Shown: positions 1-64,000 of the stretch, in pieces
Layout of the letters: every line of letters starts with the position of its first letter
How positions within the stretch are numbered: the stretch's first letter is position 1
DNA from: an uncultured Kiloniellaceae bacterium
Lineage (GTDB): Bacteria; Pseudomonadota; Alphaproteobacteria; Kiloniellales; Kiloniellaceae
NCBI GenBank assembly: GCA_947493695.1
Contig: CANLSF010000002.1
Span: 372,001-436,000, forward strand
DNA: 64,000 bases
Direction of reading: 5' to 3'
The notes under the pieces: model-generated
What the model was told of the DNA's origin: nothing
The model's database searches: none
Seen by the model: only the letters and a program-made list of their open reading frames with translations
Position numbers and translations under genes: made by a program

Positions 1-1
1 G

Positions 2-784
2 GTGAGTGGTAAGGTCGGCCTCGCAAACCGGCTGGTCGTGGATCAGGGTGTGCCCGCTCTGCGTAACCGGCTTGCGGAATTACGGGCGGATGGTGTCGCG
101 CATGTAGTGATCGATGCCGTCGCGAACATTGACCTTACGATCATCGCCGAGGCTTGCCGAGACCTGCCGCTGATGACCGGCGGCAGCGCCGTCGCCATGC
201 CCCTGCCATCGCTTTACATGGCCGATGGCGTGCTTTCCGCAGATGCGCCGAAACCAGTCAAGCCTGCGCTGGCACCCGGACAGATCGTTCTGTCAGGCAG
301 TTGTTCCGCCATGACCCGTAAACAGGTCGCGGCCTTTGCCGCTGGAGCCGAAGCCTTCAAACTCGATCCTCTGGCTCTCGCAAAAGACGGCGCCAAGGCC
401 GCCGCGGATTGGCTTGCGCAGCAGGCACCCGAAACTGCGAAAATCGTCTACGCCACGGCTGAGCCCTCGGAAGTGGCCGCCGCACAGGCGGAATTGGGTG
501 TCGAGAAGGCCGGAAAAATCGTCGAGGATGCCCTTGCCGAACTGGCGGTTCAGGCACGTGACGCCGGTGTCCGGCGCTTTGTTGTTGCGGGAGGCGAGAC
601 ATCGGGTGCGGTCACGAATGCGCTAGGCGTAAAGCAGATGACGATCGGCCCTGAGGTTGCGCCAGGCGTTCCCTGGACCTGGTGCGTAAGCGCTGATCAG
701 GACATTGCCCTCACGCTCAAGTCGGGTAATTTCGGTCAGGAAGATTTCTTCGCCCGTGCCCTTCAGATGTTGGAAGAGCAATGA
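2..784 (+). CDS. otnK: 3-oxo-tetronate 4-kinase (OtnK), C-terminal part, 5' end outside window
   Basis: About 260 residues match the C-terminal part of the four-carbon acid sugar kinase family (DUF1537 N- and C-domains). OtnK phosphorylates 3-oxo-tetronates (from threonate or erythronate) with ATP in the cytoplasm. The segment FVVAGGETSGAV, followed by IGPEVAPGVPWT and SGNFGQEDFF near the end, is the family's conserved C-terminal nucleotide-binding region. Family members are about 420 residues, so the GTG at base 2 is probably internal and the true start lies before the window. The stop overlaps the otnC start (ATGA at 781-784), indicating translational coupling. The OtnK-OtnC-OtnI order supports the assignment over other DUF1537 kinases such as those for D-threonate, though substrate stereochemistry cannot be read from sequence. 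Confidence 0.87.
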   Translation: MSGKVGLANRLVVDQGVPALRNRLAELRADGVAHVVIDAVANIDLTIIAEACRDLPLMTGGSAVAMPLPSLYMADGVLSADAPKPVKPALAPGQIVLSGSCSAMTRKQVAAFAAGAEAFKLDPLALAKDGAKAAADWLAQQAPETAKIVYATAEPSEVAAAQAELGVEKAGKIVEDALAELAVQARDAGVRRFVVAGGETSGAVTNALGVKQMTIGPEVAPGVPWTWCVSADQDIALTLKSGNFGQEDFFARALQMLEEQ

Positions 785-1431
785 GCGAGGAAGCGCAACT
801 CCGTGAGCAGATGTGCAAGCTCGCAAAATCTATGTTCGAGCGCGGACTGACCGGCGGCTCGTCAGGTAATATCTCCGCGCGCCTTTCGGACGGACGCCTT
901 CTTGTCTCCCCCACGGGCAGCAGCTTTGGCTCTCTTGATCCAGCCCGCCTCTCCCTGTTCGATGCCGATGTAAAGCAGATCGACGGCGACAAGCCGACGA
1001 AAGAGATGCCGCTGCATTCGGCATTCTATGAAACCAGGGGCGCAAAGACCGGCGCGGTCGTCCACCTGCACTCCAGCCATTCAGTGGCCCTCTCGCTCAT
1101 GCCGGACGTCGACCCGGAGAACATGCTGCCGCCGCTGACCGCCTATTCGATCATGCGCCTGGGCAAGGTCAAACTCCTGCCTTACTTCATGCCGGGGGAC
1201 CCCGCCATGGGGGGCGCTATTCGCGGCCTGGCCGGTAAACGCAGCGCGGTTGTACTGGCGAACCACGGCCCTGTCGTGGCGGGCAAGGACCTGGAAGCTG
1301 CGGTTTACGCCATCGAAGAACTGGAAGAGACAGCAAAGCTTGCCCTGCTGACCCGTGGCGCAAACTCTGCAATGCTGAACGCTGAGCAGATTGCTTCGAT
1401 CGTGGATAAATTTGACGTAGATTGGGACTAG
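781..1431 (+). CDS. otnC: 3-oxo-tetronate 4-phosphate decarboxylase (class II aldolase/adducin family)
   Basis: This 216-residue protein belongs to the class II aldolase/adducin family. OtnC decarboxylates 3-oxo-tetronate 4-phosphate to dihydroxyacetone phosphate. The N-terminal GLTGGSSGNISARL segment is the phosphate-binding signature. HLHSSHSVALS holds the metal-binding His pair and VLANHGPVVAG the third metal-ligand His region. Length is typical (about 210-220). It overlaps otnK by four bases and otnI follows at once, so the three form one operon. Alternatives within the family (fuculose- or ribulose-phosphate aldolase) are less likely given the flanking OtnK and OtnI. Confidence 0.88.
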   Translation: MSEEAQLREQMCKLAKSMFERGLTGGSSGNISARLSDGRLLVSPTGSSFGSLDPARLSLFDADVKQIDGDKPTKEMPLHSAFYETRGAKTGAVVHLHSSHSVALSLMPDVDPENMLPPLTAYSIMRLGKVKLLPYFMPGDPAMGGAIRGLAGKRSAVVLANHGPVVAGKDLEAAVYAIEELEETAKLALLTRGANSAMLNAEQIASIVDKFDVDWD

Positions 1432-1436
1432 GCTTC

Positions 1437-2201
1437 ATGACCGGCTTTTCAGCAAACCTGGGTTTTCTCTGGACCGAACTCACCCTGCCCGAAGCCATTC
1501 GCGCGGCGGCCAGCGCAGGATTTGACGCGGTGGAGTGCCACTGTCCCTATGAAACACCGGCTGAAGAGGTGAAGGCCGCGCTGGACGAGACCGGCCTGCC
1601 GATGCTCGGCATCAACACGGAACGGGGAAATCTTGCCGCAGGGGAGAATGGCTTGGCCGCAGTGCCGGGGCGCGAGCAGGAAGCAAGGGCCCTCATCGAT
1701 CAGGCGGTTGCATACGCAAAGGCTATATCAGCGCGTAACATCCATGTCATGGCCGGCTTCGCCAATGGCGAGTCCGCGCATCAGAGCTTTATCGAAAACC
1801 TCGGCTACGCCTGCAAAGAAGCCGCCTCACATGACATCACCATCGTGATCGAACCGCTCAATCACCACGACGCGCCCGGCTACTTCCTGAACAATGCCGA
1901 TCAGGCTGCGGATATCATTGCGGCGGTCGGCGCGACTAATCTGAAGCTGATGTTCGACTGCTACCACATTCAGATCATGCAGGGTGATATGACTCGCCGT
2001 CTGGAGCAGTTCATGCCGATCATCGGCCACATCCAGATCGCGGCTGTACCTTCGCGCGCGGAACCCGATGACGGGGAACTCGACTACCGTCATGTCATGC
2101 GAAGCATCCGTTCGCTCGGTTTTTCATCGCCGGTCGGCGCAGAGTATAGGCCGACCTCCACAACGGAAGCCGGCCTGGGCTGGATGACAAAAATAGCCTG
2201 A
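1437..2201 (+). CDS. otnI: 2-oxo-tetronate isomerase (hydroxypyruvate isomerase family)
   Basis: A 254-residue TIM-barrel sugar isomerase of the AP endonuclease 2/hydroxypyruvate isomerase family. OtnI interconverts 2-oxo- and 3-oxo-tetronate, feeding OtnK. Visible family segments are FSANLGFLWTELTLPEAI at the start, GINTERGN, VIEPLNHHDAPGYFL (metal/substrate Glu) and LMFDCYHIQIMQGD with a second metal-binding region. I chose ATG 1437, which matches the family N-terminus, rather than the upstream in-frame TTG at 1422 that overlaps otnC. The gene ends 20 bases before the convergent ABC-transporter operon. A plain hydroxypyruvate isomerase is possible on sequence alone, but the context favours OtnI. 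Confidence 0.85.
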   Translation: MTGFSANLGFLWTELTLPEAIRAAASAGFDAVECHCPYETPAEEVKAALDETGLPMLGINTERGNLAAGENGLAAVPGREQEARALIDQAVAYAKAISARNIHVMAGFANGESAHQSFIENLGYACKEAASHDITIVIEPLNHHDAPGYFLNNADQAADIIAAVGATNLKLMFDCYHIQIMQGDMTRRLEQFMPIIGHIQIAAVPSRAEPDDGELDYRHVMRSIRSLGFSSPVGAEYRPTSTTEAGLGWMTKIA

Positions 2202-2221
2202 AGCTTTTCCAGACTTAGCTG

Positions 2222-3382
2222 TTAACGCTTGAGCGCGCCTACGCCCGAAAAACGGAAGGCCTCTTTCTCGAGGTTATCGATTTCTTCTGCGCTCATTTGA
2301 TCGTGCGCGACTGTAATGCGGCCAAGGAACACAAGAGGTAACTCCTCAGCGCGGCCTTCCAGATCGGCCCTGATCGCTTCAGCCGTCGCGGCCCCGACAT
2401 CGTCGCCCATGCGCATTGGCGTTGCATCAAGCTCGCCCCGCCGGATAGCGTCCAATTCGAGACCTGTGCCGCCCCATCCTGTCGAGAAGATTTCCTTCTC
2501 TTTTCCGGCAGCGACCTGAGCCTCGACCGAGCCCATGGCCATGGCTGTGTTCGCGTTATGGATCACAGTCGCTTCGGGATAAGCCTGGATCATGAGATTG
2601 GTTCCATCGAAACCACCCTCGCGTCGATACTCGCCGTAGTGCTCATAGGCAACAGTCCAGTTGCCCTTCTCTGTCACGCAGTCCTTGAAATCTCCCGACC
2701 GCTGATTGTCCGTGACACCGGGGATACCCCGGTTCATAGCCAGGGTCACGTCCTTGCCCAAACGGTCCAGCATGTAGCTGCAGATTTTTTGTGCGCCGTA
2801 CGCGGACGAAAAATCAAACCAGGCTGCCGGTTGGGTTTTGAAATGCTTCAGCGGCGTATGGAAAGCCCATACATAGGTCACGAAATCTTCGTTACCGGCC
2901 AGCTTTTCGATGTTATCGGCCTGAGTTGCCAGTTCCGAGGGGCCGAAGATTACGTAGTCGTAGAGATCCGCGTCCTGTTCGACCTGTGTGGCGTAGGTCG
3001 CCTGCAGCGAATGTTCGATCTGACGAGACGCGAACTCTGTCGTCTCGTACTTGATACCCAGCTGGTCAAGCCGCTTGGTCAAGGCGAGATAGTTACGGGC
3101 CCAGAAATCGGAGACATCCGCCGAAGGGTAGATCAGCGCGATCTGAAGCGGTTTTTCAAGCGTACCCGTATACTTAACGGCTTCCCCGCCGGTCGCGGCC
3201 TGCAGGGCTTCTAGTTTCCCCGGAGCATTGACCTGTTCTGGCAGCCAATGATCGCGATCGGCATCGCCCGGCAACGCCTTCAGTGGAAGATCCTGGGCTG
3301 CAACCGCGCCCGCAATCATGGCCGAAGCCGCCCAGACGAGACTGCTTGCGCCAAGAACGCTGTACGATGTTCTGTTTTTCAT
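2222..3382 (-). CDS. ABC transporter periplasmic substrate-binding protein (ribose/TorT-like family)
   Basis: This 386-residue protein has a Sec signal peptide (about residues 1-29, cleavage near AVAA-QD) and a periplasmic binding protein fold of the Peripla_BP_4 sugar type starting at LQIALIYPSADVSDFW. It shows general resemblance to TorT-like binding proteins that sometimes accompany ABC transporters. It is the third cistron of a minus-strand operon after an ATPase and a permease. With the convergent otn genes, a sugar acid such as threonate is a reasonable ligand. The neighbouring amine-oxidising flavoproteins make a methylated amine a second possibility. The ligand cannot be read from the sequence. 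Confidence 0.82.
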   Translation of the reverse strand: MKNRTSYSVLGASSLVWAASAMIAGAVAAQDLPLKALPGDADRDHWLPEQVNAPGKLEALQAATGGEAVKYTGTLEKPLQIALIYPSADVSDFWARNYLALTKRLDQLGIKYETTEFASRQIEHSLQATYATQVEQDADLYDYVIFGPSELATQADNIEKLAGNEDFVTYVWAFHTPLKHFKTQPAAWFDFSSAYGAQKICSYMLDRLGKDVTLAMNRGIPGVTDNQRSGDFKDCVTEKGNWTVAYEHYGEYRREGGFDGTNLMIQAYPEATVIHNANTAMAMGSVEAQVAAGKEKEIFSTGWGGTGLELDAIRRGELDATPMRMGDDVGAATAEAIRADLEGRAEELPLVFLGRITVAHDQMSAEEIDNLEKEAFRFSGVGALKR

Positions 3383-3426
3383 TTTTCTTCCTCCCAGACT
3401 TGGTGAAACTCATTTCAATTGTTTTT

Positions 3427-4542
3427 TCAGCCACTGGCCACTGACCCTGTGGAAAGCAGCGACCCCAACACATAAAGCCCCGCAATACCGAGAACGATGA
3501 TACCCCCCAACTTCGCCAGTTTGATATTGTCAGGCGTTGAGAAGCTGCGCAGCAATCCCCTCGCGCCATCCCGGTCTTTCTTCTGCAGCCAAGTATAGAA
3601 GGCCACAGAGAGAATGATCACCACGCCCGATGCCACGGATTGCCAGAAGAATTCGATGCGCAGTGTGACAAGGGCATTGATCATCATGGAGAGCAGGAGA
3701 ACGCCCGCGAAAGACCCCAGCATGTAGGCCCGCCCGCCGAAGAGCGAGGTTCCGCCGACAACCACTGCCGCGATGACATGCAGATTGAAGTAAGGCGCCG
3801 ATGTCGCCTGCACAGCGTTGAGTTTACCCATCAGCATCACACCCGCGAGCCCAGCCATCGCACCCATCAGAATGTAGGCGTAGACCTTGTAACGGCCCAC
3901 GGCGATGCCGGTCATCTCGGCAGCTTCGGGATTCGAGCCGATGGCGATGGAGTAACGTCCGAACCAACTTCGGCGCAGCAGAAACGCGCCTATTACAAGT
4001 GTCGCGATGCCGATCAGCACGGGGATCGGGAGAAAACCGGGCAAACGGCCACGGCCTATTTCGGTAATCAGATCCGGAAAGCGCGCCAGCACCAAACCCT
4101 TGGCCAGTACCAGGGCAAAGCCCCGATAGACCAGATCCATGGCCAACGTGCCGATCAGGTCCGGCACGCGGAACTTGGTGATCACCAGGCCGTTGATCAG
4201 GCCGAAAAGACTTCCGATGGCGAGTCCGAGCAAGACGGCCACCCAGGCGGGGAAACCGTATTCCTTGATCGCAAAGGCCACGAGGATACCGGTGAGCGCG
4301 GCAACCGAACCGATTGAGAGATCGATGCCACGCTGGGTGATGACAAAAGTCATCGCCATGGCCATCGGCATGTAAAGTGCGGCTTCAAGCAGGATGATGT
4401 TCAGATTGGAGAGGCGGAAATAGCGGGTTGGCTCGACGATCCCCATGAATGCAAGGATCATGAGGATCATCACCATCGGACCTAGGATCGCCAGATAGGG
4501 GTCGATCCTTTCCTGCAGGCCTTTCGACGCAGATGTGGACAT
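3427..4542 (-). CDS. ABC transporter permease (RbsC/AraH family)
   Basis: A 371-residue inner-membrane permease of the BPD_transp_2 family. It has many hydrophobic segments and the typical signature QRGIDLSIGSVAALTGILVA, and later GTSLFGGRAYMLGSFAGVLLL. About ten membrane helices are expected. It is somewhat longer than RbsC (about 320) because of a C-terminal extension ending in an extra hydrophobic stretch (GGIIVLGIAGLYVLGSLL). It lies between the ATPase gene (17-base gap) and the binding-protein gene and should form the dimeric channel for them. Confidence 0.9.
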   Translation of the reverse strand: MSTSASKGLQERIDPYLAILGPMVMILMILAFMGIVEPTRYFRLSNLNIILLEAALYMPMAMAMTFVITQRGIDLSIGSVAALTGILVAFAIKEYGFPAWVAVLLGLAIGSLFGLINGLVITKFRVPDLIGTLAMDLVYRGFALVLAKGLVLARFPDLITEIGRGRLPGFLPIPVLIGIATLVIGAFLLRRSWFGRYSIAIGSNPEAAEMTGIAVGRYKVYAYILMGAMAGLAGVMLMGKLNAVQATSAPYFNLHVIAAVVVGGTSLFGGRAYMLGSFAGVLLLSMMINALVTLRIEFFWQSVASGVVIILSVAFYTWLQKKDRDGARGLLRSFSTPDNIKLAKLGGIIVLGIAGLYVLGSLLSTGSVASG

Positions 4543-4559
4543 AGCTATCTTTCTCCGGT

Positions 4560-5321
4560 TCAGGCGGCGTCTGCCGCGCCCACGATCAGTCCCAAGACTT
4601 CCTGGCGGGACGATTGCTTAGTGGTGACAACATCGACGCGCCGCCCACGGCGCATCACCTGAATGCGGTCGGAAATGGCAAAAACATCATCAAGTGAATG
4701 ACTGATCAGAACGATCGCCAGGCCTTCCTGCCGAAGCACTTCTATCAGTTTCAGCGTACGGGCCGTCTCTTGCGGGCCAAGCGCGGCAGTTGGTTCGTCC
4801 ATCACCAGAACACGCAGATCCGAATGATACACCGCGCGGGCAATCGCCACGGCCTGGCGCTGCCCGCCGGACAGACTCTCGGTCGGCACATCCATGCTTC
4901 TGAGCCGGACTCCCAGTCGTTCCATCAGCACGCGCTCAGCCTCCACCCGCATTTTGCCGTTATCGAGATACTTAACCCCGAGGAAAGACTTGGTAAGTTC
5001 CGAGCCAAGAAACATGTTGGCCGCCGGATCCAGGTGGTCGGCCAGTGCAAGCGTCTGGTACACTGCATCAATGCCCAGCGCGATGGCTTCGGAATGACTG
5101 TTCATGGAAAGCGGTTGACCGTCCATCTCGACCGAGCCCTCGGTGGGCTGATAGACACCGGTCAGGATCTTGATCAGGGTGGATTTTCCGGCACCGTTGT
5201 CACCGACGATGGCCAGAACTTCGCCGGGGCAAACATCAAGATCGACATCCTGAAGCGCCGTCACGCCACCGAAACGTTTGGTAATTCCCCGCATTGAAAT
5301 GATCGGGTTTGCTGTTGGCAC
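4560..5321 (-). CDS. ABC transporter ATP-binding protein (single-domain, sugar type)
   Basis: A 253-residue cytoplasmic ATPase. Walker A is GDNGAGKST (about residues 41-49), the signature is LSGGQRQAVAIAR and Walker B is VLVMDEPTAALG, followed by the switch His in LISHSLDDVF. It is half the length of RbsA, which carries two ABC domains, so it should act as a homodimer, as in FrcA-type and TorT-associated systems. It is the first gene of the minus-strand operon ATPase-permease-binding protein. The upstream region (5322-5614) carries a candidate operator. Confidence 0.9.
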   Translation of the reverse strand: MPTANPIISMRGITKRFGGVTALQDVDLDVCPGEVLAIVGDNGAGKSTLIKILTGVYQPTEGSVEMDGQPLSMNSHSEAIALGIDAVYQTLALADHLDPAANMFLGSELTKSFLGVKYLDNGKMRVEAERVLMERLGVRLRSMDVPTESLSGGQRQAVAIARAVYHSDLRVLVMDEPTAALGPQETARTLKLIEVLRQEGLAIVLISHSLDDVFAISDRIQVMRRGRRVDVVTTKQSSRQEVLGLIVGAADAA

Positions 5322-5614
5322 TCTCGTTCCTCCCGCCAGTCACAGTTTTATTTAACTGCTGCATGTCTACGCATGCAGGAGGGAGGATTTGCAGTCCGGA
5401 AACGCCTTGAGGTTATTCAGAAAGGACAAACGTTTACGGGATGTCATGTGCAGTTCGGCACAGACTGTAGATGCCTTCAACTCCTCCCAAAGCCCGGGCA
5501 TCTCTCAACTTGAAGAGGATGGTACGTGAAGCTTGGCGGCAACATCAAGTTAAATTGTTATCGATAACATTTTTAGTCAATTTAATCGTAGCTGACTCCA
5601 TCGGAACATTCCGA
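5322..5614. other. Intergenic promoter region of the ABC transporter operon
   Basis: This stretch between the LysR 3' end and the ATPase start has no convincing gene. It contains a 14-base perfect palindrome at 5556-5569 nested in a wider inverted repeat and should carry the promoter of the minus-strand transporter operon. Confidence 0.6.
5551..5584. promoter_or_regulatory. Palindromic operator candidate (LacI/GntR-like) upstream of ABC operon
   Basis: TGTTATCGATAACA at 5556-5569 is a perfect 14-base palindrome. It is nested between TAAATTG (5551-5557) and CAATTTA (5578-5584). It resembles operators of LacI-family gluconate/sugar-acid regulators. No LacI gene is in the window, so a regulator encoded elsewhere, or the adjacent LysR protein, would have to bind it. 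Confidence 0.4.
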
Positions 5615-6511
5615 TCAGGCTCTCTCGTGAAACCACCCAAGCGTGAAGTCCTTATAGGCCTCGGCCGCAGGTGAGAGAGGAAAGCGCCGCGACCAGGCCA
5701 GAAGGATCCGGTGGGTCGGTTCGACATTGGTGATCGGGACAGAGACCAGAGGAGACCCATCGTAACTAACCTGCGAAGCAGGACGACTGTGAACCACCGA
5801 AACGCCATAACCATTGGCGACCAGTCCCCGCAGTGTCTCGAAGGAGTCCGCTGTTCGCGCGACTTCCGGGTTCAATCCACGACGGTGAAAGAGGTCGAGC
5901 AGGTAGCGACGGCTCTGACGGTCACTGGCCAGGACAAGCGGCTCACCGGCCAGGCTCTCCAAACTCAGTTTCTTACGCCCGGCCCAACGATGATCACCGG
6001 GAAGGAGGACATAGGGCGCCAGTGACGTCAGGGTGACCTGTTCGACCTCCTCTGGCAGACCGATATCGTAGTCGAGCATCAGATCGATACTGCCTTCTCC
6101 GAGCAGCCGCGGAAGTTCATCGAATCCTGCCTCTTTGAACTTAACGCTGATATGCGGAAAACGCACTTCAAAGGCTTTGTTGAGAGCAGGCAGGTAATGA
6201 GGCGCCAGCTCAGCAAAACATCCAAGGGAGACTTCTCCCACGGCGACATCGCGATCCTGCCCAAAAAGCTCGAGCTCGGCAGCCTGGTTCAGCAAACGGC
6301 GGACTTGGACGATCAAGGTCCTGCCAAAGGGTGTGAGGCCAACGCCCCTCCCCTTCCGGCGAACGAATATCTGTTGTGCGTAGTGCCGCTCAAGCTGGGC
6401 GATGGCCGCTGAGATCGCAGGCTGCGAAATGTTCAGCGCCGTGGCGGCGTCTGTCACGCTTTCATGATCGGCGGCGGCAACAAGATAGGTCAGGGACCGT
6501 AGTGTCAGCAC
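5615..6511 (-). CDS. LysR-family transcriptional regulator
   Basis: A 298-residue LysR-type regulator. The N-terminal winged helix-turn-helix spans about residues 1-60 (TDAATALNISQPAISAAIAQLE), followed by a periplasmic-binding-like effector domain from about residue 90. It is divergent from the FAD oxidoreductase gene at 6685, the usual arrangement of a LysR regulator and its target. An imperfect dyad with a T-N11-A core lies between them. The effector is unknown; an amine or amino acid handled by the two downstream flavoproteins is a reasonable guess. Confidence 0.9.
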   Translation of the reverse strand: MLTLRSLTYLVAAADHESVTDAATALNISQPAISAAIAQLERHYAQQIFVRRKGRGVGLTPFGRTLIVQVRRLLNQAAELELFGQDRDVAVGEVSLGCFAELAPHYLPALNKAFEVRFPHISVKFKEAGFDELPRLLGEGSIDLMLDYDIGLPEEVEQVTLTSLAPYVLLPGDHRWAGRKKLSLESLAGEPLVLASDRQSRRYLLDLFHRRGLNPEVARTADSFETLRGLVANGYGVSVVHSRPASQVSYDGSPLVSVPITNVEPTHRILLAWSRRFPLSPAAEAYKDFTLGWFHERA

Positions 6512-6534
6512 ATCAGTTTTTCTGATTTAATTTA

Positions 6535-6558
6535 TTCGATAATACTATTTTATCTGAA
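6535..6558. promoter_or_regulatory. Candidate LysR-binding dyad in the divergent promoter
   Basis: GATAA (6538-6542) and TTATC (6550-6554) form an inverted repeat with a 7-base spacer. The wider arms TTCGATAA and TTATCTGAA are imperfect. The AT-rich dyad contains a T-N11-A arrangement, sits about 25 bases upstream of the LysR start, and lies in the only gap shared by the LysR gene and the flavoprotein gene. Confidence 0.4.
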
Positions 6559-6684
6559 CTACAGGCTCATGCACAACAGCTTGCGTGACATGTCAAAAAT
6601 AGTCGTCGCCGGACAACAACCAGGGAACGATCGGTGGTAATTCCCGTTGGTCAGGCCGGTGCAGCGACAGCAGGGAGAACGAAC

Positions 6685-7989
6685 ATGGCCAAATCATACG
6701 ATGCAATCATCATCGGCGCGGGCGTTATCGGCGCCTGTACGGCGTTCGAGATGGCGAAGAAGGGACTGAAAACCCTGAACGTCGATAAGAATGCCATGGC
6801 GGGCTACGGCTCGACCTCGGGTTCCTGTGCCATCATCCGCACCTACTACTCCGTCTTCGACACCTGCGCCCTCGCCTACGAGGGCTGGTACTACTGGAAA
6901 GACTGGGCCCGGTATCTGGGCAGCGAAGATCCGCGCGGGATGATCAAATACCACGACACCGGCTGTCTGGTGGTCAAGACCGATCACAACAAGGGTCTCT
7001 CCAAAATCTGCGAGATCATGGACCGTATCGGCTGCCCGTACGAAGACCTGACGCCCCAGGAGATCAAGGCCAAACTGCCGATCATGGACACCCAGCTCTT
7101 CGGTCCGGCAAAACGCCCCGACGAGCCGGGTTTCTGTGAGCCCACGGGCGACAGCGTTCCCGGCGGCGTTTTCTTTCCGCGCGGCGGCTATGTCAGCGAC
7201 CCGGCGCTCTCCGCACAGAACGCGGAACACGCCGCCAAGACACAGGGAGCTGAGTTCCTTTACGGCGCGGAGGTTACGGAAATCCGCCAGGCCGACGGCC
7301 GGACCTCCGGCATCACACTCAAGGACGGAACGCAGATCGACGCCCCGGTGGTGGTTAATGTGGCAGGTCCGCATTCCAGCAAGATCAATCAGATGGCAGG
7401 CGTTTTCGAAGCCATGAAGATGAAGACCCGGGCCCTGCGTCACGAGGTCGCCCATGTGCCCTCACCGGAAGGTTTCGATTTCGAGGCTGACGGCTATGTC
7501 TACTCGGACAGCGACATCGCCACCTACTGCCGCCCGGAACTGGGCAATCACATCCTGATCGGATCGGAAGATCCCGAATGCGACACCCGCGAGTGGGTTG
7601 ATCCGGATGACTTCAACCGGGACTTCACAGACCAGTGGCAGGTACAGGCCATGCGCATGGCCCAGCGCTTCCCGGAGATGGGCATTCCCTCAAAGATGAA
7701 GGGCGTGGTCGAACTCTACGACGTGACGGACGACTGGATTCCGATCTACGACAAGACCGACCTGCCGGGCTTCTATGTCGCTATCGGGACCAGCGGCAAT
7801 CAGTTCAAGAACGCACCGGTAGCAGGCAAGATGATGGCAACCCTGATCGAAGCCTGCGAGAACGGCGCCGATCACGATAAAGACCCGGTCCAGTTCCATC
7901 TTGAGAACATCGATCAAACGGTCTCGATCGGCTTCTATTCGCGCAATCGGGAAATCAATCAGGACTCCAGCTTCTCGGTCCTGGGTTAA
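6685..7989 (+). CDS. FAD-dependent oxidoreductase (DAO family, sarcosine oxidase beta-like)
   Basis: A 434-residue flavoprotein of the D-amino-acid oxidase (DAO) superfamily. The N-terminal dinucleotide-binding motif is AIIIGAGVIGACTAFEMAKKG, and the FAD-contacting C-terminal region is GFYVAIGTSGNQFKNAPVAGKMMA. Such enzymes oxidise amino acids or N-methylated amines. I chose ATG 6685, preceded by CAGGGAGAAC, over the in-frame GTG at 6634. It is divergent from the LysR gene and upstream of the dimethylglycine dehydrogenase-like gene. No separate alpha, gamma or delta sarcosine oxidase subunits are present, so it is not part of a standard heterotetramer. Confidence 0.8.
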   Translation: MAKSYDAIIIGAGVIGACTAFEMAKKGLKTLNVDKNAMAGYGSTSGSCAIIRTYYSVFDTCALAYEGWYYWKDWARYLGSEDPRGMIKYHDTGCLVVKTDHNKGLSKICEIMDRIGCPYEDLTPQEIKAKLPIMDTQLFGPAKRPDEPGFCEPTGDSVPGGVFFPRGGYVSDPALSAQNAEHAAKTQGAEFLYGAEVTEIRQADGRTSGITLKDGTQIDAPVVVNVAGPHSSKINQMAGVFEAMKMKTRALRHEVAHVPSPEGFDFEADGYVYSDSDIATYCRPELGNHILIGSEDPECDTREWVDPDDFNRDFTDQWQVQAMRMAQRFPEMGIPSKMKGVVELYDVTDDWIPIYDKTDLPGFYVAIGTSGNQFKNAPVAGKMMATLIEACENGADHDKDPVQFHLENIDQTVSIGFYSRNREINQDSSFSVLG

Positions 7990-8020
7990 GCAGTATATGA
8001 GCACGATCGTACTTGATCAC

Positions 8021-8115
8021 GCCGATCAAGAACGTGAATCGTCCTCACACCATATGAAGTAGAGGCTGGTTCGCGTTTATCTTTAGTTCAAAGAAAAGCG
8101 ATCAGACTCTCTGGG
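8021..8115 (+). repeat. Intergenic repeat element, copy 1 (~95 bp)
   Basis: This intergenic stretch aligns with 12314-12405 on the same strand. Shared blocks are TCAAGAACGTGA near the left end, a CTGGTTC block in the middle, TCAAAGAAAA, and an ACTC-containing right end. Each copy has a small imperfect hairpin around the CTTT/AAAG arms. It lies directly before the ribosome binding site of the 8126 gene. No coding potential is apparent. Confidence 0.6.
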
Positions 8116-8125
8116 AGACAGGGTG

Positions 8126-10543
8126 ATGAAAAGTCATACCCGGGTAGCCGTGATCGGCGGCGGTGTTGTCGGATGCAGCGTCCTATACCATCTCACCAAG
8201 CTCGGCTGGACCGACGTGATGCTGATCGAGCGGTCGGAGTTGACTTCCGGTTCGACCTGGCACGCGGCGGGTGGTTTTCACACCCTCAATGCCGACACCA
8301 ACATGGCCGCGCTGCAGGGCTATACGATCGAACTCTACAAGGACCTTGAGAAGCTCTCCGAGCAATCCTGCGGCCTTCATCACGTCGGCGGTTTGACTCT
8401 CGCAACCACGCCCGACCGGATGGATTTTCTGAAGGCTGAGCGCGCCAAGCACCGTTACATGGGTCTGGACACTGAGATTGTCGGTCCAGAAGAGATCCGC
8501 AAACTCTCCCCCATCACCAACACTGACGGTGTGCTCGGTGCGCTTTACGATCCGCTGGATGGACATCTCGACCCCTCGGGAACCACCCACGCCTACGCAA
8601 AGGCCGCCCGCAACGCCGGCGCGGAAATCGTCCTGCGCAATCCCGTGCTCGAGACCAATCCACGTCCCGACGGCTCCTGGGAAATTGTCACCGAACAGGG
8701 CACGGTCATCGCCGAGCACATCGTCAACGCCGCTGGTCTCTGGGCCCGCGAAGTCGGTGCGCTCGCTGGAATTTACCTGCCGCTTCACCCCATGGAGCAT
8801 CAGTATCTGGTCACCGAAGAAACGCCCGACGTTTATGAGCGTGACAGTGAACTCCCTCATGTGATGGACCCTGAGGGAGAGAGCTATCTGCGTCAGGAAG
8901 GCCGGGGTCTGGTCATTGGCTTCTACGAACAAAGCTGCGACCCCTGGGCGGTCGAAGGCACGCCGCTCGATTTCGGTCACGAACTCCTGCCGGACAAACT
9001 GGACCGGATCGGCGACTCTCTGGAACTTGCCTTCCGACGCTATCCGGTTTTGGAACGCGCGGGCATCAAGACCATCATCAATGGTCCTTTCACCTTCGCC
9101 CCTGACGGCAACCCTCTGGTCGGTCCGGTCCCGGGCTTGCGGAACTACTGGTCGGCCTGCGCGGTTATGGCCGGTTTCAGTCAAGGTGGCGGCGTTGGTC
9201 TCACGCTTGCCGAGTGGATGGTCGAAGGCGAGCCCTCACGAGATGTCTTTGCCATGGACGTCGCACGCTTTGGCGACTGGATCTCGCCCGGTTACACACG
9301 CACCAAGGTGCGCGAGAACTATCAGCGGCGTTTTTCGGTGGGTTATCCCAACGAAGAGCTGCCCGCTGCCCGGCCCTATCAGACCACCCCGGCCTACGGG
9401 ATCTGGAAAGAACAGCGCGCGGTCTTCGGCACCGCCTACGGCATGGAAGCGGTCAACTATTTCGCGCCGGAAAGCGAGCCCCTCTTTGAAACGCCTTCCT
9501 TCCGCCGTTCCAACGCCTTCGAAGCAACGGCCCAGGAATGCAAAGCAGTGCGTGAAGCCGTCGGTATCAACGAAATTCACAATTTCGGAAAATACCTGGT
9601 CACCGGCCCCGGTGCCGAAGCCTGGCTCGACCGGATCATGGCTGGACGCATTCCGAAGGTCGGTCGCCTTTCCCTGACCCCGATGCTCAGCCCAAGAGGT
9701 AAGTTGATTGGCGATTTCACCATCTCGCGCCTGGCCAAAGAGACCTTCCAGCTGACCGCCTCCTTCGGCGCGCAGGCATATCACCTGCGATGGTTCTGGC
9801 AGCACCTGCCCGATAGCGGGGTCTCGATTGAAAACATCACGACAAAGCGCATTGGTTTTCAGATCGCCGGGCCAAACGCCCGGACACTGCTAAGCCGCGT
9901 GGCAATGGCAGATGTTTCCAACGAAGCCTTCTCCTTCATGGCGATCCGCGAAATGGACATCGGCCTCTGCCGGGCCCTTGTCCAACGGGTCTCCTACACC
10001 GGTGATCTTGGGTACGAGATCTATGTCGCTGCCGAAGACCAGGTCGCCCTCTATGAAACCTTGGCAGAGGCCGGAGCAGATCTGGGGCTTCGCCCCTTCG
10101 GGATGCGGGCGATGATGAGCTTGCGCCTGGAAAAGGCCTTCGGGTCCTGGATGCGTGAGTTCAAACCGGATTACACCCCTGCCGAAACCGGCATGGACCG
10201 CTTTGTCTCCTACAACAAGCCCGCCGATTTCATCGGCAAGGCCGCTGCTCTGGCGGAAAAAGCCGAAGGTCCGAAGCGCAAGCTCTGCAGTTTCATCGTC
10301 GAGGCCGAAGATGCCGACACCTGGGGGGATGAGCCGATCTGGCACGATGGCAACGTGGTTGGCTTTGTAACTTCGGGTGGTTACGCACACCATGCGCAGA
10401 AGTCGGTTGCTCTCGGCTTTCTGCCGGTCGAGTTGATCACGCAGGGCCGCGAGGTCGAGATTGAAATCCTTGGCAAACACTGCAAAGCACAAATGATCAC
10501 GGAAACACTCTTCGATCCGAAAGCCGAGCGTATGCGGGGATAA
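8126..10543 (+). CDS. Dimethylglycine/sarcosine dehydrogenase-like flavoprotein with GcvT domain
   Basis: An 805-residue protein with a DAO domain (about residues 1-370; dinucleotide motif VAVIGGGVVGCSVLYHLTKLG), an FAO-type linker (about 370-430) and C-terminal GCV_T folate-binding domains (about 430-800). This is the architecture of dimethylglycine, sarcosine and related dehydrogenases, which pass the released one-carbon unit to tetrahydrofolate. STWHAAGG near residue 46 contains the His that carries covalent FAD in this family. I chose ATG 8126 (GTG 8123 is adjacent) behind CTGGGAGACAGGG. Likely substrates are dimethylglycine, sarcosine or another N-methyl compound; the exact one is not determinable. 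Confidence 0.87.
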   Translation: MKSHTRVAVIGGGVVGCSVLYHLTKLGWTDVMLIERSELTSGSTWHAAGGFHTLNADTNMAALQGYTIELYKDLEKLSEQSCGLHHVGGLTLATTPDRMDFLKAERAKHRYMGLDTEIVGPEEIRKLSPITNTDGVLGALYDPLDGHLDPSGTTHAYAKAARNAGAEIVLRNPVLETNPRPDGSWEIVTEQGTVIAEHIVNAAGLWAREVGALAGIYLPLHPMEHQYLVTEETPDVYERDSELPHVMDPEGESYLRQEGRGLVIGFYEQSCDPWAVEGTPLDFGHELLPDKLDRIGDSLELAFRRYPVLERAGIKTIINGPFTFAPDGNPLVGPVPGLRNYWSACAVMAGFSQGGGVGLTLAEWMVEGEPSRDVFAMDVARFGDWISPGYTRTKVRENYQRRFSVGYPNEELPAARPYQTTPAYGIWKEQRAVFGTAYGMEAVNYFAPESEPLFETPSFRRSNAFEATAQECKAVREAVGINEIHNFGKYLVTGPGAEAWLDRIMAGRIPKVGRLSLTPMLSPRGKLIGDFTISRLAKETFQLTASFGAQAYHLRWFWQHLPDSGVSIENITTKRIGFQIAGPNARTLLSRVAMADVSNEAFSFMAIREMDIGLCRALVQRVSYTGDLGYEIYVAAEDQVALYETLAEAGADLGLRPFGMRAMMSLRLEKAFGSWMREFKPDYTPAETGMDRFVSYNKPADFIGKAAALAEKAEGPKRKLCSFIVEAEDADTWGDEPIWHDGNVVGFVTSGGYAHHAQKSVALGFLPVELITQGREVEIEILGKHCKAQMITETLFDPKAERMRG

Positions 10544-10601
10544 AATCAAGAGCTTCAGGCGCGAAGTCGAATTGTATCGGCTCAATGTCTTCGTTTACAG
10601 T

Positions 10602-10643
10602 CTCACTCCATTATGTCAGCATTGCTGTCCTTAATGGAGTGAG
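10602..10643 (+). promoter_or_regulatory. Perfect 12-bp inverted repeat covering the lysE-like ribosome binding site
   Basis: CTCACTCCATTA (10602-10613) and TAATGGAGTGAG (10632-10643) are perfectly complementary with an 18-base loop. The right arm contains the GGAG Shine-Dalgarno sequence of the gene starting at 10647. As RNA, the hairpin would hide the ribosome binding site; as DNA, it could be an operator. No T-run follows, so it is not a terminator. Confidence 0.6.
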
Positions 10644-10646
10644 CAC

Positions 10647-11246
10647 ATGCCGGTCGATACCTTTCTCGCGCTGCTGACCTTCGCCTTCGTGTCTTCGATC
10701 ACGCCGGGCCCGAACAATGTCATGCTGCTTGCCTCCGGGGTGAACTTCGGCTTCTGGCGCACCGTACCGCATATGTTTGGCATCGCGGCCGGCTTCGGGT
10801 CACTTTTGCTGTGTGTCGGCTTCGGTCTCGGCACCCTGCTCGTCAGTTTTCCAGCACTTGGTATTGCCCTCAAGATGCTGGGTGGCAGTTATCTGCTCTA
10901 CCTCGCCTGGCGTATCGCGATGTCCAGGTCCATGGGCCAGGCCGAAACCGATACTGGTTCAACCCCAATGACCTTTTCGGCGGCGACGGCTTTTCAATGG
11001 GTTAATCCGAAGGCCTGGATGATGTCCGTGACGGCCATGTCGGTCTATAGCAATCCGGAAGCGCCCTACCTATCGGTTTTTCTGGTCGCAGCGGCTTTCG
11101 TTGTGGTGAATTTTCCCAGTGTCTCGACCTGGGTAGGCTTCGGCACGGTGTTGCGTTCGTTTCTCGCCGACCCGGTCCGGCTGAAATGGTTCAACATCAC
11201 AATGGGAACGCTACTGGCACTCACCATCATTCCGATGCTGAGCTGA
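10647..11246 (+). CDS. LysE/RhtB-family amino-acid exporter
   Basis: A 199-residue inner-membrane protein of the LysE family with about six hydrophobic segments. The family signature SSITPGPNNVMLLASGVNFGF is at residues 15-35, and QWVNPKAWMMSVTAM is in the middle. Length is typical (about 200-210). These proteins export amino acids or their derivatives. It follows the sarcosine-type dehydrogenase gene on the same strand by about 100 bases and could relieve amino-acid build-up from that pathway. Its start region is enclosed in a strong inverted repeat (10602-10643). Confidence 0.9.
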   Translation: MPVDTFLALLTFAFVSSITPGPNNVMLLASGVNFGFWRTVPHMFGIAAGFGSLLLCVGFGLGTLLVSFPALGIALKMLGGSYLLYLAWRIAMSRSMGQAETDTGSTPMTFSAATAFQWVNPKAWMMSVTAMSVYSNPEAPYLSVFLVAAAFVVVNFPSVSTWVGFGTVLRSFLADPVRLKWFNITMGTLLALTIIPMLS

Positions 11247-11298
11247 CTGGGCTGGAACCACGGTCCTAAGACAGCCGGTATGCTGCAGTTTCGGTGGA

Positions 11299-12276
11299 TT
11301 ACTCGAAATCAGAACCCTCGTTTGCGCCCATGACGAAGCGGGCATGTTCCTGAAGCTTGCGGGTCACGGTCAGGGCGGCTTCTAAAGCCTGACGTCCCTC
11401 AAACCCGCCGACCAGGGGCGGACGGTTTTCGCGAATGCAGGCGATGAAACTCTCGATTTCCTGTTCAAGCGCATCCACCTCTTCGTAGCGGTGTTCGGCA
11501 ATGTCCACGCCTGGAAAGATATTTCCCTGATCCGAGCGTTTTACGACGTTGAGAGACTGTTCGTCGAAATTCACGCTGAGATAGTTATTGGACTGGAAAA
11601 TCCGCATCCGACGTTCCGTCTTGAAGCTGATCCGGCTGGCCGTGATAGTCGCGATACAACCGTTGGCGAACTTAATGCGGGCGTTGCAGATATCCTCGCT
11701 CTCGGTAAACACCGGAGCGCCCGCGGCGTCGATGTCGGTGATCGGTGAATCCACTAGTGAGAGGATCAGATCGATATCGTGGATCATAAGATCCAGGATC
11801 ACGTTTACGTCTGTGCCCCGGCCCTGGAACGGTGTAATGCGCAGGGAATCGATATAGAGCGGCCGGGTCGCATGACTGCGCAAGGCCGCGGCGACCCCGG
11901 AAAAACGCACGAGATGGCCAACCTGCAGAATACGGTCGTGCTTTTTGGCCAAGTCGATCAATGCGTCCGCCGCTTCAAGCGTATCGGCGATCGGCTTTTC
12001 GATTAAAACATGCAAACCGTTGGAAAGGCAGTCGCTTGCCGCCGCATGGTGACTGTGGGTTGGCACCGCGACGCATACAGCCTCAACTCTGCCGAAGAGC
12101 TCGCGATAATCGCTCACTGCCTCAGCCCCTAGGGAATCACCGACTTCCTTGGCGCGCGCTGTGTCGATATCGACAACAGCAACAAGCTCAGCATGCTGCG
12201 ACGCTGCAATCTTCTGCGCATGAAACTTGCCGAAGTGACCTGCCCCGATCACCGCCATCGGCAGCTTGCCAGCCAT
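11299..12276 (-). CDS. Gfo/Idh/MocA family NAD(P)-dependent oxidoreductase
   Basis: A 325-residue oxidoreductase. The N-terminal Rossmann motif is AVIGAGHFGKFHAQKI, EKPIAD contains the conserved Lys-Pro, and the DLMIHDIDLIL region carries the catalytic His. The opening resembles UDP-GlcNAc 3-dehydrogenase (GnnA)-like members, but the lipid A genes expected around gnnA are absent. I chose ATG 12276 because TAGGAGG lies at ideal spacing upstream. The open frame continues to 12507, but that extension would run through an intergenic repeat and lacks family similarity. It is separated by about 440 bases from the hydroxyacid dehydrogenase gene, so membership of the catabolic operon is uncertain. 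Confidence 0.82.
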   Translation of the reverse strand: MAGKLPMAVIGAGHFGKFHAQKIAASQHAELVAVVDIDTARAKEVGDSLGAEAVSDYRELFGRVEAVCVAVPTHSHHAAASDCLSNGLHVLIEKPIADTLEAADALIDLAKKHDRILQVGHLVRFSGVAAALRSHATRPLYIDSLRITPFQGRGTDVNVILDLMIHDIDLILSLVDSPITDIDAAGAPVFTESEDICNARIKFANGCIATITASRISFKTERRMRIFQSNNYLSVNFDEQSLNVVKRSDQGNIFPGVDIAEHRYEEVDALEQEIESFIACIRENRPPLVGGFEGRQALEAALTVTRKLQEHARFVMGANEGSDFE

Positions 12277-12717
12277 ATGTAAACCTCCTAGAGCACGAGC
12301 GTCCCTGACCAAAGCCGTCAAGAACGTGATCCGTCCCCCGAATATCTGATAAAGAGTCTGGTTCTCACTTTTCTTCAAATCAAAGAAAAACGACCAAACT
12401 CCCGGCCGGCTGCGTATGACCGGCAGCCGCAAAATCTCTTCGCGAAGTCCTAAAGAGGGGACTGCCGCAGCACAAGCATTCTTTGCGCATAAACACTTCT
12501 TGTCCAAGTGTTAAGTAAGGGCGATTTCAAGCCGAAGAACAGATATGCCACAACAATCGTGGATTTCTGACTTTCTCAACCTCATTCAGCTAAAAAACCG
12601 CACAAATATTGATCATTTCCAACCAACAGCTTCAGTAAGTACCAAAACAATCAGCCGGAATTTCGCACCTGGTCATCAACCGGTCAGAAACAGTGATATA
12701 CGGTGTCGCCCAGAAGA
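12277..12717. other. Intergenic region with repeat copy 2, no gene seen
   Basis: About 440 bases between the Gfo/Idh/MocA gene and the 2-hydroxyacid dehydrogenase gene. It contains the Shine-Dalgarno sequence of the former (12284-12290) and the second copy of the ~95-bp repeat (12314-12405). Bases 12500-12717 are AT-richer than the flanks and show no convincing gene or terminator. Confidence 0.6.
12314..12405 (+). repeat. Intergenic repeat element, copy 2 (~92 bp)
   Basis: This copy aligns with 8021-8115. Shared blocks are TCAAGAACGTGAT, AGTCTGGTTCTC and TCAAAGAAAAACGA. Here the TTTTCTT and AAGAAAA arms form a clearer hairpin than in copy 1. It lies just upstream of the Gfo/Idh/MocA gene but in opposite orientation to it, so it is not a shared promoter-proximal leader of fixed polarity. 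Confidence 0.6.
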
Positions 12718-13671
12718 TTAAAGCCCTATCATCGGTGCGGGCGTTTTCAGGGGTGCTCCGGAAAAATAAGCGGCCAGATTCTCCACAACGAGTTGCCCCA
12801 TCGCCATACGGGTCTCGGTGGTGGCGCTGGCAATGTGGGGCGTCAGGATTACGTTGTTCATGTCATACAAATCTCCCGGCACTCTTGGCTCATCAGCAAA
12901 GACATCCAGGGCTGCGCCCCCCAGATGACCGGCCTGCAGGGCGGCAACTAAATCCGGTTCGTGCACCACCGACCCGCGGGCGATGTTAACCAGCAATCCA
13001 CTCGAACCGAGTGCGGCAAGAACCCCTGCGTTGACAAGGTTCTCCGTTGCGGCACCACCGGCACAACAGATCACCAGAACATCACTCTCTTGGGCCATTT
13101 CGACAAGATCGCCGCGATAATCCGCCGTCACCCCCTCGATAGCCTCAGGTTCGTGATAAAGCGGTCTAACGTCGAAAACCGAAAGAAGTCGGGAGATTTC
13201 CCGGCCAATGCGACCAAATCCCAAAAACCCCACCACCTTGCCGCGGATGCTCCAGCCCAGCGCGAGCTTCTCACCCTCCGCCCAGGTACCGTCCCGAACA
13301 AACCGATCCCCTTCGACCAATCGGCGGCTCGCCGCGAGGATCAGCGCCACGGCCATATCCGCCACGCCTTCAGTGAGAACGCCCGGCGTATAGCCGACCG
13401 CAATCCCACGAGCCTTGGCAGCCTGAAGATCCACGGCGTCCAGACCGACCCCGTTGATAGAGATCATCTCCAGGGCCGGCAGCGCATCCATCAGGGCCGC
13501 GTCAGCCCCAATACTGCCTGTCGTCACCAGGCCGCGCGCAGAAGACGCGGCGTCCAGCGCTGCCTCTCGATCTTCCGTCTCCCAGAGGCGATGAAGTTCG
13601 TAGGCCTCCTCCAGGGCATCCATGACCGCGGGCGGCCCCAAACGCGAGAGAACAACGACTTCAGGCTTCAT
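12718..13671 (-). CDS. D-isomer-specific 2-hydroxyacid dehydrogenase (hydroxypyruvate/glyoxylate reductase-like)
   Basis: A 317-residue NAD(P)-dependent 2-hydroxyacid dehydrogenase. The coenzyme motif GFLGFGRIGREISR is near residue 148. The catalytic Arg is in NIARGSVV, the Glu in FADEPRVP and the His in LTPHIASAT. Members reduce glyoxylate, hydroxypyruvate or other 2-oxoacids. It follows the GlcG/HbpS gene by 36 bases in the minus-strand cluster that also has a glyoxylate-type aminotransferase. A role in glyoxylate or hydroxypyruvate turnover fits, but other 2-oxoacids cannot be excluded. Confidence 0.88.
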   Translation of the reverse strand: MKPEVVVLSRLGPPAVMDALEEAYELHRLWETEDREAALDAASSARGLVTTGSIGADAALMDALPALEMISINGVGLDAVDLQAAKARGIAVGYTPGVLTEGVADMAVALILAASRRLVEGDRFVRDGTWAEGEKLALGWSIRGKVVGFLGFGRIGREISRLLSVFDVRPLYHEPEAIEGVTADYRGDLVEMAQESDVLVICCAGGAATENLVNAGVLAALGSSGLLVNIARGSVVHEPDLVAALQAGHLGGAALDVFADEPRVPGDLYDMNNVILTPHIASATTETRMAMGQLVVENLAAYFSGAPLKTPAPMIGL

Positions 13672-13707
13672 AGGAGGCTCCTGCGCAGTTTGGCTTGGTC
13701 TCCGAGT

Positions 13708-14139
13708 TTAGCCGACATCCGCCTTGAAACCAGCCGCCTCAATTCCAGCGACGGCACAGATTTCATCATTGTCGGAGCTATCGCCCGTCACACCCACCGC
13801 GCCGACAGGTTTACCCGTCTCGTCGCGGATCAGGACGCCGCCTGGAACCGGCACCAGGTTGCCATCAGCAAGGCCATTCAGTGCATCAACGAAATAGGGT
13901 TGCTCTTGCGCGCGTTTGAAAAGCGTGCGTGTTCCCGCGCCAACGGCCAACGATCCGTTTGCTTTGCCCTGCGCGATTTTCGCCCGCAGCGTCGAAGTTC
14001 CGTCCTCTCTCTCCAAGGCCTTCAACTGTCCACCGGCATCCAGAATGGCGACGGTCAGTGGATTGAGGTTCATCTCACGGCCCTTGGCGAGCGCGGTGCT
14101 GATAATGAGGCGCGCATTCTCGAGTGTCAGATCGGTCAT
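13708..14139 (-). CDS. GlcG/HbpS family (DUF336) protein
   Basis: A 143-residue protein of the GlcG/HbpS family, with the typical LTLENARLIISTALAKG start, VAILDAGGQLKALEREDG, and the PVPGGVLIRD and GAVGVTGDSSDNDE segments. Members bind heme or small ligands, and the family is named for glcG of glycolate operons. Its biochemical role is poorly defined. It lies between the CoA-transferase and hydroxyacid dehydrogenase genes. The glycolate-type context (FAD/Fe-S hydroxyacid dehydrogenase across the divergent promoter) fits the family's usual neighbours. Confidence 0.85.
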   Translation of the reverse strand: MTDLTLENARLIISTALAKGREMNLNPLTVAILDAGGQLKALEREDGTSTLRAKIAQGKANGSLAVGAGTRTLFKRAQEQPYFVDALNGLADGNLVPVPGGVLIRDETGKPVGAVGVTGDSSDNDEICAVAGIEAAGFKADVG

Positions 14140-14217
14140 CGGAATTCCTGTGTTGAAGTCAGATAAGAGTAAGGGTCGGCAGGCTGGCTTTCATCGCCCT
14201 GCAGAAGATCAAATAAC

Positions 14218-15450
14218 CTACGGCCTGTCACCTGCAATGACTGCGCCATCAGCAACAAAAGACTGAATCTGGTCCTCGGTAAAACCGGCTTGCGCGAGAA
14301 CCTCTCGCGTATGCTGACCAAACAGCGGTGCGGAACGTTTGACGCCTCCGGGTGAGCCATGAAACTTGACTGGGGCACCGATGGTTTTGACAATCCCCGC
14401 AACCGGATGCTCGGTCTCAACCACCATCTCCCGCGCCAGTGCCTGGGGGTCCTGGTGCATTTCGCCAATAGACAGCACCGGTCCGGCCGGGACACCCGCC
14501 GCCTCCAGGGCTTCAATCCAAGCGTCGGTCGTGCGATGACGAAAGTAGCCGTTCAACACGGCTTCCAGCTCCAGGCGATTGGTCATACGCGCCTGATTGC
14601 TCTCAAAGCGCGGATCTTCTTGCAGCTCGTCCGCATCAAGCACGCCGAGGGTCCGCACCCAGTTGGTCTGATTTGCAGCCCCAAGATTCACCCAGCCGTC
14701 CTGCGTTTGAAAAGCCTGATAGGGCGCATTCAAGGGATGCGCAGACCCCATAGGCCCCGGCGACTCGTCCGTTGCGAAAGCGATCGCGGACTGCCAGTAG
14801 GTTTGCGTAATCGCGGCCTCGAACAGCGAAGTGTCGACCCTCTGTCCCTCGCCGGTCTTAAGCTTATGAGCGTACGCCGAGGCGCAGCCCATGGCCGCCA
14901 GAATACCCGCGGTAATATCGGATACCGGTGCACCAACCTTCACCGGTGGACGGCCAGGCCCTTCACCGGTGATCGACATCAGCCCCGACATACCTTGCGC
15001 AATAAGATCGAAGCCCCCACGATCAGCATAAGGTCCGGTGCGTCCGAAGCCTGAGATCTCGCAGTAAATCAGTCCCGGGTTCACCGCGCGCAGAGTTTCA
15101 TAACCCAGACCGAGTTTTTGCATGGTGTCGCGACGGTAATTTTCGATTACGCAATCAGCGTCTTTCAGCAAACGCAGAAGAACGTCCCGCCCGGTTTTGG
15201 ATTTCAGATCGATGGCAATGCCACGTTTGTTCCGGTTCATCATCATGAAGGCCGCGGACTCGCCCTCAATGTCGGGCGGCAAAAACCTGCGCGAGTCATC
15301 GCCGCCCTTGGCCTTCTCAACCTTGATAACATCGGCGCCCATATCGGCCAGCATGAGACCGCAAACCGGACCGGCCATGATATGCGCCAGCTCGATGACT
15401 TTCATTCCAGCAAGGGGACCGGATGGAGGAGCGATTGGTTTCTCAGACAT
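14218..15450 (-). CDS. CaiB/BaiF family CoA-transferase
   Basis: A 410-residue class III CoA-transferase. PLAGMKVIELAHIMAGPVCGLMLADMGADVIKVE is the family start. The catalytic Asp is in GAPVSDITAGILAAMG near residue 175. These enzymes move CoA between carboxylic acids through an aspartyl-CoA intermediate. It starts three bases from the stop of the enoyl-CoA hydratase-like gene, so the two are co-translated. It probably activates the acid brought in by the TRAP transporter, with succinyl-CoA or another ester as donor. The acceptor acid is unknown. Confidence 0.9.
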   Translation of the reverse strand: MSEKPIAPPSGPLAGMKVIELAHIMAGPVCGLMLADMGADVIKVEKAKGGDDSRRFLPPDIEGESAAFMMMNRNKRGIAIDLKSKTGRDVLLRLLKDADCVIENYRRDTMQKLGLGYETLRAVNPGLIYCEISGFGRTGPYADRGGFDLIAQGMSGLMSITGEGPGRPPVKVGAPVSDITAGILAAMGCASAYAHKLKTGEGQRVDTSLFEAAITQTYWQSAIAFATDESPGPMGSAHPLNAPYQAFQTQDGWVNLGAANQTNWVRTLGVLDADELQEDPRFESNQARMTNRLELEAVLNGYFRHRTTDAWIEALEAAGVPAGPVLSIGEMHQDPQALAREMVVETEHPVAGIVKTIGAPVKFHGSPGGVKRSAPLFGQHTREVLAQAGFTEDQIQSFVADGAVIAGDRP

Positions 15451-15453
15451 CGC

Positions 15454-16230
15454 TCACCGCCCCTTCCAGTCGGGCTTGCGCTTCGCCAGGAAAGCCTCCA
15501 ACCCTTCTTTGAAGTCCTCGCTGGTGTAGCAGAGCGTCACCAAGTCATGATCGTCCAGATCCGCCTGCTTCGACCGCAACCGTCGCAAGCCTTCCTTGGT
15601 CGCCTGCAGAGTCAGAGGTGCGAAACCGGCTATGAGATCAGCCATTTCTCGAGCGCGCGCCATCACTGCCTCACGGTCTTCCAGAACCTCTGAAATCAAA
15701 CCAATCGAATGGGCTTCCTCGGCGGCAACAAGCCGCGCTGTAAAGATGATCTCACGGGTACGTCCCGCGCCGATCAGGGCGACAAGTCGCGAGAGGTTTT
15801 CGACCGAGAGGCAGTTCCCGAGCGTGCGCGCAATGGGAAAGCCAAAACGAAAGTCGGTGGCAGCAATCCGAAGATCACAGGCAGCGGCGATCCCTGCGCC
15901 GCCACCGGTGCAGGCGCCATGAATAGCGGCGATGGTCGGCACGCTGCAACGCTCCACCGCACCCAACACCTCGTCCATCTGCTTCTCATAATCCAGCGCA
16001 TCCTGCGCAGAGGAGAAATTCCGGAACTGTGCGATGTCGGTGCCTGCTGCAAAGGCTTTATCCCCGGCGCCACAGACGATGATCGCCTTCAGGCTGTCAG
16101 CCTTCGGGGCATCGCGGCAGATCGCGGCAAGGCGGCTGTACATGCCGAAGGTCAGAGCATTGCGCGCCTGGGGTCGATTGAAGGTGACGACACCAACCCC
16201 TTCGTTCACTTCGTAAAGGATCTCTTCCAT
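15454..16230 (-). CDS. Enoyl-CoA hydratase/isomerase family protein
   Basis: A 258-residue crotonase-fold protein. Oxyanion-hole segments are CGAGDKAFAAGTDIAQF and IHGACTGGGAGIAAACDLRIA. The region that usually carries the first catalytic Glu reads FGFPIARTLGNCLS, without an obvious Glu, so ordinary hydratase chemistry is uncertain. ATG 16230 is preceded by GGAG; an in-frame GTG lies three bases upstream. It sits between dctM and the CoA-transferase gene. I infer that it acts on the CoA ester made by the transferase. Confidence 0.87.
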   Translation of the reverse strand: MEEILYEVNEGVGVVTFNRPQARNALTFGMYSRLAAICRDAPKADSLKAIIVCGAGDKAFAAGTDIAQFRNFSSAQDALDYEKQMDEVLGAVERCSVPTIAAIHGACTGGGAGIAAACDLRIAATDFRFGFPIARTLGNCLSVENLSRLVALIGAGRTREIIFTARLVAAEEAHSIGLISEVLEDREAVMARAREMADLIAGFAPLTLQATKEGLRRLRSKQADLDDHDLVTLCYTSEDFKEGLEAFLAKRKPDWKGR

Positions 16231-16241
16231 CACGACACTCC

Positions 16242-16281
16242 GTTATCTGTAGAAGTACTCGGTTATCTGTAGAAGTACTCG
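16242..16281. repeat. Perfect 20-bp tandem duplication across the dctM stop codon
   Basis: GTTATCTGTAGAAGTACTCG occurs twice back to back, at 16242-16261 and 16262-16281. On the minus strand this is the end of dctM (VEYFYR and stop) followed by a second copy that lies after the stop codon. The duplication leaves the protein unchanged and lengthens the gap before the enoyl-CoA hydratase-like gene. Confidence 0.95.
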
Positions 16282-17543
16282 ACCAGGAACAAAGGTACCT
16301 GCGGAACATAGGTACAGAGAATCAAAACCGCGAGCAGGACACCGACAAAAGGCAGGTTGGCACGGCTGACATCCCAGATGTTCGCCTTGGCAATGGAACA
16401 GGCCGTAATCAGAACAGATGCAACAGGCGGGGTCTGTTGACCGATTGCCAGATTGAGCGTCACCACAAGACCGAAGTGGACCGGATCGATCCCTGCCTGC
16501 TGGATCAGCGGCACAACAATCGGCACCACCAGAATGATCGCCGCAGCCGAATGCAGGAAGAAGCCGATGATCAGAAAAAAGACGTTCAGGATCGCCAGAA
16601 TGACAAACTTGTTGTCGGTGAAGTCGATGATCGACTGCGCAATTTCCTGCGGGATCTGGGCGCGAGTCAGGAACCCGCCCATCAGAACCGATGCCGCCAC
16701 GAGAAGCATCACGACGGCGGTCTGCATACCGCCTTCCAGCATCGCAATTCTGAGACGCCCAAGGTCGACTTCCCGGTACCAGAGGCCGATCAGGATCGAG
16801 ACGATCACAGCCAGTCCGGCCGCCTCGGTGGCAGTGACATAGCCGCCGAAGATTCCACCAAGGATGATCACCGGCAGAGTGAAGGTCGGCAGCGCATCAA
16901 TGAAGGTCTTGCGCACCTGCCGCATATTGAAGGCTTCTTCGATCGGCAGGTTGTACTTTCGCGCCGAAGCGTAAGCCACTCCCATCAAGCCCGCCGCTCC
17001 CAGCAAGCCGGGGACCACACCTGCCACGAAAAGCTGTTCGACCGATGTTTCAGCCGAGACCGCGTACAGAATCATGGGAATAGACGGCGGAATAATGATG
17101 GCCAGCGACGCCGAAGATGACGTCACCGCAGCGGCAAAAGATTTCTTGTAACCCCGTTTTTTCATCTCTGGGATCAGGATCGAGCCAAGCGCGGCTACGT
17201 CCGCCACCGCCGAGCCGGAGATTTCCGCGAAGAAGAGTGACACACCGATGCTGACCATCGAGAGGCCGCCCCGCACGAAACCGATCAGCGCACTCACAAA
17301 GGCAATCAGGCGCTGTGAAATACCCGAAGCATTCATGATCGCGCCGGCCAATACAAACATGGGAATCGCGATCAGCGAGAACTTGGTCGAACCGTCGTAC
17401 ATGTCGAGGGCGACGGTGACCAGACTGCCTGTTCCCTCGGTTGCGACCAGTCCGATAACCCCGGAAATCGCCAGAGCAACCGCAATCGGCACATTCAGGC
17501 AAATCATGGCGACGAGCGCCACAAACATAAGAAACACGATCAT
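16263..17543 (-). CDS. dctM: TRAP transporter large permease (DctM)
   Basis: A 426-residue DctM-type membrane protein with about a dozen hydrophobic segments. Family segments include LIAIPMFVLAGAIMNASGISQRLI, EISGSAVADVAALGSILIPEM and IIPPSIPMILYA. It forms the main transmembrane path of a sodium-driven TRAP carrier. Its start overlaps the dctQ stop by four bases (ATGA). The stop codon lies in the 20-base tandem duplication at 16242-16281. The substrate is probably an organic acid, given the CoA-transferase downstream. Confidence 0.93.
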   Translation of the reverse strand: MIVFLMFVALVAMICLNVPIAVALAISGVIGLVATEGTGSLVTVALDMYDGSTKFSLIAIPMFVLAGAIMNASGISQRLIAFVSALIGFVRGGLSMVSIGVSLFFAEISGSAVADVAALGSILIPEMKKRGYKKSFAAAVTSSSASLAIIIPPSIPMILYAVSAETSVEQLFVAGVVPGLLGAAGLMGVAYASARKYNLPIEEAFNMRQVRKTFIDALPTFTLPVIILGGIFGGYVTATEAAGLAVIVSILIGLWYREVDLGRLRIAMLEGGMQTAVVMLLVAASVLMGGFLTRAQIPQEIAQSIIDFTDNKFVILAILNVFFLIIGFFLHSAAAIILVVPIVVPLIQQAGIDPVHFGLVVTLNLAIGQQTPPVASVLITACSIAKANIWDVSRANLPFVGVLLAVLILCTYVPQVPLFLVEYFYR

Positions 17544-18073
17544 GATCTGGCATCCTCCTCGGCGTCATCGACCTCTATCTCGGGATGCTCCGTGGAACGC
17601 CCGCTCATCACGGCCTTAAAGTAATCCGGCGCGCTCAGAACTTCGGCCAGAATGAAGAGAACCGCTCCGATGGGTATGACCGACTGTGTTAGCTGAATGG
17701 GTACCCAGGTCAGGCTGACGAGCGTTTCGCCCTCCAACACTTCGAGAACTTCCAGCCCCGCCCAGGCCATCAGGAGAAAGAAGCCGATCACCAGCACCTC
17801 GGCGATCAGAAGCGCCGCCATCCGCATACCCGAGGGCACCGCCAAAATCACGCTATCGAAGCCAATGTGCTGGCGCCTTAACGCTGCCAACGCGGCACCG
17901 TAATAGGTGATCCAGGCAAGATTGATCGAGGCGACCTCGTCATACCAGGAAAGCGACGCGTCAAACTTACGAAAGATGACGGCGACCACGACGATGACCG
18001 TCAGACTGATCATCAAGAATATCAAAATCCATTGCAGGACAAGGTCCAGCCTGCGCGAAATCCCGGAAAGCAA
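17540..18073 (-). CDS. dctQ: TRAP transporter small permease (DctQ)
   Basis: A DctQ-type protein of about 177 residues with four hydrophobic segments (LVLQWILIFLMISLTVIVV, SINLAWITYYGAALAALRR, LIAEVLVIGFFLLMAWAG, QSVIPIGAVLFILAEVL). The open frame reaches 18154, but that start would lie in the loop of a strong terminator hairpin. I prefer TTG 18073, preceded by AGGGGGAAGG. TTG is unusual and the spacing is short, so the start is uncertain. It couples to dctM by a four-base overlap. Confidence 0.85.
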   Translation of the reverse strand: MLSGISRRLDLVLQWILIFLMISLTVIVVVAVIFRKFDASLSWYDEVASINLAWITYYGAALAALRRQHIGFDSVILAVPSGMRMAALLIAEVLVIGFFLLMAWAGLEVLEVLEGETLVSLTWVPIQLTQSVIPIGAVLFILAEVLSAPDYFKAVMSGRSTEHPEIEVDDAEEDARS

Positions 18074-18134
18074 AGGCCTTCCCCCTGTCTGGTTCTTTTT
18101 TTGTAGTTTGCGCGACCGCGTTCGCGGCGTCGGA

Positions 18135-18181
18135 ACAGAAAACCGGTGCCGCAAAGTCGCTCAACGGCACCGGTTTGTTTT
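18135..18181 (-). terminator. Strong intercistronic hairpin between dctP and dctQ
   Basis: AACCGGTGCCG (18141-18151) and CGGCACCGGTT (18165-18175) form a perfect 11-bp stem with a 13-base loop. On the minus strand it is followed by TTTTCTGTT. It sits just after the dctP stop. It probably stops most transcripts after the binding-protein gene, or protects the dctP mRNA 3' end, so that dctP is made in excess over the permeases. Confidence 0.75.
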
Positions 18182-18192
18182 CTAGAGCAAGA

Positions 18193-19173
18193 CTAGTTCG
18201 CCAAATCCAAAACCGTCTTGACCAGCGCAGCGCCGCCATCGACAGAGGTCGAGAACTCGTCATAAATAGGCTTTGAGGCCTCGACGAAAGCCGCCTTGTC
18301 GGCATCATTGACTGCAATGCCGCCATCTTTGAGCTTTGTGAGAAGATCCGTCTCAAGCATGGCTGCCGTCGCATAGACGTAGGCCTGCGTTTCCTGCGCT
18401 GCGGCGGTCAATGCGTCCTGCACATCCTGCGGCAACTTCGCGAAGTGCTTTTCGGAAGTCAGAACATAAGCTGGCGTGTATACGTGCCCGGTGATCGAGA
18501 GATACTTCTGCACTTCCTGGAACTTTGCACTCCAGATCTGCGCATATGGATTTTCCTGGCCGTCGATGACGCCGGTCTGCAAGGCGGTGAAGACCTCCGA
18601 GAAAGACATCGGGGTCGGGTTCGCACCATAAAGCTTGAACATCTTAACGCGCCAAGCACCCTTTGGCGTCCGCAGTTTCACGCCAGCAAGATCGGCGGGC
18701 ACATTTACAGGACGGGTGTTATTGGTGATGTGACGGAAACCATTCTCCCAAAGGGCCAGAATCTTGTAGCCTTTGGCGTTGGCAGCAGGCTGCAGGATGC
18801 TGTCCAGTATGGCGCCTTCGACCCGCTTCATGTGACCGCGATCCTTAATAATGTAGGGCATCTCGAAGACACCGAACTCATCGGATACGGACGACATGAC
18901 GGAAGAGGGCAGCGAGAAGTGAACCTGACCGAGTTTCAGCTTCTGGAGGAGTTCCTTGTCCTTACCAAGCTGACTTGCGCCAAACACCACGACCTCGGCT
19001 TTGTCACCCAGCTTCTCATTGGCAACGCGGGCAAATTCTTCGGCGGACTCCGCGAAGAGCGAGCCCGGCGCGCCCACATGGCCAAATTTCAATTGAAGTT
19101 TTTCTGCGTAAGCTGAACTCGAGAGGACAACCGCTACGGCGGTTGTCGCCAAAATCTTTAAAAGCTTCATCAT
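18193..19173 (-). CDS. dctP: TRAP transporter substrate-binding protein (DctP)
   Basis: A 326-residue periplasmic DctP-family protein. A Sec signal peptide covers residues 1-23 (cleavage near AYA-EKLQL). Family segments include GQLGKDKELLQKLKLGQVHFSLPS, GVKLRTPKGAWRVKMFKLYGANP and the ligand-contacting FSEVFTALQTGVIDGQENP, where the Arg of LRTPKG normally binds the substrate carboxylate. AGGAGGG precedes the paired ATGs. It probably binds an organic acid; which one is unknown. The strong hairpin after its stop suggests uncoupled, higher expression. Confidence 0.93.
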   Translation of the reverse strand: MMKLLKILATTAVAVVLSSSAYAEKLQLKFGHVGAPGSLFAESAEEFARVANEKLGDKAEVVVFGASQLGKDKELLQKLKLGQVHFSLPSSVMSSVSDEFGVFEMPYIIKDRGHMKRVEGAILDSILQPAANAKGYKILALWENGFRHITNNTRPVNVPADLAGVKLRTPKGAWRVKMFKLYGANPTPMSFSEVFTALQTGVIDGQENPYAQIWSAKFQEVQKYLSITGHVYTPAYVLTSEKHFAKLPQDVQDALTAAAQETQAYVYATAAMLETDLLTKLKDGGIAVNDADKAAFVEASKPIYDEFSTSVDGGAALVKTVLDLAN

Positions 19174-19251
19174 TACCCTCCTATTGTGCCGCCTTGTTTA
19201 AATTGGCTCAGTTGGCGGGAGCGGCTCCGCACTTTTATCTCTTGTAACCTG

Positions 19252-20448
19252 TTATTCCGCAGCCTTTCGATCAGCATCGCTGCGCGCTTCAGACGCCAGA
19301 TAAGCCAGCGCCGCCTGCACACCACCCTGTTCGGAAGGCACACCCGCCAGTTCCAAACCCATTTCAACCCCGGATAGTGTACCTGCGAGCATTAAATCGT
19401 TAAAGTCCCCAAGATGACCAATTCGGAAAACCCGCCCCGCCAACTTGCTCAAACCATTGCCGAGCGACATATTGAAGTTGTCGGAAACAACTTTTCTGAA
19501 GGCATCCGCGTCATGCCCCTCGGGTAAACGCACTGCTGTCAGAGAGCTTGAATAGTTTTTCGGTTCACTGCAGAGAATCTCCAGTCCCCACGCCCGCACT
19601 GCGCGACGTGTCGCTTCCGCGTGGCGGTCGTGTCGGGCAAAGACGTTGTCCAAACCCTCCTCGTGCAGCATGTCAATTGCCTCGGCCAGACCGTAGAGCA
19701 GATTGGTCGCCGGCGTGTAAGGAAAGAACCCCGTTGCATTCGGTCCCGCCATGTCTTCCCAGGACCAAAAGGCCTTCATGGAAGTACAATTTTTGGCTGC
19801 AGCCAAGGCCTTTTCACTTACGGCATTGAAGGACAGACCCGGTGGCAGCATCAGCCCCTTTTGCGAGCCACCAACGGTAACATCCACGCCCCACTCGTCC
19901 TGTCGGAAATCTATAGAGGCCAAAGACGAAATGGTGTCGACCATCAGAAGCGCCGGATGTCCGGCGGCGTCAATTGCCTTGCGCACCTCGTCAATGCGGG
20001 TTGTCGCGCCCGTCGAGGTCTCGTTGTGCACGACGCAGACAGCTTTGATTTCCTGCGCCGTGTCATCGCGCAGTCTGTTTTCGATAGCATTCGCATCGGC
20101 GCCGCTGCGCCAGTCGCCTTGCAGAAACTCGGGCTGCAGGCCGATCTTGATCGCCATCGATTTCCAAAGAGTCGAGAAATGCCCGGTCTCATACATCAAC
20201 ACGTGATCGCCGGGGTTCAGCGTATTGACCAACGCCGCCTCCCAGGCACCCGTGCCTGATGCGGGATAGATGAAAACCGGCCCAGAGCATTTAAAGATCG
20301 TCTTCATGCCGCTTAGAACGCGCAGTCCGAGTTCGCCAAATGCAGGACCGCGATGATCCATCGTCGGCATATCCATCGCGCGGAGCACCCGGTCCGGCAC
20401 ATTTGTCGGGCCCGGGATCTGCAAGAAATGTCGACCTTGCCTACGCAT
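19252..20448 (-). CDS. Serine/alanine/aspartate-glyoxylate aminotransferase family protein
   Basis: A 398-residue class V PLP aminotransferase. It begins with LQIPGPTNVPDRVLRAMDMPTMDHR, the glyoxylate aminotransferase signature. VCVVHNETSTGATTRID and MVDTISSLASIDF are substrate/PLP regions, and the PLP lysine is in VGGSQKGLMLPPG. Members transfer an amino group from serine, alanine or aspartate to glyoxylate. It resembles both serine-glyoxylate aminotransferases and BhcA of the beta-hydroxyaspartate cycle, but the other bhc genes are not here. As first gene of the cluster it suggests that the pathway releases glyoxylate. Confidence 0.85.
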   Translation of the reverse strand: MRRQGRHFLQIPGPTNVPDRVLRAMDMPTMDHRGPAFGELGLRVLSGMKTIFKCSGPVFIYPASGTGAWEAALVNTLNPGDHVLMYETGHFSTLWKSMAIKIGLQPEFLQGDWRSGADANAIENRLRDDTAQEIKAVCVVHNETSTGATTRIDEVRKAIDAAGHPALLMVDTISSLASIDFRQDEWGVDVTVGGSQKGLMLPPGLSFNAVSEKALAAAKNCTSMKAFWSWEDMAGPNATGFFPYTPATNLLYGLAEAIDMLHEEGLDNVFARHDRHAEATRRAVRAWGLEILCSEPKNYSSSLTAVRLPEGHDADAFRKVVSDNFNMSLGNGLSKLAGRVFRIGHLGDFNDLMLAGTLSGVEMGLELAGVPSEQGGVQAALAYLASEARSDADRKAAE

Positions 20449-20618
20449 CGAGTCTTCTCCTCCACGCTCCGCTCAGCTTGCGCAAGTCTTCACGGATTTC
20501 ACCGTTCCGGCAAGCACGCCTAGAGCTCTATTATAATGTACCAACCCGGCGGATCGCAGCTTGCCGGGTTGATTGAATGTTGCAATAATGAATTATGAAT
20601 TCACTTTTCAAGTCAAGT

Positions 20619-20634
20619 TGATTATGCGTAATCA
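20619..20634. promoter_or_regulatory. Inverted repeat in the divergent promoter, GntR operator candidate
   Basis: TGATTATGCGTAATCA has perfect 6-base arms around a 4-base centre. It lies 36 bases before the FAD/Fe-S dehydrogenase start, in the gap that separates it from the divergent aminotransferase cluster. The GntR regulator encoded at 23759 is the obvious candidate to bind it and control both directions. Confidence 0.45.
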
Positions 20635-20670
20635 GCAAATTAAGCCCCGAAGAATTGCCGGAAACCTGTC

Positions 20671-23661
20671 ATGACGAACAGCATGACACAGGCTTTGAAA
20701 CTTGAATCCAGTCTTCAGAAAAGACTTACTTCGGAGATTCAAGGCACCACTCTTTTCGACTCTTTTTCCCTGGGGCGCTATGCAACCGACGCCTCGGTTT
20801 ACCAGATGATGCCGCTTGGTGTTGTCGTTCCGGAAACCCTGGAAGACGTCCGGAAAAGCCTGTCAATTGCCCGGGATGCAGGTATTCCGGTCCTACCGCG
20901 TGGCGGCGGAACCTCACAGTGTGGTCAAACCGTCAACCGTGCGCTTGTTATCGACACGTCAAAGCATCTGAACAAACTTCTCGAACTGGATGTCGAAAAC
21001 CGCCGTTGCGTGGTCGAACCCGGCATCGTTCTGGATCATCTCAATGCCGCCCTAAAACCACATGGTCTCTGGTTTCCGGTCGATGTCTCCACTTCGAGTC
21101 GCGCAACGATCGGCGGCATGACAGGTAATAACTCCTGCGGCAGCCGCTCGATCCGCTACGGCACCATGCGTGATAATGTGGAATCTGTCGACGCGCTGCT
21201 GGCCGACGGCACGCCCTTGCATTTCGGTCCTGTCTCGCCGGATCTGGCTGCCACAAACAATACTTCGCCGGAACAAGACCTGTTCCGCGATCTGCTTGCG
21301 TTGGGGACACGCGAAGCCGAGGAGATTCGGCTGCGGTTTCCGGACGTCGCCCGCAGGGTCGGCGGATACAACATCGACGCACTCGTTCCGGCAAAAGGCG
21401 AGACAGGCGCAGGCAACAATTTAGCGCATCTGCTGGTCGGGTCGGAAGGAACCCTCGCCTACTCGACCCGAATTGAGCTGAAGCTGTCTCCCTTGCCGCG
21501 CACCAAGGTTCTGGGCGTCTGTCATTTCGCCAGTTTCTACGAGGCCATGGACGCAACGCAGCACCTTGTGTCGCTGGACCCGGCCTTTGTAGAACTTGTT
21601 GATCGCACCATGATCGATCTGGCGCGTGATGTCGCCATGTATCGACCAACCATCGAGCAGGTCGTACGCGGAAATCCGGAAGCCTTATTACTGGTCGAGT
21701 TCGCGGGCGATGATCAGGACGAAAATCTGCGGCGGTTGAAACAGCTTGGCGAACGCATCGGAGATCTGGGTTTTGCCTGGAACAAGGAAAGCAAGCACTG
21801 GGGCGGCGTGGTTGAAATCACAAACCCAGCCGAACAGTCCGCCCTGATGGAAGTGCGCAAAGCCGGCCTCAACATCATGATGTCGATGAAGTCCGAAGGA
21901 AAACCTATTTCCTTTGTCGAAGACTGCGCTGTGCGCCTGACCGACCTTGCAGAATACACCGACCGTCTGACGAACATTTTCGAAAAGCACGGAACACGCG
22001 GCACCTGGTACGCGCATGCGTCTGTCGGTTGTCTGCATGTCCGCCCGGTCCTCAACCTGAAACTCGATGAAGACCTGCGCAAGATGCGTGCGATTGCCGA
22101 AGAAGCCTTCGACATGGTCGCGGAATATAAAGGTTCGCATTCCGGCGAGCACGGCGATGGCATCGTGCGCTCTGAACACCACGAGCGCATGTTCGGCACC
22201 CGCATGATCCGTAGTTTCGAGGAGGTTAAAGATCGCTTCGATCCTGAAGGCCTGCTCAATCCGGGCAAGATCGTTCGCCCGCCCAAGATGGACGAACGCG
22301 ATCTCTTGCGATACAGCGCGGACTACAGGGAAGCGGAGCATCGCAGCCTGCTCGACTGGAGCGTCTATCCAGGCGCCTCAGGTGGTTTTCAGGGCGCGGT
22401 TGAGATGTGCAACAACAACGGCGCCTGCCGTAAGCTCGACGCGGGCGTCATGTGCCCTTCCTATCGTGTGACCAGAGATGAGCGCGACTCCGTGCGCGGG
22501 CGGGCCAACAGCCTTCGCCTGGCGCTCTCAGGTCAGCTCGGACCCGATGCGTTCACCTCGGACGATATGGTCGAGACGCTGAAGCTATGCGTCGCCTGCA
22601 AAGGCTGTAAACGCGAGTGCCCGACCGGCGTTGACATGGCAAAAATGAAAACCGAGGTGCTCGCCGCGCGGATCGCAAAAAAGGGCCTCAGTCTGCATGA
22701 CCGCCTGGTCGCGTATCTTCCCCGCTACGCGCCTCTGGCAGCCAAAGTCTCCTGGCTGCCGAATTTGCGTGACCGTATCCCCGGCCTGGCAAAACTCGGG
22801 GAACGACTCACCGGCTTTTCCGCAAAGCGCAAATTGCCCGAATGGCGCGACGACAGCTTCGCCGAAAATGATGAAGGATCGGCAAGCAACCTCACCGGAG
22901 AGTCAAAAGGACGCGAAGTCGTTCTGCTCGCCGACACCTTCAACCGCTATTTCGAACCTGGAAACCTGCGAGCCGCTCTCTCAGTGTTGAAAGCGGGCGG
23001 ATACAGAGTGCTTTTTGCCGAGGCATCCGACAGCAAGCGACCGCTCTGCTGCGGCCGCACATTCCTCTCGGTCGGGCTGGTCGAGGAAGCGCAGACCGAG
23101 GCAAAACGGGTGATTAACGCCCTCCTGCCCTTCGCCAAGCGGGGTGTGCCGATTGTAGGGTTGGAGCCGAGCTGTCTGCTGACACTGCGCGACGAATACT
23201 CAGCGCTCTTTCCCGGCGATGAGGTGCGCAAAGAAGAGGTCGCAGATATCGCCGCGCAGTCGCTGCTTCTGGAAGAATTTCTGAATCGAGAGTCAGACGC
23301 CGGGCGTTTGAATCTCGACCTGAAGCCAGTGGCAGAAAAAGCGCTTCTGCACGGTCATTGCCATCAGAAAGCCTTTGGTGCCATGACCCCGGTGCGAAAG
23401 GTGCTGGAGCTCATCCCGGAGCTTGAGGTCGAAACCATCGAAAGCAGCTGCTGCGGGATGGCCGGCGCGTTCGGCTATGACGCAGAGACTTACGAGGCTT
23501 CAATCGAGATGGGCGAACTCGCTCTTCTCCCGAAAGTCCGGAGCGCCGCTGACAAGGATCTGATTGTCGCAGACGGCACCTCCTGCCGTCACCAGATCGC
23601 AGATGGAAGCGACCGAAAAGCGCAACATGTTGCGCAGATCTTGAAGTCGGCGTTACGTTAG
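20671..23661 (+). CDS. FAD-linked oxidase/Fe-S fusion, D-2-hydroxyacid dehydrogenase (YdiJ-like)
   Basis: A 996-residue fusion. The FAD_binding_4 domain spans about residues 40-270 (VLPRGGGTSQCGQTVN, GNNSCGSRSIRYGTM), the FAD-linked oxidase C-domain about 275-545, a ferredoxin-like Fe-S part about 575-665 (CNNNGACRK and CVACKGCKRECPTGVD), and GlcF-type CCG motifs at CCGRTF and SSCCGMAGAFG. This is the layout of E. coli YdiJ, a D-2-hydroxyglutarate dehydrogenase, and it also resembles GlcD-GlcF joined together. It should oxidise a D-2-hydroxyacid at the membrane and pass electrons to the quinone pool. The substrate is uncertain; D-lactate, D-2-hydroxyglutarate or a pathway hydroxyacid are options. 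Confidence 0.85.
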   Translation: MTNSMTQALKLESSLQKRLTSEIQGTTLFDSFSLGRYATDASVYQMMPLGVVVPETLEDVRKSLSIARDAGIPVLPRGGGTSQCGQTVNRALVIDTSKHLNKLLELDVENRRCVVEPGIVLDHLNAALKPHGLWFPVDVSTSSRATIGGMTGNNSCGSRSIRYGTMRDNVESVDALLADGTPLHFGPVSPDLAATNNTSPEQDLFRDLLALGTREAEEIRLRFPDVARRVGGYNIDALVPAKGETGAGNNLAHLLVGSEGTLAYSTRIELKLSPLPRTKVLGVCHFASFYEAMDATQHLVSLDPAFVELVDRTMIDLARDVAMYRPTIEQVVRGNPEALLLVEFAGDDQDENLRRLKQLGERIGDLGFAWNKESKHWGGVVEITNPAEQSALMEVRKAGLNIMMSMKSEGKPISFVEDCAVRLTDLAEYTDRLTNIFEKHGTRGTWYAHASVGCLHVRPVLNLKLDEDLRKMRAIAEEAFDMVAEYKGSHSGEHGDGIVRSEHHERMFGTRMIRSFEEVKDRFDPEGLLNPGKIVRPPKMDERDLLRYSADYREAEHRSLLDWSVYPGASGGFQGAVEMCNNNGACRKLDAGVMCPSYRVTRDERDSVRGRANSLRLALSGQLGPDAFTSDDMVETLKLCVACKGCKRECPTGVDMAKMKTEVLAARIAKKGLSLHDRLVAYLPRYAPLAAKVSWLPNLRDRIPGLAKLGERLTGFSAKRKLPEWRDDSFAENDEGSASNLTGESKGREVVLLADTFNRYFEPGNLRAALSVLKAGGYRVLFAEASDSKRPLCCGRTFLSVGLVEEAQTEAKRVINALLPFAKRGVPIVGLEPSCLLTLRDEYSALFPGDEVRKEEVADIAAQSLLLEEFLNRESDAGRLNLDLKPVAEKALLHGHCHQKAFGAMTPVRKVLELIPELEVETIESSCCGMAGAFGYDAETYEASIEMGELALLPKVRSAADKDLIVADGTSCRHQIADGSDRKAQHVAQILKSALR

Positions 23662-23758
23662 CCATAATGCTTCTGTTGCTTTCCGCGACGGAAACCAGAA
23701 AATTGAAGGTCTGCAGCTTTGAAGAATATCTTCGAATGGTCTTCAGGGAACATTTAAA

Positions 23759-24478
23759 ATGGCATCAATCGCCTTAAAACAACCTATCGTCCGGCAGTCC
23801 TTGCATGAGGAACTGGGCGGACGTCTTCGCGAAATGATCGTCGACGGTGATCTAGCGCCAGGCGTTAAGATTCCCGAGAAAGAACTTTGCGAGCGCTTTG
23901 GAGTTTCCCGCACGCCCTTGCGTGAAGCGCTCAAGGTTCTGGCGTCGGAAGGTCTTGTTACCCTGACGCCTAACCGCGGCGCCTCAGCAAGCCTAATTAC
24001 CATCGAAGACCTTGAAGAAGTGTTTCCTGTCATGGGCGCCCTGGAAGCACTGGCGGGTGATTTGGCCTGCCAGAACATGACGGCACGCGAAATCGCGGCT
24101 GTGCGTTCGCTCCACAAACGGATGATGGATCACTACCACCAGGAAGAGCTGAAACCCTACTTCCAGCTTAATCAGAACATACACGAAGCGATTCTTGCCG
24201 GTTCACGCAACAACAGTCTTATCACAATGTACCGATCGCTTGCCGGGCGCGTGCGGCGTGCCAGGTACATCGCGAACATGTCGCGCGACCGCTGGGATCA
24301 AGCGGCTGCCGAGCATGAAGAGATGATCACCGCGTTAGAGGCGCGCGACAGTGCCCAGCTGGCAGGCATTTTGAAGCGCCATCTGCAGAACAAGTTCGAG
24401 ACGGTCAGTCAGCAACTCATGGAGATGACCGACATAGCCGGGAAACCGAAACGGAACGCCGCGCGCAGGAAACCCTGA
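23759..24478 (+). CDS. GntR-family transcriptional regulator (FCD type)
   Basis: A 239-residue regulator. The winged helix-turn-helix is at about residues 12-75 (LREMIVDGDLAPGVKIPEKELCERFGVSRTPLREALKVL), followed by an all-helical FCD ligand domain. The domain keeps metal-site residues (NQNIHEAIL and a later His in RHLQNKF). Such proteins often respond to organic acids. It follows the hydroxyacid dehydrogenase gene by about 97 bases and probably controls it and the divergent cluster through the repeat at 20619-20634. Confidence 0.9.
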   Translation: MASIALKQPIVRQSLHEELGGRLREMIVDGDLAPGVKIPEKELCERFGVSRTPLREALKVLASEGLVTLTPNRGASASLITIEDLEEVFPVMGALEALAGDLACQNMTAREIAAVRSLHKRMMDHYHQEELKPYFQLNQNIHEAILAGSRNNSLITMYRSLAGRVRRARYIANMSRDRWDQAAAEHEEMITALEARDSAQLAGILKRHLQNKFETVSQQLMEMTDIAGKPKRNAARRKP

Positions 24479-24504
24479 CGCCACGCTTACGCTGAGCCGG
24501 TGTT

Positions 24505-25077
24505 TTACTGAGCCGCGGGCATTTCCGTCGGCGTCTCGCCTTCCTGCTGCCCACTCTCTTGCTGAGCACCTTCGTCAGAAGGACTGACGACAGGTGCCGC
24601 GCGGCAACCTGTCACCCAAACGTCATAGACCGGGTGTTCCACGGCGGACAGGGCAGGCGAAGATGCAAACATCCAACCCTTGAAGACAACGCTCGCAGGT
24701 TCATCCGGCCGAACATCGGTGATTTCCAGAAACGCAGTGGATTCCGGTGGCTCTTCCGGCGGCGTCTTTTTGCAGGCATAGGCCACGATTTCAAAACTGC
24801 CGAACCGCACGGTTTCACCGATAGGCGCTTCAAACTCCGAAACGCGTGCAGTGATTTTATCCAGGCCCTGTAAAATCGCGCTGTCGGGTGTTGCCGATGT
24901 CCCCGGCAAGGAAACGTCACCGTCCAGGCTTGCGGCCGGTTCTTGTGTATCGGCAGCAGGGAGTTCAGCCGGATCCGCGTTTTGCGCCAACACAATGGAA
25001 GGAGCCTGGAGCAGCGGAAGCATGAAAAAAGACCCGGCGGCAAAAACTGACCCGAGACACTTGGCACAGGATATCAT
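24505..25077 (-). CDS. DUF2155 domain-containing periplasmic protein
   Basis: A 190-residue protein with an N-terminal signal peptide (hydrophobic run about residues 10-30, cleavage near VLAQNA). A Pro/Ala-rich linker is followed by the DUF2155 core at about residues 70-165, with ITARVSEFEAPIGETVRFGSFEIVAYAC and FKGWMFASSPALSAVEHPVYDVWV. The family is conserved in Alphaproteobacteria, often beside NDUFA12-type genes. The function is not established. The low-complexity tail is rich in Glu and Gln. It overlaps the preceding small gene by four bases. Confidence 0.88.
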   Translation of the reverse strand: MISCAKCLGSVFAAGSFFMLPLLQAPSIVLAQNADPAELPAADTQEPAASLDGDVSLPGTSATPDSAILQGLDKITARVSEFEAPIGETVRFGSFEIVAYACKKTPPEEPPESTAFLEITDVRPDEPASVVFKGWMFASSPALSAVEHPVYDVWVTGCRAAPVVSPSDEGAQQESGQQEGETPTEMPAAQ

Positions 25078-25349
25078 TCTGACTTCTCAGCCTTTTCAGC
25101 TCTGCCGACCTGCGTGGATTTTTGAGGATAAGGATTATCAAGCCGCTCCATCAGTCCGGTCAGGACCTCACGCACCTGCGTCTCGTCGCATCCCATGAGG
25201 ATGGCATCCTCGAGTGCGTCCTGAGCCATCTCTTGAATCTCGACGAGGTTTTCGTTGAGCACCTTGATCTTCTCACGACAGGAAACCACTGCGCCATCCG
25301 GCTGACGCCAGGTGGGTATATCGGTTTTATCGTCGCTGGAAGTCATCAT
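25074..25349 (-). CDS. Small conserved hypothetical protein
   Basis: A 91-residue soluble protein that I do not recognise as a named family. Residues 20-70 are predicted helical (CREKIKVLNENLVEIQEMAQDALEDAILMGCDETQVREVLTGLMERL, split here across two helices), and the tail is charged. The four-base overlap with the DUF2155 gene and the 13-base gap from the mlaD-like gene show it is a real operon member. No signal peptide or membrane segment is seen. Confidence 0.72.
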   Translation of the reverse strand: MMTSSDDKTDIPTWRQPDGAVVSCREKIKVLNENLVEIQEMAQDALEDAILMGCDETQVREVLTGLMERLDNPYPQKSTQVGRAEKAEKSE

Positions 25350-25362
25350 TCACACGAGTCTT

Positions 25363-25851
25363 CTAGAAATCGCTCTTGCTGTCGGCATCACCTGCCTCGT
25401 TACCGCCTGACTCCGCCGCGCTGAAAACGAAACGTCCCAGGAGATCCACAACATTAATCGCGCCCTGGGTATATTCGATTTCGCCACCCGCCGGAATATT
25501 CTCGTCATCTCCACCTGGGGTCAGGCTGACAAAATTACCACCAAGCAAGCCGTCGGAGATAATCCGGGCTGATGTTCCAACTGGCAATTTAATGTCATCA
25601 TCAATTTCAAGAACGATCTGGGCAAAGTAGGTGTCGGCGTTGAGAGTCTGTTCAACGACAGTGCCGATCTTGACACCCGCAAGCCGGACATCCGTGCCTG
25701 GCGCCAAACCGGTCGCATCGTCGAATTCTGCCGTAACGCGGTAACCGTCAACCGTGCCGACACCGCTACTATTGAAGGCAAAAATGACAAAAAACACCGC
25801 GACCAGGATGACGATCCCGCCCATAATGGTCTCGATAATGTTTCTGCGCAT
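25363..25851 (-). CDS. mlaD: MlaD family lipid-transport protein
   Basis: A 162-residue protein with one N-terminal membrane anchor (about residues 7-28, TIMGGIVILVAVFFVIFAF). A single MCE domain follows at about 38-115 (VTAEFDDATGLAPGTDVRLAGVKIGTV, then LLGGNFVSLTPGG). MlaD forms a hexameric ring in the periplasm that carries phospholipids with the MlaFEB ABC complex. The other mla genes are not adjacent. The family length is about 150-180. The C-terminal tail after the MCE domain is short and acidic. Confidence 0.9.
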   Translation of the reverse strand: MRRNIIETIMGGIVILVAVFFVIFAFNSSGVGTVDGYRVTAEFDDATGLAPGTDVRLAGVKIGTVVEQTLNADTYFAQIVLEIDDDIKLPVGTSARIISDGLLGGNFVSLTPGGDDENIPAGGEIEYTQGAINVVDLLGRFVFSAAESGGNEAGDADSKSDF

Positions 25852-25959
25852 CTCTTCCGATTTCCTTGATAGCTAATGCCTGGCCTCAGCAACTAAAGCG
25901 ACGGAGCTCCGTTGAGCAACCTGCGGCGCGAGGCCTGATATCTGCAACGTCCAGTCCGC

Positions 25960-26340
25960 TCAACCCGGTGTCCAGGGCTCGTAGTCTCCGGTCGCCTTAT
26001 CACGGGCGCCGCCCTTGAACACGTGCCCCGGCGGGCGATAGGCCTGATCGGTTCCGGTCTGGTTCGGCAGGTGTTCCTTTTGCCAGGCGTGCTTGGCCGG
26101 ACCACCTTCAGGCGGTATCTCGCCGGTTCCATGATGCAGCCAGGCGTGCCATTCGGCGGGGACCTTGCTCGCTTCGACATCACCCGCATAGTAAACCCAA
26201 CGACGCTCCTTACGCAGGCTATCGCCGTGCACGGTTCCGCCGCTCTTCATGCGGTAGTAGCGATTGCCTTGCGCGTCCTGGCCAACCAGCTCGCCCTTGA
26301 GCTTGGTGTACAGCCATGTCCCAAACGTGCCGCCAACCAT
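25960..26340 (-). CDS. NADH:ubiquinone oxidoreductase subunit NDUFA12 (B17.2) family
   Basis: A 126-residue protein of the NDUFA12/B17.2 family, an accessory complex I subunit shared by mitochondria and Alphaproteobacteria. Signatures are GTWLYTKLKGELVGQDAQGNRYYR, ERRWVYYAGD, ASKVPAEWHAWLHH and the C-terminal YEPWTPG. I chose ATG 26340, preceded by GGAAGAGG and matching the family N-terminus. The open frame runs to 26487, but the extra residues do not look homologous. It is the first gene of the NDUFA12-mlaD-hypothetical-DUF2155 group. Confidence 0.92.
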   Translation of the reverse strand: MVGGTFGTWLYTKLKGELVGQDAQGNRYYRMKSGGTVHGDSLRKERRWVYYAGDVEASKVPAEWHAWLHHGTGEIPPEGGPAKHAWQKEHLPNQTGTDQAYRPPGHVFKGGARDKATGDYEPWTPG

Positions 26341-26421
26341 GAAAACCTCTTCCTTTGAAACCTGCGTGTCTAAGCGCCGGACTATTACATCTCGGCAGAC
26401 CTCAGTCCAGCCGCTTCCCCC

Positions 26422-26438
26422 CAACTCAAGCTGAGTTG
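26422..26438. repeat. Inverted repeat near the NDUFA12 promoter
   Basis: CAACTCAAGCTGAGTTG has perfect 7-base arms around a 3-base centre. It is about 80 bases upstream of the NDUFA12 start and could be an operator. No regulator can be assigned. Confidence 0.4.
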
Positions 26439-26814
26439 AGGAGTGTTGATCGATACATTTGCCACCCTGCGAATACAAGGCGTACATCCAATCGGCAACA
26501 GCGAATCCGAACGACTCGGAAACACACTAACACCGACATCTTTACACATTACGACCGAACTCCAGGCCAGGCGCCAATCGTCGTCCGACTGACCTCTCCA
26601 ATTGCTTGCGAAAGCCGAACGCCCTGCACAACGAGAGACACTAGATCTATGATGGCACCCCAGAGGTGCGACAAGTTGTTACAAATAAATTAACCATGCT
26701 GTGACAGAATGAGCAGGAATCCTTAAGGCATTGATAAAAAATAATATCTCACTTCAATCCACTCACCTTAAATAGTCATATATATCTAGTTTTACCATCT
26801 TAAATACCCATCAA

Positions 26815-26829
26815 TTAACCCTTTATTAA
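26815..26829. promoter_or_regulatory. Candidate CtrA site upstream of nrdJ
   Basis: TTAACCCTTTATTAA matches the full CtrA consensus TTAA-N7-TTAA exactly. It lies about 195 bases upstream of the nrdJ start, just before two NrdR-like boxes. CtrA control of ribonucleotide reductase would link deoxynucleotide supply to the cell cycle. The AT-rich setting raises the chance of a random match. Confidence 0.4.
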
Positions 26830-26847
26830 GACAATATCTGGTGACTA

Positions 26848-26894
26848 GAGGCAAATGTTGTGGTTTACTCAGCTCATGCAACAAGATGTGCTGT
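26848..26894 (+). promoter_or_regulatory. Candidate tandem NrdR boxes upstream of nrdJ
   Basis: Two 16-base windows (26848-26863 and 26879-26894) share an A-x-ATGT core and the TTGTGG- or ACAAGATGTG-like arms of NrdR boxes. The ATGT cores are exactly 31 bases apart, which matches the three-helical-turn spacing of tandem NrdR boxes. Each single box is a partial match to the consensus. NrdR is the usual repressor of ribonucleotide reductase genes. Confidence 0.4.
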
Positions 26895-27024
26895 CGCAGG
26901 GGGTTTAACCGGCGATTTCGACAGCGCACGCGGAAGCATGGTCTCGGCGAGCCGAGGGGTATTTTTCGCCCCGGGGCTGCTTAAAACTGGCGAAACTTAC
27001 ATTTAGGGCAAGAGAGGACACGGC

Positions 27025-30000
27025 ATGCGCATCGCACGTCGCTTTACCGAAGTCGGCAAAGACGTATACGACTCGATCGAATTCAGAAAAACATCGAGCG
27101 AAATCCGTAATCCGGATGGATCGATTGTCTTTGAGGCGCGGGACATTGAAGTCCCAGCTGCCTGGAGCCAGGTCGCGTGTGACATTCTCGCCCAGAAGTA
27201 CTTCCGCAAACGCGGTGTTGCCCGCAAGTTGAGCGCTGTGCGTGAAGACAATGTACCTGAATGGCTGTGGCGTTCGACACCAGACAAGAAAGCTCTTGAA
27301 GAACTGGACGAAGACAATCGGGTTGGCGGCGAACACAGTGCGAAGCAGGTCTTTGACCGTATGGCCGGCACCTGGACCTACTGGGGCTGGAAAGGCGGCT
27401 ATTTCGACGCTGAGGAAGATGCACGCGCCTACTTCGACGAGATGCGTTACATGCTCGTCCGCCAGATGGCCGCACCGAATTCACCACAGTGGTTCAACAC
27501 AGGTCTTCATTGGGCATACGGCATCGATGGTCCGAGCCAGGGTCACTACTATGTTCACTTCGAGAGCGGCGAACTGGTTCGTTCCGCCTCTGCATACGAG
27601 CATCCGCAGCCGCATGCCTGTTTCATTCAGTCGGTCAACGATGACCTGGTGAACGAAAACGGCATTATGGACCTCTGGGTTCGTGAGGCACGTCTCTTCA
27701 AGTATGGTTCGGGAACCGGCACCAACTTCTCAAAGTTGCGCGGCGCCGCCGAGAGCCTTGCCGGCGGCGGAAACTCCTCCGGCCTGATGAGCTTCCTGAA
27801 GATCGGCGACCGGGCTGCCGGTGCGATTAAGTCGGGCGGCACCACGCGCCGCGCGGCTAAGATGGTATCCGTCGATCTGGATCACCCCGATATCGAGGAT
27901 TACATCGACTGGAAAGTGGTCGAGGAGCAGAAAGTAGCTGCCCTGGTCACCGGGTCCAAGACCTGCGAAAAGTTTCTAAACGATGTAATCAAAGCCTGCA
28001 ATGTGGGCGAGGGCGATGAAAACGCCGAGACATCGCTGGATCCGAAGAAAAATCCTCTGCTGAAGAAGGCGGTTCGCGCCGCTCGCAAAGCATTGGTGCC
28101 GGACAACGCAATCCAACGGACGATCCAGTACGCCGGTCAGGGTTACTCCTCAATCGAGTTCAAGACCTACGATACCGACTGGGATTCGGACGCATACCTG
28201 ACTGTATCGGGTCAAAACTCGAACAACTCCGTGCGCGCGCCCAACGGCTTTTTCGAAGCCGTGGAGAATGACGGAGACTGGGCATTGCTCCGCCGTACGG
28301 ACGGTGGTGTCCACAAGACCATCAAGGCACGCGAGCTCTGGGACAAGATTGCCCAGGCGGCCTGGGCCTGTGCCGACCCCGGCATGCAGTACGACACAAC
28401 CATCAACGAGTGGCACACCTGCCCTGCCTCGGGTCGGATCAACGGGTCCAACCCTTGTTCCGAGTACATGTTCCTGGACGATACCGCCTGTAATCTGGCG
28501 TCCTTGAACCTGATGACATTCCGCCATGAAGATGGCCGTTTCGATATCGGTTCTTACGAGCATGCGGTTCGCCTCTGGACTCTGACGCTGGAAGTCTCGG
28601 TGATGATGGCGCAGTTCCCGTCCCGGGAAATCGCCCAGCTCAGCTACGCCTACCGGACACTTGGTCTTGGATACGCAAATATCGGCGGCCTTCTGATGGC
28701 CGACGGCATTGCTTACGATTCAGATGAAGGCCGCGGCATCTGCGGTGCACTGACTGCGACCATGACCGGTGTCGCCTACGCAACCTCAGCCGAGATGGCC
28801 GGTGAGCTCGGTGCCTTCCCGGGTTACGACGAAAACCGCGACGAAATGCTGCGGGTCATCCGTAACCACCGGCGCGCAGCGCACGGTCAGAACGACGGTT
28901 TTGAAGAGCTCTCGGTCACACCGGTTCCACTGGATGCAGCCAATTGCCCTGACAAGGCGCTGGTCAAGGCTGCCAAGCGGGCTTGGGACGACGCGTTGGC
29001 CAAGGGTGAAAAGCACGGTTATCGCAACGCTCAGACAACGGTTATCGCACCAACCGGCACCATCGGCCTTGTCATGGATTGCGATACAACAGGTATCGAG
29101 CCGGACTTCGCTATCGTGAAGTTCAAAAAGCTGGCGGGTGGCGGTTACTTCAAGATCATCAACCGGACAGTCCCCGAGGCCCTCGAGACCTTGGGATACG
29201 ACGATGGTCAGATCGAAGACATCGTCGGCTACGCTGTCGGTCACGGCACATTGGTCGGCGCTCCCGGCGTCAATCACGAAAGCCTGCGCGCCAAAGGCTT
29301 CACCGAAGCAGCCCTGCAAGCCATCGAAGCGAGCCTCGGTTCCGCCTTTGACATCAAGTTCACCTTCAACAAGTGGACGCTCGGTGAGGAGTTCTGCACC
29401 AAAGTACTCGGTATCAGTGCGGAGCAGTTGGACGATGTGTCCTTCGACATGCTTGCGACCCTGGGCTTCACCAAAGCCGATGTCGAAGCCGCCAATACCT
29501 ATTGCACCGGTGCGATGACTCTCGAAGGTGCTCCCGGCCTGAAAGACGAGCATCTGCCGGTCTTCGACTGTGCCAATGCCTGTGGCCGGATCGGCAAACG
29601 CTACCTGACTGCCGAGAGCCACATCCGGATGATGGCCGCGGCACAGCCCTTCATCTCTGGTGCAATCTCCAAGACCATCAACATGCCGAACCAGGCTTCT
29701 GTGGACGACTGCAAAGACGCTTACATGCTGTCGTGGCGCCTTGGCCTGAAAGCCAACGCGCTTTACCGGGACGGCTCCAAGCTTTCGCAGCCGCTGTCCA
29801 CCGCGATCCTGGAAGAAGATGCCGACGAGGACGACGAGACCCTGGCTGAACAGGTCGCGGACGCGCCAAGCAACCAGCGCGCGGAGATTGTCGCTGAGCG
29901 GATCATCGAACGGATCATCGAACGCCAGACCGAGCGGTCCAAGCTGCCGCAGCGCCGTAAAGGTTACACCCAGAAAGCCATCGTCGGCGGCCATAAGGTC

Positions 30001-30786
30001 TATCTGCGGACCGGTGAGTACGAAGATGGCTCGATCGGAGAGATCTTCATCGACATGCATAAGGAAGGCGCTGCCTTCCGGAGCCTGATGAACAACTTCG
30101 CCATCGCCATCTCGATCGGCCTGCAGTACGGCGTACCGCTTGAGGAGTACGTAGAAGCCTTCACCTTCACGCGCTTCGAACCCTCCGGCATGGTCGAAGG
30201 TAACGACGCCATCAAGATGGCGACTTCGGTGATCGATTATATTTTCCGGGAACTGGCGATTTCCTACCTGGGTCGGAACGATTTGGCCCATGTGGAACCC
30301 GCCGACGTCATGCCAGATTCCGTCGGACGGGGCGACGAGGAAGGCAATCTGCCGGAAGACACCCGCGAAGCAGTCGCCGAGACCGTGCGCCGTGTCGCCT
30401 CGACCGGCTATGTCCGTAATCAGCTTCTGGTTTTCAATGGCGGTAGCGCTGGCGGCAGCGAAGTCTCCTCGGGTGCCGCAACTACCTCCAATGTCTCCCA
30501 GATCACCTCATCGACGGCAGCCCCGGCTTCAACCGGCAGCGGCCCGTCTCCTGAACTCGTCGGCGCATCCCTGTCAACACCGGCAGCTCCTTCCAGAGCT
30601 CCAACGCCAAGCGCCGGCGAGGCTGCAGCCTCTGCATCAGCCAACAAACGCCTGGAACGTGTGCGCGAAGCGCGCATCAAGGGCTATGAAGGCGACCCTT
30701 GCGGAGATTGCGGCAACTTTACGCTGGTACGCAACGGGACCTGCATGAAGTGTGCAACCTGCGGCAGCACCAGCGGCTGCTCCTGA
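27025..30786 (+). CDS. nrdJ: Adenosylcobalamin-dependent (class II) ribonucleoside-diphosphate reductase
   Basis: A 1253-residue class II ribonucleotide reductase that makes deoxyribonucleotides with adenosylcobalamin. The reductase barrel covers about residues 110-970. [16 protein letters not shown] is an early substrate-domain segment, [21 protein letters not shown] contains the active-site Asn-x-Cys-x-Glu, and [20 protein letters not shown] is also conserved. A TSCPD-like domain follows (about 985-1100), then an Ala/Ser/Pro-rich linker and a Cys-rich tail ([21 protein letters not shown]) that probably binds zinc and reduces the active site. This long form is typical of Alphaproteobacteria. 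ATG 27025 follows AGAGAGGA. A clear terminator follows. Confidence 0.95.
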
Positions 30787-30847
30787 GCCAGCCATCTCGG
30801 GAGTGGAAGGGCCTCTGAAACCAGGCCCTAGTTCTCCCTGTTAACTT

Positions 30848-30879
30848 CGGGGTGCCCTATTTAAGGCACCCCGTTTTTC
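30848..30879 (+). terminator. Rho-independent terminator of nrdJ
   Basis: CGGGGTGCC (30848-30856) pairs with GGCACCCCG (30865-30873) around an 8-base loop and is followed by TTTTT. It lies 60 bases after the nrdJ stop codon. Confidence 0.88.
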
Positions 30880-31004
30880 TGTCTGGGCTTTAGCTCAACA
30901 CATCTATTGTAGCCCAATCAGTGCCATATTTTGGTCACGTAGATCGCAGAGATTACGATCATATTTTACAACCTGATTCGAATTGCACCAGAGCGGATGG
31001 ATTT

Positions 31005-32771
31005 ATGAGTTCGAGCGATCATCCAACAACTTCCCAGCAGGAGCGATTGCCAAAAGCCTGGGCTGGACTCTTTCTATTTGTCGGAATTACATGCGGTCTA
31101 CTGACGCATCTGGCAAACGAACATTCTGATGACATTGCGTTGTCATTTTCCCTGTCGCAGGCCTTGCTGCTCGGATCACTTTTGTTTGTTTTGAGTGCCC
31201 GTCCAGGGAAAACCCTCGCGACTTCAATCTTCGCCGTTGCGTCTGCTCTCTGCCTCGGCCTCCTCTCTGCAACGTCGATCTATCGCTTCGGGATCGCGTT
31301 TTCAGAGAATGGCGGTCTGCTGTTCCTGCTCGCCGGTCAGGCAATCATTTTTACGTACATCCTTCTGCCCTTTTTTCAAACCTGGTTGGATGATGGCGAC
31401 TTCTCCTTTTCCTACGAAGGTCTTTTCATACACTCCTGGAACAACGGCTTGCTCGCCCTCGTCGGCCTCGGCTTTATGGGACTGTTCTGGCTGATTCTGT
31501 TCCTCTTTTCACTCTTGTTCGAAAGCGTTGGGATCGATGCCCTGAAAACGCTGATTGACGAACCCATGTTTTCAATTCCCGCGACGACGAGCGCCACCGC
31601 ACTCGGCGTCTTCGTCGCCCGTGATCATGCACGGATCGTTGCTGCGCTCAGAGCTATCCTCTTCTCCCTGTTTTCAGTCCTAAACCCAGTCTTCCTATTC
31701 CTCGCTCTGGCTTTCCTGGTGGCCTTGTCTCTTGGCGGTTTTGAGAAGCTCTCGAGCGTTATCAGTGCTTCCGCCACGCTTTTATCTCTCATCACCATCG
31801 GCGTCGTCCTGAGCAATGCAGTTTTGCGAGACGGCAGCGAAACTCTGGCTGCAAACAAATTGCTTCGCATAGGGACGATTGCGCTTCTGCCCGCATTACT
31901 GTGCTTCAGTGGATTTGCCGCCTACGCAATTTATCTTCGAATTTCGGATTATGGCCTCACGCCGGAGCGTGTGTGGATTGCTGTTGGAACCGGAATCCTC
32001 GCCGTTTACTCTATCGCCTACGTCGCATCTTTCATCTCTCGCGGTCGCTGGATGTCAGTTTGCCGGCGCGCCAACGTTTTTATTGCATTGGCTGTAGCCG
32101 CCATCGCGCTGGTGATGCAAACGCCGTTTGCCGATCCCTTCGTTCTCAGCGCCCGAAGCCAATATGACCGCCTCATAACCGGCGCCACTGATGCGAAGAG
32201 CTTTGATTACGGCTTCTTGAAGTTCGAATTGGGTGCGCCGGGGCGCAAAACGCTCACGCGTATCCGCGAAGACTCCGGTGCTGCAGAACGCGATACCGTT
32301 GTCGCCCAACTGGACCTGCTGGCAAAAACCAACCAGCAATGGGAGTGGCGGAGACAGGTTCAGGAGTCTGCAAACAGCAATCAAATCATGATCCTGCGCG
32401 ACCCAACTCTTGTCGAGCTAGTACCTTCCACCCTGCAATTGCCAGAGAGCCTCTTCAGCGCAAACCTCCCGCAAGTCAACCCGATGCTCAAGCGCTGCGG
32501 TCAAACAGGTGGACCAGATTGCATCATCAGTGCAATCGACCTGAGTGATAGTCCGGGAGAGGAGCTGATTTTCGCAATGCGGGAAACCAATGACCTCCAA
32601 GTTATTTATGTGTTGGAGTTGAGAGAAGAGGAATGGCGTTCAGTCCTACTCGGATACGATGAAACCGGGCGGACTCTTTGGGAGGACCTCAGGTCGGGGA
32701 AACTTTCCGCAGTTCCCAGCCGCTTTCGTGATTTGAAGGTTGGTGACAAGATCATTCGATTCCGCGACTAA
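31005..32771 (+). CDS. DUF4153 domain-containing multi-pass membrane protein
   Basis: A 588-residue protein with about eleven hydrophobic segments between residues 15 and 375, then a soluble C-terminal region. GLFLFVGITCGLLTHLANEH, FTYILLPFFQTW and the ALVGLGFMGLFWLILFLFSLLF region resemble DUF4153 proteins, whose function is unknown. I chose ATG 31005; the open frame begins at 30921 with a non-conserved leader. The C-terminal part has ELGAPGRKTLTRI and a segment like LVPSTLQLPESLF, as in other DUF4153 members. It stands alone between the nrdJ terminator and the ridA-like gene. Confidence 0.82.
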   Translation: MSSSDHPTTSQQERLPKAWAGLFLFVGITCGLLTHLANEHSDDIALSFSLSQALLLGSLLFVLSARPGKTLATSIFAVASALCLGLLSATSIYRFGIAFSENGGLLFLLAGQAIIFTYILLPFFQTWLDDGDFSFSYEGLFIHSWNNGLLALVGLGFMGLFWLILFLFSLLFESVGIDALKTLIDEPMFSIPATTSATALGVFVARDHARIVAALRAILFSLFSVLNPVFLFLALAFLVALSLGGFEKLSSVISASATLLSLITIGVVLSNAVLRDGSETLAANKLLRIGTIALLPALLCFSGFAAYAIYLRISDYGLTPERVWIAVGTGILAVYSIAYVASFISRGRWMSVCRRANVFIALAVAAIALVMQTPFADPFVLSARSQYDRLITGATDAKSFDYGFLKFELGAPGRKTLTRIREDSGAAERDTVVAQLDLLAKTNQQWEWRRQVQESANSNQIMILRDPTLVELVPSTLQLPESLFSANLPQVNPMLKRCGQTGGPDCIISAIDLSDSPGEELIFAMRETNDLQVIYVLELREEEWRSVLLGYDETGRTLWEDLRSGKLSAVPSRFRDLKVGDKIIRFRD

Positions 32772-32873
32772 GTCAGTAAATTTGGTTCAAAGTGACACGC
32801 TGGCTATGCGACACCCTGATCAGGTATAAGTTCCTTCCAATTTTGAATTCCAGACAGGTGAGGAAGAATACCA

Positions 32874-33341
32874 ATGGCGGGACAGATTGATGCACGTTTG
32901 GCCGAACTCGGGATCGAGGTACCGGAAGCGGCGGCGCCGGTGGCCAACTACGTTGGTTATGTGATCAGCGGCAAGACGATTTACGTCTCCGGACAGGTGA
33001 CGGTCAAAGGCGGTGAGTTCCAGTACCAGGGCAAACTGGGGGACTCGGTGTCCATTGAAGATGGCGTGGCCGCAGCCCGCCTTTGCGGTATCAACATCAT
33101 TTCGCAACTCAAGGCAGCCTGCGGCGGCGATCTCGACAAGATCAAACGCGTGGTCCGTCTGGGCGGTTATGTGAATTCCACCCCGGAATTCGGCGAACAG
33201 CCGAAAGTCATCAATGGCGCGTCTGATCTGATGGTCGAGGTTTTCGGTGATAAAGGACGTCACTGCCGGGCTGCCGTCTCGGCTGGCTCCCTGCCTTTTG
33301 GTGTCGCCGTCGAAATCGAAGCAACCGCAGAGCTTGAGTAG
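32874..33341 (+). CDS. RidA/YjgF family protein
   Basis: A 155-residue RidA-superfamily protein (Rid family, longer form). Family segments are GYVISGKTIYVSGQVTVKGGEFQYQGKLG, IEDGVAAARLCGINIISQLKAACGGDLDKIKRVVRLGGYVNS and HCRAAVSAGSLPFGVAVEIEATAEL. The Arg that binds the carboxylate in RidA (HCRAAV here) is present. RidA deaminates reactive enamine/imine intermediates; several Rid subfamilies lack this, and this long form is less studied. GTGAGGAAG precedes the start. The glutamine synthetase-like gene follows by 55 bases. Confidence 0.9.
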   Translation: MAGQIDARLAELGIEVPEAAAPVANYVGYVISGKTIYVSGQVTVKGGEFQYQGKLGDSVSIEDGVAAARLCGINIISQLKAACGGDLDKIKRVVRLGGYVNSTPEFGEQPKVINGASDLMVEVFGDKGRHCRAAVSAGSLPFGVAVEIEATAELE

Positions 33342-33360
33342 AGCTTTCAATTCTGTAGCA

Positions 33361-33381
33361 GGCCCGGGCTTGACCCGGGCC
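33361..33381. repeat. Palindromic hairpin between ridA-like and glutamine synthetase-like genes
   Basis: GGCCCGGG (33361-33368) and CCCGGGCC (33374-33381) flank CTTGA and form a perfect 8-bp stem. No T-run follows. Such CCCGGG-CTTGA-CCCGGG units are common intergenic palindromes in alphaproteobacterial genomes. It may modulate read-through or mRNA stability. Confidence 0.7.
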
Positions 33382-33396
33382 AGTTGGCACGGCTGA

Positions 33397-34782
33397 ATGA
33401 CGATTATGCCTGATACATCGACAGAATTGACACCGGAAGCGGCAGACTTTCTCGCCCGTCATCCCGGAACACGCCACCTGGATGCCATTTTCCCCGATCT
33501 TTCCGGGGTCGTCCGCGGCAAACGCTACCCGATGTCGGAGTTCGGCAAGGTGATGCGTGACGGCCTCGCCTTCCCCGCCTCGGTCTTTATGCTCGACACC
33601 CAAGGCCAGAGCCACGATCCGGCAGGTATCGGCTTTTCCGATGGCGATCCGGATCGCGTCGCCAAGATCGTACCGGGCACGCTGCTGTCCGTGCCCTGGG
33701 CGCAACAGCCAAGTGCACAAGCGCTGATCACCCTGCAGGAAGCCGACGGCAGTCCCTATCCCTACGAGCCCCGCAATATCCTGCTTACTGTCCTTGAGCG
33801 CCTGAAGGCCCTGGGCCTGCAGCCCGTGGTCGCCTTTGAGCTGGAGTTCTATCTCTTCGACCGTGAACGTGGTGAGGGCGGTGTTCCGCAGCCCCCAGTC
33901 TCGCCACTGACCGGCCAGCGTGATAACGGCACCCAGGTTTACGGGATGGATGCCCTCGACGGCTTCTCTGCCGTTATCGAGGAAATCGGCACGGCCTGTC
34001 ACGAGCAGGGCATCGTCACCGGTGCAATTACCGCGGAATACGCGCCGGGCCAGTTCGAGATAAATCTGCATCACCTCGACGACGCCATGAAGGCAGCGGA
34101 TCACTGCATTTTCTTCAAGCGCACCGTGAAGGGTGTCGCCCGCAAACATGGTTTCCAGGCCAGTTTCATGGCCAAGCCCTTCCTGGAACAGGCCGGAAGT
34201 GGTTTGCACATGCATATCTCGCTTCTGGACGACCAGGGACGCAACATTTTCGATGGCGGCGATACACCTGCAAGTCCTCGCCTGAAACAGGCCATCGGGG
34301 GTATTCTCGAGACTCTTCCCGAAGCTATGGCCTTTCTGGCGCCAAACGTAAATTCCTTCCGGCGCTATGTGCCCGATATCTTCGTGCCCATCCGGCGCTG
34401 CTGGGGCTACGAAAACCGCTCGGTCGCCCTGCGTATCCCGCTTGGGGACGGCGCGGCAAGACGGATCGAACATCGTATCGCGGGCGCCGACGCTAACCCC
34501 TACCTCACCCTGGCCACGGCCCTTGCAGGCATTCACCACGGCTTGTCGCAAAAGAGCGATCCAGGTGCGCCCTCCGAAGGTAACACCGGCCACGCTTACG
34601 ATCCCGACCTTCCCTTCCGACCGCGCCGGGCTCTGGATCGCCTGGAGGAAACCCAGGTATTGGGAGACTACTTCGGTGATGATTATCTGAAGGCCTATAT
34701 TGCCTGCAAACAGGCCGAACTGGATCGTTTCGAGAGCTACATCAGCCGGGTAGAGTACGACTGGTATCTGCAGGCCGACTAA
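33397..34782 (+). CDS. Glutamine synthetase family protein (PuuA-like gamma-glutamylamine ligase)
   Basis: A 461-residue member of the glutamine synthetase family. The N-terminal beta-grasp domain includes IFPDLSGVVRGKRYPMSEF, near the PuuA pattern. Catalytic-domain segments are AFELEFYLF (metal Glu), EYAPGQFEINLHH, FMAKPFLEQAGSGLHMHISL, and the ATP/ligand region RRCWGYENRSVALRIP and RIEHRIAGADANPYLTLA. PuuA and relatives join glutamate to polyamines or other amines in catabolism. Housekeeping GlnA features, such as the adenylylation tyrosine loop, are not apparent. The substrate is uncertain; ethanolamine and short amines are alternatives to putrescine. The ridA-like gene is upstream. Confidence 0.87.
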   Translation: MTIMPDTSTELTPEAADFLARHPGTRHLDAIFPDLSGVVRGKRYPMSEFGKVMRDGLAFPASVFMLDTQGQSHDPAGIGFSDGDPDRVAKIVPGTLLSVPWAQQPSAQALITLQEADGSPYPYEPRNILLTVLERLKALGLQPVVAFELEFYLFDRERGEGGVPQPPVSPLTGQRDNGTQVYGMDALDGFSAVIEEIGTACHEQGIVTGAITAEYAPGQFEINLHHLDDAMKAADHCIFFKRTVKGVARKHGFQASFMAKPFLEQAGSGLHMHISLLDDQGRNIFDGGDTPASPRLKQAIGGILETLPEAMAFLAPNVNSFRRYVPDIFVPIRRCWGYENRSVALRIPLGDGAARRIEHRIAGADANPYLTLATALAGIHHGLSQKSDPGAPSEGNTGHAYDPDLPFRPRRALDRLEETQVLGDYFGDDYLKAYIACKQAELDRFESYISRVEYDWYLQAD

Positions 34783-34794
34783 CCGACATCTACG

Positions 34795-35412
34795 CTAACC
34801 GCCGAACAGACCGCGTAGAGTTTCGGCATCTATCGGCGCCAGGTTCATACCTTCCGGAATCTCAAACAAAGCCTCATCCTGGGGACCGCGCTGGATATTG
34901 CTCTGGAGCATCCTGTATTCGCCACGCGTGTCGGATGCTTCAGCCTGGACCGGAATTCCGTCATCCGTCAGCCAAAGCGTTACGGTGTAGGGCTCTTTCG
35001 CCTTCAGGCGCTCGACATCGTACTTGGTGGTCGACAGGCCGCTGATCTCTTCCCGACCGAGCTTCTTAGGTTTCAATGAAGCAAACTGGCTCAAGTCCGG
35101 CAGGTTTTCCCCCTCGCCAAGAGTCAACTCCATCCCGATGTTCATCAAAGGCACCAGGTAGACAACACGATTTTCGGACGGGCGCATAATCAGAACCTGA
35201 GGCACACCGGCCAGCCGAAATTCACGGCGCTCCATACCTTCGTGATGATAGACTTTGGATGCAATTTGCTGCTGATTGATCTGGAACACGGCATCGGCAG
35301 AATAAGATGCCTGGCGTTTCGGGATGCCCGCAGCCCCTGCTGTGCCGGAAAGCCCAACGACGGCGACAAAAACCAGCATCAGGCCAATCGATGCAACTTG
35401 TCTATACAACAT
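34795..35412 (-). CDS. DUF4412/LolA-like periplasmic protein
   Basis: A 205-residue exported protein with a signal peptide (about residues 1-27, cleavage near GAAGIP). It has beta-rich repeats such as YSADAVFQINQQQIASKVYHHEGMERREF, MRPSENRVVYLVP and TTKYDVERLKAKEPYTVTLWLTDDGIPVQAEA. This pattern matches DUF4412-type proteins with a LolA-like half-barrel, which may bind lipid. Function unknown. It converges with the glutamine synthetase-like gene, with 12 bases between the stops. Confidence 0.78.
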   Translation of the reverse strand: MLYRQVASIGLMLVFVAVVGLSGTAGAAGIPKRQASYSADAVFQINQQQIASKVYHHEGMERREFRLAGVPQVLIMRPSENRVVYLVPLMNIGMELTLGEGENLPDLSQFASLKPKKLGREEISGLSTTKYDVERLKAKEPYTVTLWLTDDGIPVQAEASDTRGEYRMLQSNIQRGPQDEALFEIPEGMNLAPIDAETLRGLFGG

Positions 35413-35564
35413 TCGTCCATTGCCTTCTTTAAACGAGCATCTGGTCAGAAAACTGTGACGACACCATGTTCATAATCTAGATTCCATAGAATGTAAGAAG
35501 CGTTACACTCCAACAAGCGTTGAACTTCACTCTCTGGAGCAATGCATGACAACAGGACACAACT

Positions 35565-36719
35565 TTGCCCGACGGAAGCGATAGTATAGCCATAGCGGTC
35601 CACGCCCGGATCGCAGATATTCCCTGGGCCGAGTGGGACGCCTGCGCGGGCGACAATCCCTTTGTCAGTCATGCCTTTCTCAACGCCCTGGAAGCCAGCG
35701 GTTCCGCCTGTGCGGAGACCGGCTGGCAACCGCAGCATCTGACCATTACCGACGAGACCGGCCAAATCGCGGGGGCCGTGCCGCTTTATCTCAAGAACCA
35801 TTCCTACGGCGAATACATCTTCGACTGGGGTTGGGCCGATGCCTATCACCGTGCCGGCGGATCCTATTATCCAAAGCTGCAGGTCTGCGTCCCCTTCACC
35901 CCGGCAACAGGCCCACGAATACTGCTGAGACCCGATTGCGACCAGGATCGAATCCGCAATGCGCTGATTTCGGGCATGCTGGAGCTCGGACGTCGTCACG
36001 AGGTCTCCTCGCTGCACATCACCTTTCCAAACAAGGCGCAATGGCAGCAGTTGGGCGATGCGGGCTTACTGAAACGCATCGGTTTGCAGTACCACTGGGA
36101 AAATAAAGGCTACGGCTCCTTCGATGACTTCCTCGCTGACCTCGCCTCCCGGAAACGCAAATCGATCAAAAAGGAACGCCGCAAGGTCGCGGAGAGCGGT
36201 ATCGTCCTCAAGGCCGTGACCGGAGATGAGATCACTTCCCTGCACTGGGACAAGTTCTACAGCTTTTATCTGGCCACCACCGACAAGAAATGGGGACAAG
36301 CCTACCTGACCCGCGAATTCTTCGACCGTATCGGTGCCAGCCTTGCCGACAATGTTGTCCTGATGATCGCTGAAGACGAAGGTGAGATCGTCGCGGGCGC
36401 CCTCAATCTGAAAAGTGGAGACACACTCTACGGCCGCAACTGGGGTTGCCACGGCAACTATCGCTTTTTGCACTTCGAGGCCTGCTACTATCAGGCCATC
36501 GACTACGCCATCGAACATGGTTTGAAATTTGTCGAAGCCGGCGCCCAGGGCGAACATAAAATCCAGCGGGGTTACCTGCCCGTCGAAACCTACAGCGCCC
36601 ACTGGATCCGCGACGCTGGTTTTAGCGAGGCTATTGCCGATTTCCTGCAGCGCGAGACCGCATCGGTGCGCCGGGATATCGAGGCTCTGGCAGAATACAG
36701 TCCCTTCAAAAGCGAGTAG
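35565..36719 (+). CDS. FemAB-like N-acyltransferase (GNAT fold, PF04339/DUF482)
   Basis: A 384-residue member of the FemAB-like/DUF482 family (peptidogalycan biosynthesis-type). DACAGDNPFVSHAFLNALEASGSA, IFDWGWADAYHRAGGSYYPKLQVCVPFTPATGPRIL, RKRKSIKKERR and FVEAGAQGEHKIQRGYLPVETYSAHWI are family landmarks. These proteins resemble aminoacyl-transferases, but their substrate is not established. The start is TTG 35565, about 8 bases after AGGA; an ATG at 35546 in another frame stops quickly. It converges with the lipase gene directly at its stop. Confidence 0.85.
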   Translation: MPDGSDSIAIAVHARIADIPWAEWDACAGDNPFVSHAFLNALEASGSACAETGWQPQHLTITDETGQIAGAVPLYLKNHSYGEYIFDWGWADAYHRAGGSYYPKLQVCVPFTPATGPRILLRPDCDQDRIRNALISGMLELGRRHEVSSLHITFPNKAQWQQLGDAGLLKRIGLQYHWENKGYGSFDDFLADLASRKRKSIKKERRKVAESGIVLKAVTGDEITSLHWDKFYSFYLATTDKKWGQAYLTREFFDRIGASLADNVVLMIAEDEGEIVAGALNLKSGDTLYGRNWGCHGNYRFLHFEACYYQAIDYAIEHGLKFVEAGAQGEHKIQRGYLPVETYSAHWIRDAGFSEAIADFLQRETASVRRDIEALAEYSPFKSE

Positions 36720-37472
36720 TCATGCGTTCAGCGCCTTGACTGTCTCGATCGCGATCCTGCGGTAGATTTCGAGATGCTGGAACGGCCGTTCCCTCAGTCT
36801 ATCAGGCAACCCCAGATTCCAACCAACCATCTCAAAGTGATCCGCCCGAACATTGCCCAGAAACCGCCCCCAGGTGGCTGAACGCAGTGACACCAAGCCG
36901 TCGTTTACGCCCTCGGCTCGCGTGACACAGCGTCCCATAGGGCGCATCCAAAGCGGGAGCTCTGCTTCAGGACGTTCACCCGTGTAAGAGAAATACCGGA
37001 CATCCGCGCGATCCGTCACCTCCGCATTGAAGCGATCACTCGTAGATGTCGCCAGGTCGAAAGCTGTTGCCGGCGCCAAAAAGCGTCCAGGCCAACGCCC
37101 GCTGAGAACCTTCTCCGCGACCGGACTGCCCCGATGGGGCGTTCCAACAGAAACGACCGCGCAAACGCGGCCTTCCCGATCATGTTGGGAAGTATAATAG
37201 CGTGCATCCAGACCGCCCATGCTGGCGCCGACGAGAACCACACGTTTGAGGTTCTCGCGCTCGATAAAGTCCGCCAGATCCTTTGCCCGCTGCTCAACAG
37301 AGGCAAGGTTGGATACGCGCGGGAAGACAGCTGAGAAGCCAAGCGCCCGATACGCTTCCGGCACACCGCGAAAGAAAGCAGCCTCAAGCCCCCAGACCCC
37401 AATCGACTGAAAACCGATCATGCCATGCACGAATACGAACGTCGGTTGCCGGACCGTCATGGACAGATTCAT
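36720..37472 (-). CDS. Alpha/beta-hydrolase lipase/esterase
   Basis: A 250-residue alpha/beta-hydrolase of the triacylglycerol lipase type. FVFVHGMIGFQSIG is the oxyanion-hole region. The nucleophile Ser is in LVGASMGGLDARY (G-x-S-x-G), the acid is probably Asp in GVNDGLVS, and the His is in VRADHFEMVG, followed by SVGTPHRGSP-type lipase motifs. ATG 37472 is chosen; a TTG lies six bases upstream and another ATG at 37460. No signal peptide is seen, so it may be cytoplasmic. Its stop abuts the convergent FemAB-like gene. Confidence 0.85.
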   Translation of the reverse strand: MNLSMTVRQPTFVFVHGMIGFQSIGVWGLEAAFFRGVPEAYRALGFSAVFPRVSNLASVEQRAKDLADFIERENLKRVVLVGASMGGLDARYYTSQHDREGRVCAVVSVGTPHRGSPVAEKVLSGRWPGRFLAPATAFDLATSTSDRFNAEVTDRADVRYFSYTGERPEAELPLWMRPMGRCVTRAEGVNDGLVSLRSATWGRFLGNVRADHFEMVGWNLGLPDRLRERPFQHLEIYRRIAIETVKALNA

Positions 37473-37522
37473 TCCCAAGCCATTCTCAGGCCGCTTTTAG
37501 CTCACCACCACGAACCGTACAG

Positions 37523-37563
37523 ATAAAAAAAGCTGCCGCCTCGGAGAAGCGACAGCTTTTCGA
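37523..37563 (-). terminator. Rho-independent terminator of clpA
   Basis: On the minus strand AGCTGTCGC pairs with GCGGCAGCT (one mismatch) and is followed by TTTTTTTAT. It lies about 20 bases after the clpA stop codon, between clpA and the lipase gene. Confidence 0.85.
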
Positions 37564-37582
37564 TCTTGTTAGGAAAGCCCAA

Positions 37583-39904
37583 TCAGGAAACGGTTTCAGG
37601 TTTCGCTTTTGGCTTCCGCTTCTTGGCCCCAGTCTTCTTCGCATCGGCCTTGGCTTTCGGGTAGGTGAAGACCGGAACGTCTTTCTTGACGTCAACCCGC
37701 ACATGACCGCCTTTGTGGAGCTTGCCGAACAGCAATTCCTCGGCCAGCGCCTTTTTGATCTGCTCCTGAATCACGCGGGTCAGCGGACGTGCGCCGAACA
37801 GCGGATCGTAGCCGATCTTCGCCAGCCACTCGCGCGCCGCGTCGGTTAGGTCGATGGCAACATTCCGGTCAGCAAGCTGAGCTTCCAGTTCGATGACGAA
37901 CTTGTCGACCACGCGCACCATCACTTCCGGCGAGAGGTTGGTGAAGCTGATGATCGAGTCCAGACGATTCCGGAACTCAGGCGTAAAGATGCGGTTGATC
38001 GCTTCTTTATCTTCACCGCTGCGTGCCTCGCGACCGAAGCCCATGGCAGGTTTTGCCATGTCGGACGCACCGGCATTGGTCGTCATGATGATGATGACGT
38101 TGCGGAAATCGACCGACTTGCCGTTGTGATCGGTCAGCTTACCGTAGTCCATCACCTGCAGCAGGATGTTGAAGAGATCCGGATGGGCCTTTTCGATTTC
38201 GTCCAGCAACAGCACGCAATGCGGATGCTGATCGATCGCATCGGTCAAAAGGCCACCCTGGTCAAACCCGACATAGCCCGGAGGCGCGCCGATCAAACGC
38301 GAGATCGAATGCCGCTCCATGTACTCGGACATATCGAAGCGCTTCATCTCGACACCTAGCGAGCGTGCAAGCTGCTTCGCAACCTCGGTCTTGCCGACAC
38401 CGGTCGGACCGGAGAAGAGGTAGCTGCCGATCGGCTTCTCGGCGTCACGCAACCCGGCACGTGCCAGTTTAATCGCCGCGGAAAGCGCCACGATGGCCTG
38501 ATCCTGACCGAAGACCATAGTCTTGAGGTCACGTTCCAGATTCTGAAGCGCAGCCGTATCGTCCTTGGAAACCGACTTCGGCGGGATCCGGGCGATTTTC
38601 GCGACAACTGCCTCTACATCCTTCACACCGAGCGTCTTCTTGCGCCTGGATTCCGGCAGCAGCATCTGCGAGGCCCCGACCTCGTCAATTACATCGATGG
38701 CCTTATCCGGTAGCTTCCGGTCGCCGATGTAGCGTGCGGAGAGCTCGACTGCAGAACGAAGCGCTTCGCTGGTGTAGCGAACCTTGTGGTGCTCTTCGTA
38801 ATAAGGTTTGAGACCACGCAGGATCTTGACGGCATCCTCGACGCTGGGCTCATTGACGTCGACCTTCTGGAACCGACGCACCAGCGCCCGGTCCTTCTCG
38901 AAGTGCGTGCGATACTCCTTGTAGGTCGTTGAACCGATGCAGCGCAGCCCGCCGCTTTGCAGCGCAGGCTTCAACAGGTTCGAAGCATCCATGGCACCGC
39001 CCGAGGTCGCACCGGCACCAATCACCGTGTGGATCTCGTCGATGAAGAGAATTGCGCCTTCCAGAGCCTCGATCTCGGAGATCACAGCTTTCAGGCGTTC
39101 CTCGAAGTCACCGCGATAACGCGTTCCGGCAAGAAGTGCCCCCATATCCAGCGAATAGATCGTCGCGTCCATAAGGACGTCTGGCACATCTGCATCGACG
39201 ATACGTTTTGCCAGGCCCTCGGCGATGGCGGTCTTGCCCACGCCCGGGTCTCCGACATAGAGCGGGTTGTTCTTGGTGCGGCGGCAGAGAACCTGAATGG
39301 TGCGTTCGATTTCATGCGCACGACCGATCAGCGGATCGATGCGGCCGTCAGCCGCTTTCTTGTTGAGATCAACGCAGTAGGCATCCAGTGCTTCGTTACC
39401 CTTGCGAACCACCTTCTCAGGATCACCGTCCTCGTCAGCGCCATGAACCGTTCGTGTTTCTTCCATGCCTTCGACCTTGGCGATGCCGTGACTGATGTAG
39501 TTCACAGCGTCAAGGCGGCTCATTTCCTGTTCCTGAAGGAAATAGACAGCATGGCTTTCGCGTTCAGAGAACATTGCGACCAGAACATTTGCGCCGGTCA
39601 CTTCTTCGCGCCCTGATGACTGAACATGGATCGCCGCGCGTTGCAGCACGCGCTGAAAACCTGCTGTCGGTTTGGCATCACCAAGCTGGCTGGTGATCAA
39701 ACTGGTGAGATCATTGTCAATGTAATCGAGGATATCGCCGCGCAGGCTATCCAGATCGAGCCCACAGGCCCGCAGGACAGCAACAGCGTCCGGATCGTCG
39801 GTCAGGGCCAGCAACAGGTGCTCGAGCGTCGCATACTCGTGGCGTCTTTCGTTCGCTAAACCTAAGGCACGGTGCAGTGTCTGTTCTAGGTTGTTCGAGA
39901 GCAT
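37583..39904 (-). CDS. clpA: ATP-dependent Clp protease ATP-binding subunit ClpA
   Basis: A 773-residue AAA+ unfoldase. The Clp N-domain covers residues 1-145. The first AAA module has Walker A YVGDPGVGKTAIAEG (near 215), Walker B ILFIDEIHTVIGAGA and then sensor regions. The second module has Walker A SGPTGVGKTEVAKQ (near 500), HCVLLLDEIEKAHPD and a C-terminal D2 small domain. ClpA feeds unfolded substrates to ClpP. Length matches E. coli ClpA (758), with a Lys-rich tail. It follows clpS by 7 bases. A terminator follows. Confidence 0.97.
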   Translation of the reverse strand: MLSNNLEQTLHRALGLANERRHEYATLEHLLLALTDDPDAVAVLRACGLDLDSLRGDILDYIDNDLTSLITSQLGDAKPTAGFQRVLQRAAIHVQSSGREEVTGANVLVAMFSERESHAVYFLQEQEMSRLDAVNYISHGIAKVEGMEETRTVHGADEDGDPEKVVRKGNEALDAYCVDLNKKAADGRIDPLIGRAHEIERTIQVLCRRTKNNPLYVGDPGVGKTAIAEGLAKRIVDADVPDVLMDATIYSLDMGALLAGTRYRGDFEERLKAVISEIEALEGAILFIDEIHTVIGAGATSGGAMDASNLLKPALQSGGLRCIGSTTYKEYRTHFEKDRALVRRFQKVDVNEPSVEDAVKILRGLKPYYEEHHKVRYTSEALRSAVELSARYIGDRKLPDKAIDVIDEVGASQMLLPESRRKKTLGVKDVEAVVAKIARIPPKSVSKDDTAALQNLERDLKTMVFGQDQAIVALSAAIKLARAGLRDAEKPIGSYLFSGPTGVGKTEVAKQLARSLGVEMKRFDMSEYMERHSISRLIGAPPGYVGFDQGGLLTDAIDQHPHCVLLLDEIEKAHPDLFNILLQVMDYGKLTDHNGKSVDFRNVIIIMTTNAGASDMAKPAMGFGREARSGEDKEAINRIFTPEFRNRLDSIISFTNLSPEVMVRVVDKFVIELEAQLADRNVAIDLTDAAREWLAKIGYDPLFGARPLTRVIQEQIKKALAEELLFGKLHKGGHVRVDVKKDVPVFTYPKAKADAKKTGAKKRKPKAKPETVS

Positions 39905-39911
39905 CTGGGCA

Positions 39912-40235
39912 CTATTCCTTTTCTAGCGTGCACTGCAATGGATGTTCGTTCTGTCTCGCGTAATCGATTGCCTGGGTGACCTTGGTTTCTGCGACTTCGT
40001 AGCTGTAGACACCGCAGATACCAACTCCGCGCTGATGCACGTGCAGCATGATGCGGGTCGCTTCGTCGCGTGTTTTACCAAACAGGCTCTCAAGAACATG
40101 GACGACAAACTCCATCGGCGTGTAATCGTCGTTCAGCATCAAAACTTTATACATCGCCGGTTTTTTCGTCTTCGGCTTGCTTTTGACGACAATCCCGGTC
40201 GAAGTATCGTTATCGTTTCTCCCGTCCTCACTCAT
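39912..40235 (-). CDS. clpS: ATP-dependent Clp protease adaptor ClpS
   Basis: A 107-residue ClpS. The core is [62 protein letters not shown], with the N-degron pocket residues [10 protein letters not shown] and MLHVHQRG. ClpS delivers N-end-rule substrates to ClpA. It is the first gene of the clpS-clpA operon, with 7 bases between the genes. Confidence 0.97.
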
Positions 40236-40587
40236 CGAACTCGATGCTTTCCCTCTTGATAATCGAACCCAAACTCTGATGGGCTATGGTACGTCCGTTG
40301 CCCTCCTCTCAGAAAGAGAATATTGGGATAGATTACCACGGGAAAAGGTCTTGAAACTAAAAAGCACACTCAATTTGAACATTCGGTTTACGTGGTCGAT
40401 ATTTTTGTCGGCAATTGAGTCCGATCTATGACAATGATCCAACAAGGCTTTGAAGGTTTCCTTTACAAGAGTCCAAAAACCGGTGGAACACTCAATCATG
40501 CCAAGTTGCACGCCGAACCGATGACACGGGGCGAACGCATTATCCAATATCTTTCAGATAGATACGCCCTGTTTTCAAATCATCAAC
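40236..40587. other. Intergenic region upstream of clpS, no gene seen
   Basis: These 352 bases hold the clpS promoter and the 3' flank of the LOG gene. Open frames run through it on both strands, but none has a ribosome binding site or recognisable protein. No clear terminator was found. Confidence 0.5.
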
Positions 40588-41394
40588 TTACAGGCTTGGC
40601 CCGCGGACGTTCATGGCATGCGTCGTCAATTGTTCGGTTATGTAGTCGTAGGCTTCCTGAATTGAGTCCGTCAGAAGGAAAAGATCGAGGTCGTCTTCGC
40701 TGATTGTTCCAAAGTCGACAAGCGTCTGAAAATTAATCACATTTTCCCAATAGCTCTTGCCAAACAACACAATCGGCATTTTTTTTCGAATTTTGTCTGT
40801 CTGAATCAGGGTCAGTGTCTCAAAGAGCTCATCGAGAGTACCGAAACCGCCGGGCATCACGACCAGTGCCTTCGCCAGATAGGTGAACCAGAACTTGCGC
40901 ATGAAGAAGTAGTGAAACTCGAAGATGAGTTCCCGAGTCGCATAAGGGTTTTCATGCTGCTCGAATGGAAGAGAGATATTCAAACCGATGTTGACACCAC
41001 TGGCCTCAGACGCGCCGCGATTGGCCGCCTCCATAATGCCAGGTCCACCACCGGTGCAGACGACAAAACGCTTGTCGACATCATCGAGCGATTTTGACCA
41101 ATCGGTGAACATGCGCGCCAACTCGCGAGTCGATTCATAGTAATGTGACAGCTCCACCTTCTTTTCGGCCGCCTTCACATCACCACCTTTGGCCTTGGCT
41201 TCACTCAGCGCGGCTTCAGCTTCATCGCGTGAAATGATGCGCGCAGAACCGAAGAAGACGATGGTGTCGTCGATCTTATATTTGCTGAAGCGGTTTTCCG
41301 GCTCCAGATACTCTGCCAGAATCCGCAACGCACGGGCATTCGGACTGACCATAAACTCGTCGTCCTGGTATGCTTTCAAGGTATTATCGGCCAT
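40588..41394 (-). CDS. LOG family (TIGR00730, lysine decarboxylase-like) Rossmann-fold protein
   Basis: A 268-residue protein of the LOG/YvdD family. TIVFFGSARII, VCTGGGPGIMEAANRGASEASG and VVMPGGFGTLDELFETLTLIQ (PGGxGTxxE) are the nucleotide-binding and catalytic motifs. LOG proteins hydrolyse cytokinin nucleotides or other nucleoside monophosphates to base and ribose phosphate. The extra N-terminal part (residues 1-45, FMVSPNARALRILAEYLEPE) marks the longer bacterial subgroup. Old lysine decarboxylase names for this family are not correct. Confidence 0.92.
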   Translation of the reverse strand: MADNTLKAYQDDEFMVSPNARALRILAEYLEPENRFSKYKIDDTIVFFGSARIISRDEAEAALSEAKAKGGDVKAAEKKVELSHYYESTRELARMFTDWSKSLDDVDKRFVVCTGGGPGIMEAANRGASEASGVNIGLNISLPFEQHENPYATRELIFEFHYFFMRKFWFTYLAKALVVMPGGFGTLDELFETLTLIQTDKIRKKMPIVLFGKSYWENVINFQTLVDFGTISEDDLDLFLLTDSIQEAYDYITEQLTTHAMNVRGPSL

Positions 41395-41724
41395 TAAGCC
41401 CTTCGTCCTTTCCGGTTACGCCTATCACGCTTAACGATAGCCCTACTTTGTCAATCAAACCTATTGAAATAAGTAAAAGTTTGTTGGCCTGCCGAATTGC
41501 CGCCCTTTTATCGGACACAAAACCAAATGCGGATTGAATAGTGCCATGGAGGGAGGGCTCATGGAGAGGCAAGGTGGAGCCCACCCCCGGATCATGAATA
41601 GATTTTTTCGTTTTTCGGCGCTGCTAAGTGGTGCTGATGGAACATGATCCACGCGGGAAGAGAAGCGCTTACCCAAACTTAACCACTCCAGCATAGCCTG
41701 TGCAAAGTTGTCAGGAGTATAGCA
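41395..41724. other. Intergenic region, no gene seen
   Basis: This 330-base divergent gap holds the promoters of the LOG gene (minus) and the 41725 gene (plus). A GGGCT/AGCCC hairpin occurs near 41553-41583. Ribosome binding site AGGAG precedes 41725. I see no RNA gene. Confidence 0.5.
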
Positions 41725-42075
41725 ATGCCCTACGTGATGCGGGATAGCGATGGTCGAATCACCTCGGTCCACATCGAGAATGATTCCGCTGCACATGAAG
41801 AAATTGACGTATCATCACCCGAACTGCAGGCTTTCCTGGAGAGGTCGGGCAGTGCGCAGCACGGCTTACTCAAAGAAGATCTTGCGGCATCGGATATTGA
41901 TATGATCCGTGTGCTTGAGGATCTGATTGCCGTGCTGATCGACAAACGCGTAATCAATATGACCGACCTTCCGGCGGCCGCGCAGAAAAAGCTCTCACGC
42001 AGATACGGTTTGCGGAGCAAACTGACCGACCTCGGTTCCATTGTTGGCGACGGCGAAGAGCTGATGTTGCCCTGA
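41725..42075 (+). CDS. Small conserved hypothetical protein
   Basis: A 116-residue soluble protein, acidic in its first half, that I recognise only as a conserved alphaproteobacterial type sometimes named tryptophan synthase beta-like, a name with no functional basis here. It has PYVMRDSDGRITSVHIE at the start, and residues 60-90 (DMIRVLEDLIAVLIDKRVINMTDLPAAAQKKL) look helical. AGGAG precedes ATG 41725. It is followed after 305 bases by the RHH regulator gene. No catalytic motif is seen. Confidence 0.75.
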   Translation: MPYVMRDSDGRITSVHIENDSAAHEEIDVSSPELQAFLERSGSAQHGLLKEDLAASDIDMIRVLEDLIAVLIDKRVINMTDLPAAAQKKLSRRYGLRSKLTDLGSIVGDGEELMLP

Positions 42076-42380
42076 TCTGCCTGCATCCCGCTCGATCGAA
42101 GCGAAGTACTCGAAGACAGGCCCGGAGCGGCATTTTTAATAGCACCGCGCATTCAGGTGGATCGCGAGCACAATTAAACGCAGCCGTCGACTATACCCGA
42201 CTGACAGGCACCTGACCTTGCCATTAACCATACAATATTGTATGAGCACTTGTTACAGATCCTGTGACGAGGGCTCTACTGTCTCCTCATACGCAGAACC
42301 TTCAAAACGACAGATCGCTCCCGGCGGAACCTACAATCCGGTTTCTGTCTGAGAGCACGAAACGCTCCATACGGAAGCGA
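42076..42380. other. Intergenic region upstream of the RHH/PAS gene
   Basis: No gene is convincing here. The open frame of the next gene starts at 42264, but that part lacks conserved sequence. The region contains TTAACCAT at 42224-42231 overlapping a 16-base palindrome at 42229-42244. Confidence 0.5.
42224..42244. promoter_or_regulatory. Perfect 16-bp palindrome overlapping a CtrA-like half site
   Basis: CATACAATATTGTATG (42229-42244) is a perfect palindrome. It overlaps TTAACCAT (42224-42231), the common CtrA half-site form. It lies 137 bases before the RHH regulator start. Palindromes of this kind suit a ribbon-helix-helix dimer, so autoregulation is possible. Confidence 0.45.
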
Positions 42381-43001
42381 ATGGCAAGAAACATAGAAGC
42401 AAAACCGGGCGAGCAGGCGCCGAAACCCCGGATTGTCCAATACAACAACCGTCGATATTCGATCCGGCTCGAGCCGGTGTTCTGGCGCGCCCTCGAAACC
42501 CTTGCCGAACGCAACCAGATGCGCCTAGGGAAATTCATAGCTGAACTCGAGGAAACCTATCAGGGAAAGAATTTCTCGTCGTTTCTGAGGGTTTTCTCGA
42601 TGCTCGATGCCGAGCGCGGTCTGGCCGAAGGCCGCCTGGGCGACGGACGGGCATCCCTTCTCGATCTCGTCGAAGCCTGCCCCACGCCGGGCGCCATCCT
42701 ATCTCATGATCGAACAATCGTCTCCTGCAACGCCGCGTTCACGGGCTGGCTTGGGAAGCCGGATTCACCGATTGTCGGTTCAGAGCTTACCGCTGTCCTC
42801 CAGATCCGAACCCGACGTTCGCTCAACGACGTCTGGCAGGATATGGTAAACGGAGACACTGCCTCGATCGACGCCCGCGTCCTTCATGTCGCCCCGGGGC
42901 GCGTCTCAACTGCCCAGGGAAAGATATTGGCCCTTCCTTCAGACGATCCGCTTACCTTCTACTCTGTCATATGGTTAACCATCGCAGCGCAAGCGCGTTA
43001 G
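42381..43001 (+). CDS. Ribbon-helix-helix/PAS-like regulator
   Basis: A 206-residue protein with an alphaproteobacterial RHH domain (PF13467-type) at about residues 20-85, where RYSIRLEPVFWRALETLAERNQMRLGKFIAEL is the DNA-binding part, and a PAS-like second half (CPTPGAILSHDRTIVSCNAAFTGWLG). The RHH-PAS pairing suggests a ligand- or redox-responsive DNA-binding protein. I chose ATG 42381, preceded by GGAAGCG, because the preceding in-frame part from 42264 has no conserved features. Regulated genes are unknown. A perfect palindrome lies upstream. Confidence 0.8.
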   Translation: MARNIEAKPGEQAPKPRIVQYNNRRYSIRLEPVFWRALETLAERNQMRLGKFIAELEETYQGKNFSSFLRVFSMLDAERGLAEGRLGDGRASLLDLVEACPTPGAILSHDRTIVSCNAAFTGWLGKPDSPIVGSELTAVLQIRTRRSLNDVWQDMVNGDTASIDARVLHVAPGRVSTAQGKILALPSDDPLTFYSVIWLTIAAQAR

Positions 43002-43067
43002 AGCGCGATCACGAAGAGTCTGGTAACTGAAACAGAGATAGGGAAGTGAGCCCTGACGGCAGCTCGA

Positions 43068-43349
43068 TCAGGAATCGGTGATGGTCACATCCGACAAGCT
43101 GTAGATTGTGACGCCGTTTTCGAAGGCGTAGAAGTTCAGCCCGGTCACATCCACGCCGGTCGCCGTTACATGTTCCGCGGCGACACCACGATCCGTGATC
43201 GCTTCCTGCGCAGTGATGCTGACAGGCAGTTCATCCCCTGAAAACAGCACGACATCGCCGGATTCGTCAGGCAAAAGGTCGGCCAGTTCGAGAACGACGG
43301 TATCGTTATCGTCACCAGCTTCAGAATATTGCTCAATCGGGTCGATCAT
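43068..43349 (-). CDS. Small acidic hypothetical protein near tolC
   Basis: A 93-residue, strongly acidic protein without signal peptide or membrane segment. I do not recognise a family. Short segments such as DTVVLELADLLPDESGDVVLF and NFYAFENGVTIYSLSDVTI recall the C-terminal secretion regions of type I-secreted proteins, but the similarity is weak. It lies on the same strand as tolC, 218 bases downstream of the tolC stop. It lacks a clear ribosome binding site, so expression is uncertain. Confidence 0.5.
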   Translation of the reverse strand: MIDPIEQYSEAGDDNDTVVLELADLLPDESGDVVLFSGDELPVSITAQEAITDRGVAAEHVTATGVDVTGLNFYAFENGVTIYSLSDVTITDS

Positions 43350-43567
43350 GCTGCAGGAGCGTCCAGGAATTCATGTAATAACGCCAAGATAACGGAACAC
43401 TCATGGCATGGCAATGACTTGCGAAGCCCATAAACAACGCAAATTTCACACCCAGGGGCTGTTTAAGCGGCTGAAATACGCACCAGAAGATAGAAACACG
43501 GGACTAACGGCACGCACTCTCACGCATCTCGATCCAATGGAATGAGGCTTAAGGACTCGCCACTAAG

Positions 43568-44938
43568 TCAGTCGAACAGGCCTTCTGCCCAGGATTCGTG
43601 CTCAACAGTAGCCTGATCGGGCGCAGCCACACCGATGGTCGAGAGTAGCTGACCACTCAGCGCCAGAACGCGATAAGCGGCCAGTTCTTCATTTGTCATC
43701 GCAGACACCAGCTGTCCCTGAGACACAAAGAGTTCGTTTTCCGCATCCAGAACATCCAGAAGAGTTCTTTGGGCAACGTTGAACTGCTCAAGATATGCGT
43801 CTCGGGTTTCAACGTTGAACTCTACCGAGCTGGAGAAGTCAGATACCGCCTGACGGTTGGCTTCCAGCGCAAACCAGGACTGGCGCATCTCGCGTTGGGA
43901 TTCAACGACCGCCTGATAGCGACGGTTCTTGCTCTCCGCAACACGAGACAGAGCCTCCTGGCGCGCAGCACGGTCGATTCCCCCTCGGAACAGGTTCCAA
44001 CGAACACGCAGCATCACCTGATTGTTCTGCTCGTAAGTGTCGAAGCTATCAACACCGTCGTTGTACTCGGCTTCGGCCTCAAGCGATACGCTCGGATAAA
44101 AGGTCGATTCGGAGATCCCTACCTCGGCATTCGCAGAGCGGACATCCGCTTCGAAAATTTTGGTTGTAGGATTGTTCTTTACCGCCAGATCGAGTGCTTC
44201 CGGCAGATCCACAGGCAGGATGTCTGCGGGCAGGTCCGGCGCGTTCAACTCGTCGGGAAACTCGCCGACAATCCGGGTGTAGTTGGCTTCAGCATCCCGC
44301 AAGTCGTTGTAGGTCTGCGTAAGCGTTGCACGTGCCCGTGCCGCGCGTGCCTCGGTCTGACTGACATCCGCACGGCTGCCGCTACCGGCCCTCAGCCTTT
44401 CCTGAAGCGACGAAATGATGTCCAGGTGAACCTGAAGGTTCGTCTCCGCGAGCGAAATCAGTTCGCGCTGACGCAGGACTTCCAGGTAGGCGCCAACAAC
44501 ATCGAGCGCAAGAAACTCACTGTTCTCTCTCACCCGCTCTGCGGCGGACTCTACACGGGCCTTTTCGCGTGCCACTGTGCTGTCGGCATCAAAACCGTCG
44601 AAAACACGTTGCTGGAGCGTAATCGAGGACTCTCTGCGATTTTGGGTGCTGCTGTCGTTGCCGCCCAATCGTGAAGTCCGATTGTTCAGGGTCTCGATAC
44701 CGTATCCTGCTGCAACGTCAATCTGCGGCAAATAGAGGCCACGCGCCTGCCTCAACTCCTGATCGACAGCTTCACGATTGCTCGCCACAATTCCGATGTC
44801 CGGGTTCGTGGAGATCGCGTTGGCGACAGCGTCTTTCAGAGAAATCGCCTGTGCCTCGGACACAAACGGAAGAAGAACAGCACTGGCTAGCAATAGAGAC
44901 TTGAGATTGCTACCAATGAGACCCTTTGAGCGGCGCAT
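43568..44938 (-). CDS. tolC: TolC-family outer-membrane protein (LapE-like type I secretion channel)
   Basis: A 456-residue TolC-type protein with a signal peptide (cleavage near AQAISL) and paired coiled-coil/beta repeats. ISLKDAVANAISTNPDIG starts the first repeat, LPEALDLAVKNNPTTK the second, and RQAVSDFSSSVEFNVETRDAYLEQFNVAQRTLLDVLDAENELFVSQ is typical of the second half. It probably provides the outer-membrane exit for the LapB/LapC-like pair encoded at 50003-53719, but serving other exporters is possible. Two strong inverted repeats lie upstream. Confidence 0.92.
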   Translation of the reverse strand: MRRSKGLIGSNLKSLLLASAVLLPFVSEAQAISLKDAVANAISTNPDIGIVASNREAVDQELRQARGLYLPQIDVAAGYGIETLNNRTSRLGGNDSSTQNRRESSITLQQRVFDGFDADSTVAREKARVESAAERVRENSEFLALDVVGAYLEVLRQRELISLAETNLQVHLDIISSLQERLRAGSGSRADVSQTEARAARARATLTQTYNDLRDAEANYTRIVGEFPDELNAPDLPADILPVDLPEALDLAVKNNPTTKIFEADVRSANAEVGISESTFYPSVSLEAEAEYNDGVDSFDTYEQNNQVMLRVRWNLFRGGIDRAARQEALSRVAESKNRRYQAVVESQREMRQSWFALEANRQAVSDFSSSVEFNVETRDAYLEQFNVAQRTLLDVLDAENELFVSQGQLVSAMTNEELAAYRVLALSGQLLSTIGVAAPDQATVEHESWAEGLFD

Positions 44939-45113
44939 TTATGATTTCCCCTAGCACTTCGTTACAGCGTAAACCAACTTGACGATCCGGCGTCTCACCC
45001 GCGTCGGGCAGCACACCACCGACGAGAGACTTCACCCCCTTACGGCTACACGCGGATTCTAACGAGACTTTTACAGTCAAGACTCGCGGACTGTCAACGT
45101 CTTGAACCCCGTT

Positions 45114-45132
45114 GTGAAGATCGCATCTTCAC
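45114..45132. promoter_or_regulatory. Perfect inverted repeat upstream of tolC
   Basis: GTGAAGATCGCATCTTCAC has perfect 8-base arms around CGC. It lies about 180 bases before the tolC start and is a candidate operator or attenuator. Confidence 0.45.
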
Positions 45133-45211
45133 TTCCGAACCGCCAAAACGGATACTGACGGCAGAAAAAAACAACAACCCTTGCAGGCATTTCCTTGAGA
45201 CAGAAAACACC

Positions 45212-45256
45212 CTTGATTAACGTGCGTGGACTATAGGGGACCCGTAGTTAATCAAG
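45212..45256. repeat. 10-bp inverted repeat with 25-base spacer upstream of tolC
   Basis: CTTGATTAAC (45212-45221) and GTTAATCAAG (45247-45256) are perfectly complementary. The spacer contains CTATAGGGGACCCG. It could be two operator half sites or an RNA hairpin in a long tolC leader. Confidence 0.45.
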
Positions 45257-45556
45257 TATTGAGACGTCACCTCCTCCAGGACGGCTTTCGCACCGCTGTG
45301 GCGAGCCCGGTTCAAAGCAGTTAAGGCCATTGAGACCACAGCTTACAGATGTGTTGAGGTCGTATTCAGACTCCAGATTCAGTTGTGCCTATGCAGTTTC
45401 CTCTCCAGGAACGACCGGGCCCACCTCAACTTTAGTTTTGCGAAATCTCTTTGCGATAGCTTGCTGAAAACAGGAGAATTCCGCCGTTCAGCCACCACTA
45501 TTCGCACGCACGACAAAATCCCGCTCTTGAAACGCTCAACTCACAAACCAATTAAA

Positions 45557-45570
45557 AGTGAGCGCTCACT
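45557..45570. promoter_or_regulatory. TetR operator candidate
   Basis: AGTGAGCGCTCACT is a perfect 14-base palindrome of the common TetR/AcrR operator form. It ends 18 bases before the tetR start, so it would overlap the promoter or transcript start and allow autorepression. Confidence 0.6.
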
Positions 45571-45588
45571 CATTTTGGATCAGCGACA

Positions 45589-46182
45589 ATGAAAAAGTCG
45601 GACGTTACCAGAGCAAAGATAGAGGAAGCCGCGATACGCCTCTTCGCTGTGCAGGGGATTCAGGAAACCTCGACGCGCGATCTGGCTGCAAGCGCCGGCG
45701 TTGCCGAAGGAAGCCTCTATCGGCACTTTCCCAGCAAAGAGGCCATGGTGAAGGCGCTTTTCGAAAAACACTACAGCGATCTGGCAGAGCATTGGGCTTC
45801 TCTGGCAAGCAAAAGAACGGATCCGCGGGACAAGCTATCGCACATCCTTCGCGATATCTGTCAGCTCCACGACGAAGAGCCTGACCGCTTCCGCTTTCTG
45901 TTGCTTACGCAACACCAGGCCCTGCCCTATGCCGGCAAAAATGGAATAACACCGGTATCGGTACTCTACGAGATTATCTCCGAAGGGATCGACCAGGGTG
46001 TGTTCCGCAACGCCAGTCCCGACCTAATGACCGCCTTCGTCATGGGGCTGATCACCCAGCCGCCGGTCTTTATGATCTATGGCCGCCTTGATTCAAAGAT
46101 GGCTTTGATCGGCGACGATCTGGTGACCTCCGCACTTGCCTGTCTCGGGGTTGGCAGCGATCGCCGCATGGGCGCGCCATGA
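45589..46182 (+). CDS. TetR/AcrR-family transcriptional regulator
   Basis: A 197-residue TetR regulator. The helix-turn-helix spans about residues 5-50 (IEEAAIRLFAVQGIQETSTRDLAASAGVAEGSLYRHFPSKEAMVKALF), followed by an all-helical ligand domain. It is 80 bases upstream of the acyltransferase/acyl-ACP synthetase fusion gene and on the same strand, so it may repress that gene and sense a fatty acyl ligand. A palindrome precedes its start. Confidence 0.92.
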   Translation: MKKSDVTRAKIEEAAIRLFAVQGIQETSTRDLAASAGVAEGSLYRHFPSKEAMVKALFEKHYSDLAEHWASLASKRTDPRDKLSHILRDICQLHDEEPDRFRFLLLTQHQALPYAGKNGITPVSVLYEIISEGIDQGVFRNASPDLMTAFVMGLITQPPVFMIYGRLDSKMALIGDDLVTSALACLGVGSDRRMGAP

Positions 46183-46262
46183 TCGTCAGCCTTTAAACGC
46201 CACGCCTGCGCGAACGTGATCCACAACAATTCATTTGATACGAATTTGTAAAGGAGCCGACC

Positions 46263-49200
46263 ATGTCGAACGGCCCGATGTTTCTTCTGAAGACCAAACG
46301 CTTTCTGCCTTACTTCGCGACCCAGTTTCTGGGCGCGTTAAATGACAATCTCTTTAAAAACGCGGCAGCCTTTCTGATCATTTTCCAACTGGCCGACGGC
46401 GCGGACGGCAGTGGCCAGATCCTGGTCAATATTGCCACAGGGCTTTTTATTCTTCCGTTTTTCCTCTTCTCGGCAATGGCCGGTAACCTTGCCGACCGTA
46501 TGTCGAAAACCAAGCTCATGCGTTTGGTCAAGTCGATGGAAATCCCAATCATGGGATTGGCCGCATACGGCTTCTACAGCGATAGCGTAACGGTTTTGCT
46601 CACCACGCTGTTTCTGATGGGCACCCAGTCTTCGTTCTTTGGTCCCGTCAAGTATTCCGCCCTGCCCGAGTTGACGAAGTCAGACGAACTCCTAAACGCC
46701 AACGCCCTGGTTGAAGGCGGCACCTTTCTCGCGATCCTGGCCGGGACCATCGCCGGCGGTCTGCTGATCCAGGGTGACGCAGGCCGCGAACTGGTCAGTG
46801 CAGCGCTCCTGATCTGCGCCGCGCTCGGCTTGGCAGCAAGTTGGCTCATCCCCTCGACGGCCGCCCCCACAAAAAACACCCCGGTGACTGACGGACAGGA
46901 GCAGTTCAAAAAACCGGCCCTTTTCTTCGGCCAGACCGCCTCGGTTCTGAGGCATGCTGCCGAAAATCGCCCCGTCTTCCTCTCGATCCTCGGCATCTCC
47001 TGGTTCTGGGCGGTCGGCGCCACCTATCTGACCCAATTCCTGGGACTGACCAAGAACATCATCGGCGGCGATGAGACTGTTGTGACGCTTCTGCTTGCCA
47101 CCTTCACGATCGGCATCGCCGGCGGCTCGTTGCTCTGCAGCAAGCTCTTAAAGGGTGAAGTCAGCGCCAAGTACGTCCCCTTCGGTGCGCTCGGTCTCGC
47201 CATCTTCTCGCTCGACCTCGCCTATGCCGCCAGTTCCGTGAGCCCGCCGGAAGTTTCCTATACCGCGCAGAGCTTCTTTCTCGATTGGCATAATTGGCGT
47301 TTTCTGATCGACCTCACGCTCTTGGCGATGTTCGGAGGCCTCTTCGTCGTACCGCTCTACACCATCCTGCAAAGCAGATCGGACGACGCTCACCGTTCGC
47401 GTAACATTGCCGCCAACAACATCATGAACGCGCTCTTCATCGTTGTTGCGGCGCTGCTGGCTGCGGGTGCCATAGCGATCGGCGCAAGTGTGATCGAAAT
47501 CTTTGTTGCCATCGCAATCGGCAGCACGATCGCGGCGGTTTACATCTGCAAGCTTCTGCCGCAGGAGCTCTTCAAAACCAGCGCCGCCGCCATCCTGCGG
47601 GTTTTGTTTAAAGTCAAAGTCCGCGATGTGGAGAATCTGCAGAAGGTCGGCGACAAAGCCGTCATCGTCGCAAACCATGTCTCTTATCTCGACGGGTTGC
47701 TCCTCGCGGCCTTTCTGCCGGGTCAGTTGGTTTTCGCCATCGACACGGAACAAGCTAAAAAGTGGTGGGTGCGTATCTTCCTGTCGCTGGTTGAAGCTTT
47801 CCCGATGGACCCGACCAACCCCATGGCGACCAAATCGCTGATCAAGGAAGTCGCAAAGGGAAAACGCTGCGTCATCTTCCCGGAAGGCCGCCTGACCCAG
47901 ACCGGCGCACTGATGAAAATCTACGAGGGACCGGGAATGATCGCCGACAAGGCCGATGCACCGATCATTCCGATCCGCCTTGATGGCGTGCAACACAGCC
48001 GCCTGACTTATCTCAAGGGCAAGATGCGCCAACGCTGGTTCCCCCAGATCACACTCACGGTTCTGGAGCCCAGAGAGTTTCACGGCGACGAAGGCCTGAC
48101 CGGCCGACAACGCCGCAAGAATGTCGCCCAAAAGCTCTATGACGTCATGTCGGGCATGATGTTCGAAACCTCCGATACCCCGCAAACCCTGTTCGACGCG
48201 TTTCTCGATGCCCGCCATGCCCATGGCCGGAAAAGTGAAATCCTGCGCGATGTAGAACAGAAACCCTTCAGTTACAACGCGTTGCTGACCGCCAGCCTTG
48301 CAGTGGGCCGAGCGTTGGAGAAACATACGCCGCGCGAAGTCCCACTTGGCCTTCTGCTGCCCAATACGGTCGGCAGCGTCATTACGCTGCTGGGCCTAAC
48401 AGGAACGGGCAGGATCCCGGCCATGCTCAACTTCACGGCAGGGCCAGCGTCGATACGCGCAGCAATCCGGGCAGCGGACATCAAGCAGGTCATTACTTCC
48501 AGGCGCTTTATTGAACTTGGTAAGTTGACGGCGCTTGAAGAAGACCTCGCGAGCCAGGTTGAATTGATTTATCTGGAAGATATTCGCGACCGGATGACCA
48601 CCTTCGATCGGCTGTCTGCACTGTTGCGACGCCCCTTCGCGGGCGCGCTGCACCGCCGGCGCGAAATCGCCCCGGATGATACGGCGGTGATTCTCTTTAC
48701 GTCAGGTTCGGAAGGCTTGCCGAAGGGCGTTGCCCTCAGCCACCGCAACATTGTGTCCAACTGCCGTCAGGTGGCTTCGGTTCTGGATTTCAATCCTGTG
48801 GACAAAGTCTTCAACCCTCTCCCGCTCTTCCACTCTTTCGGACTGACGGGCGGGTTGATTCTTCCCCTGCTCTCCGGTGTACCGAGCTTTCTTTATCCTT
48901 CGCCCCTGCACTTCAAAGTCATCCCCGAGATGGTCTACCACAGCAATGCAACGATCCTCTTTGCGACCGACACCTTCCTGCAAGCCTATGCCAAGGCCGA
49001 CAGCTACGACTTTTATTCCCTGCGCTATGTCTTCGCAGGTGCGGAACGGGTCAAGGAGGAAACCCGGCGTATTTGGTCCGAGCGCTTCGGCATCCGGATT
49101 TTCGAGGGTTACGGCGCAACTGAGTGCGCACCGGTCCTCGCCGTTAACACACCGATGCATTTCAAGACAGGTACTGTGGGCCGCCTGCTGCCCGGAATCG

Positions 49201-49715
49201 ACTCCCGGCTCGAAGAGGTTCCAGGCCTCGATGATCCAGACGCCGGACGTCTTTTCGTACGCGGTCCCAATGTCATGCGCGGATACCTGAAAGCCGATAA
49301 ACCTGCAGTCCTGCAGCCCCTGGAAACCGGCTGGTACGACACCGGCGATATCTGCAAACTCGATGAAAACGGATTTGTCACAATCGCAGGCCGTGCGAAG
49401 CGTTTTGCCAAGATCGGTGGCGAAATGGTCAGCCTGACGGCAGTTGAAGCCCTGGCCGCAGAGCTCTGGCCCGACGAGCAGCACGTGGCCGCTGCGCTGC
49501 CCGACCCAAAGAAAGGTGAGCAAATAGTCCTGCTGACCACCAGAGAGCAGCCGGTTCCAGCCGAACTCCACGCGCACGGGAAAACACGAGGCTGGGCAGA
49601 GATACAACTGCCGAAGCTTCTGCATCAGATCAGCGAAATCCCTCTGCTGGGCAGTGGCAAGACCGACTATGGCGCCGTGACCGATACCGCCAAAGAGAGA
49701 CTCGGCTTAACCTAG
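46263..49715 (+). CDS. Fused LplT-PlsC-acyl-ACP synthetase (acyl-[ACP]-phospholipid O-acyltransferase)
   Basis: A 1150-residue fusion with three parts. Residues 1-420 are an MFS lysophospholipid flippase (LplT-like, about 12 helices; TQFLGALNDNLFKNA at the start). Residues about 440-640 are a PlsC acyltransferase with NHVSYLDGLL (H-x4-D) and FPEGRLTQTG. Residues about 660-1140 are an AMP-forming acyl-ACP synthetase with ILFTSGSEGLPKGVALSH and GYGATECAPVLAVN. In E. coli the flippase and Aas are separate proteins that recycle lysophospholipids at the inner membrane; the fused form is known in several Proteobacteria. It is the sole gene following tetR. Confidence 0.93.
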   Translation: MSNGPMFLLKTKRFLPYFATQFLGALNDNLFKNAAAFLIIFQLADGADGSGQILVNIATGLFILPFFLFSAMAGNLADRMSKTKLMRLVKSMEIPIMGLAAYGFYSDSVTVLLTTLFLMGTQSSFFGPVKYSALPELTKSDELLNANALVEGGTFLAILAGTIAGGLLIQGDAGRELVSAALLICAALGLAASWLIPSTAAPTKNTPVTDGQEQFKKPALFFGQTASVLRHAAENRPVFLSILGISWFWAVGATYLTQFLGLTKNIIGGDETVVTLLLATFTIGIAGGSLLCSKLLKGEVSAKYVPFGALGLAIFSLDLAYAASSVSPPEVSYTAQSFFLDWHNWRFLIDLTLLAMFGGLFVVPLYTILQSRSDDAHRSRNIAANNIMNALFIVVAALLAAGAIAIGASVIEIFVAIAIGSTIAAVYICKLLPQELFKTSAAAILRVLFKVKVRDVENLQKVGDKAVIVANHVSYLDGLLLAAFLPGQLVFAIDTEQAKKWWVRIFLSLVEAFPMDPTNPMATKSLIKEVAKGKRCVIFPEGRLTQTGALMKIYEGPGMIADKADAPIIPIRLDGVQHSRLTYLKGKMRQRWFPQITLTVLEPREFHGDEGLTGRQRRKNVAQKLYDVMSGMMFETSDTPQTLFDAFLDARHAHGRKSEILRDVEQKPFSYNALLTASLAVGRALEKHTPREVPLGLLLPNTVGSVITLLGLTGTGRIPAMLNFTAGPASIRAAIRAADIKQVITSRRFIELGKLTALEEDLASQVELIYLEDIRDRMTTFDRLSALLRRPFAGALHRRREIAPDDTAVILFTSGSEGLPKGVALSHRNIVSNCRQVASVLDFNPVDKVFNPLPLFHSFGLTGGLILPLLSGVPSFLYPSPLHFKVIPEMVYHSNATILFATDTFLQAYAKADSYDFYSLRYVFAGAERVKEETRRIWSERFGIRIFEGYGATECAPVLAVNTPMHFKTGTVGRLLPGIDSRLEEVPGLDDPDAGRLFVRGPNVMRGYLKADKPAVLQPLETGWYDTGDICKLDENGFVTIAGRAKRFAKIGGEMVSLTAVEALAAELWPDEQHVAAALPDPKKGEQIVLLTTREQPVPAELHAHGKTRGWAEIQLPKLLHQISEIPLLGSGKTDYGAVTDTAKERLGLT

Positions 49716-49776
49716 TTTACAATACAGGGTTGCAATCGAGAACCCGGCAAGCCTTTGAAGACAGGCTTAAATCTAT

Positions 49777-49808
49777 CAGCGCGCCCGGAACACTCCATCG
49801 GCGCGCTG
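49777..49808 (+). repeat. Hairpin after the acyltransferase fusion gene
   Basis: CAGCGCGC (49777-49784) pairs with GCGCGCTG (49801-49808) with a 16-base loop. No T-run follows, so it may stabilise the mRNA end rather than act as a classic terminator. Confidence 0.45.
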
Positions 49809-49851
49809 ACCTGATCCCGCAAACGTAATTTGCGTGCCCTTTGCGATAGGG

Positions 49852-49899
49852 TTAACCATAATGCGCAAATTGAATGTCATCTTTTGGGTGACATTAACC
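49852..49899. promoter_or_regulatory. TTAACC motifs and inverted repeat upstream of the type I secretion operon
   Basis: TTAACCAT (49852-49859) and TTAACCA (49893-49899) flank the inverted repeat AATGTCA (49873-49879)/TGACATT (49889-49895). This lies directly before the leader ORF and the LapB-like gene. TTAACC is the CtrA half-site form, but the sites are not in the full TTAA-N7-TTAA arrangement. Confidence 0.35.
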
Positions 49900-49916
49900 A
49901 AAGGGAAGCACTCGTG

Positions 49917-50006
49917 ATGGATTATTGCCGTCACAAATCCAATGCGTCGGCTCAGCATCTGTTGAACCACATTACCCCGGTACCGGACCGAACCCGGTTG
50001 CTATGA
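49917..50006 (+). CDS. Possible 29-residue leader peptide coupled to the LapB-like gene
   Basis: ATG 49917 follows AAGGGAAG by 8 bases and opens a 29-codon frame. Its stop (TGA 50004-50006) overlaps the ATG of the secretion ATPase at 50003 (ATGA). The peptide begins MDYCRHKSNASAQHLL and has no membrane segment. The good ribosome binding site and the overlap suggest translational coupling, since the ATPase start itself has no clear Shine-Dalgarno sequence. It may be a regulatory ORF rather than a functional peptide. Confidence 0.4.
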   Translation: MDYCRHKSNASAQHLLNHITPVPDRTRLL

Positions 50007-52288
50007 CTGCAGGAGACCACAAGATTACGATGGCACCACGCGATCAGAGCGCCGGAGCGGATACAGATTCCAAATCCCAACCGACGGACAAAGACCCCCA
50101 GAAACTTCAGACCGAAGACGTCCTGGAAGCGCCGAAACAAGAGTGGCACGTAGCTCCGTCGTCAGTCGACTTCGAGGACCCGCTGGTACAAAGCGTGACA
50201 ATGCTCGCGACTTTGTTGCAACGTCCGATCTCGGCCGAGGCGCTTAAGGCAGGTCTGCCGCATGCTGAAGAGCGCTTTACCCCGGACCTCGCAGTCCGGG
50301 CGGCAGAGCGTGCAGGACTGACCGCGCGTGTTGTGCGTCGCCCGAAGCTCAAATCGATCCAGGCGGTAACCCTACCGTGCATTCTGCTTCTTAAAGGCAG
50401 TGGCGCCTGCGTCCTGACTAAGATCATCGACCGTCAAACAGCCGAAATCATGATTCCCGAAGGCGGTGGCGGCGCAAAAACCATCAGCATTGAAGAGCTC
50501 GAAGAGCAATATCTCGGGTATTCCATCTTCGCGCGGCCGGAATTCAAGTTTGACGACCGTGCTTCAGACATTCGCCTGAAACAGCCAACCGCATGGTTCT
50601 GGGGAACGCTTGCGAAGTTCTGGCCCATTTACAGTCACGTTGCCCTGGCCTCGGTCATGATCAACGTCTTCGCGATCGCCAGCCCACTCTTCATCATGAA
50701 CGTCTATGACCGGGTCGTGCCGAACAACGCCATTGAGACGCTCTGGGTTCTGGCCCTCGGTGTTTGCACCGTGTTCCTGTTCGAGTTCGTGATGCGCAAC
50801 ATGCGCACCTACTTCGTGGACATTGCCGGCAAAAATGCCGATGTGATCATTGCAAGCCGCCTGCTCGAACAGCTGATGTCCATGAAGCTCTCCAGCAAAC
50901 CGCCCTCCACCGGCGCGATGGCAAACAATCTTCGCGAGTTTGAGTCGCTGCGAGAGTTCTTCACATCCGGTACACTGGTTGCTTTCGTCGATCTGCCCTT
51001 CATCTTCCTGTTTCTCGGCATCATCTTCCTGGTCTCCGGTCCAATTGCCCTGATTCCCCTGATCGCGGTGCCCGTGGTTATCTTCGTCGGCGTTTGCCTT
51101 CAGGTGCCTCTGCGCCGGATCATCGAAAAAACCCATCGGGAATCCAGTCAGAAGCATGCATTGCTGGTTGAAACCATTGATGGCCTTGAGACCATTAAAG
51201 CCACTGCAGCCGAAGGCCGGGTGCAGCGCTCCTGGGAACGTTTCGTCGGTCTGACCGCTGAATCCTCGGGCAAGGCCAGGTTTCTCTCCGGGATCGCCAC
51301 AACCTTCGCCCAAGTGACGATCCAGCTGGTCACCGTCATCGTCGTTATTTACGGCGTTCATCTGATCTCCGAAGGCGCGATAACAATGGGCGCGCTGGTG
51401 GCTTCAACCATGCTGACGGGCCGGGCACTGGCACCACTGGGTGCGATTGCCGGCATGCTGACAAGACTCCAGCAATCACGCGTTGCCTTGAAGTCACTCG
51501 ATACGCTCATGAAGTCGCCGGTCGAACGCGACTCTGAAAAGACTTTCCTGCACAGACCCCGCCTGAGCGGCGAGATCGAATTCAAGAAGGTCAACTTCAG
51601 TTACCCGAACCAGGACCCTCTGGCGCTCGACACTCTGAGTTTCAAAGTAAAGCCGGGCGAAAAAATCGGAATTCTGGGTCGGATCGGCTCTGGCAAGAGT
51701 ACGATCGCGCGCCTTGTCCTGGGGCTTTACGAACCAAAGGAAGGTTCTGTCTTGATGGATGGAACCGATCTGCGTCAAATCGATCCGGCCGACCTGCGAC
51801 GCAATATCGGCTATGTCTCTCAGGATAATTACCTCTTCTTCGGTTCCGTTCGGGAAAACATCTCTTTCGGTTCGCCGCATGTCGATGACCAGACGATTTT
51901 GCGCGCGGCCGCGGTAGCAGGCGTCACCGACTTTCTGCGCACCCATCCGCACGGATTCGATCTGCAGGTCGGTGAGCGCGGCATGGCGTTGTCCGGCGGT
52001 CAACGGCAGTCGGTTGTTATTGCCCGCTCATTGCTACTCGATCCTCCCATCATACTGATGGACGAACCGACGAGCGGCATGGACAACTCGACAGAGGCAA
52101 TGTTCAAAACACGCCTCGGCAATGCCATGGCAGGAAAGACTCTCTTGCTGGTGACGCACCGAAGTTCTCTGCTGAGCCTCGTTGACCGGCTGATCATCCT
52201 GGACAACGGGAAAATCGTCGCCGACGGCAAAAAGGAAGAAGTCCTGGAGGCCCTCAAGCAAGGCCGTATTCGCGCAGGCGCCGGATGA
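50003..52288 (+). CDS. lapB: Type I secretion ABC transporter (LapB-like, C39-like domain)
   Basis: A 761-residue permease-ATPase. A Gln/Asp-rich start is followed by a C39-like domain (about residues 65-170; DPLVQSVTMLATLLQRPIS) that lacks the catalytic Cys, as in LapB and other RTX exporters. The membrane domain spans about 200-490. The ATPase has Walker A GRIGSGKS (559-566), signature LSGGQ (663-667) and Walker B with Asp687-Glu688. It drives export of the large adhesin. ATG 50003 overlaps a leader ORF stop; an upstream in-frame TTG at 49925 is less likely. HlyD follows at 52388. Confidence 0.92.
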   Translation: MTAGDHKITMAPRDQSAGADTDSKSQPTDKDPQKLQTEDVLEAPKQEWHVAPSSVDFEDPLVQSVTMLATLLQRPISAEALKAGLPHAEERFTPDLAVRAAERAGLTARVVRRPKLKSIQAVTLPCILLLKGSGACVLTKIIDRQTAEIMIPEGGGGAKTISIEELEEQYLGYSIFARPEFKFDDRASDIRLKQPTAWFWGTLAKFWPIYSHVALASVMINVFAIASPLFIMNVYDRVVPNNAIETLWVLALGVCTVFLFEFVMRNMRTYFVDIAGKNADVIIASRLLEQLMSMKLSSKPPSTGAMANNLREFESLREFFTSGTLVAFVDLPFIFLFLGIIFLVSGPIALIPLIAVPVVIFVGVCLQVPLRRIIEKTHRESSQKHALLVETIDGLETIKATAAEGRVQRSWERFVGLTAESSGKARFLSGIATTFAQVTIQLVTVIVVIYGVHLISEGAITMGALVASTMLTGRALAPLGAIAGMLTRLQQSRVALKSLDTLMKSPVERDSEKTFLHRPRLSGEIEFKKVNFSYPNQDPLALDTLSFKVKPGEKIGILGRIGSGKSTIARLVLGLYEPKEGSVLMDGTDLRQIDPADLRRNIGYVSQDNYLFFGSVRENISFGSPHVDDQTILRAAAVAGVTDFLRTHPHGFDLQVGERGMALSGGQRQSVVIARSLLLDPPIILMDEPTSGMDNSTEAMFKTRLGNAMAGKTLLLVTHRSSLLSLVDRLIILDNGKIVADGKKEEVLEALKQGRIRAGAG

Positions 52289-52387
52289 CCCGAACCGTCA
52301 GAAGGTCTGCAGGGTGAGCATTGATAGGTTAGACGTTAGCGATCACGGAGCAGTTGTGCCGACGGGTCCAGTAAGGAAGTAGTTCGA

Positions 52388-53719
52388 ATGTCGAGTCACG
52401 GTACCCATAAGGATGAAGATCTTTTCTTCATGCCCGACGTCCATGCAGCGGCCAGACGGCGTGGGCGGACCTTTGCTTACATTCTGACGCTGACATCGTT
52501 TCTGTTCTTCCTGATTTTCGGGATCTGGGCGAATCACGCCGTCTTGGATGAAGTCACGCGTGGCGAGGGTACGGTGGTTCCCTCCAGCAAGACACAGATC
52601 ATCCAGAACCTTGAGGGTGGTATCCTCGCCGGGATCATGGTGCGCGAAGGAGATATCGTGGAGCCGGGCGATATCCTGGTGCGTATCAATAACACGGCTG
52701 CCCGGGCGACTTTTAGGGATACCCGGAGTCAATACTACGCTTTGCTTGCAAAGGCCGCGCGCCTTGAGGCCGAGCTTGAAGATCGCGAAATCGAGTTTCC
52801 GGAAGACGCTGCGGAAAACGCACCCATCGAGGTCGCGACACAGCGTCAGCAGTTCGGCAATAGAAAGCGGCAACTCGTCGCTCAGATTGCTGTTCTTCAG
52901 GCCCAAAAATCCCAACGCGAACAGGAGATCACCGAAGCCAAGAGCCGCAGTCAGCAGTTGCGCCGAAGCCTGACGCTGGCTCAGGAAGAACGCAACATCA
53001 CGGCGCCATTGGTGAAGAAGGGCATAAGTCCGCGCCTCGACCTCATCCGTATCGACCGGCAGGTTTCCGACCTGGAAGGTGAACTGAAGACTATTCGCCT
53101 GAGCATGCCGCGCTTGCAAACGGCTGTGCTGGAGGCGCAACAACGCATCGACGAAATGATCTTATCGACGAAAGCACAGGTCTCCGAAGAGCTTAGTCAG
53201 GTGAGAACAGAGGCGAGGTCGATCAGCGAGTCCCTCACAGCAGGTGAAGACCTCGTCACCCGAACGGAAGTGCGCTCACCGGTTCGCGGGACGATTAAGG
53301 AGGTTAAGCACAATACGGTCGGTGGTGTTATCCGTCCTGGAGAAGACATCATCGAGATTGTGCCGCTTGACGACACATTGCTGATTGAAGCGCAGATCCG
53401 GCCTTCCGACATCGCATTTCTGCGGCCTGGTCAGGAAGCAACCATTAAGATCACGGCCTACGACTTTTCGGTTTATGGCGGCCTGAAAGCAGAACTTGAA
53501 ACCATCTCGGCCGGTACGATCAAGGATGATCAGGGCGAAAGTTTCTATCGTGTCTATCTCCGAACCGCCGAAATCACGCTTAAGCGCAATGGCGCGGAAC
53601 TTCCGATCATCCCCGGCATGACGTCGACGGTCGAGATCCTGACCGGCAAGAAAACCGTTTTGGACTATCTGCTGAAACCGATCTTAAAGGCACGGGACAA
53701 AGCCTTGAAGGAACGATGA
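52388..53719 (+). CDS. lapC: HlyD-family membrane fusion protein (LapC-like)
   Basis: A 443-residue type I secretion adaptor. One N-terminal membrane segment (about residues 24-46) is followed by a split lipoyl domain (TRGEGTVVPSSKTQIIQNLEGGILAGIMVREGDIVEPGDILVRI), a long coiled coil (about 100-275) and a C-terminal beta-barrel (IRPSDIAFLRPGQEATIKITAYDFSVYGGLKAELETIS). It bridges the ABC exporter and TolC. It is 99 bases after the LapB-like gene. Length is typical for LapC-type proteins. Confidence 0.93.
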   Translation: MSSHGTHKDEDLFFMPDVHAAARRRGRTFAYILTLTSFLFFLIFGIWANHAVLDEVTRGEGTVVPSSKTQIIQNLEGGILAGIMVREGDIVEPGDILVRINNTAARATFRDTRSQYYALLAKAARLEAELEDREIEFPEDAAENAPIEVATQRQQFGNRKRQLVAQIAVLQAQKSQREQEITEAKSRSQQLRRSLTLAQEERNITAPLVKKGISPRLDLIRIDRQVSDLEGELKTIRLSMPRLQTAVLEAQQRIDEMILSTKAQVSEELSQVRTEARSISESLTAGEDLVTRTEVRSPVRGTIKEVKHNTVGGVIRPGEDIIEIVPLDDTLLIEAQIRPSDIAFLRPGQEATIKITAYDFSVYGGLKAELETISAGTIKDDQGESFYRVYLRTAEITLKRNGAELPIIPGMTSTVEILTGKKTVLDYLLKPILKARDKALKER

Positions 53720-53929
53720 TCTCGTCGTCTGAAACCAGTCACTACCAGCTTTTTTTAAGAAATGATTTCCGGTTCGCTCCGATCAACTGCATTCACGCTG
53801 GCTTAATCCGCCTTAACTGAAAATCTTCAAAGCCTCTTAACCAATATCTGAAAGACTCCGATAACTCAGAGCACGCCTCTTCGCAATCCTGCGGAAAGGC
53901 GCGCGTTTGAGCGCGCAAAAGCTGTTCGC

Positions 53930-54664
53930 GTGGAGGTGCACGGGCAGCAGGATCATGAACGGGACTTGCTCAAAGTGCATCGGCGACGGTTTTTCACGGG
54001 GGCCGCATCTTTTATCGCTGGCTTGTCGTCCGTGTCTGTGACCGGCCGCGCCGCGACCCTGCTGGACCTCACGAAATCGATCAACACAGCAGCGCCCGGT
54101 ATCTTCAACACAGTCGAGTTCAGATCAAAATCCTTCAAGGCCCTGCCCCAGTGGCGCAGAGTCCTCGAGCAGGTCAAACGTGAAAAACGTGCCTTTGGAG
54201 CCTGTATAAGCGACGCGGCAAACTGCACAAGCGAAGTTCAGAAATCCTGGCGCGAGATTATTCTTTCGACCCGCAAGCTTGATCGGGCGGCACAAATCGA
54301 CGCGATCAATCGCTACTTCAACCGCTGGCCCTACAAACTTGACAATGAGGTCTTCGGGGTAAACGAGTATTGGGCCAGTCCCGTGGAATTCATGACTCGT
54401 TCTGGCGACTGTGAGGATTTTTCGATCGCAAAATACTTCGCCCTAAAAGACCTGGGATTTGCAGAAGAAGAAATGCGCGTCGTCATCGTCATGGATCGCA
54501 TTCGCAACATCGGACACGCCATTCTGGCGATATACGAAAAGAACGACATCCTCGTCCTCGATAGCCTTTCGAACGTCATTTTGTCACACTCCAAATACAA
54601 GCATTATCTGCCGCAATATTCGATGAATGAAACCACCCGCTGGGCACACTTCGTTCAGCAATAG
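53930..54664 (+). CDS. lapG: LapG-type transglutaminase-like cysteine protease
   Basis: A 244-residue periplasmic protease of the bacterial transglutaminase-like family. RRRFFTGAASFIAGL near residues 18-32 is a Tat-like signal. The catalytic triad is Cys161 (SGDCEDF), His196 (GHAILAI) and Asp211 (LDSLSN). LapG cuts the N-terminal retention module of LapA-type adhesins and so releases them from the cell. The start GTG 53930 is not secure. The sensor gene follows by 21 bases, in the place where LapD would be expected. Confidence 0.92.
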   Translation: MEVHGQQDHERDLLKVHRRRFFTGAASFIAGLSSVSVTGRAATLLDLTKSINTAAPGIFNTVEFRSKSFKALPQWRRVLEQVKREKRAFGACISDAANCTSEVQKSWREIILSTRKLDRAAQIDAINRYFNRWPYKLDNEVFGVNEYWASPVEFMTRSGDCEDFSIAKYFALKDLGFAEEEMRVVIVMDRIRNIGHAILAIYEKNDILVLDSLSNVILSHSKYKHYLPQYSMNETTRWAHFVQQ

Positions 54665-54685
54665 AGACTACCAAAGAGATCAATC

Positions 54686-56809
54686 ATGATGTCCAAGAGC
54701 AACACATTGAACGCGCTGGAAGGGTCGGAAAAGGATCCAACCTCTGTCGAGCTTAACCAACCCGGCTCAACGTCGGAATCAGCCAACGCTCTGCCGAAAT
54801 CGGCACTGATCGGTCTCGTCGTTATCGTGCTTGTCGCTATTGTAATTTCCTGGCTGGTCATAGAATCGAAAAGAGAACAGGTCGTCGACGACCTGCAGCA
54901 ACGCATGCGGATCACCGTGGAGGCTCGCGCCGAGGTCATATCGACGTGGCTTGAGGGGACTGCACGGCTCGCCGACCGGCTTGTCGAAAGCGAATTGTTC
55001 CGACTGTTCGCCAGTGATGTCGACGCGGCCGGAGGCCTTATCGATCCTTCGGCTCAAAATCAGGACGCCCAGGACAACGGTCTGGGCATTGCCCTGCTTG
55101 AACAGCTTCCTTTCATGGAACGGGTCGTGACCGACTTCGTAATTTCAGCTGACTTCACGGCGGGATATGTTTTGGGTAAAGCCGGTGTCGCCTACGTCAG
55201 TAGCGGCGGTGCCACCGCAGTGCAGCCGCAACAGGTGGAAATGGCGCTTGATGTCCTGGCGAACGGCGAACGACAGTTCGGGGCGCCCAGGGTCGCGGCT
55301 GCGGGGCTCGTCATAGACATCTACATCCCGATACTTCCTGCTGCATCACAGACCGAAGAAGCTCAACCGATTGCCGTTCTGATGGTTACAGCCCCTGTTG
55401 CCGCCAGGCTCGCCGAAATCCTTGCACCGCGTCCACTGGCGCCTGAAGGCGAAGAACTCCACCTCGTCCATAAGACTTCTGTCGGGCTGATCGAACTCCT
55501 TCCAACACAAACGCCCGAGATTAAAACGCTCGGCAACGATGGCGCGATCCCCGGTGTGAGTGGTCAGCCTTTTGTCGCCGGACCATCGCTTGACGGCACG
55601 ACCATGGCCTACGCACGCGCCACCTCAATATCAGGCGACAGTTTCTGGGCGGTTCTTGAAATGGATCGTGCGTCCGCCCACGGCGAATACCGCAATTTTT
55701 CGGTGATGGTCGTCATTGCGACGGCACTCCTCGTCTTCACGCTTGTCTCCGTCTTTGGTGCCGTCTGGGCACAGCTGGGCAGTAATCACAATCGACTGAT
55801 GGCCGCTCAGTTCAAACGCCTCGCAACACGTATTGACACTCAGAAACGCTTCCTGGACAGCATCAACAGCAGTATCGCCGACTACATCGGTCTGAAGGCC
55901 GAGGACGGCAGCTACCGCTATGCCAACAAAGCCTTCGCCGACGCTGTCGGGCGCACACCGGAGGAAGTCATCGGGCTGGATGACGTCGCGCTCTTTGGCC
56001 AGGGAACCGCAGACCGCCTCGCCCTGTCCGATCAGAAAGCGATCAGGCTGGGACAGGTCGTTACTTTCAACGAAGAAGTCTATTTGAGTGGTGTCCAGCG
56101 GCATTTGCAATTCTCCAAACTTCCTTTTCAGAACGAACAGGATCAGGTGAGCGGCGTAATCTCCGTGGCCCGCGATGTCACCGAACTGGTGGAAGAACAG
56201 GCAAAGCGCGATCGCGCTGTCCGGCAAATGGTGACGGCATTGGTGCGTGCGATCGAACTGCGGGATCCCTATCTGGCGGGTCACTCGCGGCGTGTCGCCA
56301 GTCTGTCAGTGGCCGTCGCCAAACGCCTGCAGCTCTCTACTGAGGATGTGGATACCGTCGAGATTGCCGCAAACCTCTCGCAGCTCGGTAAGCTGGCGGT
56401 TTCAAGGAAGCTCCTCAACAAGCCGGACCGGCTGAACGACGCAGAGATTGCAGAGGTAAGAAAACATGTTGATCATGCTGCCGCGATGCTGCGTGACATT
56501 GATTTCGAACTCCCGGTTCTGCCCACCATTTATCAGATGCACGAGCGGCTCGACGGCAATGGATATCCGACCGGACTGCGAGCTGATGCTATTCTGATAA
56601 CCTCCCAAATCCTGGGGATATGCGATGTCTTCGCCGCGCGGGTCGAGCCGCGTTCCTACCGCGCAGGCCTTTCAACTGACGAAGCCATCAAGATTCTCCA
56701 TGACAACGGGGGCCGTTATGCGCCCAGGATCGTTGCCGCACTCGATGAAGTCGTCGCAAGCGTTGCGGGAGAGAGACTGATGGCAAGTCTGCCGGCAAAT
56801 GCGGATTGA
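54686..56809 (+). CDS. Membrane sensor with periplasmic, PAS and degenerate HD-GYP domains
   Basis: A 707-residue protein. The first membrane helix is at about 40-60, the periplasmic sensor about 61-335 (size of a double Cache domain), and the second helix about 338-360. A PAS domain follows at about 385-495, then an HD-GYP-type domain at about 512-690. His533 (GHSRR), His594, the His619-Glu620 region and Gly-Tyr-Pro at 626-628 remain, but the metal-binding HD pair is replaced by Ser565-Gln566 and the first His of HHE is Met618. It is thus probably inactive as a c-di-GMP phosphodiesterase and may act as a receptor. It is co-transcribed with lapG and could replace LapD. Confidence 0.85.
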   Translation: MMSKSNTLNALEGSEKDPTSVELNQPGSTSESANALPKSALIGLVVIVLVAIVISWLVIESKREQVVDDLQQRMRITVEARAEVISTWLEGTARLADRLVESELFRLFASDVDAAGGLIDPSAQNQDAQDNGLGIALLEQLPFMERVVTDFVISADFTAGYVLGKAGVAYVSSGGATAVQPQQVEMALDVLANGERQFGAPRVAAAGLVIDIYIPILPAASQTEEAQPIAVLMVTAPVAARLAEILAPRPLAPEGEELHLVHKTSVGLIELLPTQTPEIKTLGNDGAIPGVSGQPFVAGPSLDGTTMAYARATSISGDSFWAVLEMDRASAHGEYRNFSVMVVIATALLVFTLVSVFGAVWAQLGSNHNRLMAAQFKRLATRIDTQKRFLDSINSSIADYIGLKAEDGSYRYANKAFADAVGRTPEEVIGLDDVALFGQGTADRLALSDQKAIRLGQVVTFNEEVYLSGVQRHLQFSKLPFQNEQDQVSGVISVARDVTELVEEQAKRDRAVRQMVTALVRAIELRDPYLAGHSRRVASLSVAVAKRLQLSTEDVDTVEIAANLSQLGKLAVSRKLLNKPDRLNDAEIAEVRKHVDHAAAMLRDIDFELPVLPTIYQMHERLDGNGYPTGLRADAILITSQILGICDVFAARVEPRSYRAGLSTDEAIKILHDNGGRYAPRIVAALDEVVASVAGERLMASLPANAD

Positions 56810-56818
56810 ATTTTTTTG

Positions 56819-57847
56819 ATGGGATTCCGAGCCATAGTCTGGCTGCTCATCATTTTCTGCTTATCGTTCACGCCGAATGCTTCAGAGGCGCAAAAAGCCG
56901 ATCTGGACTCCCGAATTGAAGTCGATGCCCATTCTTACCCCTGGAGCCCAATCGGGCGCCTGAACGCCGGTGGGCGCGGACACTGCACGGGCTTTATGAT
57001 CGGCGAACGTAAGCTACTCACGGCGGCCCACTGTATGTACGACGCAGTCCGGGGACGCTGGCGCGGTGCAGGTGAAATGCACTTCATTGCTGCTTATCAG
57101 AGAGAGAATTACCGCTTCAACTCAAAGGTCGAGAGTTATCAGGTTTCAAAGGACTTCGATCCCCGGAACGCTGCGTCGCCAGAGAGTGCAATGACCGACT
57201 GGGCTGTTGTGAAACTGACAAAGCCGCTTGGGCAGCAGACCGGCTGGTATGGTCTTCAAGGCCTCGACAAAGAGTTGTTGGAACGCCTGCTAGCCGGTGA
57301 TGCCTTGCTTTTGCAGGCCGGTTATCAACGCGGACGGGCGCATGTCATGACGGCGACCTTCAACTGCGGATTTTTGGGCCGCTTCGCGGACAACGCCGGC
57401 ATCGCCCATGATTGCCCTGTTGCGAAAGGCGATTCCGGCTCGCCCCTCTTGGTATTTGACCAGGGACGAATTTCGGCGGTCGGCATACACGTCGTGCAAT
57501 CCCGATTAAACGGCAGGGCCATTGCTGGTGTTCTCTCACTGGACACATTTCGTCCTGAGGCAACCGATCCAACCACCCGCACTGCAACCGCGTTGCTGCG
57601 CGAACACTGGGGCCCCGGTCAAAGGCCACCAAAGGGCGCAGCGATCAAACGACTGCCCATAAAAGCAACCGATAGCCTCCTCCAGATTCTGGGCTTTTTA
57701 CCTGCCGAACAGCCGGTCAGCCCTGACCAGCGCCGTGCAGCGGTTAAGGAATTTCAGTTGGAGCAGAAACTTCCCCGCGACGGAAAGATATCGCTCAAAC
57801 TCCTCGAACAGCTTATTTTCGCGAGCCGGAAGCCACCGTTGCGTTAA
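56819..57847 (+). CDS. Secreted trypsin-like serine protease with C-terminal PG-binding-like region (paralogue 1)
   Basis: A 342-residue exported protease. The signal peptide covers residues 1-24 (near ASEA-QK). A chymotrypsin-fold domain spans about 35-245 with His71 (TAAHC), Asp127 (MTDWAVV) and Ser206 (KGDSGSPL). Residues about 280-335 (DSLLQILGFLPAEQPVSPDQRRAAVKEFQLEQKLPRDGKIS) resemble a peptidoglycan-binding repeat. ATG 56819 is 9 bases after the sensor stop, with no ribosome binding site, so it relies on coupling. It is 120 bases from its paralogue at 57974. It may process the adhesin or other surface proteins. Confidence 0.88.
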   Translation: MGFRAIVWLLIIFCLSFTPNASEAQKADLDSRIEVDAHSYPWSPIGRLNAGGRGHCTGFMIGERKLLTAAHCMYDAVRGRWRGAGEMHFIAAYQRENYRFNSKVESYQVSKDFDPRNAASPESAMTDWAVVKLTKPLGQQTGWYGLQGLDKELLERLLAGDALLLQAGYQRGRAHVMTATFNCGFLGRFADNAGIAHDCPVAKGDSGSPLLVFDQGRISAVGIHVVQSRLNGRAIAGVLSLDTFRPEATDPTTRTATALLREHWGPGQRPPKGAAIKRLPIKATDSLLQILGFLPAEQPVSPDQRRAAVKEFQLEQKLPRDGKISLKLLEQLIFASRKPPLR

Positions 57848-57973
57848 CCATTCTCCGGGTGGCCGTCTTGCCTATGTTGCCTGATTTCCACAGGGATTGG
57901 TCCAGACGAAAATACTTCGCCGTTAACCTTCCACGTTAAAGCTTGGCTCAAGTTTTCATCTTAGTCTTTGACA

Positions 57974-59026
57974 ATGATGAACGCGTCCCAATACCGCATG
58001 CCGCAAGCGCCCTCTTTGCCCAAGACATTGAAATATTTATTTATTTCGGCGCTAACCCTGTCTAGTGCGACCGTGGGGCAGAGCAACGCGTGGGCGATCC
58101 CGGACCGGGTCACCGTTAACGCCATGGAATACCCCTGGAGCGCCATCGGAAAGATTGAAACCTCGATTGGCCACTGCTCCGGCTTTCTGATCAGTAAGAA
58201 ACACGTCCTGACAGCCGCTCACTGCCTTTATGATCGCGAAAGAAGCCGCTGGGTCAAAGCCTCAGAGATCCAGTTCACTGCTGGTTACCAGAATCATGAG
58301 CACAAGCTGACCTCAAAGGTAAAGAGTTACAAGCAATCCAAGAAGTACAAAAAGACCCAGGACGCTTCGGTTAAAAATACGGTCACAGACTGGGCGCTTC
58401 TGGAATTGAAAGAACCCTTGGGCAAGGCCGCAGGCTGGCTGGCGCTGAAGCGTCTGGACAATGCCTTGCTTAACGACCTGGCAAAAGGCGACGCCACGCT
58501 GCTACACGCAGGATACCGTGGCGATTCTCCGCACCGTTTGAAAGCCGGGTTCGGATGCGAGATTGCCGGATACTTCAAGAACGGCGTGGGGATCGCCCAT
58601 CGCTGCAGTATTATGCAGGGCGATTCCGGTTCACCGCTGATGGTGTTCGCTGAAGGTGAAATCTATGCCACTGGCGTTCATGTGATCGGCGCTTCCGACG
58701 GCAAACAGGAAATCGCAGGAGCGCTTTCGGTGTCTGTCTTTCATCCGGCTGTCGGGTCGGCGCGCGCTGCAAGAATCCTCCGCCCGGCCGGTAACATCTG
58801 GCGTGAGAGCAAACCTCCGCGGGTGAACCGCAAAGCAGAGAAAACGCCGGTCGATACGATCGATCTGCTGTTAAAGGAATTGGGCTATCTGCGCGGCCGC
58901 AACACCCGCACGTCATCGACAAAGCGGCGAAACGCCATTCAGGCCTTTTTGTCGGACACGAACATGACGGGCCCCGCCAGACCAAGCGTCTCTTTGATGG
59001 GCGAACTGGTCCGACAACTCGATTGA
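57974..59026 (+). CDS. Secreted trypsin-like serine protease with C-terminal PG-binding-like region (paralogue 2)
   Basis: A 350-residue protease with the same layout as its neighbour. An N-terminal signal anchor/peptide (about 18-42) is followed by the protease domain with His83 (TAAHC), Asp139 (VTDWALL) and Ser218 (QGDSGSPL), then a C-terminal part with IDLLLKELGYLRGRNTRTSSTKRRNAIQAFLSDTNMTG. The middle is rich in Lys (KVKSYKQSKKYKKTQ). The start is uncertain between ATG 57974 and 57977. The pair arose by tandem duplication and has since diverged. The gene converges with the adhesin gene. Confidence 0.88.
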   Translation: MMNASQYRMPQAPSLPKTLKYLFISALTLSSATVGQSNAWAIPDRVTVNAMEYPWSAIGKIETSIGHCSGFLISKKHVLTAAHCLYDRERSRWVKASEIQFTAGYQNHEHKLTSKVKSYKQSKKYKKTQDASVKNTVTDWALLELKEPLGKAAGWLALKRLDNALLNDLAKGDATLLHAGYRGDSPHRLKAGFGCEIAGYFKNGVGIAHRCSIMQGDSGSPLMVFAEGEIYATGVHVIGASDGKQEIAGALSVSVFHPAVGSARAARILRPAGNIWRESKPPRVNRKAEKTPVDTIDLLLKELGYLRGRNTRTSSTKRRNAIQAFLSDTNMTGPARPSVSLMGELVRQLD

Positions 59027-59114
59027 GTCGACCGCTCGTTGTCAGGACGAGAGCCACCGCTCAAGGCTCCCGCTCTCCTCCCTCATGCGGAGGAAAAAAT
59101 ACACTCACTACATA

Positions 59115-59153
59115 GAAAAAAGCCGGTTAAATGGAGCATTCCATCTAACCGGC
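59115..59153 (-). terminator. Rho-independent terminator of the adhesin gene
   Basis: GCCGGTTA and TAACCGGC (59122-59129 and 59146-59153) pair, with an inner ATGGA/TCCAT stem and GCAT loop. On the minus strand the hairpin is followed by TTTTTT. It lies about 45 bases after the adhesin stop and may also end the convergent protease transcript. Confidence 0.85.
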
Positions 59154-59195
59154 ATTTCATTATCAGCACTCCGAGGAGATCCTCAGAGCCGAGGC

Positions 59196-62100
59196 TCACG
59201 CCCCGTTGATCAAGGTGCTGGTGTCGAGATCAGTGAGTTCGTTGATCGCATTGTCGATGTCCTGGAACACAATCGTCGTCCCGCTCTGCAGCTCCAGGGT
59301 AACAACGTCGTCGGTCTTGGAGAAGGACGCCACCGCATCTTCAATCGAGATATCGCCCCCCGCATCGCCACCGTCCGTGACATCCTCGAACGAAAGCACG
59401 TCTCCGCTGGAAACCGAAAAGTCGAAGATCGTGTTGTTACCTTCATCGGCGGTCAGATTGAAGACGAAGGTATCACCATCTGCCCCGCCGTAGAGGTCAT
59501 CATCACCTGCGCCTGCGATCAGAATGTCCTCGCCACCCTGCCCCAGCAGGATATCATCGCCATCACCGCCATTGAGCAGGTCGGCTTCACCGCGTGTATC
59601 ATTCGCAGCCTCTTGAACGAAACGTTCCTGGTTGTCGAGAATGAAGGTCATCACATCGAGTTTGCTCGGCGCATGCCCCAGGGTCGTAGTCAGGTGGTCA
59701 ACCAGAGTCTGGTATCCACCACCTTCCTCCCCAGTCGCGCCGAACCCGCCATCCTCGACAGAGGCAAGCATCCAGTCCGAATTAATGACGTCACCAAAGA
59801 TCAGGTCGTTGCCGTCACCGCCGGTGATCTCGTCCTCGCCTACCGCATTCATGATCGTCAGGGTCTGGTCGCCCAGCAGTGCCGAGAGGCTTTCGGTCTC
59901 TTCAACGATGGTGACCGATGAGTCGTCATTGCCTTCTGCGGCAACCCTTTCCAGCTCATCCGGTGCGATCTCGGTGCCGACACCAAAGACCTGGACGCTA
60001 ACGTCGATGCCGTCAAAATCGACAGAACCATCGTAACCGTCGTTGTCCTCGCCATCGCTAAGGAAGTAGATCTTGTTGACCGCATTTTCATGCCGACTTC
60101 CATCATTCAGGAAGTCTTCGACAGCCTGGAGCGGAGCTTCAAACTGCGTTTCGCCGGAGGCATCCAACTTCGCAATTACACTCTCCAAAGACTTCCCGGA
60201 GTCATTTTCAAAACGGTCGTTCGCAGCGTTGTAGGTGAAGACCTGATTAACCGCGACGCCACTATTGAAAGCAACCAGTTGGAAGGTAGTGAGATTGTCA
60301 TTCACCAGTTGAGCACGCAGCGAATCGTGAAGTGCGGTGAAGGCTTCCTTTGCCTCGACTAGGCCGGCTTCTGACGGCTCCACATGCTTAGTGATCGGCC
60401 GACCGACGTTTCTTGTACCAAACCAGGTGAATTTGACCGGCTGCACGGTAATGTTAAAGCCAGGCTCGTTGATATCCAACGCGCCCTCGGGCAAGCGAAT
60501 AATCAGGTCACCCATCTGCTCGTCACGCAAAACCGCCGTTCCGGAGCTGTTCACATAGACGGAGTCTTCATAGTCCTCGCCATACTGAACCCTGGCGCCT
60601 GCCGGCAAGCCACTCAGGCGATAGCCACTGGCATTGGGGCCCGAGGTCTGGAAGTCAGGAATGTTGACCCGGAGGAAGCTCATGGAATCCGAGACGTCGA
60701 TGACAAAGGATACGTTGACCGGCACCTCTTCAGACCCGGTTCCGCCAACATCCCCGATCAGGATATCGTCGCCATCTGCGCCGAGGATTTCACCTTCGTT
60801 CGCGGTTTCAGACGGGACCCGATGCGGAGACGTGCCTTCGCCATCATCATTATCGTTGCTGCCGACCACCAGTTCCGGATCGGGTTCGATCACCTGCACT
60901 GAAGCGTAGGCAGTCGCCTCGGCGGTTTCGGTGTTGTCGGAGAGATCCGTTTCTACACCGCTGGTCCCATTGTCGCCGTTCAGCGCAGCAAGTTCGATAC
61001 CATCGATCTTGACCGTAAAGGCCAGATTCTCTCCATCGGTAACCGAGTTCGTTGCCTGTACGCCAATCATCATATCGAAAGGAAGTGACACGTCATCGAG
61101 CGAGAGAGTCGACTGCCCCTCCGCCAGCTCGGTAAACACAAAACCTTCCGGCAGATCAATCTTGACGTTGTGCTGCTCCGAGCCATCGGTAGCATCACCC
61201 CAGACCGCTGCAATGTGCAGGCGCCCGATTTCACCGGCGCCGAAGCTAAGGTCTTCGTCACCATCAGAGTCGGTCACGCTGAAAGTGGTGATTGTGATCG
61301 GGTCCGCGACAGCGTCCACAATCACGTCAGCACTGTCACTGGCTGTCGCCGTCAAACCTGTATGGCAATCGCCGCCATCGCGCGCTGTCGCGGCCACCGT
61401 GAGCGTACCCAGGTCAACATCGCTGTCGGCTGGCGCGCTCACTCCGAAGCTGGTCGACACAGATGCGGTACTCAGGCCGATCACCCTGGCGGTCGTGCCA
61501 TCATCGGAAACCGATACGCTTGCGCCCGGATGGTCCAGCTCGATCTGGCTGAAATCGTACGCCGCGCTCGGGTCGAGACCTGTGATCTCGAGCTCGGTGA
61601 TTACGTCGTCACCTTCGGCCGTCGCGGTAAAGTTCACCGTTCCGGTCGTGTCTTCCTTGATGACAATCCCGCCAGCTTCCGCATCAAGCTGGATCTCTAC
61701 GTTCGGCTCGACCACACCGGGTTCGACAGCAACAGTCAGAACGGCACTCGAGGTATCGCCGTCACTGTCGCGCAAGGTGTAATCGAAGCTTTCGTCGAGG
61801 GTCACAGCACAGTCATGCGCCGTAACGCCCAGGATCAGGAAGTCACTGTTGTGATTGCCCGAACCATTGTCGCTTTGAACAGGTGTGACACGGATCTGAC
61901 TGAAGGCTTCTTCGGCGCTCACATGAATGGAAACCAAACCATCGTAATCGCCGCGAACCGGATCGATCGTTGCTGTCACCCAGGTTTCACCGTCACTGGA
62001 AACCTCGACCGTCAACTGCTCGATGTTTCCGGCATCGTAGAGCACACCATTAAAGAGAGCTCCAACCAAAACACTGGCAGAATCCGTCTCACCGGGCAGG

Positions 62101-64000
62101 CCAATATCGATGTATTCAAACGGCGCGCCCTCGGGAAGTCCCGCAACATCGCGGAATGATGTTTCCGCACGATCTCCGGCATTTCCGTCGCCGTTTGTGC
62201 CAACACCGCCATAGAGCTGGCTCCCCTCGATGCGGACGTCCTTACTGCCCAACGCGACGCCACTTTCGTAGCTGTCAGTCTCTGGATTCCAGCGCGATGC
62301 GGAGATCGTAAAGCCTTCACTTTCGAAGGACGCAACCCATTCCGCAGGCGATTTACCCAGGCTCTCGCCTGGCGCAAAGCCGGCAGTCGCAGTGACCGTA
62401 CCGTGGTCGCCTTCGACAGACTGATAGCTATAGTCACCTGCGTTCGCACCGGTCAGATCGACTGACAGCGTTCCGCCCAGGTCGGTGCCGTTAATAATCA
62501 GTGTCGTGCCATCAAAGCTGTAGTCGACATTCTCGACCGGTGCAGGATTGCCGCCGCTGACACTCAGGGCAGATCCATCGGCGTTCAATTCATAGGAAAC
62601 GCCCTGATGAACGATCTTACTGATGACACCACTCTGGTCGGCGCCGACTTCATCAACACCCTCCGGACCGGCATCGGAAATCAGGTTTCCGGTGGCAACA
62701 CCGTTTTCCACCACTTCGGCAATGTTATCGGCAGCGGTTGGCACGTCATCAACCACCTTGACGTTGGCGGTGCCCTCGACGAAGTCTCCGTCACCATCCG
62801 TCGCCGTGAAAGCGATTCCCAGATCGAGAATATCCTCGCTGCTTACAGGGTGATCGAGCTGACCTTCGAGGGTGAAAGTGAACTCACCGAATTCACCGCC
62901 CGCTGCATCGAAGACCACCGTAAAGACAACAGCGCCACCGGCCATGGCCGTCAGCGTCTGCGTTCCGGCGTCGTAACTGTAACTCACGGCTTCGCCGTTC
63001 GACGTCAGACCGGCAGGCCCGTCGGCAGCGATGACCGAGCCCGCGCCATCAGCGCCGAAATCCACGCCAAGCACAGCAAGAATCGAAGTTGAATCCGAAC
63101 CATCGCTGCCGTTTGCCAGGTCGTCCTCATCCACAGCGGCGCACGGACAAAGCGATATGTTGTCAATGTAGCCGCCGAGCGTGTTCTCTTTGCCCACAGC
63201 CCGGAACTCGAGGCGCGTTACGTCGGCGTCACCGCCCTTGACGTTTAGAGAGATCTCCCGCCAACCGGACGTCTCGTCAGTCAGAGTGGCAACCTTCTCG
63301 CCATTCCACCAGACTTCGGCATCACTGCTGCCGCTACCGCCATCGCGGGGACGCGGCGCGTACTGGAATGTCAATTCGTAAGTCTCGCCCGCCTTGGTGT
63401 CGACATCCTGATAGACATGCGCGTTGGACTCCGAAAAGGAGCCTCTGGCGTGTGAATCAAGTTCAAGCTTGGCGGCGCCATGCTGAGCACGAATGCCGCC
63501 GAGGTTGCCGTTCTGGATCTCAATCGGCGCGTTCGAGGCATCAAGGTCGGGGTTCCAGCCGGGAATCCGGCCTTCGCCATAGGTGTTCCAGTTCCGACTG
63601 CCCAGCCCGTGGCCTTCTTCAAAACTGCCGTTGACGATCAGGTTCCCGTGGACGCAAGGATCAACCAGAACCGGCGCATCGTCTTCAATGGTGACGCTCA
63701 GGCTGCCGCGGGCAAAGTCCGGGCTGTCGCTGTCCTGGACGATGAAATCGAACGTCAGCTCCAGCGGATCGGCGGCTCCGCTCTGTCCCGCATCGGGATG
63801 GTCGACAGGCCCGAGCAAAGTAACCCAGTACTCGCCGGTCTGCTGGTCGACCTTGAGTTCGATCACATCCTCACCACCGGCAGCGCCTTTCAAGACCAAC
63901 ATGCCGTCGACCACGGTCGCAGCGCCGAACACGATCGGCGTACCGCTCGAGGTCAGGGATGCCTCGGTATTGCTCTCGGGATCTTCCGCAGCGGAAAAAC
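59196..64000 (-). CDS. Giant RTX/VWA adhesin (LapA-like), C-terminal part, 5' end outside window
   Basis: At least 1600 residues of a large secreted adhesin; the frame is open to the window edge, so the GTG at 63932 is not the true start. In order (numbering from 63932): Cadherin/VCBS-like repeats, a galactose-binding-like domain (about 95-265, NGSFEEGHGLG to IDNISLCPC), T1SS-143/VCBS-like repeats, then a VWA domain (about 1068-1360) with MIDAS DVSDS and a large insertion. RTX repeats follow (GGDGNDLIFGD, GGDGDDILLGQGGEDILIAGAGDDDLYGG), then a T1SS C-terminal signal region ending in DFSVSSGDVLSFEDV and STLINGA. The N-terminal LapG cleavage site should lie outside the window. Confidence 0.9.
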   Translation of the reverse strand, partial: FSAAEDPESNTEASLTSSGTPIVFGAATVVDGMLVLKGAAGGEDVIELKVDQQTGEYWVTLLGPVDHPDAGQSGAADPLELTFDFIVQDSDSPDFARGSLSVTIEDDAPVLVDPCVHGNLIVNGSFEEGHGLGSRNWNTYGEGRIPGWNPDLDASNAPIEIQNGNLGGIRAQHGAAKLELDSHARGSFSESNAHVYQDVDTKAGETYELTFQYAPRPRDGGSGSSDAEVWWNGEKVATLTDETSGWREISLNVKGGDADVTRLEFRAVGKENTLGGYIDNISLCPCAAVDEDDLANGSDGSDSTSILAVLGVDFGADGAGSVIAADGPAGLTSNGEAVSYSYDAGTQTLTAMAGGAVVFTVVFDAAGGEFGEFTFTLEGQLDHPVSSEDILDLGIAFTATDGDGDFVEGTANVKVVDDVPTAADNIAEVVENGVATGNLISDAGPEGVDEVGADQSGVISKIVHQGVSYELNADGSALSVSGGNPAPVENVDYSFDGTTLIINGTDLGGTLSVDLTGANAGDYSYQSVEGDHGTVTATAGFAPGESLGKSPAEWVASFESEGFTISASRWNPETDSYESGVALGSKDVRIEGSQLYGGVGTNGDGNAGDRAETSFRDVAGLPEGAPFEYIDIGLPGETDSASVLVGALFNGVLYDAGNIEQLTVEVSSDGETWVTATIDPVRGDYDGLVSIHVSAEEAFSQIRVTPVQSDNGSGNHNSDFLILGVTAHDCAVTLDESFDYTLRDSDGDTSSAVLTVAVEPGVVEPNVEIQLDAEAGGIVIKEDTTGTVNFTATAEGDDVITELEITGLDPSAAYDFSQIELDHPGASVSVSDDGTTARVIGLSTASVSTSFGVSAPADSDVDLGTLTVAATARDGGDCHTGLTATASDSADVIVDAVADPITITTFSVTDSDGDEDLSFGAGEIGRLHIAAVWGDATDGSEQHNVKIDLPEGFVFTELAEGQSTLSLDDVSLPFDMMIGVQATNSVTDGENLAFTVKIDGIELAALNGDNGTSGVETDLSDNTETAEATAYASVQVIEPDPELVVGSNDNDDGEGTSPHRVPSETANEGEILGADGDDILIGDVGGTGSEEVPVNVSFVIDVSDSMSFLRVNIPDFQTSGPNASGYRLSGLPAGARVQYGEDYEDSVYVNSSGTAVLRDEQMGDLIIRLPEGALDINEPGFNITVQPVKFTWFGTRNVGRPITKHVEPSEAGLVEAKEAFTALHDSLRAQLVNDNLTTFQLVAFNSGVAVNQVFTYNAANDRFENDSGKSLESVIAKLDASGETQFEAPLQAVEDFLNDGSRHENAVNKIYFLSDGEDNDGYDGSVDFDGIDVSVQVFGVGTEIAPDELERVAAEGNDDSSVTIVEETESLSALLGDQTLTIMNAVGEDEITGGDGNDLIFGDVINSDWMLASVEDGGFGATGEEGGGYQTLVDHLTTTLGHAPSKLDVMTFILDNQERFVQEAANDTRGEADLLNGGDGDDILLGQGGEDILIAGAGDDDLYGGADGDTFVFNLTADEGNNTIFDFSVSSGDVLSFEDVTDGGDAGGDISIEDAVASFSKTDDVVTLELQSGTTIVFQDIDNAINELTDLDTSTLINGA

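Follow-up and report, generated by a model that had tools for sequence, protein, structure and literature searches.

The two described systems closest to the locus analyzed here are LapD/LapG of Pseudomonas fluorescens and DvhD/DvhG of Desulfovibrio (Nitratidesulfovibrio) vulgaris. LapD, an inner-membrane receptor whose cyclic-di-GMP domain is dead, is encoded next to the LapG protease gene, consists of a LapD/MoxY periplasmic domain followed by HAMP, GGDEF and EAL domains, and belongs to a system in which the adhesin is cut at [T/A/P]AAG. The D. vulgaris system has reportedly been reconstituted in P. fluorescens, in a study said to have appeared in PNAS in 2024. Its receptor, DvhD, has a dCache domain and SQ in place of the HD pair of its HD-GYP domain, and binds c-di-GMP without hydrolyzing it; in the model of the authors, DvhD controls the LapG-like protease DvhG and is functionally analogous to LapD (PMC13090378). 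The control of a LapG-like protease by an HD-GYP protein in D. vulgaris is also mentioned second-hand, with reference to Karbelkar et al., in another article (PMC11784015).

The window analyzed here, by which we mean the whole 64-kb stretch of DNA, contains four genes on the plus strand, at 49925-56809, in the order lapB-type, lapC-type, lapG-like and receptor. These encode a lapB-type type I secretion ABC transporter with a C39-like N-terminus (49925-52288; TIGR03375 type_I_sec_LssB, 989.6 bits with a cut-off of 693.1, and Peptidase_C39, ABC_membrane and ABC_tran domains), a lapC-type membrane fusion protein of the HlyD family (52388-53719; TIGR01843, 405.8 bits with a cut-off of 208.65), a LapG-like periplasmic cysteine protease (53930-54664; PF06035, Peptidase_C93, 66.6 bits with a cut-off of 27) and a DvhD-type receptor (54686-56809). 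As in P. fluorescens, an inner-membrane receptor with an apparently dead cyclic-di-GMP domain thus adjoins the protease gene, and the [T/A/P]AAG site recurs in a candidate adhesin, but the window receptor is built from dCache-like, PAS and HD-GYP domains.

The protease combines the features of the BTLCP (C93) family, namely, the C93 domain, a putative catalytic triad C161-H196-D211, and acidic residues (D160 and E162) on both sides of the cysteine. It matches PDB entries 4fgo (1.8e-21) and 4u65 (2.7e-19), both of which we take to be LapG proteins. Because its score with the NCBIfam LapG equivalog model NF045674 is below the cut-off (97.7 against 320 bits), the protein counts, on that model, as LapG-like and not as LapG in the strict sense. 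Its N-terminus (window 53930-54060; HRRRFFTGAASFIAG) resembles a Tat signal; a hydropathy scan found no span at threshold in this region, in contrast to DvhG, which has an N-terminal membrane anchor.

The receptor gene starts with an ATG at 54686, 21 bases past the end of the lapG-like frame, and its product comprises a transmembrane helix, a periplasmic dCache-like domain, a second transmembrane helix, a PAS domain (PAS_4, 66.3 bits; cut-off 23.1) and a degenerate HD-GYP domain (HD_5, 123.5 bits; cut-off 27.2). The two top hydropathy peaks, at residues 41-59 and 340-358, flank the periplasmic part, and three further, weaker peaks also rise above the threshold. Whereas an active HD-GYP phosphodiesterase carries the HD pair and the HHE metal ligands, this protein has SQ (S565-Q566) in place of HD and MHE in place of HHE, with M618 at the position of the first histidine; H533, H594, H619, E620 and the GYP motif (G626-Y627-P628) are retained despite the loss of the HD pair. 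LapD, in turn, is defined by a LapD_MoxY_N periplasmic domain together with GGDEF-EAL, and Pfam gives no such match in the receptor. The earlier note, made from the sequence alone, had described the spacing to lapG, the order of helix, periplasmic sensor, helix, and PAS and HD-GYP parts, and each of the retained and replaced residues in these same terms, and all of this holds.

The receptor is a full-length homolog of DvhD, across the periplasmic, PAS and HD-GYP domains. In sequence searches, it matches the DvhD PAS/HD-GYP region (PDB 9rc0; E 1.8e-78), the HD-GYP domain (9rbz; E 4e-51) and the periplasmic domain (9rc2; E 3.7e-27), and a profile of the SQ-type receptors as a group reaches the latter with E 8.7e-46. 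When a predicted model of the receptor (mean pLDDT 79.7 and pTM 0.43, from a 12-row alignment) was compared with known structures using Foldseek, ranks 1 to 6 were all DvhD, with 46-47% identity and TM-scores by target length of 0.88-0.91 for the HD-GYP domain and a TM-score of 0.84, also by target length, for the periplasmic domain. The two systems share the domain order, the dCache-like periplasmic fold, SQ for HD, the loss of the initial histidine of HHE, a protease of the LapG-like kind adjoining the receptor, type I secretion system (T1SS) genes, and more than one candidate adhesin per genome. They differ in that the host of the window is an alphaproteobacterium, the window adhesin gene lies on the opposite strand, H619 of the window receptor corresponds to Asn in DvhD, and K582, M646, E668 and P567 of DvhD are not conserved.

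The last four of these are canonical or bridging-site residues of DvhD. In the residue register obtained from the sequence alignment and from the motifs numbered in PMC13090378, the DvhD number equals the window number minus 6, and five of the eight named canonical contacts of DvhD (Y523, L577, Y621, R650 and Y652) are kept as Y529, L583, Y627, R656 and Y658. The other three are changed (K582 to I588, M646 to R652, and E668, the guanine-specificity residue of DvhD (PMC13090378), to N674). Among the bridging-site residues K520, P567 and R569, the first and last correspond to R526 and K575, which are conservative changes, whereas S573, at the position of P567, is not; this position is P in 65 of 80 fetched relatives of the receptor, and the P567T change in DvhD weakened stabilization by c-di-GMP (PMC13090378). 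Because three canonical contacts and the bridging P567 are changed, the ligand of the receptor or its affinity could differ from that of DvhD. Across the 80 relatives, conservation varies by position (R656 in 80, Y658 in 78, L583 in 69, GYP in 80, H594 in 80, H533 in 79), with N at the position of N674 in 58, and the HD position is occupied by SQ in 72, AQ in 5, CQ in 2 and AG in one.

The same relatives bear out the pairing: in 68 of the 80, a lapG precedes the receptor gene on the same strand, as counted by gene midpoints given that long frames overlap, so the linkage is more than chance. The gap between the two genes does not exceed 73 bases in the linked relatives, except for one with 747, and the linkage is found in both Pseudomonadota and Thermodesulfobacteriota. 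The remaining 12 relatives have no lapG in the DNA examined; five of these start no more than about 170 bases from the end of a contig, so that lapG is lacking in 7 of the 75 relatives not cut in this way. Three loci (L124, L125 and L130) contain short SQ-type genes, with frames of 430-437 aa and no lapG in the DNA examined, that form a separate branch of the tree.

A profile search of the host genome (6.46 Mb) yielded one C93 match and no LapD_MoxY_N match above the cut-off, the best score being 12.9 bits against 25. A lapD homolog elsewhere in this genome, the finding that the earlier note had set against its own reading, was accordingly not encountered, and we rejected the possibility of a hidden LapD, given that the LapD_MoxY_N search produced noise only: at E 1, 4 of 14 control genomes give matches too. 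The absence of GGDEF and EAL genes from the window, likewise remarked on in that note, is confirmed by Pfam; the 10 GGDEF and 8 EAL matches of the genome (7 of the latter over the cut-off) all lie outside it, and a periplasmic domain flanked by two membrane spans was seen in none of the four GGDEF/EAL proteins that were read by hydropathy, one of which has a single hydrophobic stretch. The GGDEF matches point to a capacity for c-di-GMP synthesis in this host. Besides the receptor, the genome encodes two HD_5 proteins.

A candidate substrate is encoded next to this locus. The minus-strand gene that occupies 59196-64000 of the window and runs on to window-equivalent position 68192 encodes a T1SS adhesin of 2998 residues with seven stretches of T1SS-143 repeats; VWA and RTX-repeat matches are marginal, neither of them reaching its cut-off when the whole protein is scored. 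Two genes for trypsin-like serine proteases (56816-57847, with a peptidoglycan-binding match under the cut-off, and 57968-59026) separate it from the receptor gene, which is on the opposite strand. The adhesin has a single [TAPS]AAG motif, ETAAG at residues 141-145, near the N-terminus and encoded outside the window; it thus shows the LapA-type combination of [T/A/P]AAG after an N-terminal module with T1SS repeats, and is a probable LapG substrate. ETAAG occurs in the same place in a second adhesin of the host genome (C2:1004229), EPAAG in a 376-residue frame (C6:70599) and ETVAG in a third frame (C5:290181).

The N-terminal modules were aligned from 32 loci, including that of the adjacent adhesin and three more from the host genome, and 31 of them cover the site, which reads ETAAG in 22, DVAAG in three, EPAAG and EVAAG in one each, and otherwise in four. 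Thus, AAG is kept in 27 of the 31 modules, that of the 2998-residue adhesin included, whereas 23 fit [T/A/P]AAG strictly, the other four having V before AAG, outside the published LapG site, which is cut between the alanines (PMC13090378). All 23 searched genomes of the family contain matches to the module, up to 11 per genome (eleven in G396, nine each in G391 and G397, eight in G257). Candidate adhesins outnumber C93 matches by 4 to 1 in the host genome and by 8 to 1 in G257.

To place the locus in its class, we surveyed an evenly drawn sample of 385 alphaproteobacterial genomes, in which a C93 match is present in 114 and a LapD_MoxY_N match in 10 (over the cut-off in 9); the latter genomes may encode MoxY-type kinases. 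A locus with a C93 gene was found by profile in 91 of the 114 genomes, and in 79 of these the gene is LapG-like (E < 1e-50). In 53 of the 79 genomes, the LapG-like gene has an HD-GYP gene no more than 1.5 kb away; this fraction is not a pure rate because the loci came by a mixed route, some through similarity to the window receptor and most through C93, and do not cover every C93 gene of every genome. The HD pair is missing from all 60 distinct lapG-adjacent HD-GYP genes, and R656 (R650 of DvhD) and R659 are present in every one. These genes fall into an SQ type (11), an MN/LN type (43) and a short type (6; the three that were scanned gave no Pfam match to PAS). All 11 SQ-type genes are located downstream of lapG and are co-directional with it.

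The comparison with HD_5 genes at large used 32 loci, 30 from a search of 58 genomes of the class that leans to good scores and two from the host genome. By a coarse pattern, 22 of these keep HD-x-G-K or HHE..DG.GYP. The ten with neither motif are the window gene, three other lapG-linked genes of the SQ and MN types, and six that are not known to be linked to lapG, two of which belong to the host genome; the loss of catalytic motifs is, by these patterns, not confined to lapG neighbors. In the 26 genomes with a LapG-like gene and no HD-GYP neighbor, 57 of 111 neighboring ORFs, taken from a single lapG locus in each genome, were scanned against Pfam: the most frequent domains are PAS and histidine kinase, each in 6 of the 57 ORFs, Diguanyl_cycl_sensor is found in 3, and EAL and GGDEF are absent among the 25 commonest families listed, beyond which there are 76 rarer ones.

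We consider it very probable that the window receptor is an alphaproteobacterial DvhD, with a dead HD-GYP domain serving as the c-di-GMP sensor that restrains a LapG-like protease responsible for the release of adhesins. The proposal of the earlier note that a receptor for c-di-GMP or another ligand replaces LapD here and controls LapG is, by analogy, supported by the published role of this full-length homolog with the same SQ. With c-di-GMP binding, absent catalysis, the direction of control and the cleavage site carried over from DvhD, the HD-GYP domain would no longer cut c-di-GMP but would act as a sensor. At high cytoplasmic c-di-GMP, the bound receptor would change conformation through the PAS stalk and the membrane helices, and its periplasmic dCache-like domain would then restrain the protease encoded just upstream; the adhesins exported by the lapB/lapC-type system would be held in the outer membrane, plugged there by the modules at their N-termini. 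A drop in c-di-GMP would free LapG, the adhesins would be cut within ETAAG, between ETA and AG, and the cell would detach.

It is unlikely that the receptor shares the fold and the partner of DvhD while responding to another nucleotide, such as 3'3'-cGAMP or pGpG, or mainly to a ligand of the periplasmic dCache-like domain. Such a response would fit the replacement of E668 by N674, common among the relatives, the membership of the periplasmic fold in a ligand-binding family, and the ability of DvhD itself to bind 3'3'-cGAMP (501 nM, compared with 99 nM for c-di-GMP; PMC13090378), but R656, Y658 and L583 are kept in the window receptor and the host genome contains the 10 GGDEF matches. The retained H533, H594, H619, E620 and GYP could be taken to indicate that the HD-GYP domain is still an active phosphodiesterase, the linkage to lapG merely reflecting local removal of c-di-GMP. 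We regard this as very improbable, given that the HD pair is lost here and in every lapG-adjacent gene of the survey, that most of the HD_5 loci used for comparison keep a catalytic motif whereas the window gene keeps neither, and that DvhD, which shares the SQ, showed no hydrolysis of c-di-GMP with the ions tried (PMC13090378). Finally, the uncut relatives without lapG might hint that the receptor is a chance neighbor with no functional tie to LapG; in view of the 68 linked relatives in two phyla and of the published functional tie between DvhD and DvhG (PMC13090378; PMC11784015), we give this reading almost no credence.

The DvhD-type receptor of the window has a commoner counterpart in the class, the MN type, which likewise combines a PAS domain and an apparently dead HD-GYP domain beside lapG and, in the one member examined, has transmembrane spans flanking a periplasmic part. 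Relative to lapG, 39 of the 43 MN/LN-type genes are head-to-head, three are convergent and one is co-directional. The HD position reads MN, LN, IN or MG; H594 is replaced by Ser in 33 of 43 and just 3 retain the Tyr of GYP, whereas H533 and E620 are kept in 35 each, and R656 and R659 in all 43, so that most but not all of the predicted metal site is lost. The nearest PDB match of the PAS/HD-GYP part is DvhD (3.3e-71 with a profile), but the MN-type profile finds no match to the DvhD periplasmic domain 9rc2 at E 0.01. Because dCache_1 matches below the cut-off are present in three of five MN proteins scanned, a remote form of the dCache fold is fairly likely. Six genomes of the class sample carry both the SQ and the MN type; in Rhodospirillum sp. 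UBA1311 (L134:7129-16348), lapG with an SQ-type receptor lies beside a second lapG that is head-to-head with an MN-type receptor. In another genome (G015), an LN-type HD-GYP gene (C1:160797-161279) is located about 21 kb from the LapG-like gene (C1:139420), so the partner need not be adjacent.

The SQ and MN types separate at full support both in a fasttree tree of 135 rows and in a mixture-model tree of 48 rows hand-picked from these, with six long rows, the short type and near-copies left out, and with the window row dropped as identical to L004. In the first tree, four Desulfobacterota rows are placed within the alphaproteobacterial SQ rows; a transfer from Alphaproteobacteria to Desulfobacterota was considered, and we claim no direction because, in the 48-row tree, a single clade of all non-Desulfobacterota SQ rows is not rejected (p-AU 0.569). 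A wider proposition, to which we give even chances, is that in Alphaproteobacteria LapG is usually partnered not by LapD but by a dead HD-GYP receptor from one of two or more deep families, SQ and the commoner head-to-head MN, that the MN type, in which HD, H594 and HH are replaced and the metal site is largely lost, is a second LapG regulator whose periplasmic module is not recognizably that of DvhD, and that both circuits coexist in some genomes, each with a lapG to itself.

The idea that an HD-GYP sensor can take over from LapD has already been published, for DvhD (PMC13090378), and since DvhD, with the same build, already does this job, the window locus belongs to a known arrangement. The text of PMC13090378 does not contain the word Alphaproteobacteria, although the class-level distribution in its Fig. 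9b may include them; in the literature searched, that figure aside, HD-GYP control of a LapG-like protease was described for D. vulgaris, and we found no description of the MN type or of the class-wide picture. The MN type is thus a more novel lead than the window locus.

The substitution of an HD-GYP sensor for LapD reaches beyond the sulfate reducers. In Alphaproteobacteria, C93 genes are common, LapD_MoxY_N is rare, and 53 of the 79 genomes surveyed have an apparently dead HD-GYP gene close to the LapG-like one. The candidate substrates and sites named here are directly testable, and the analysis also points to genomes that pair several candidate adhesins with one C93 match.
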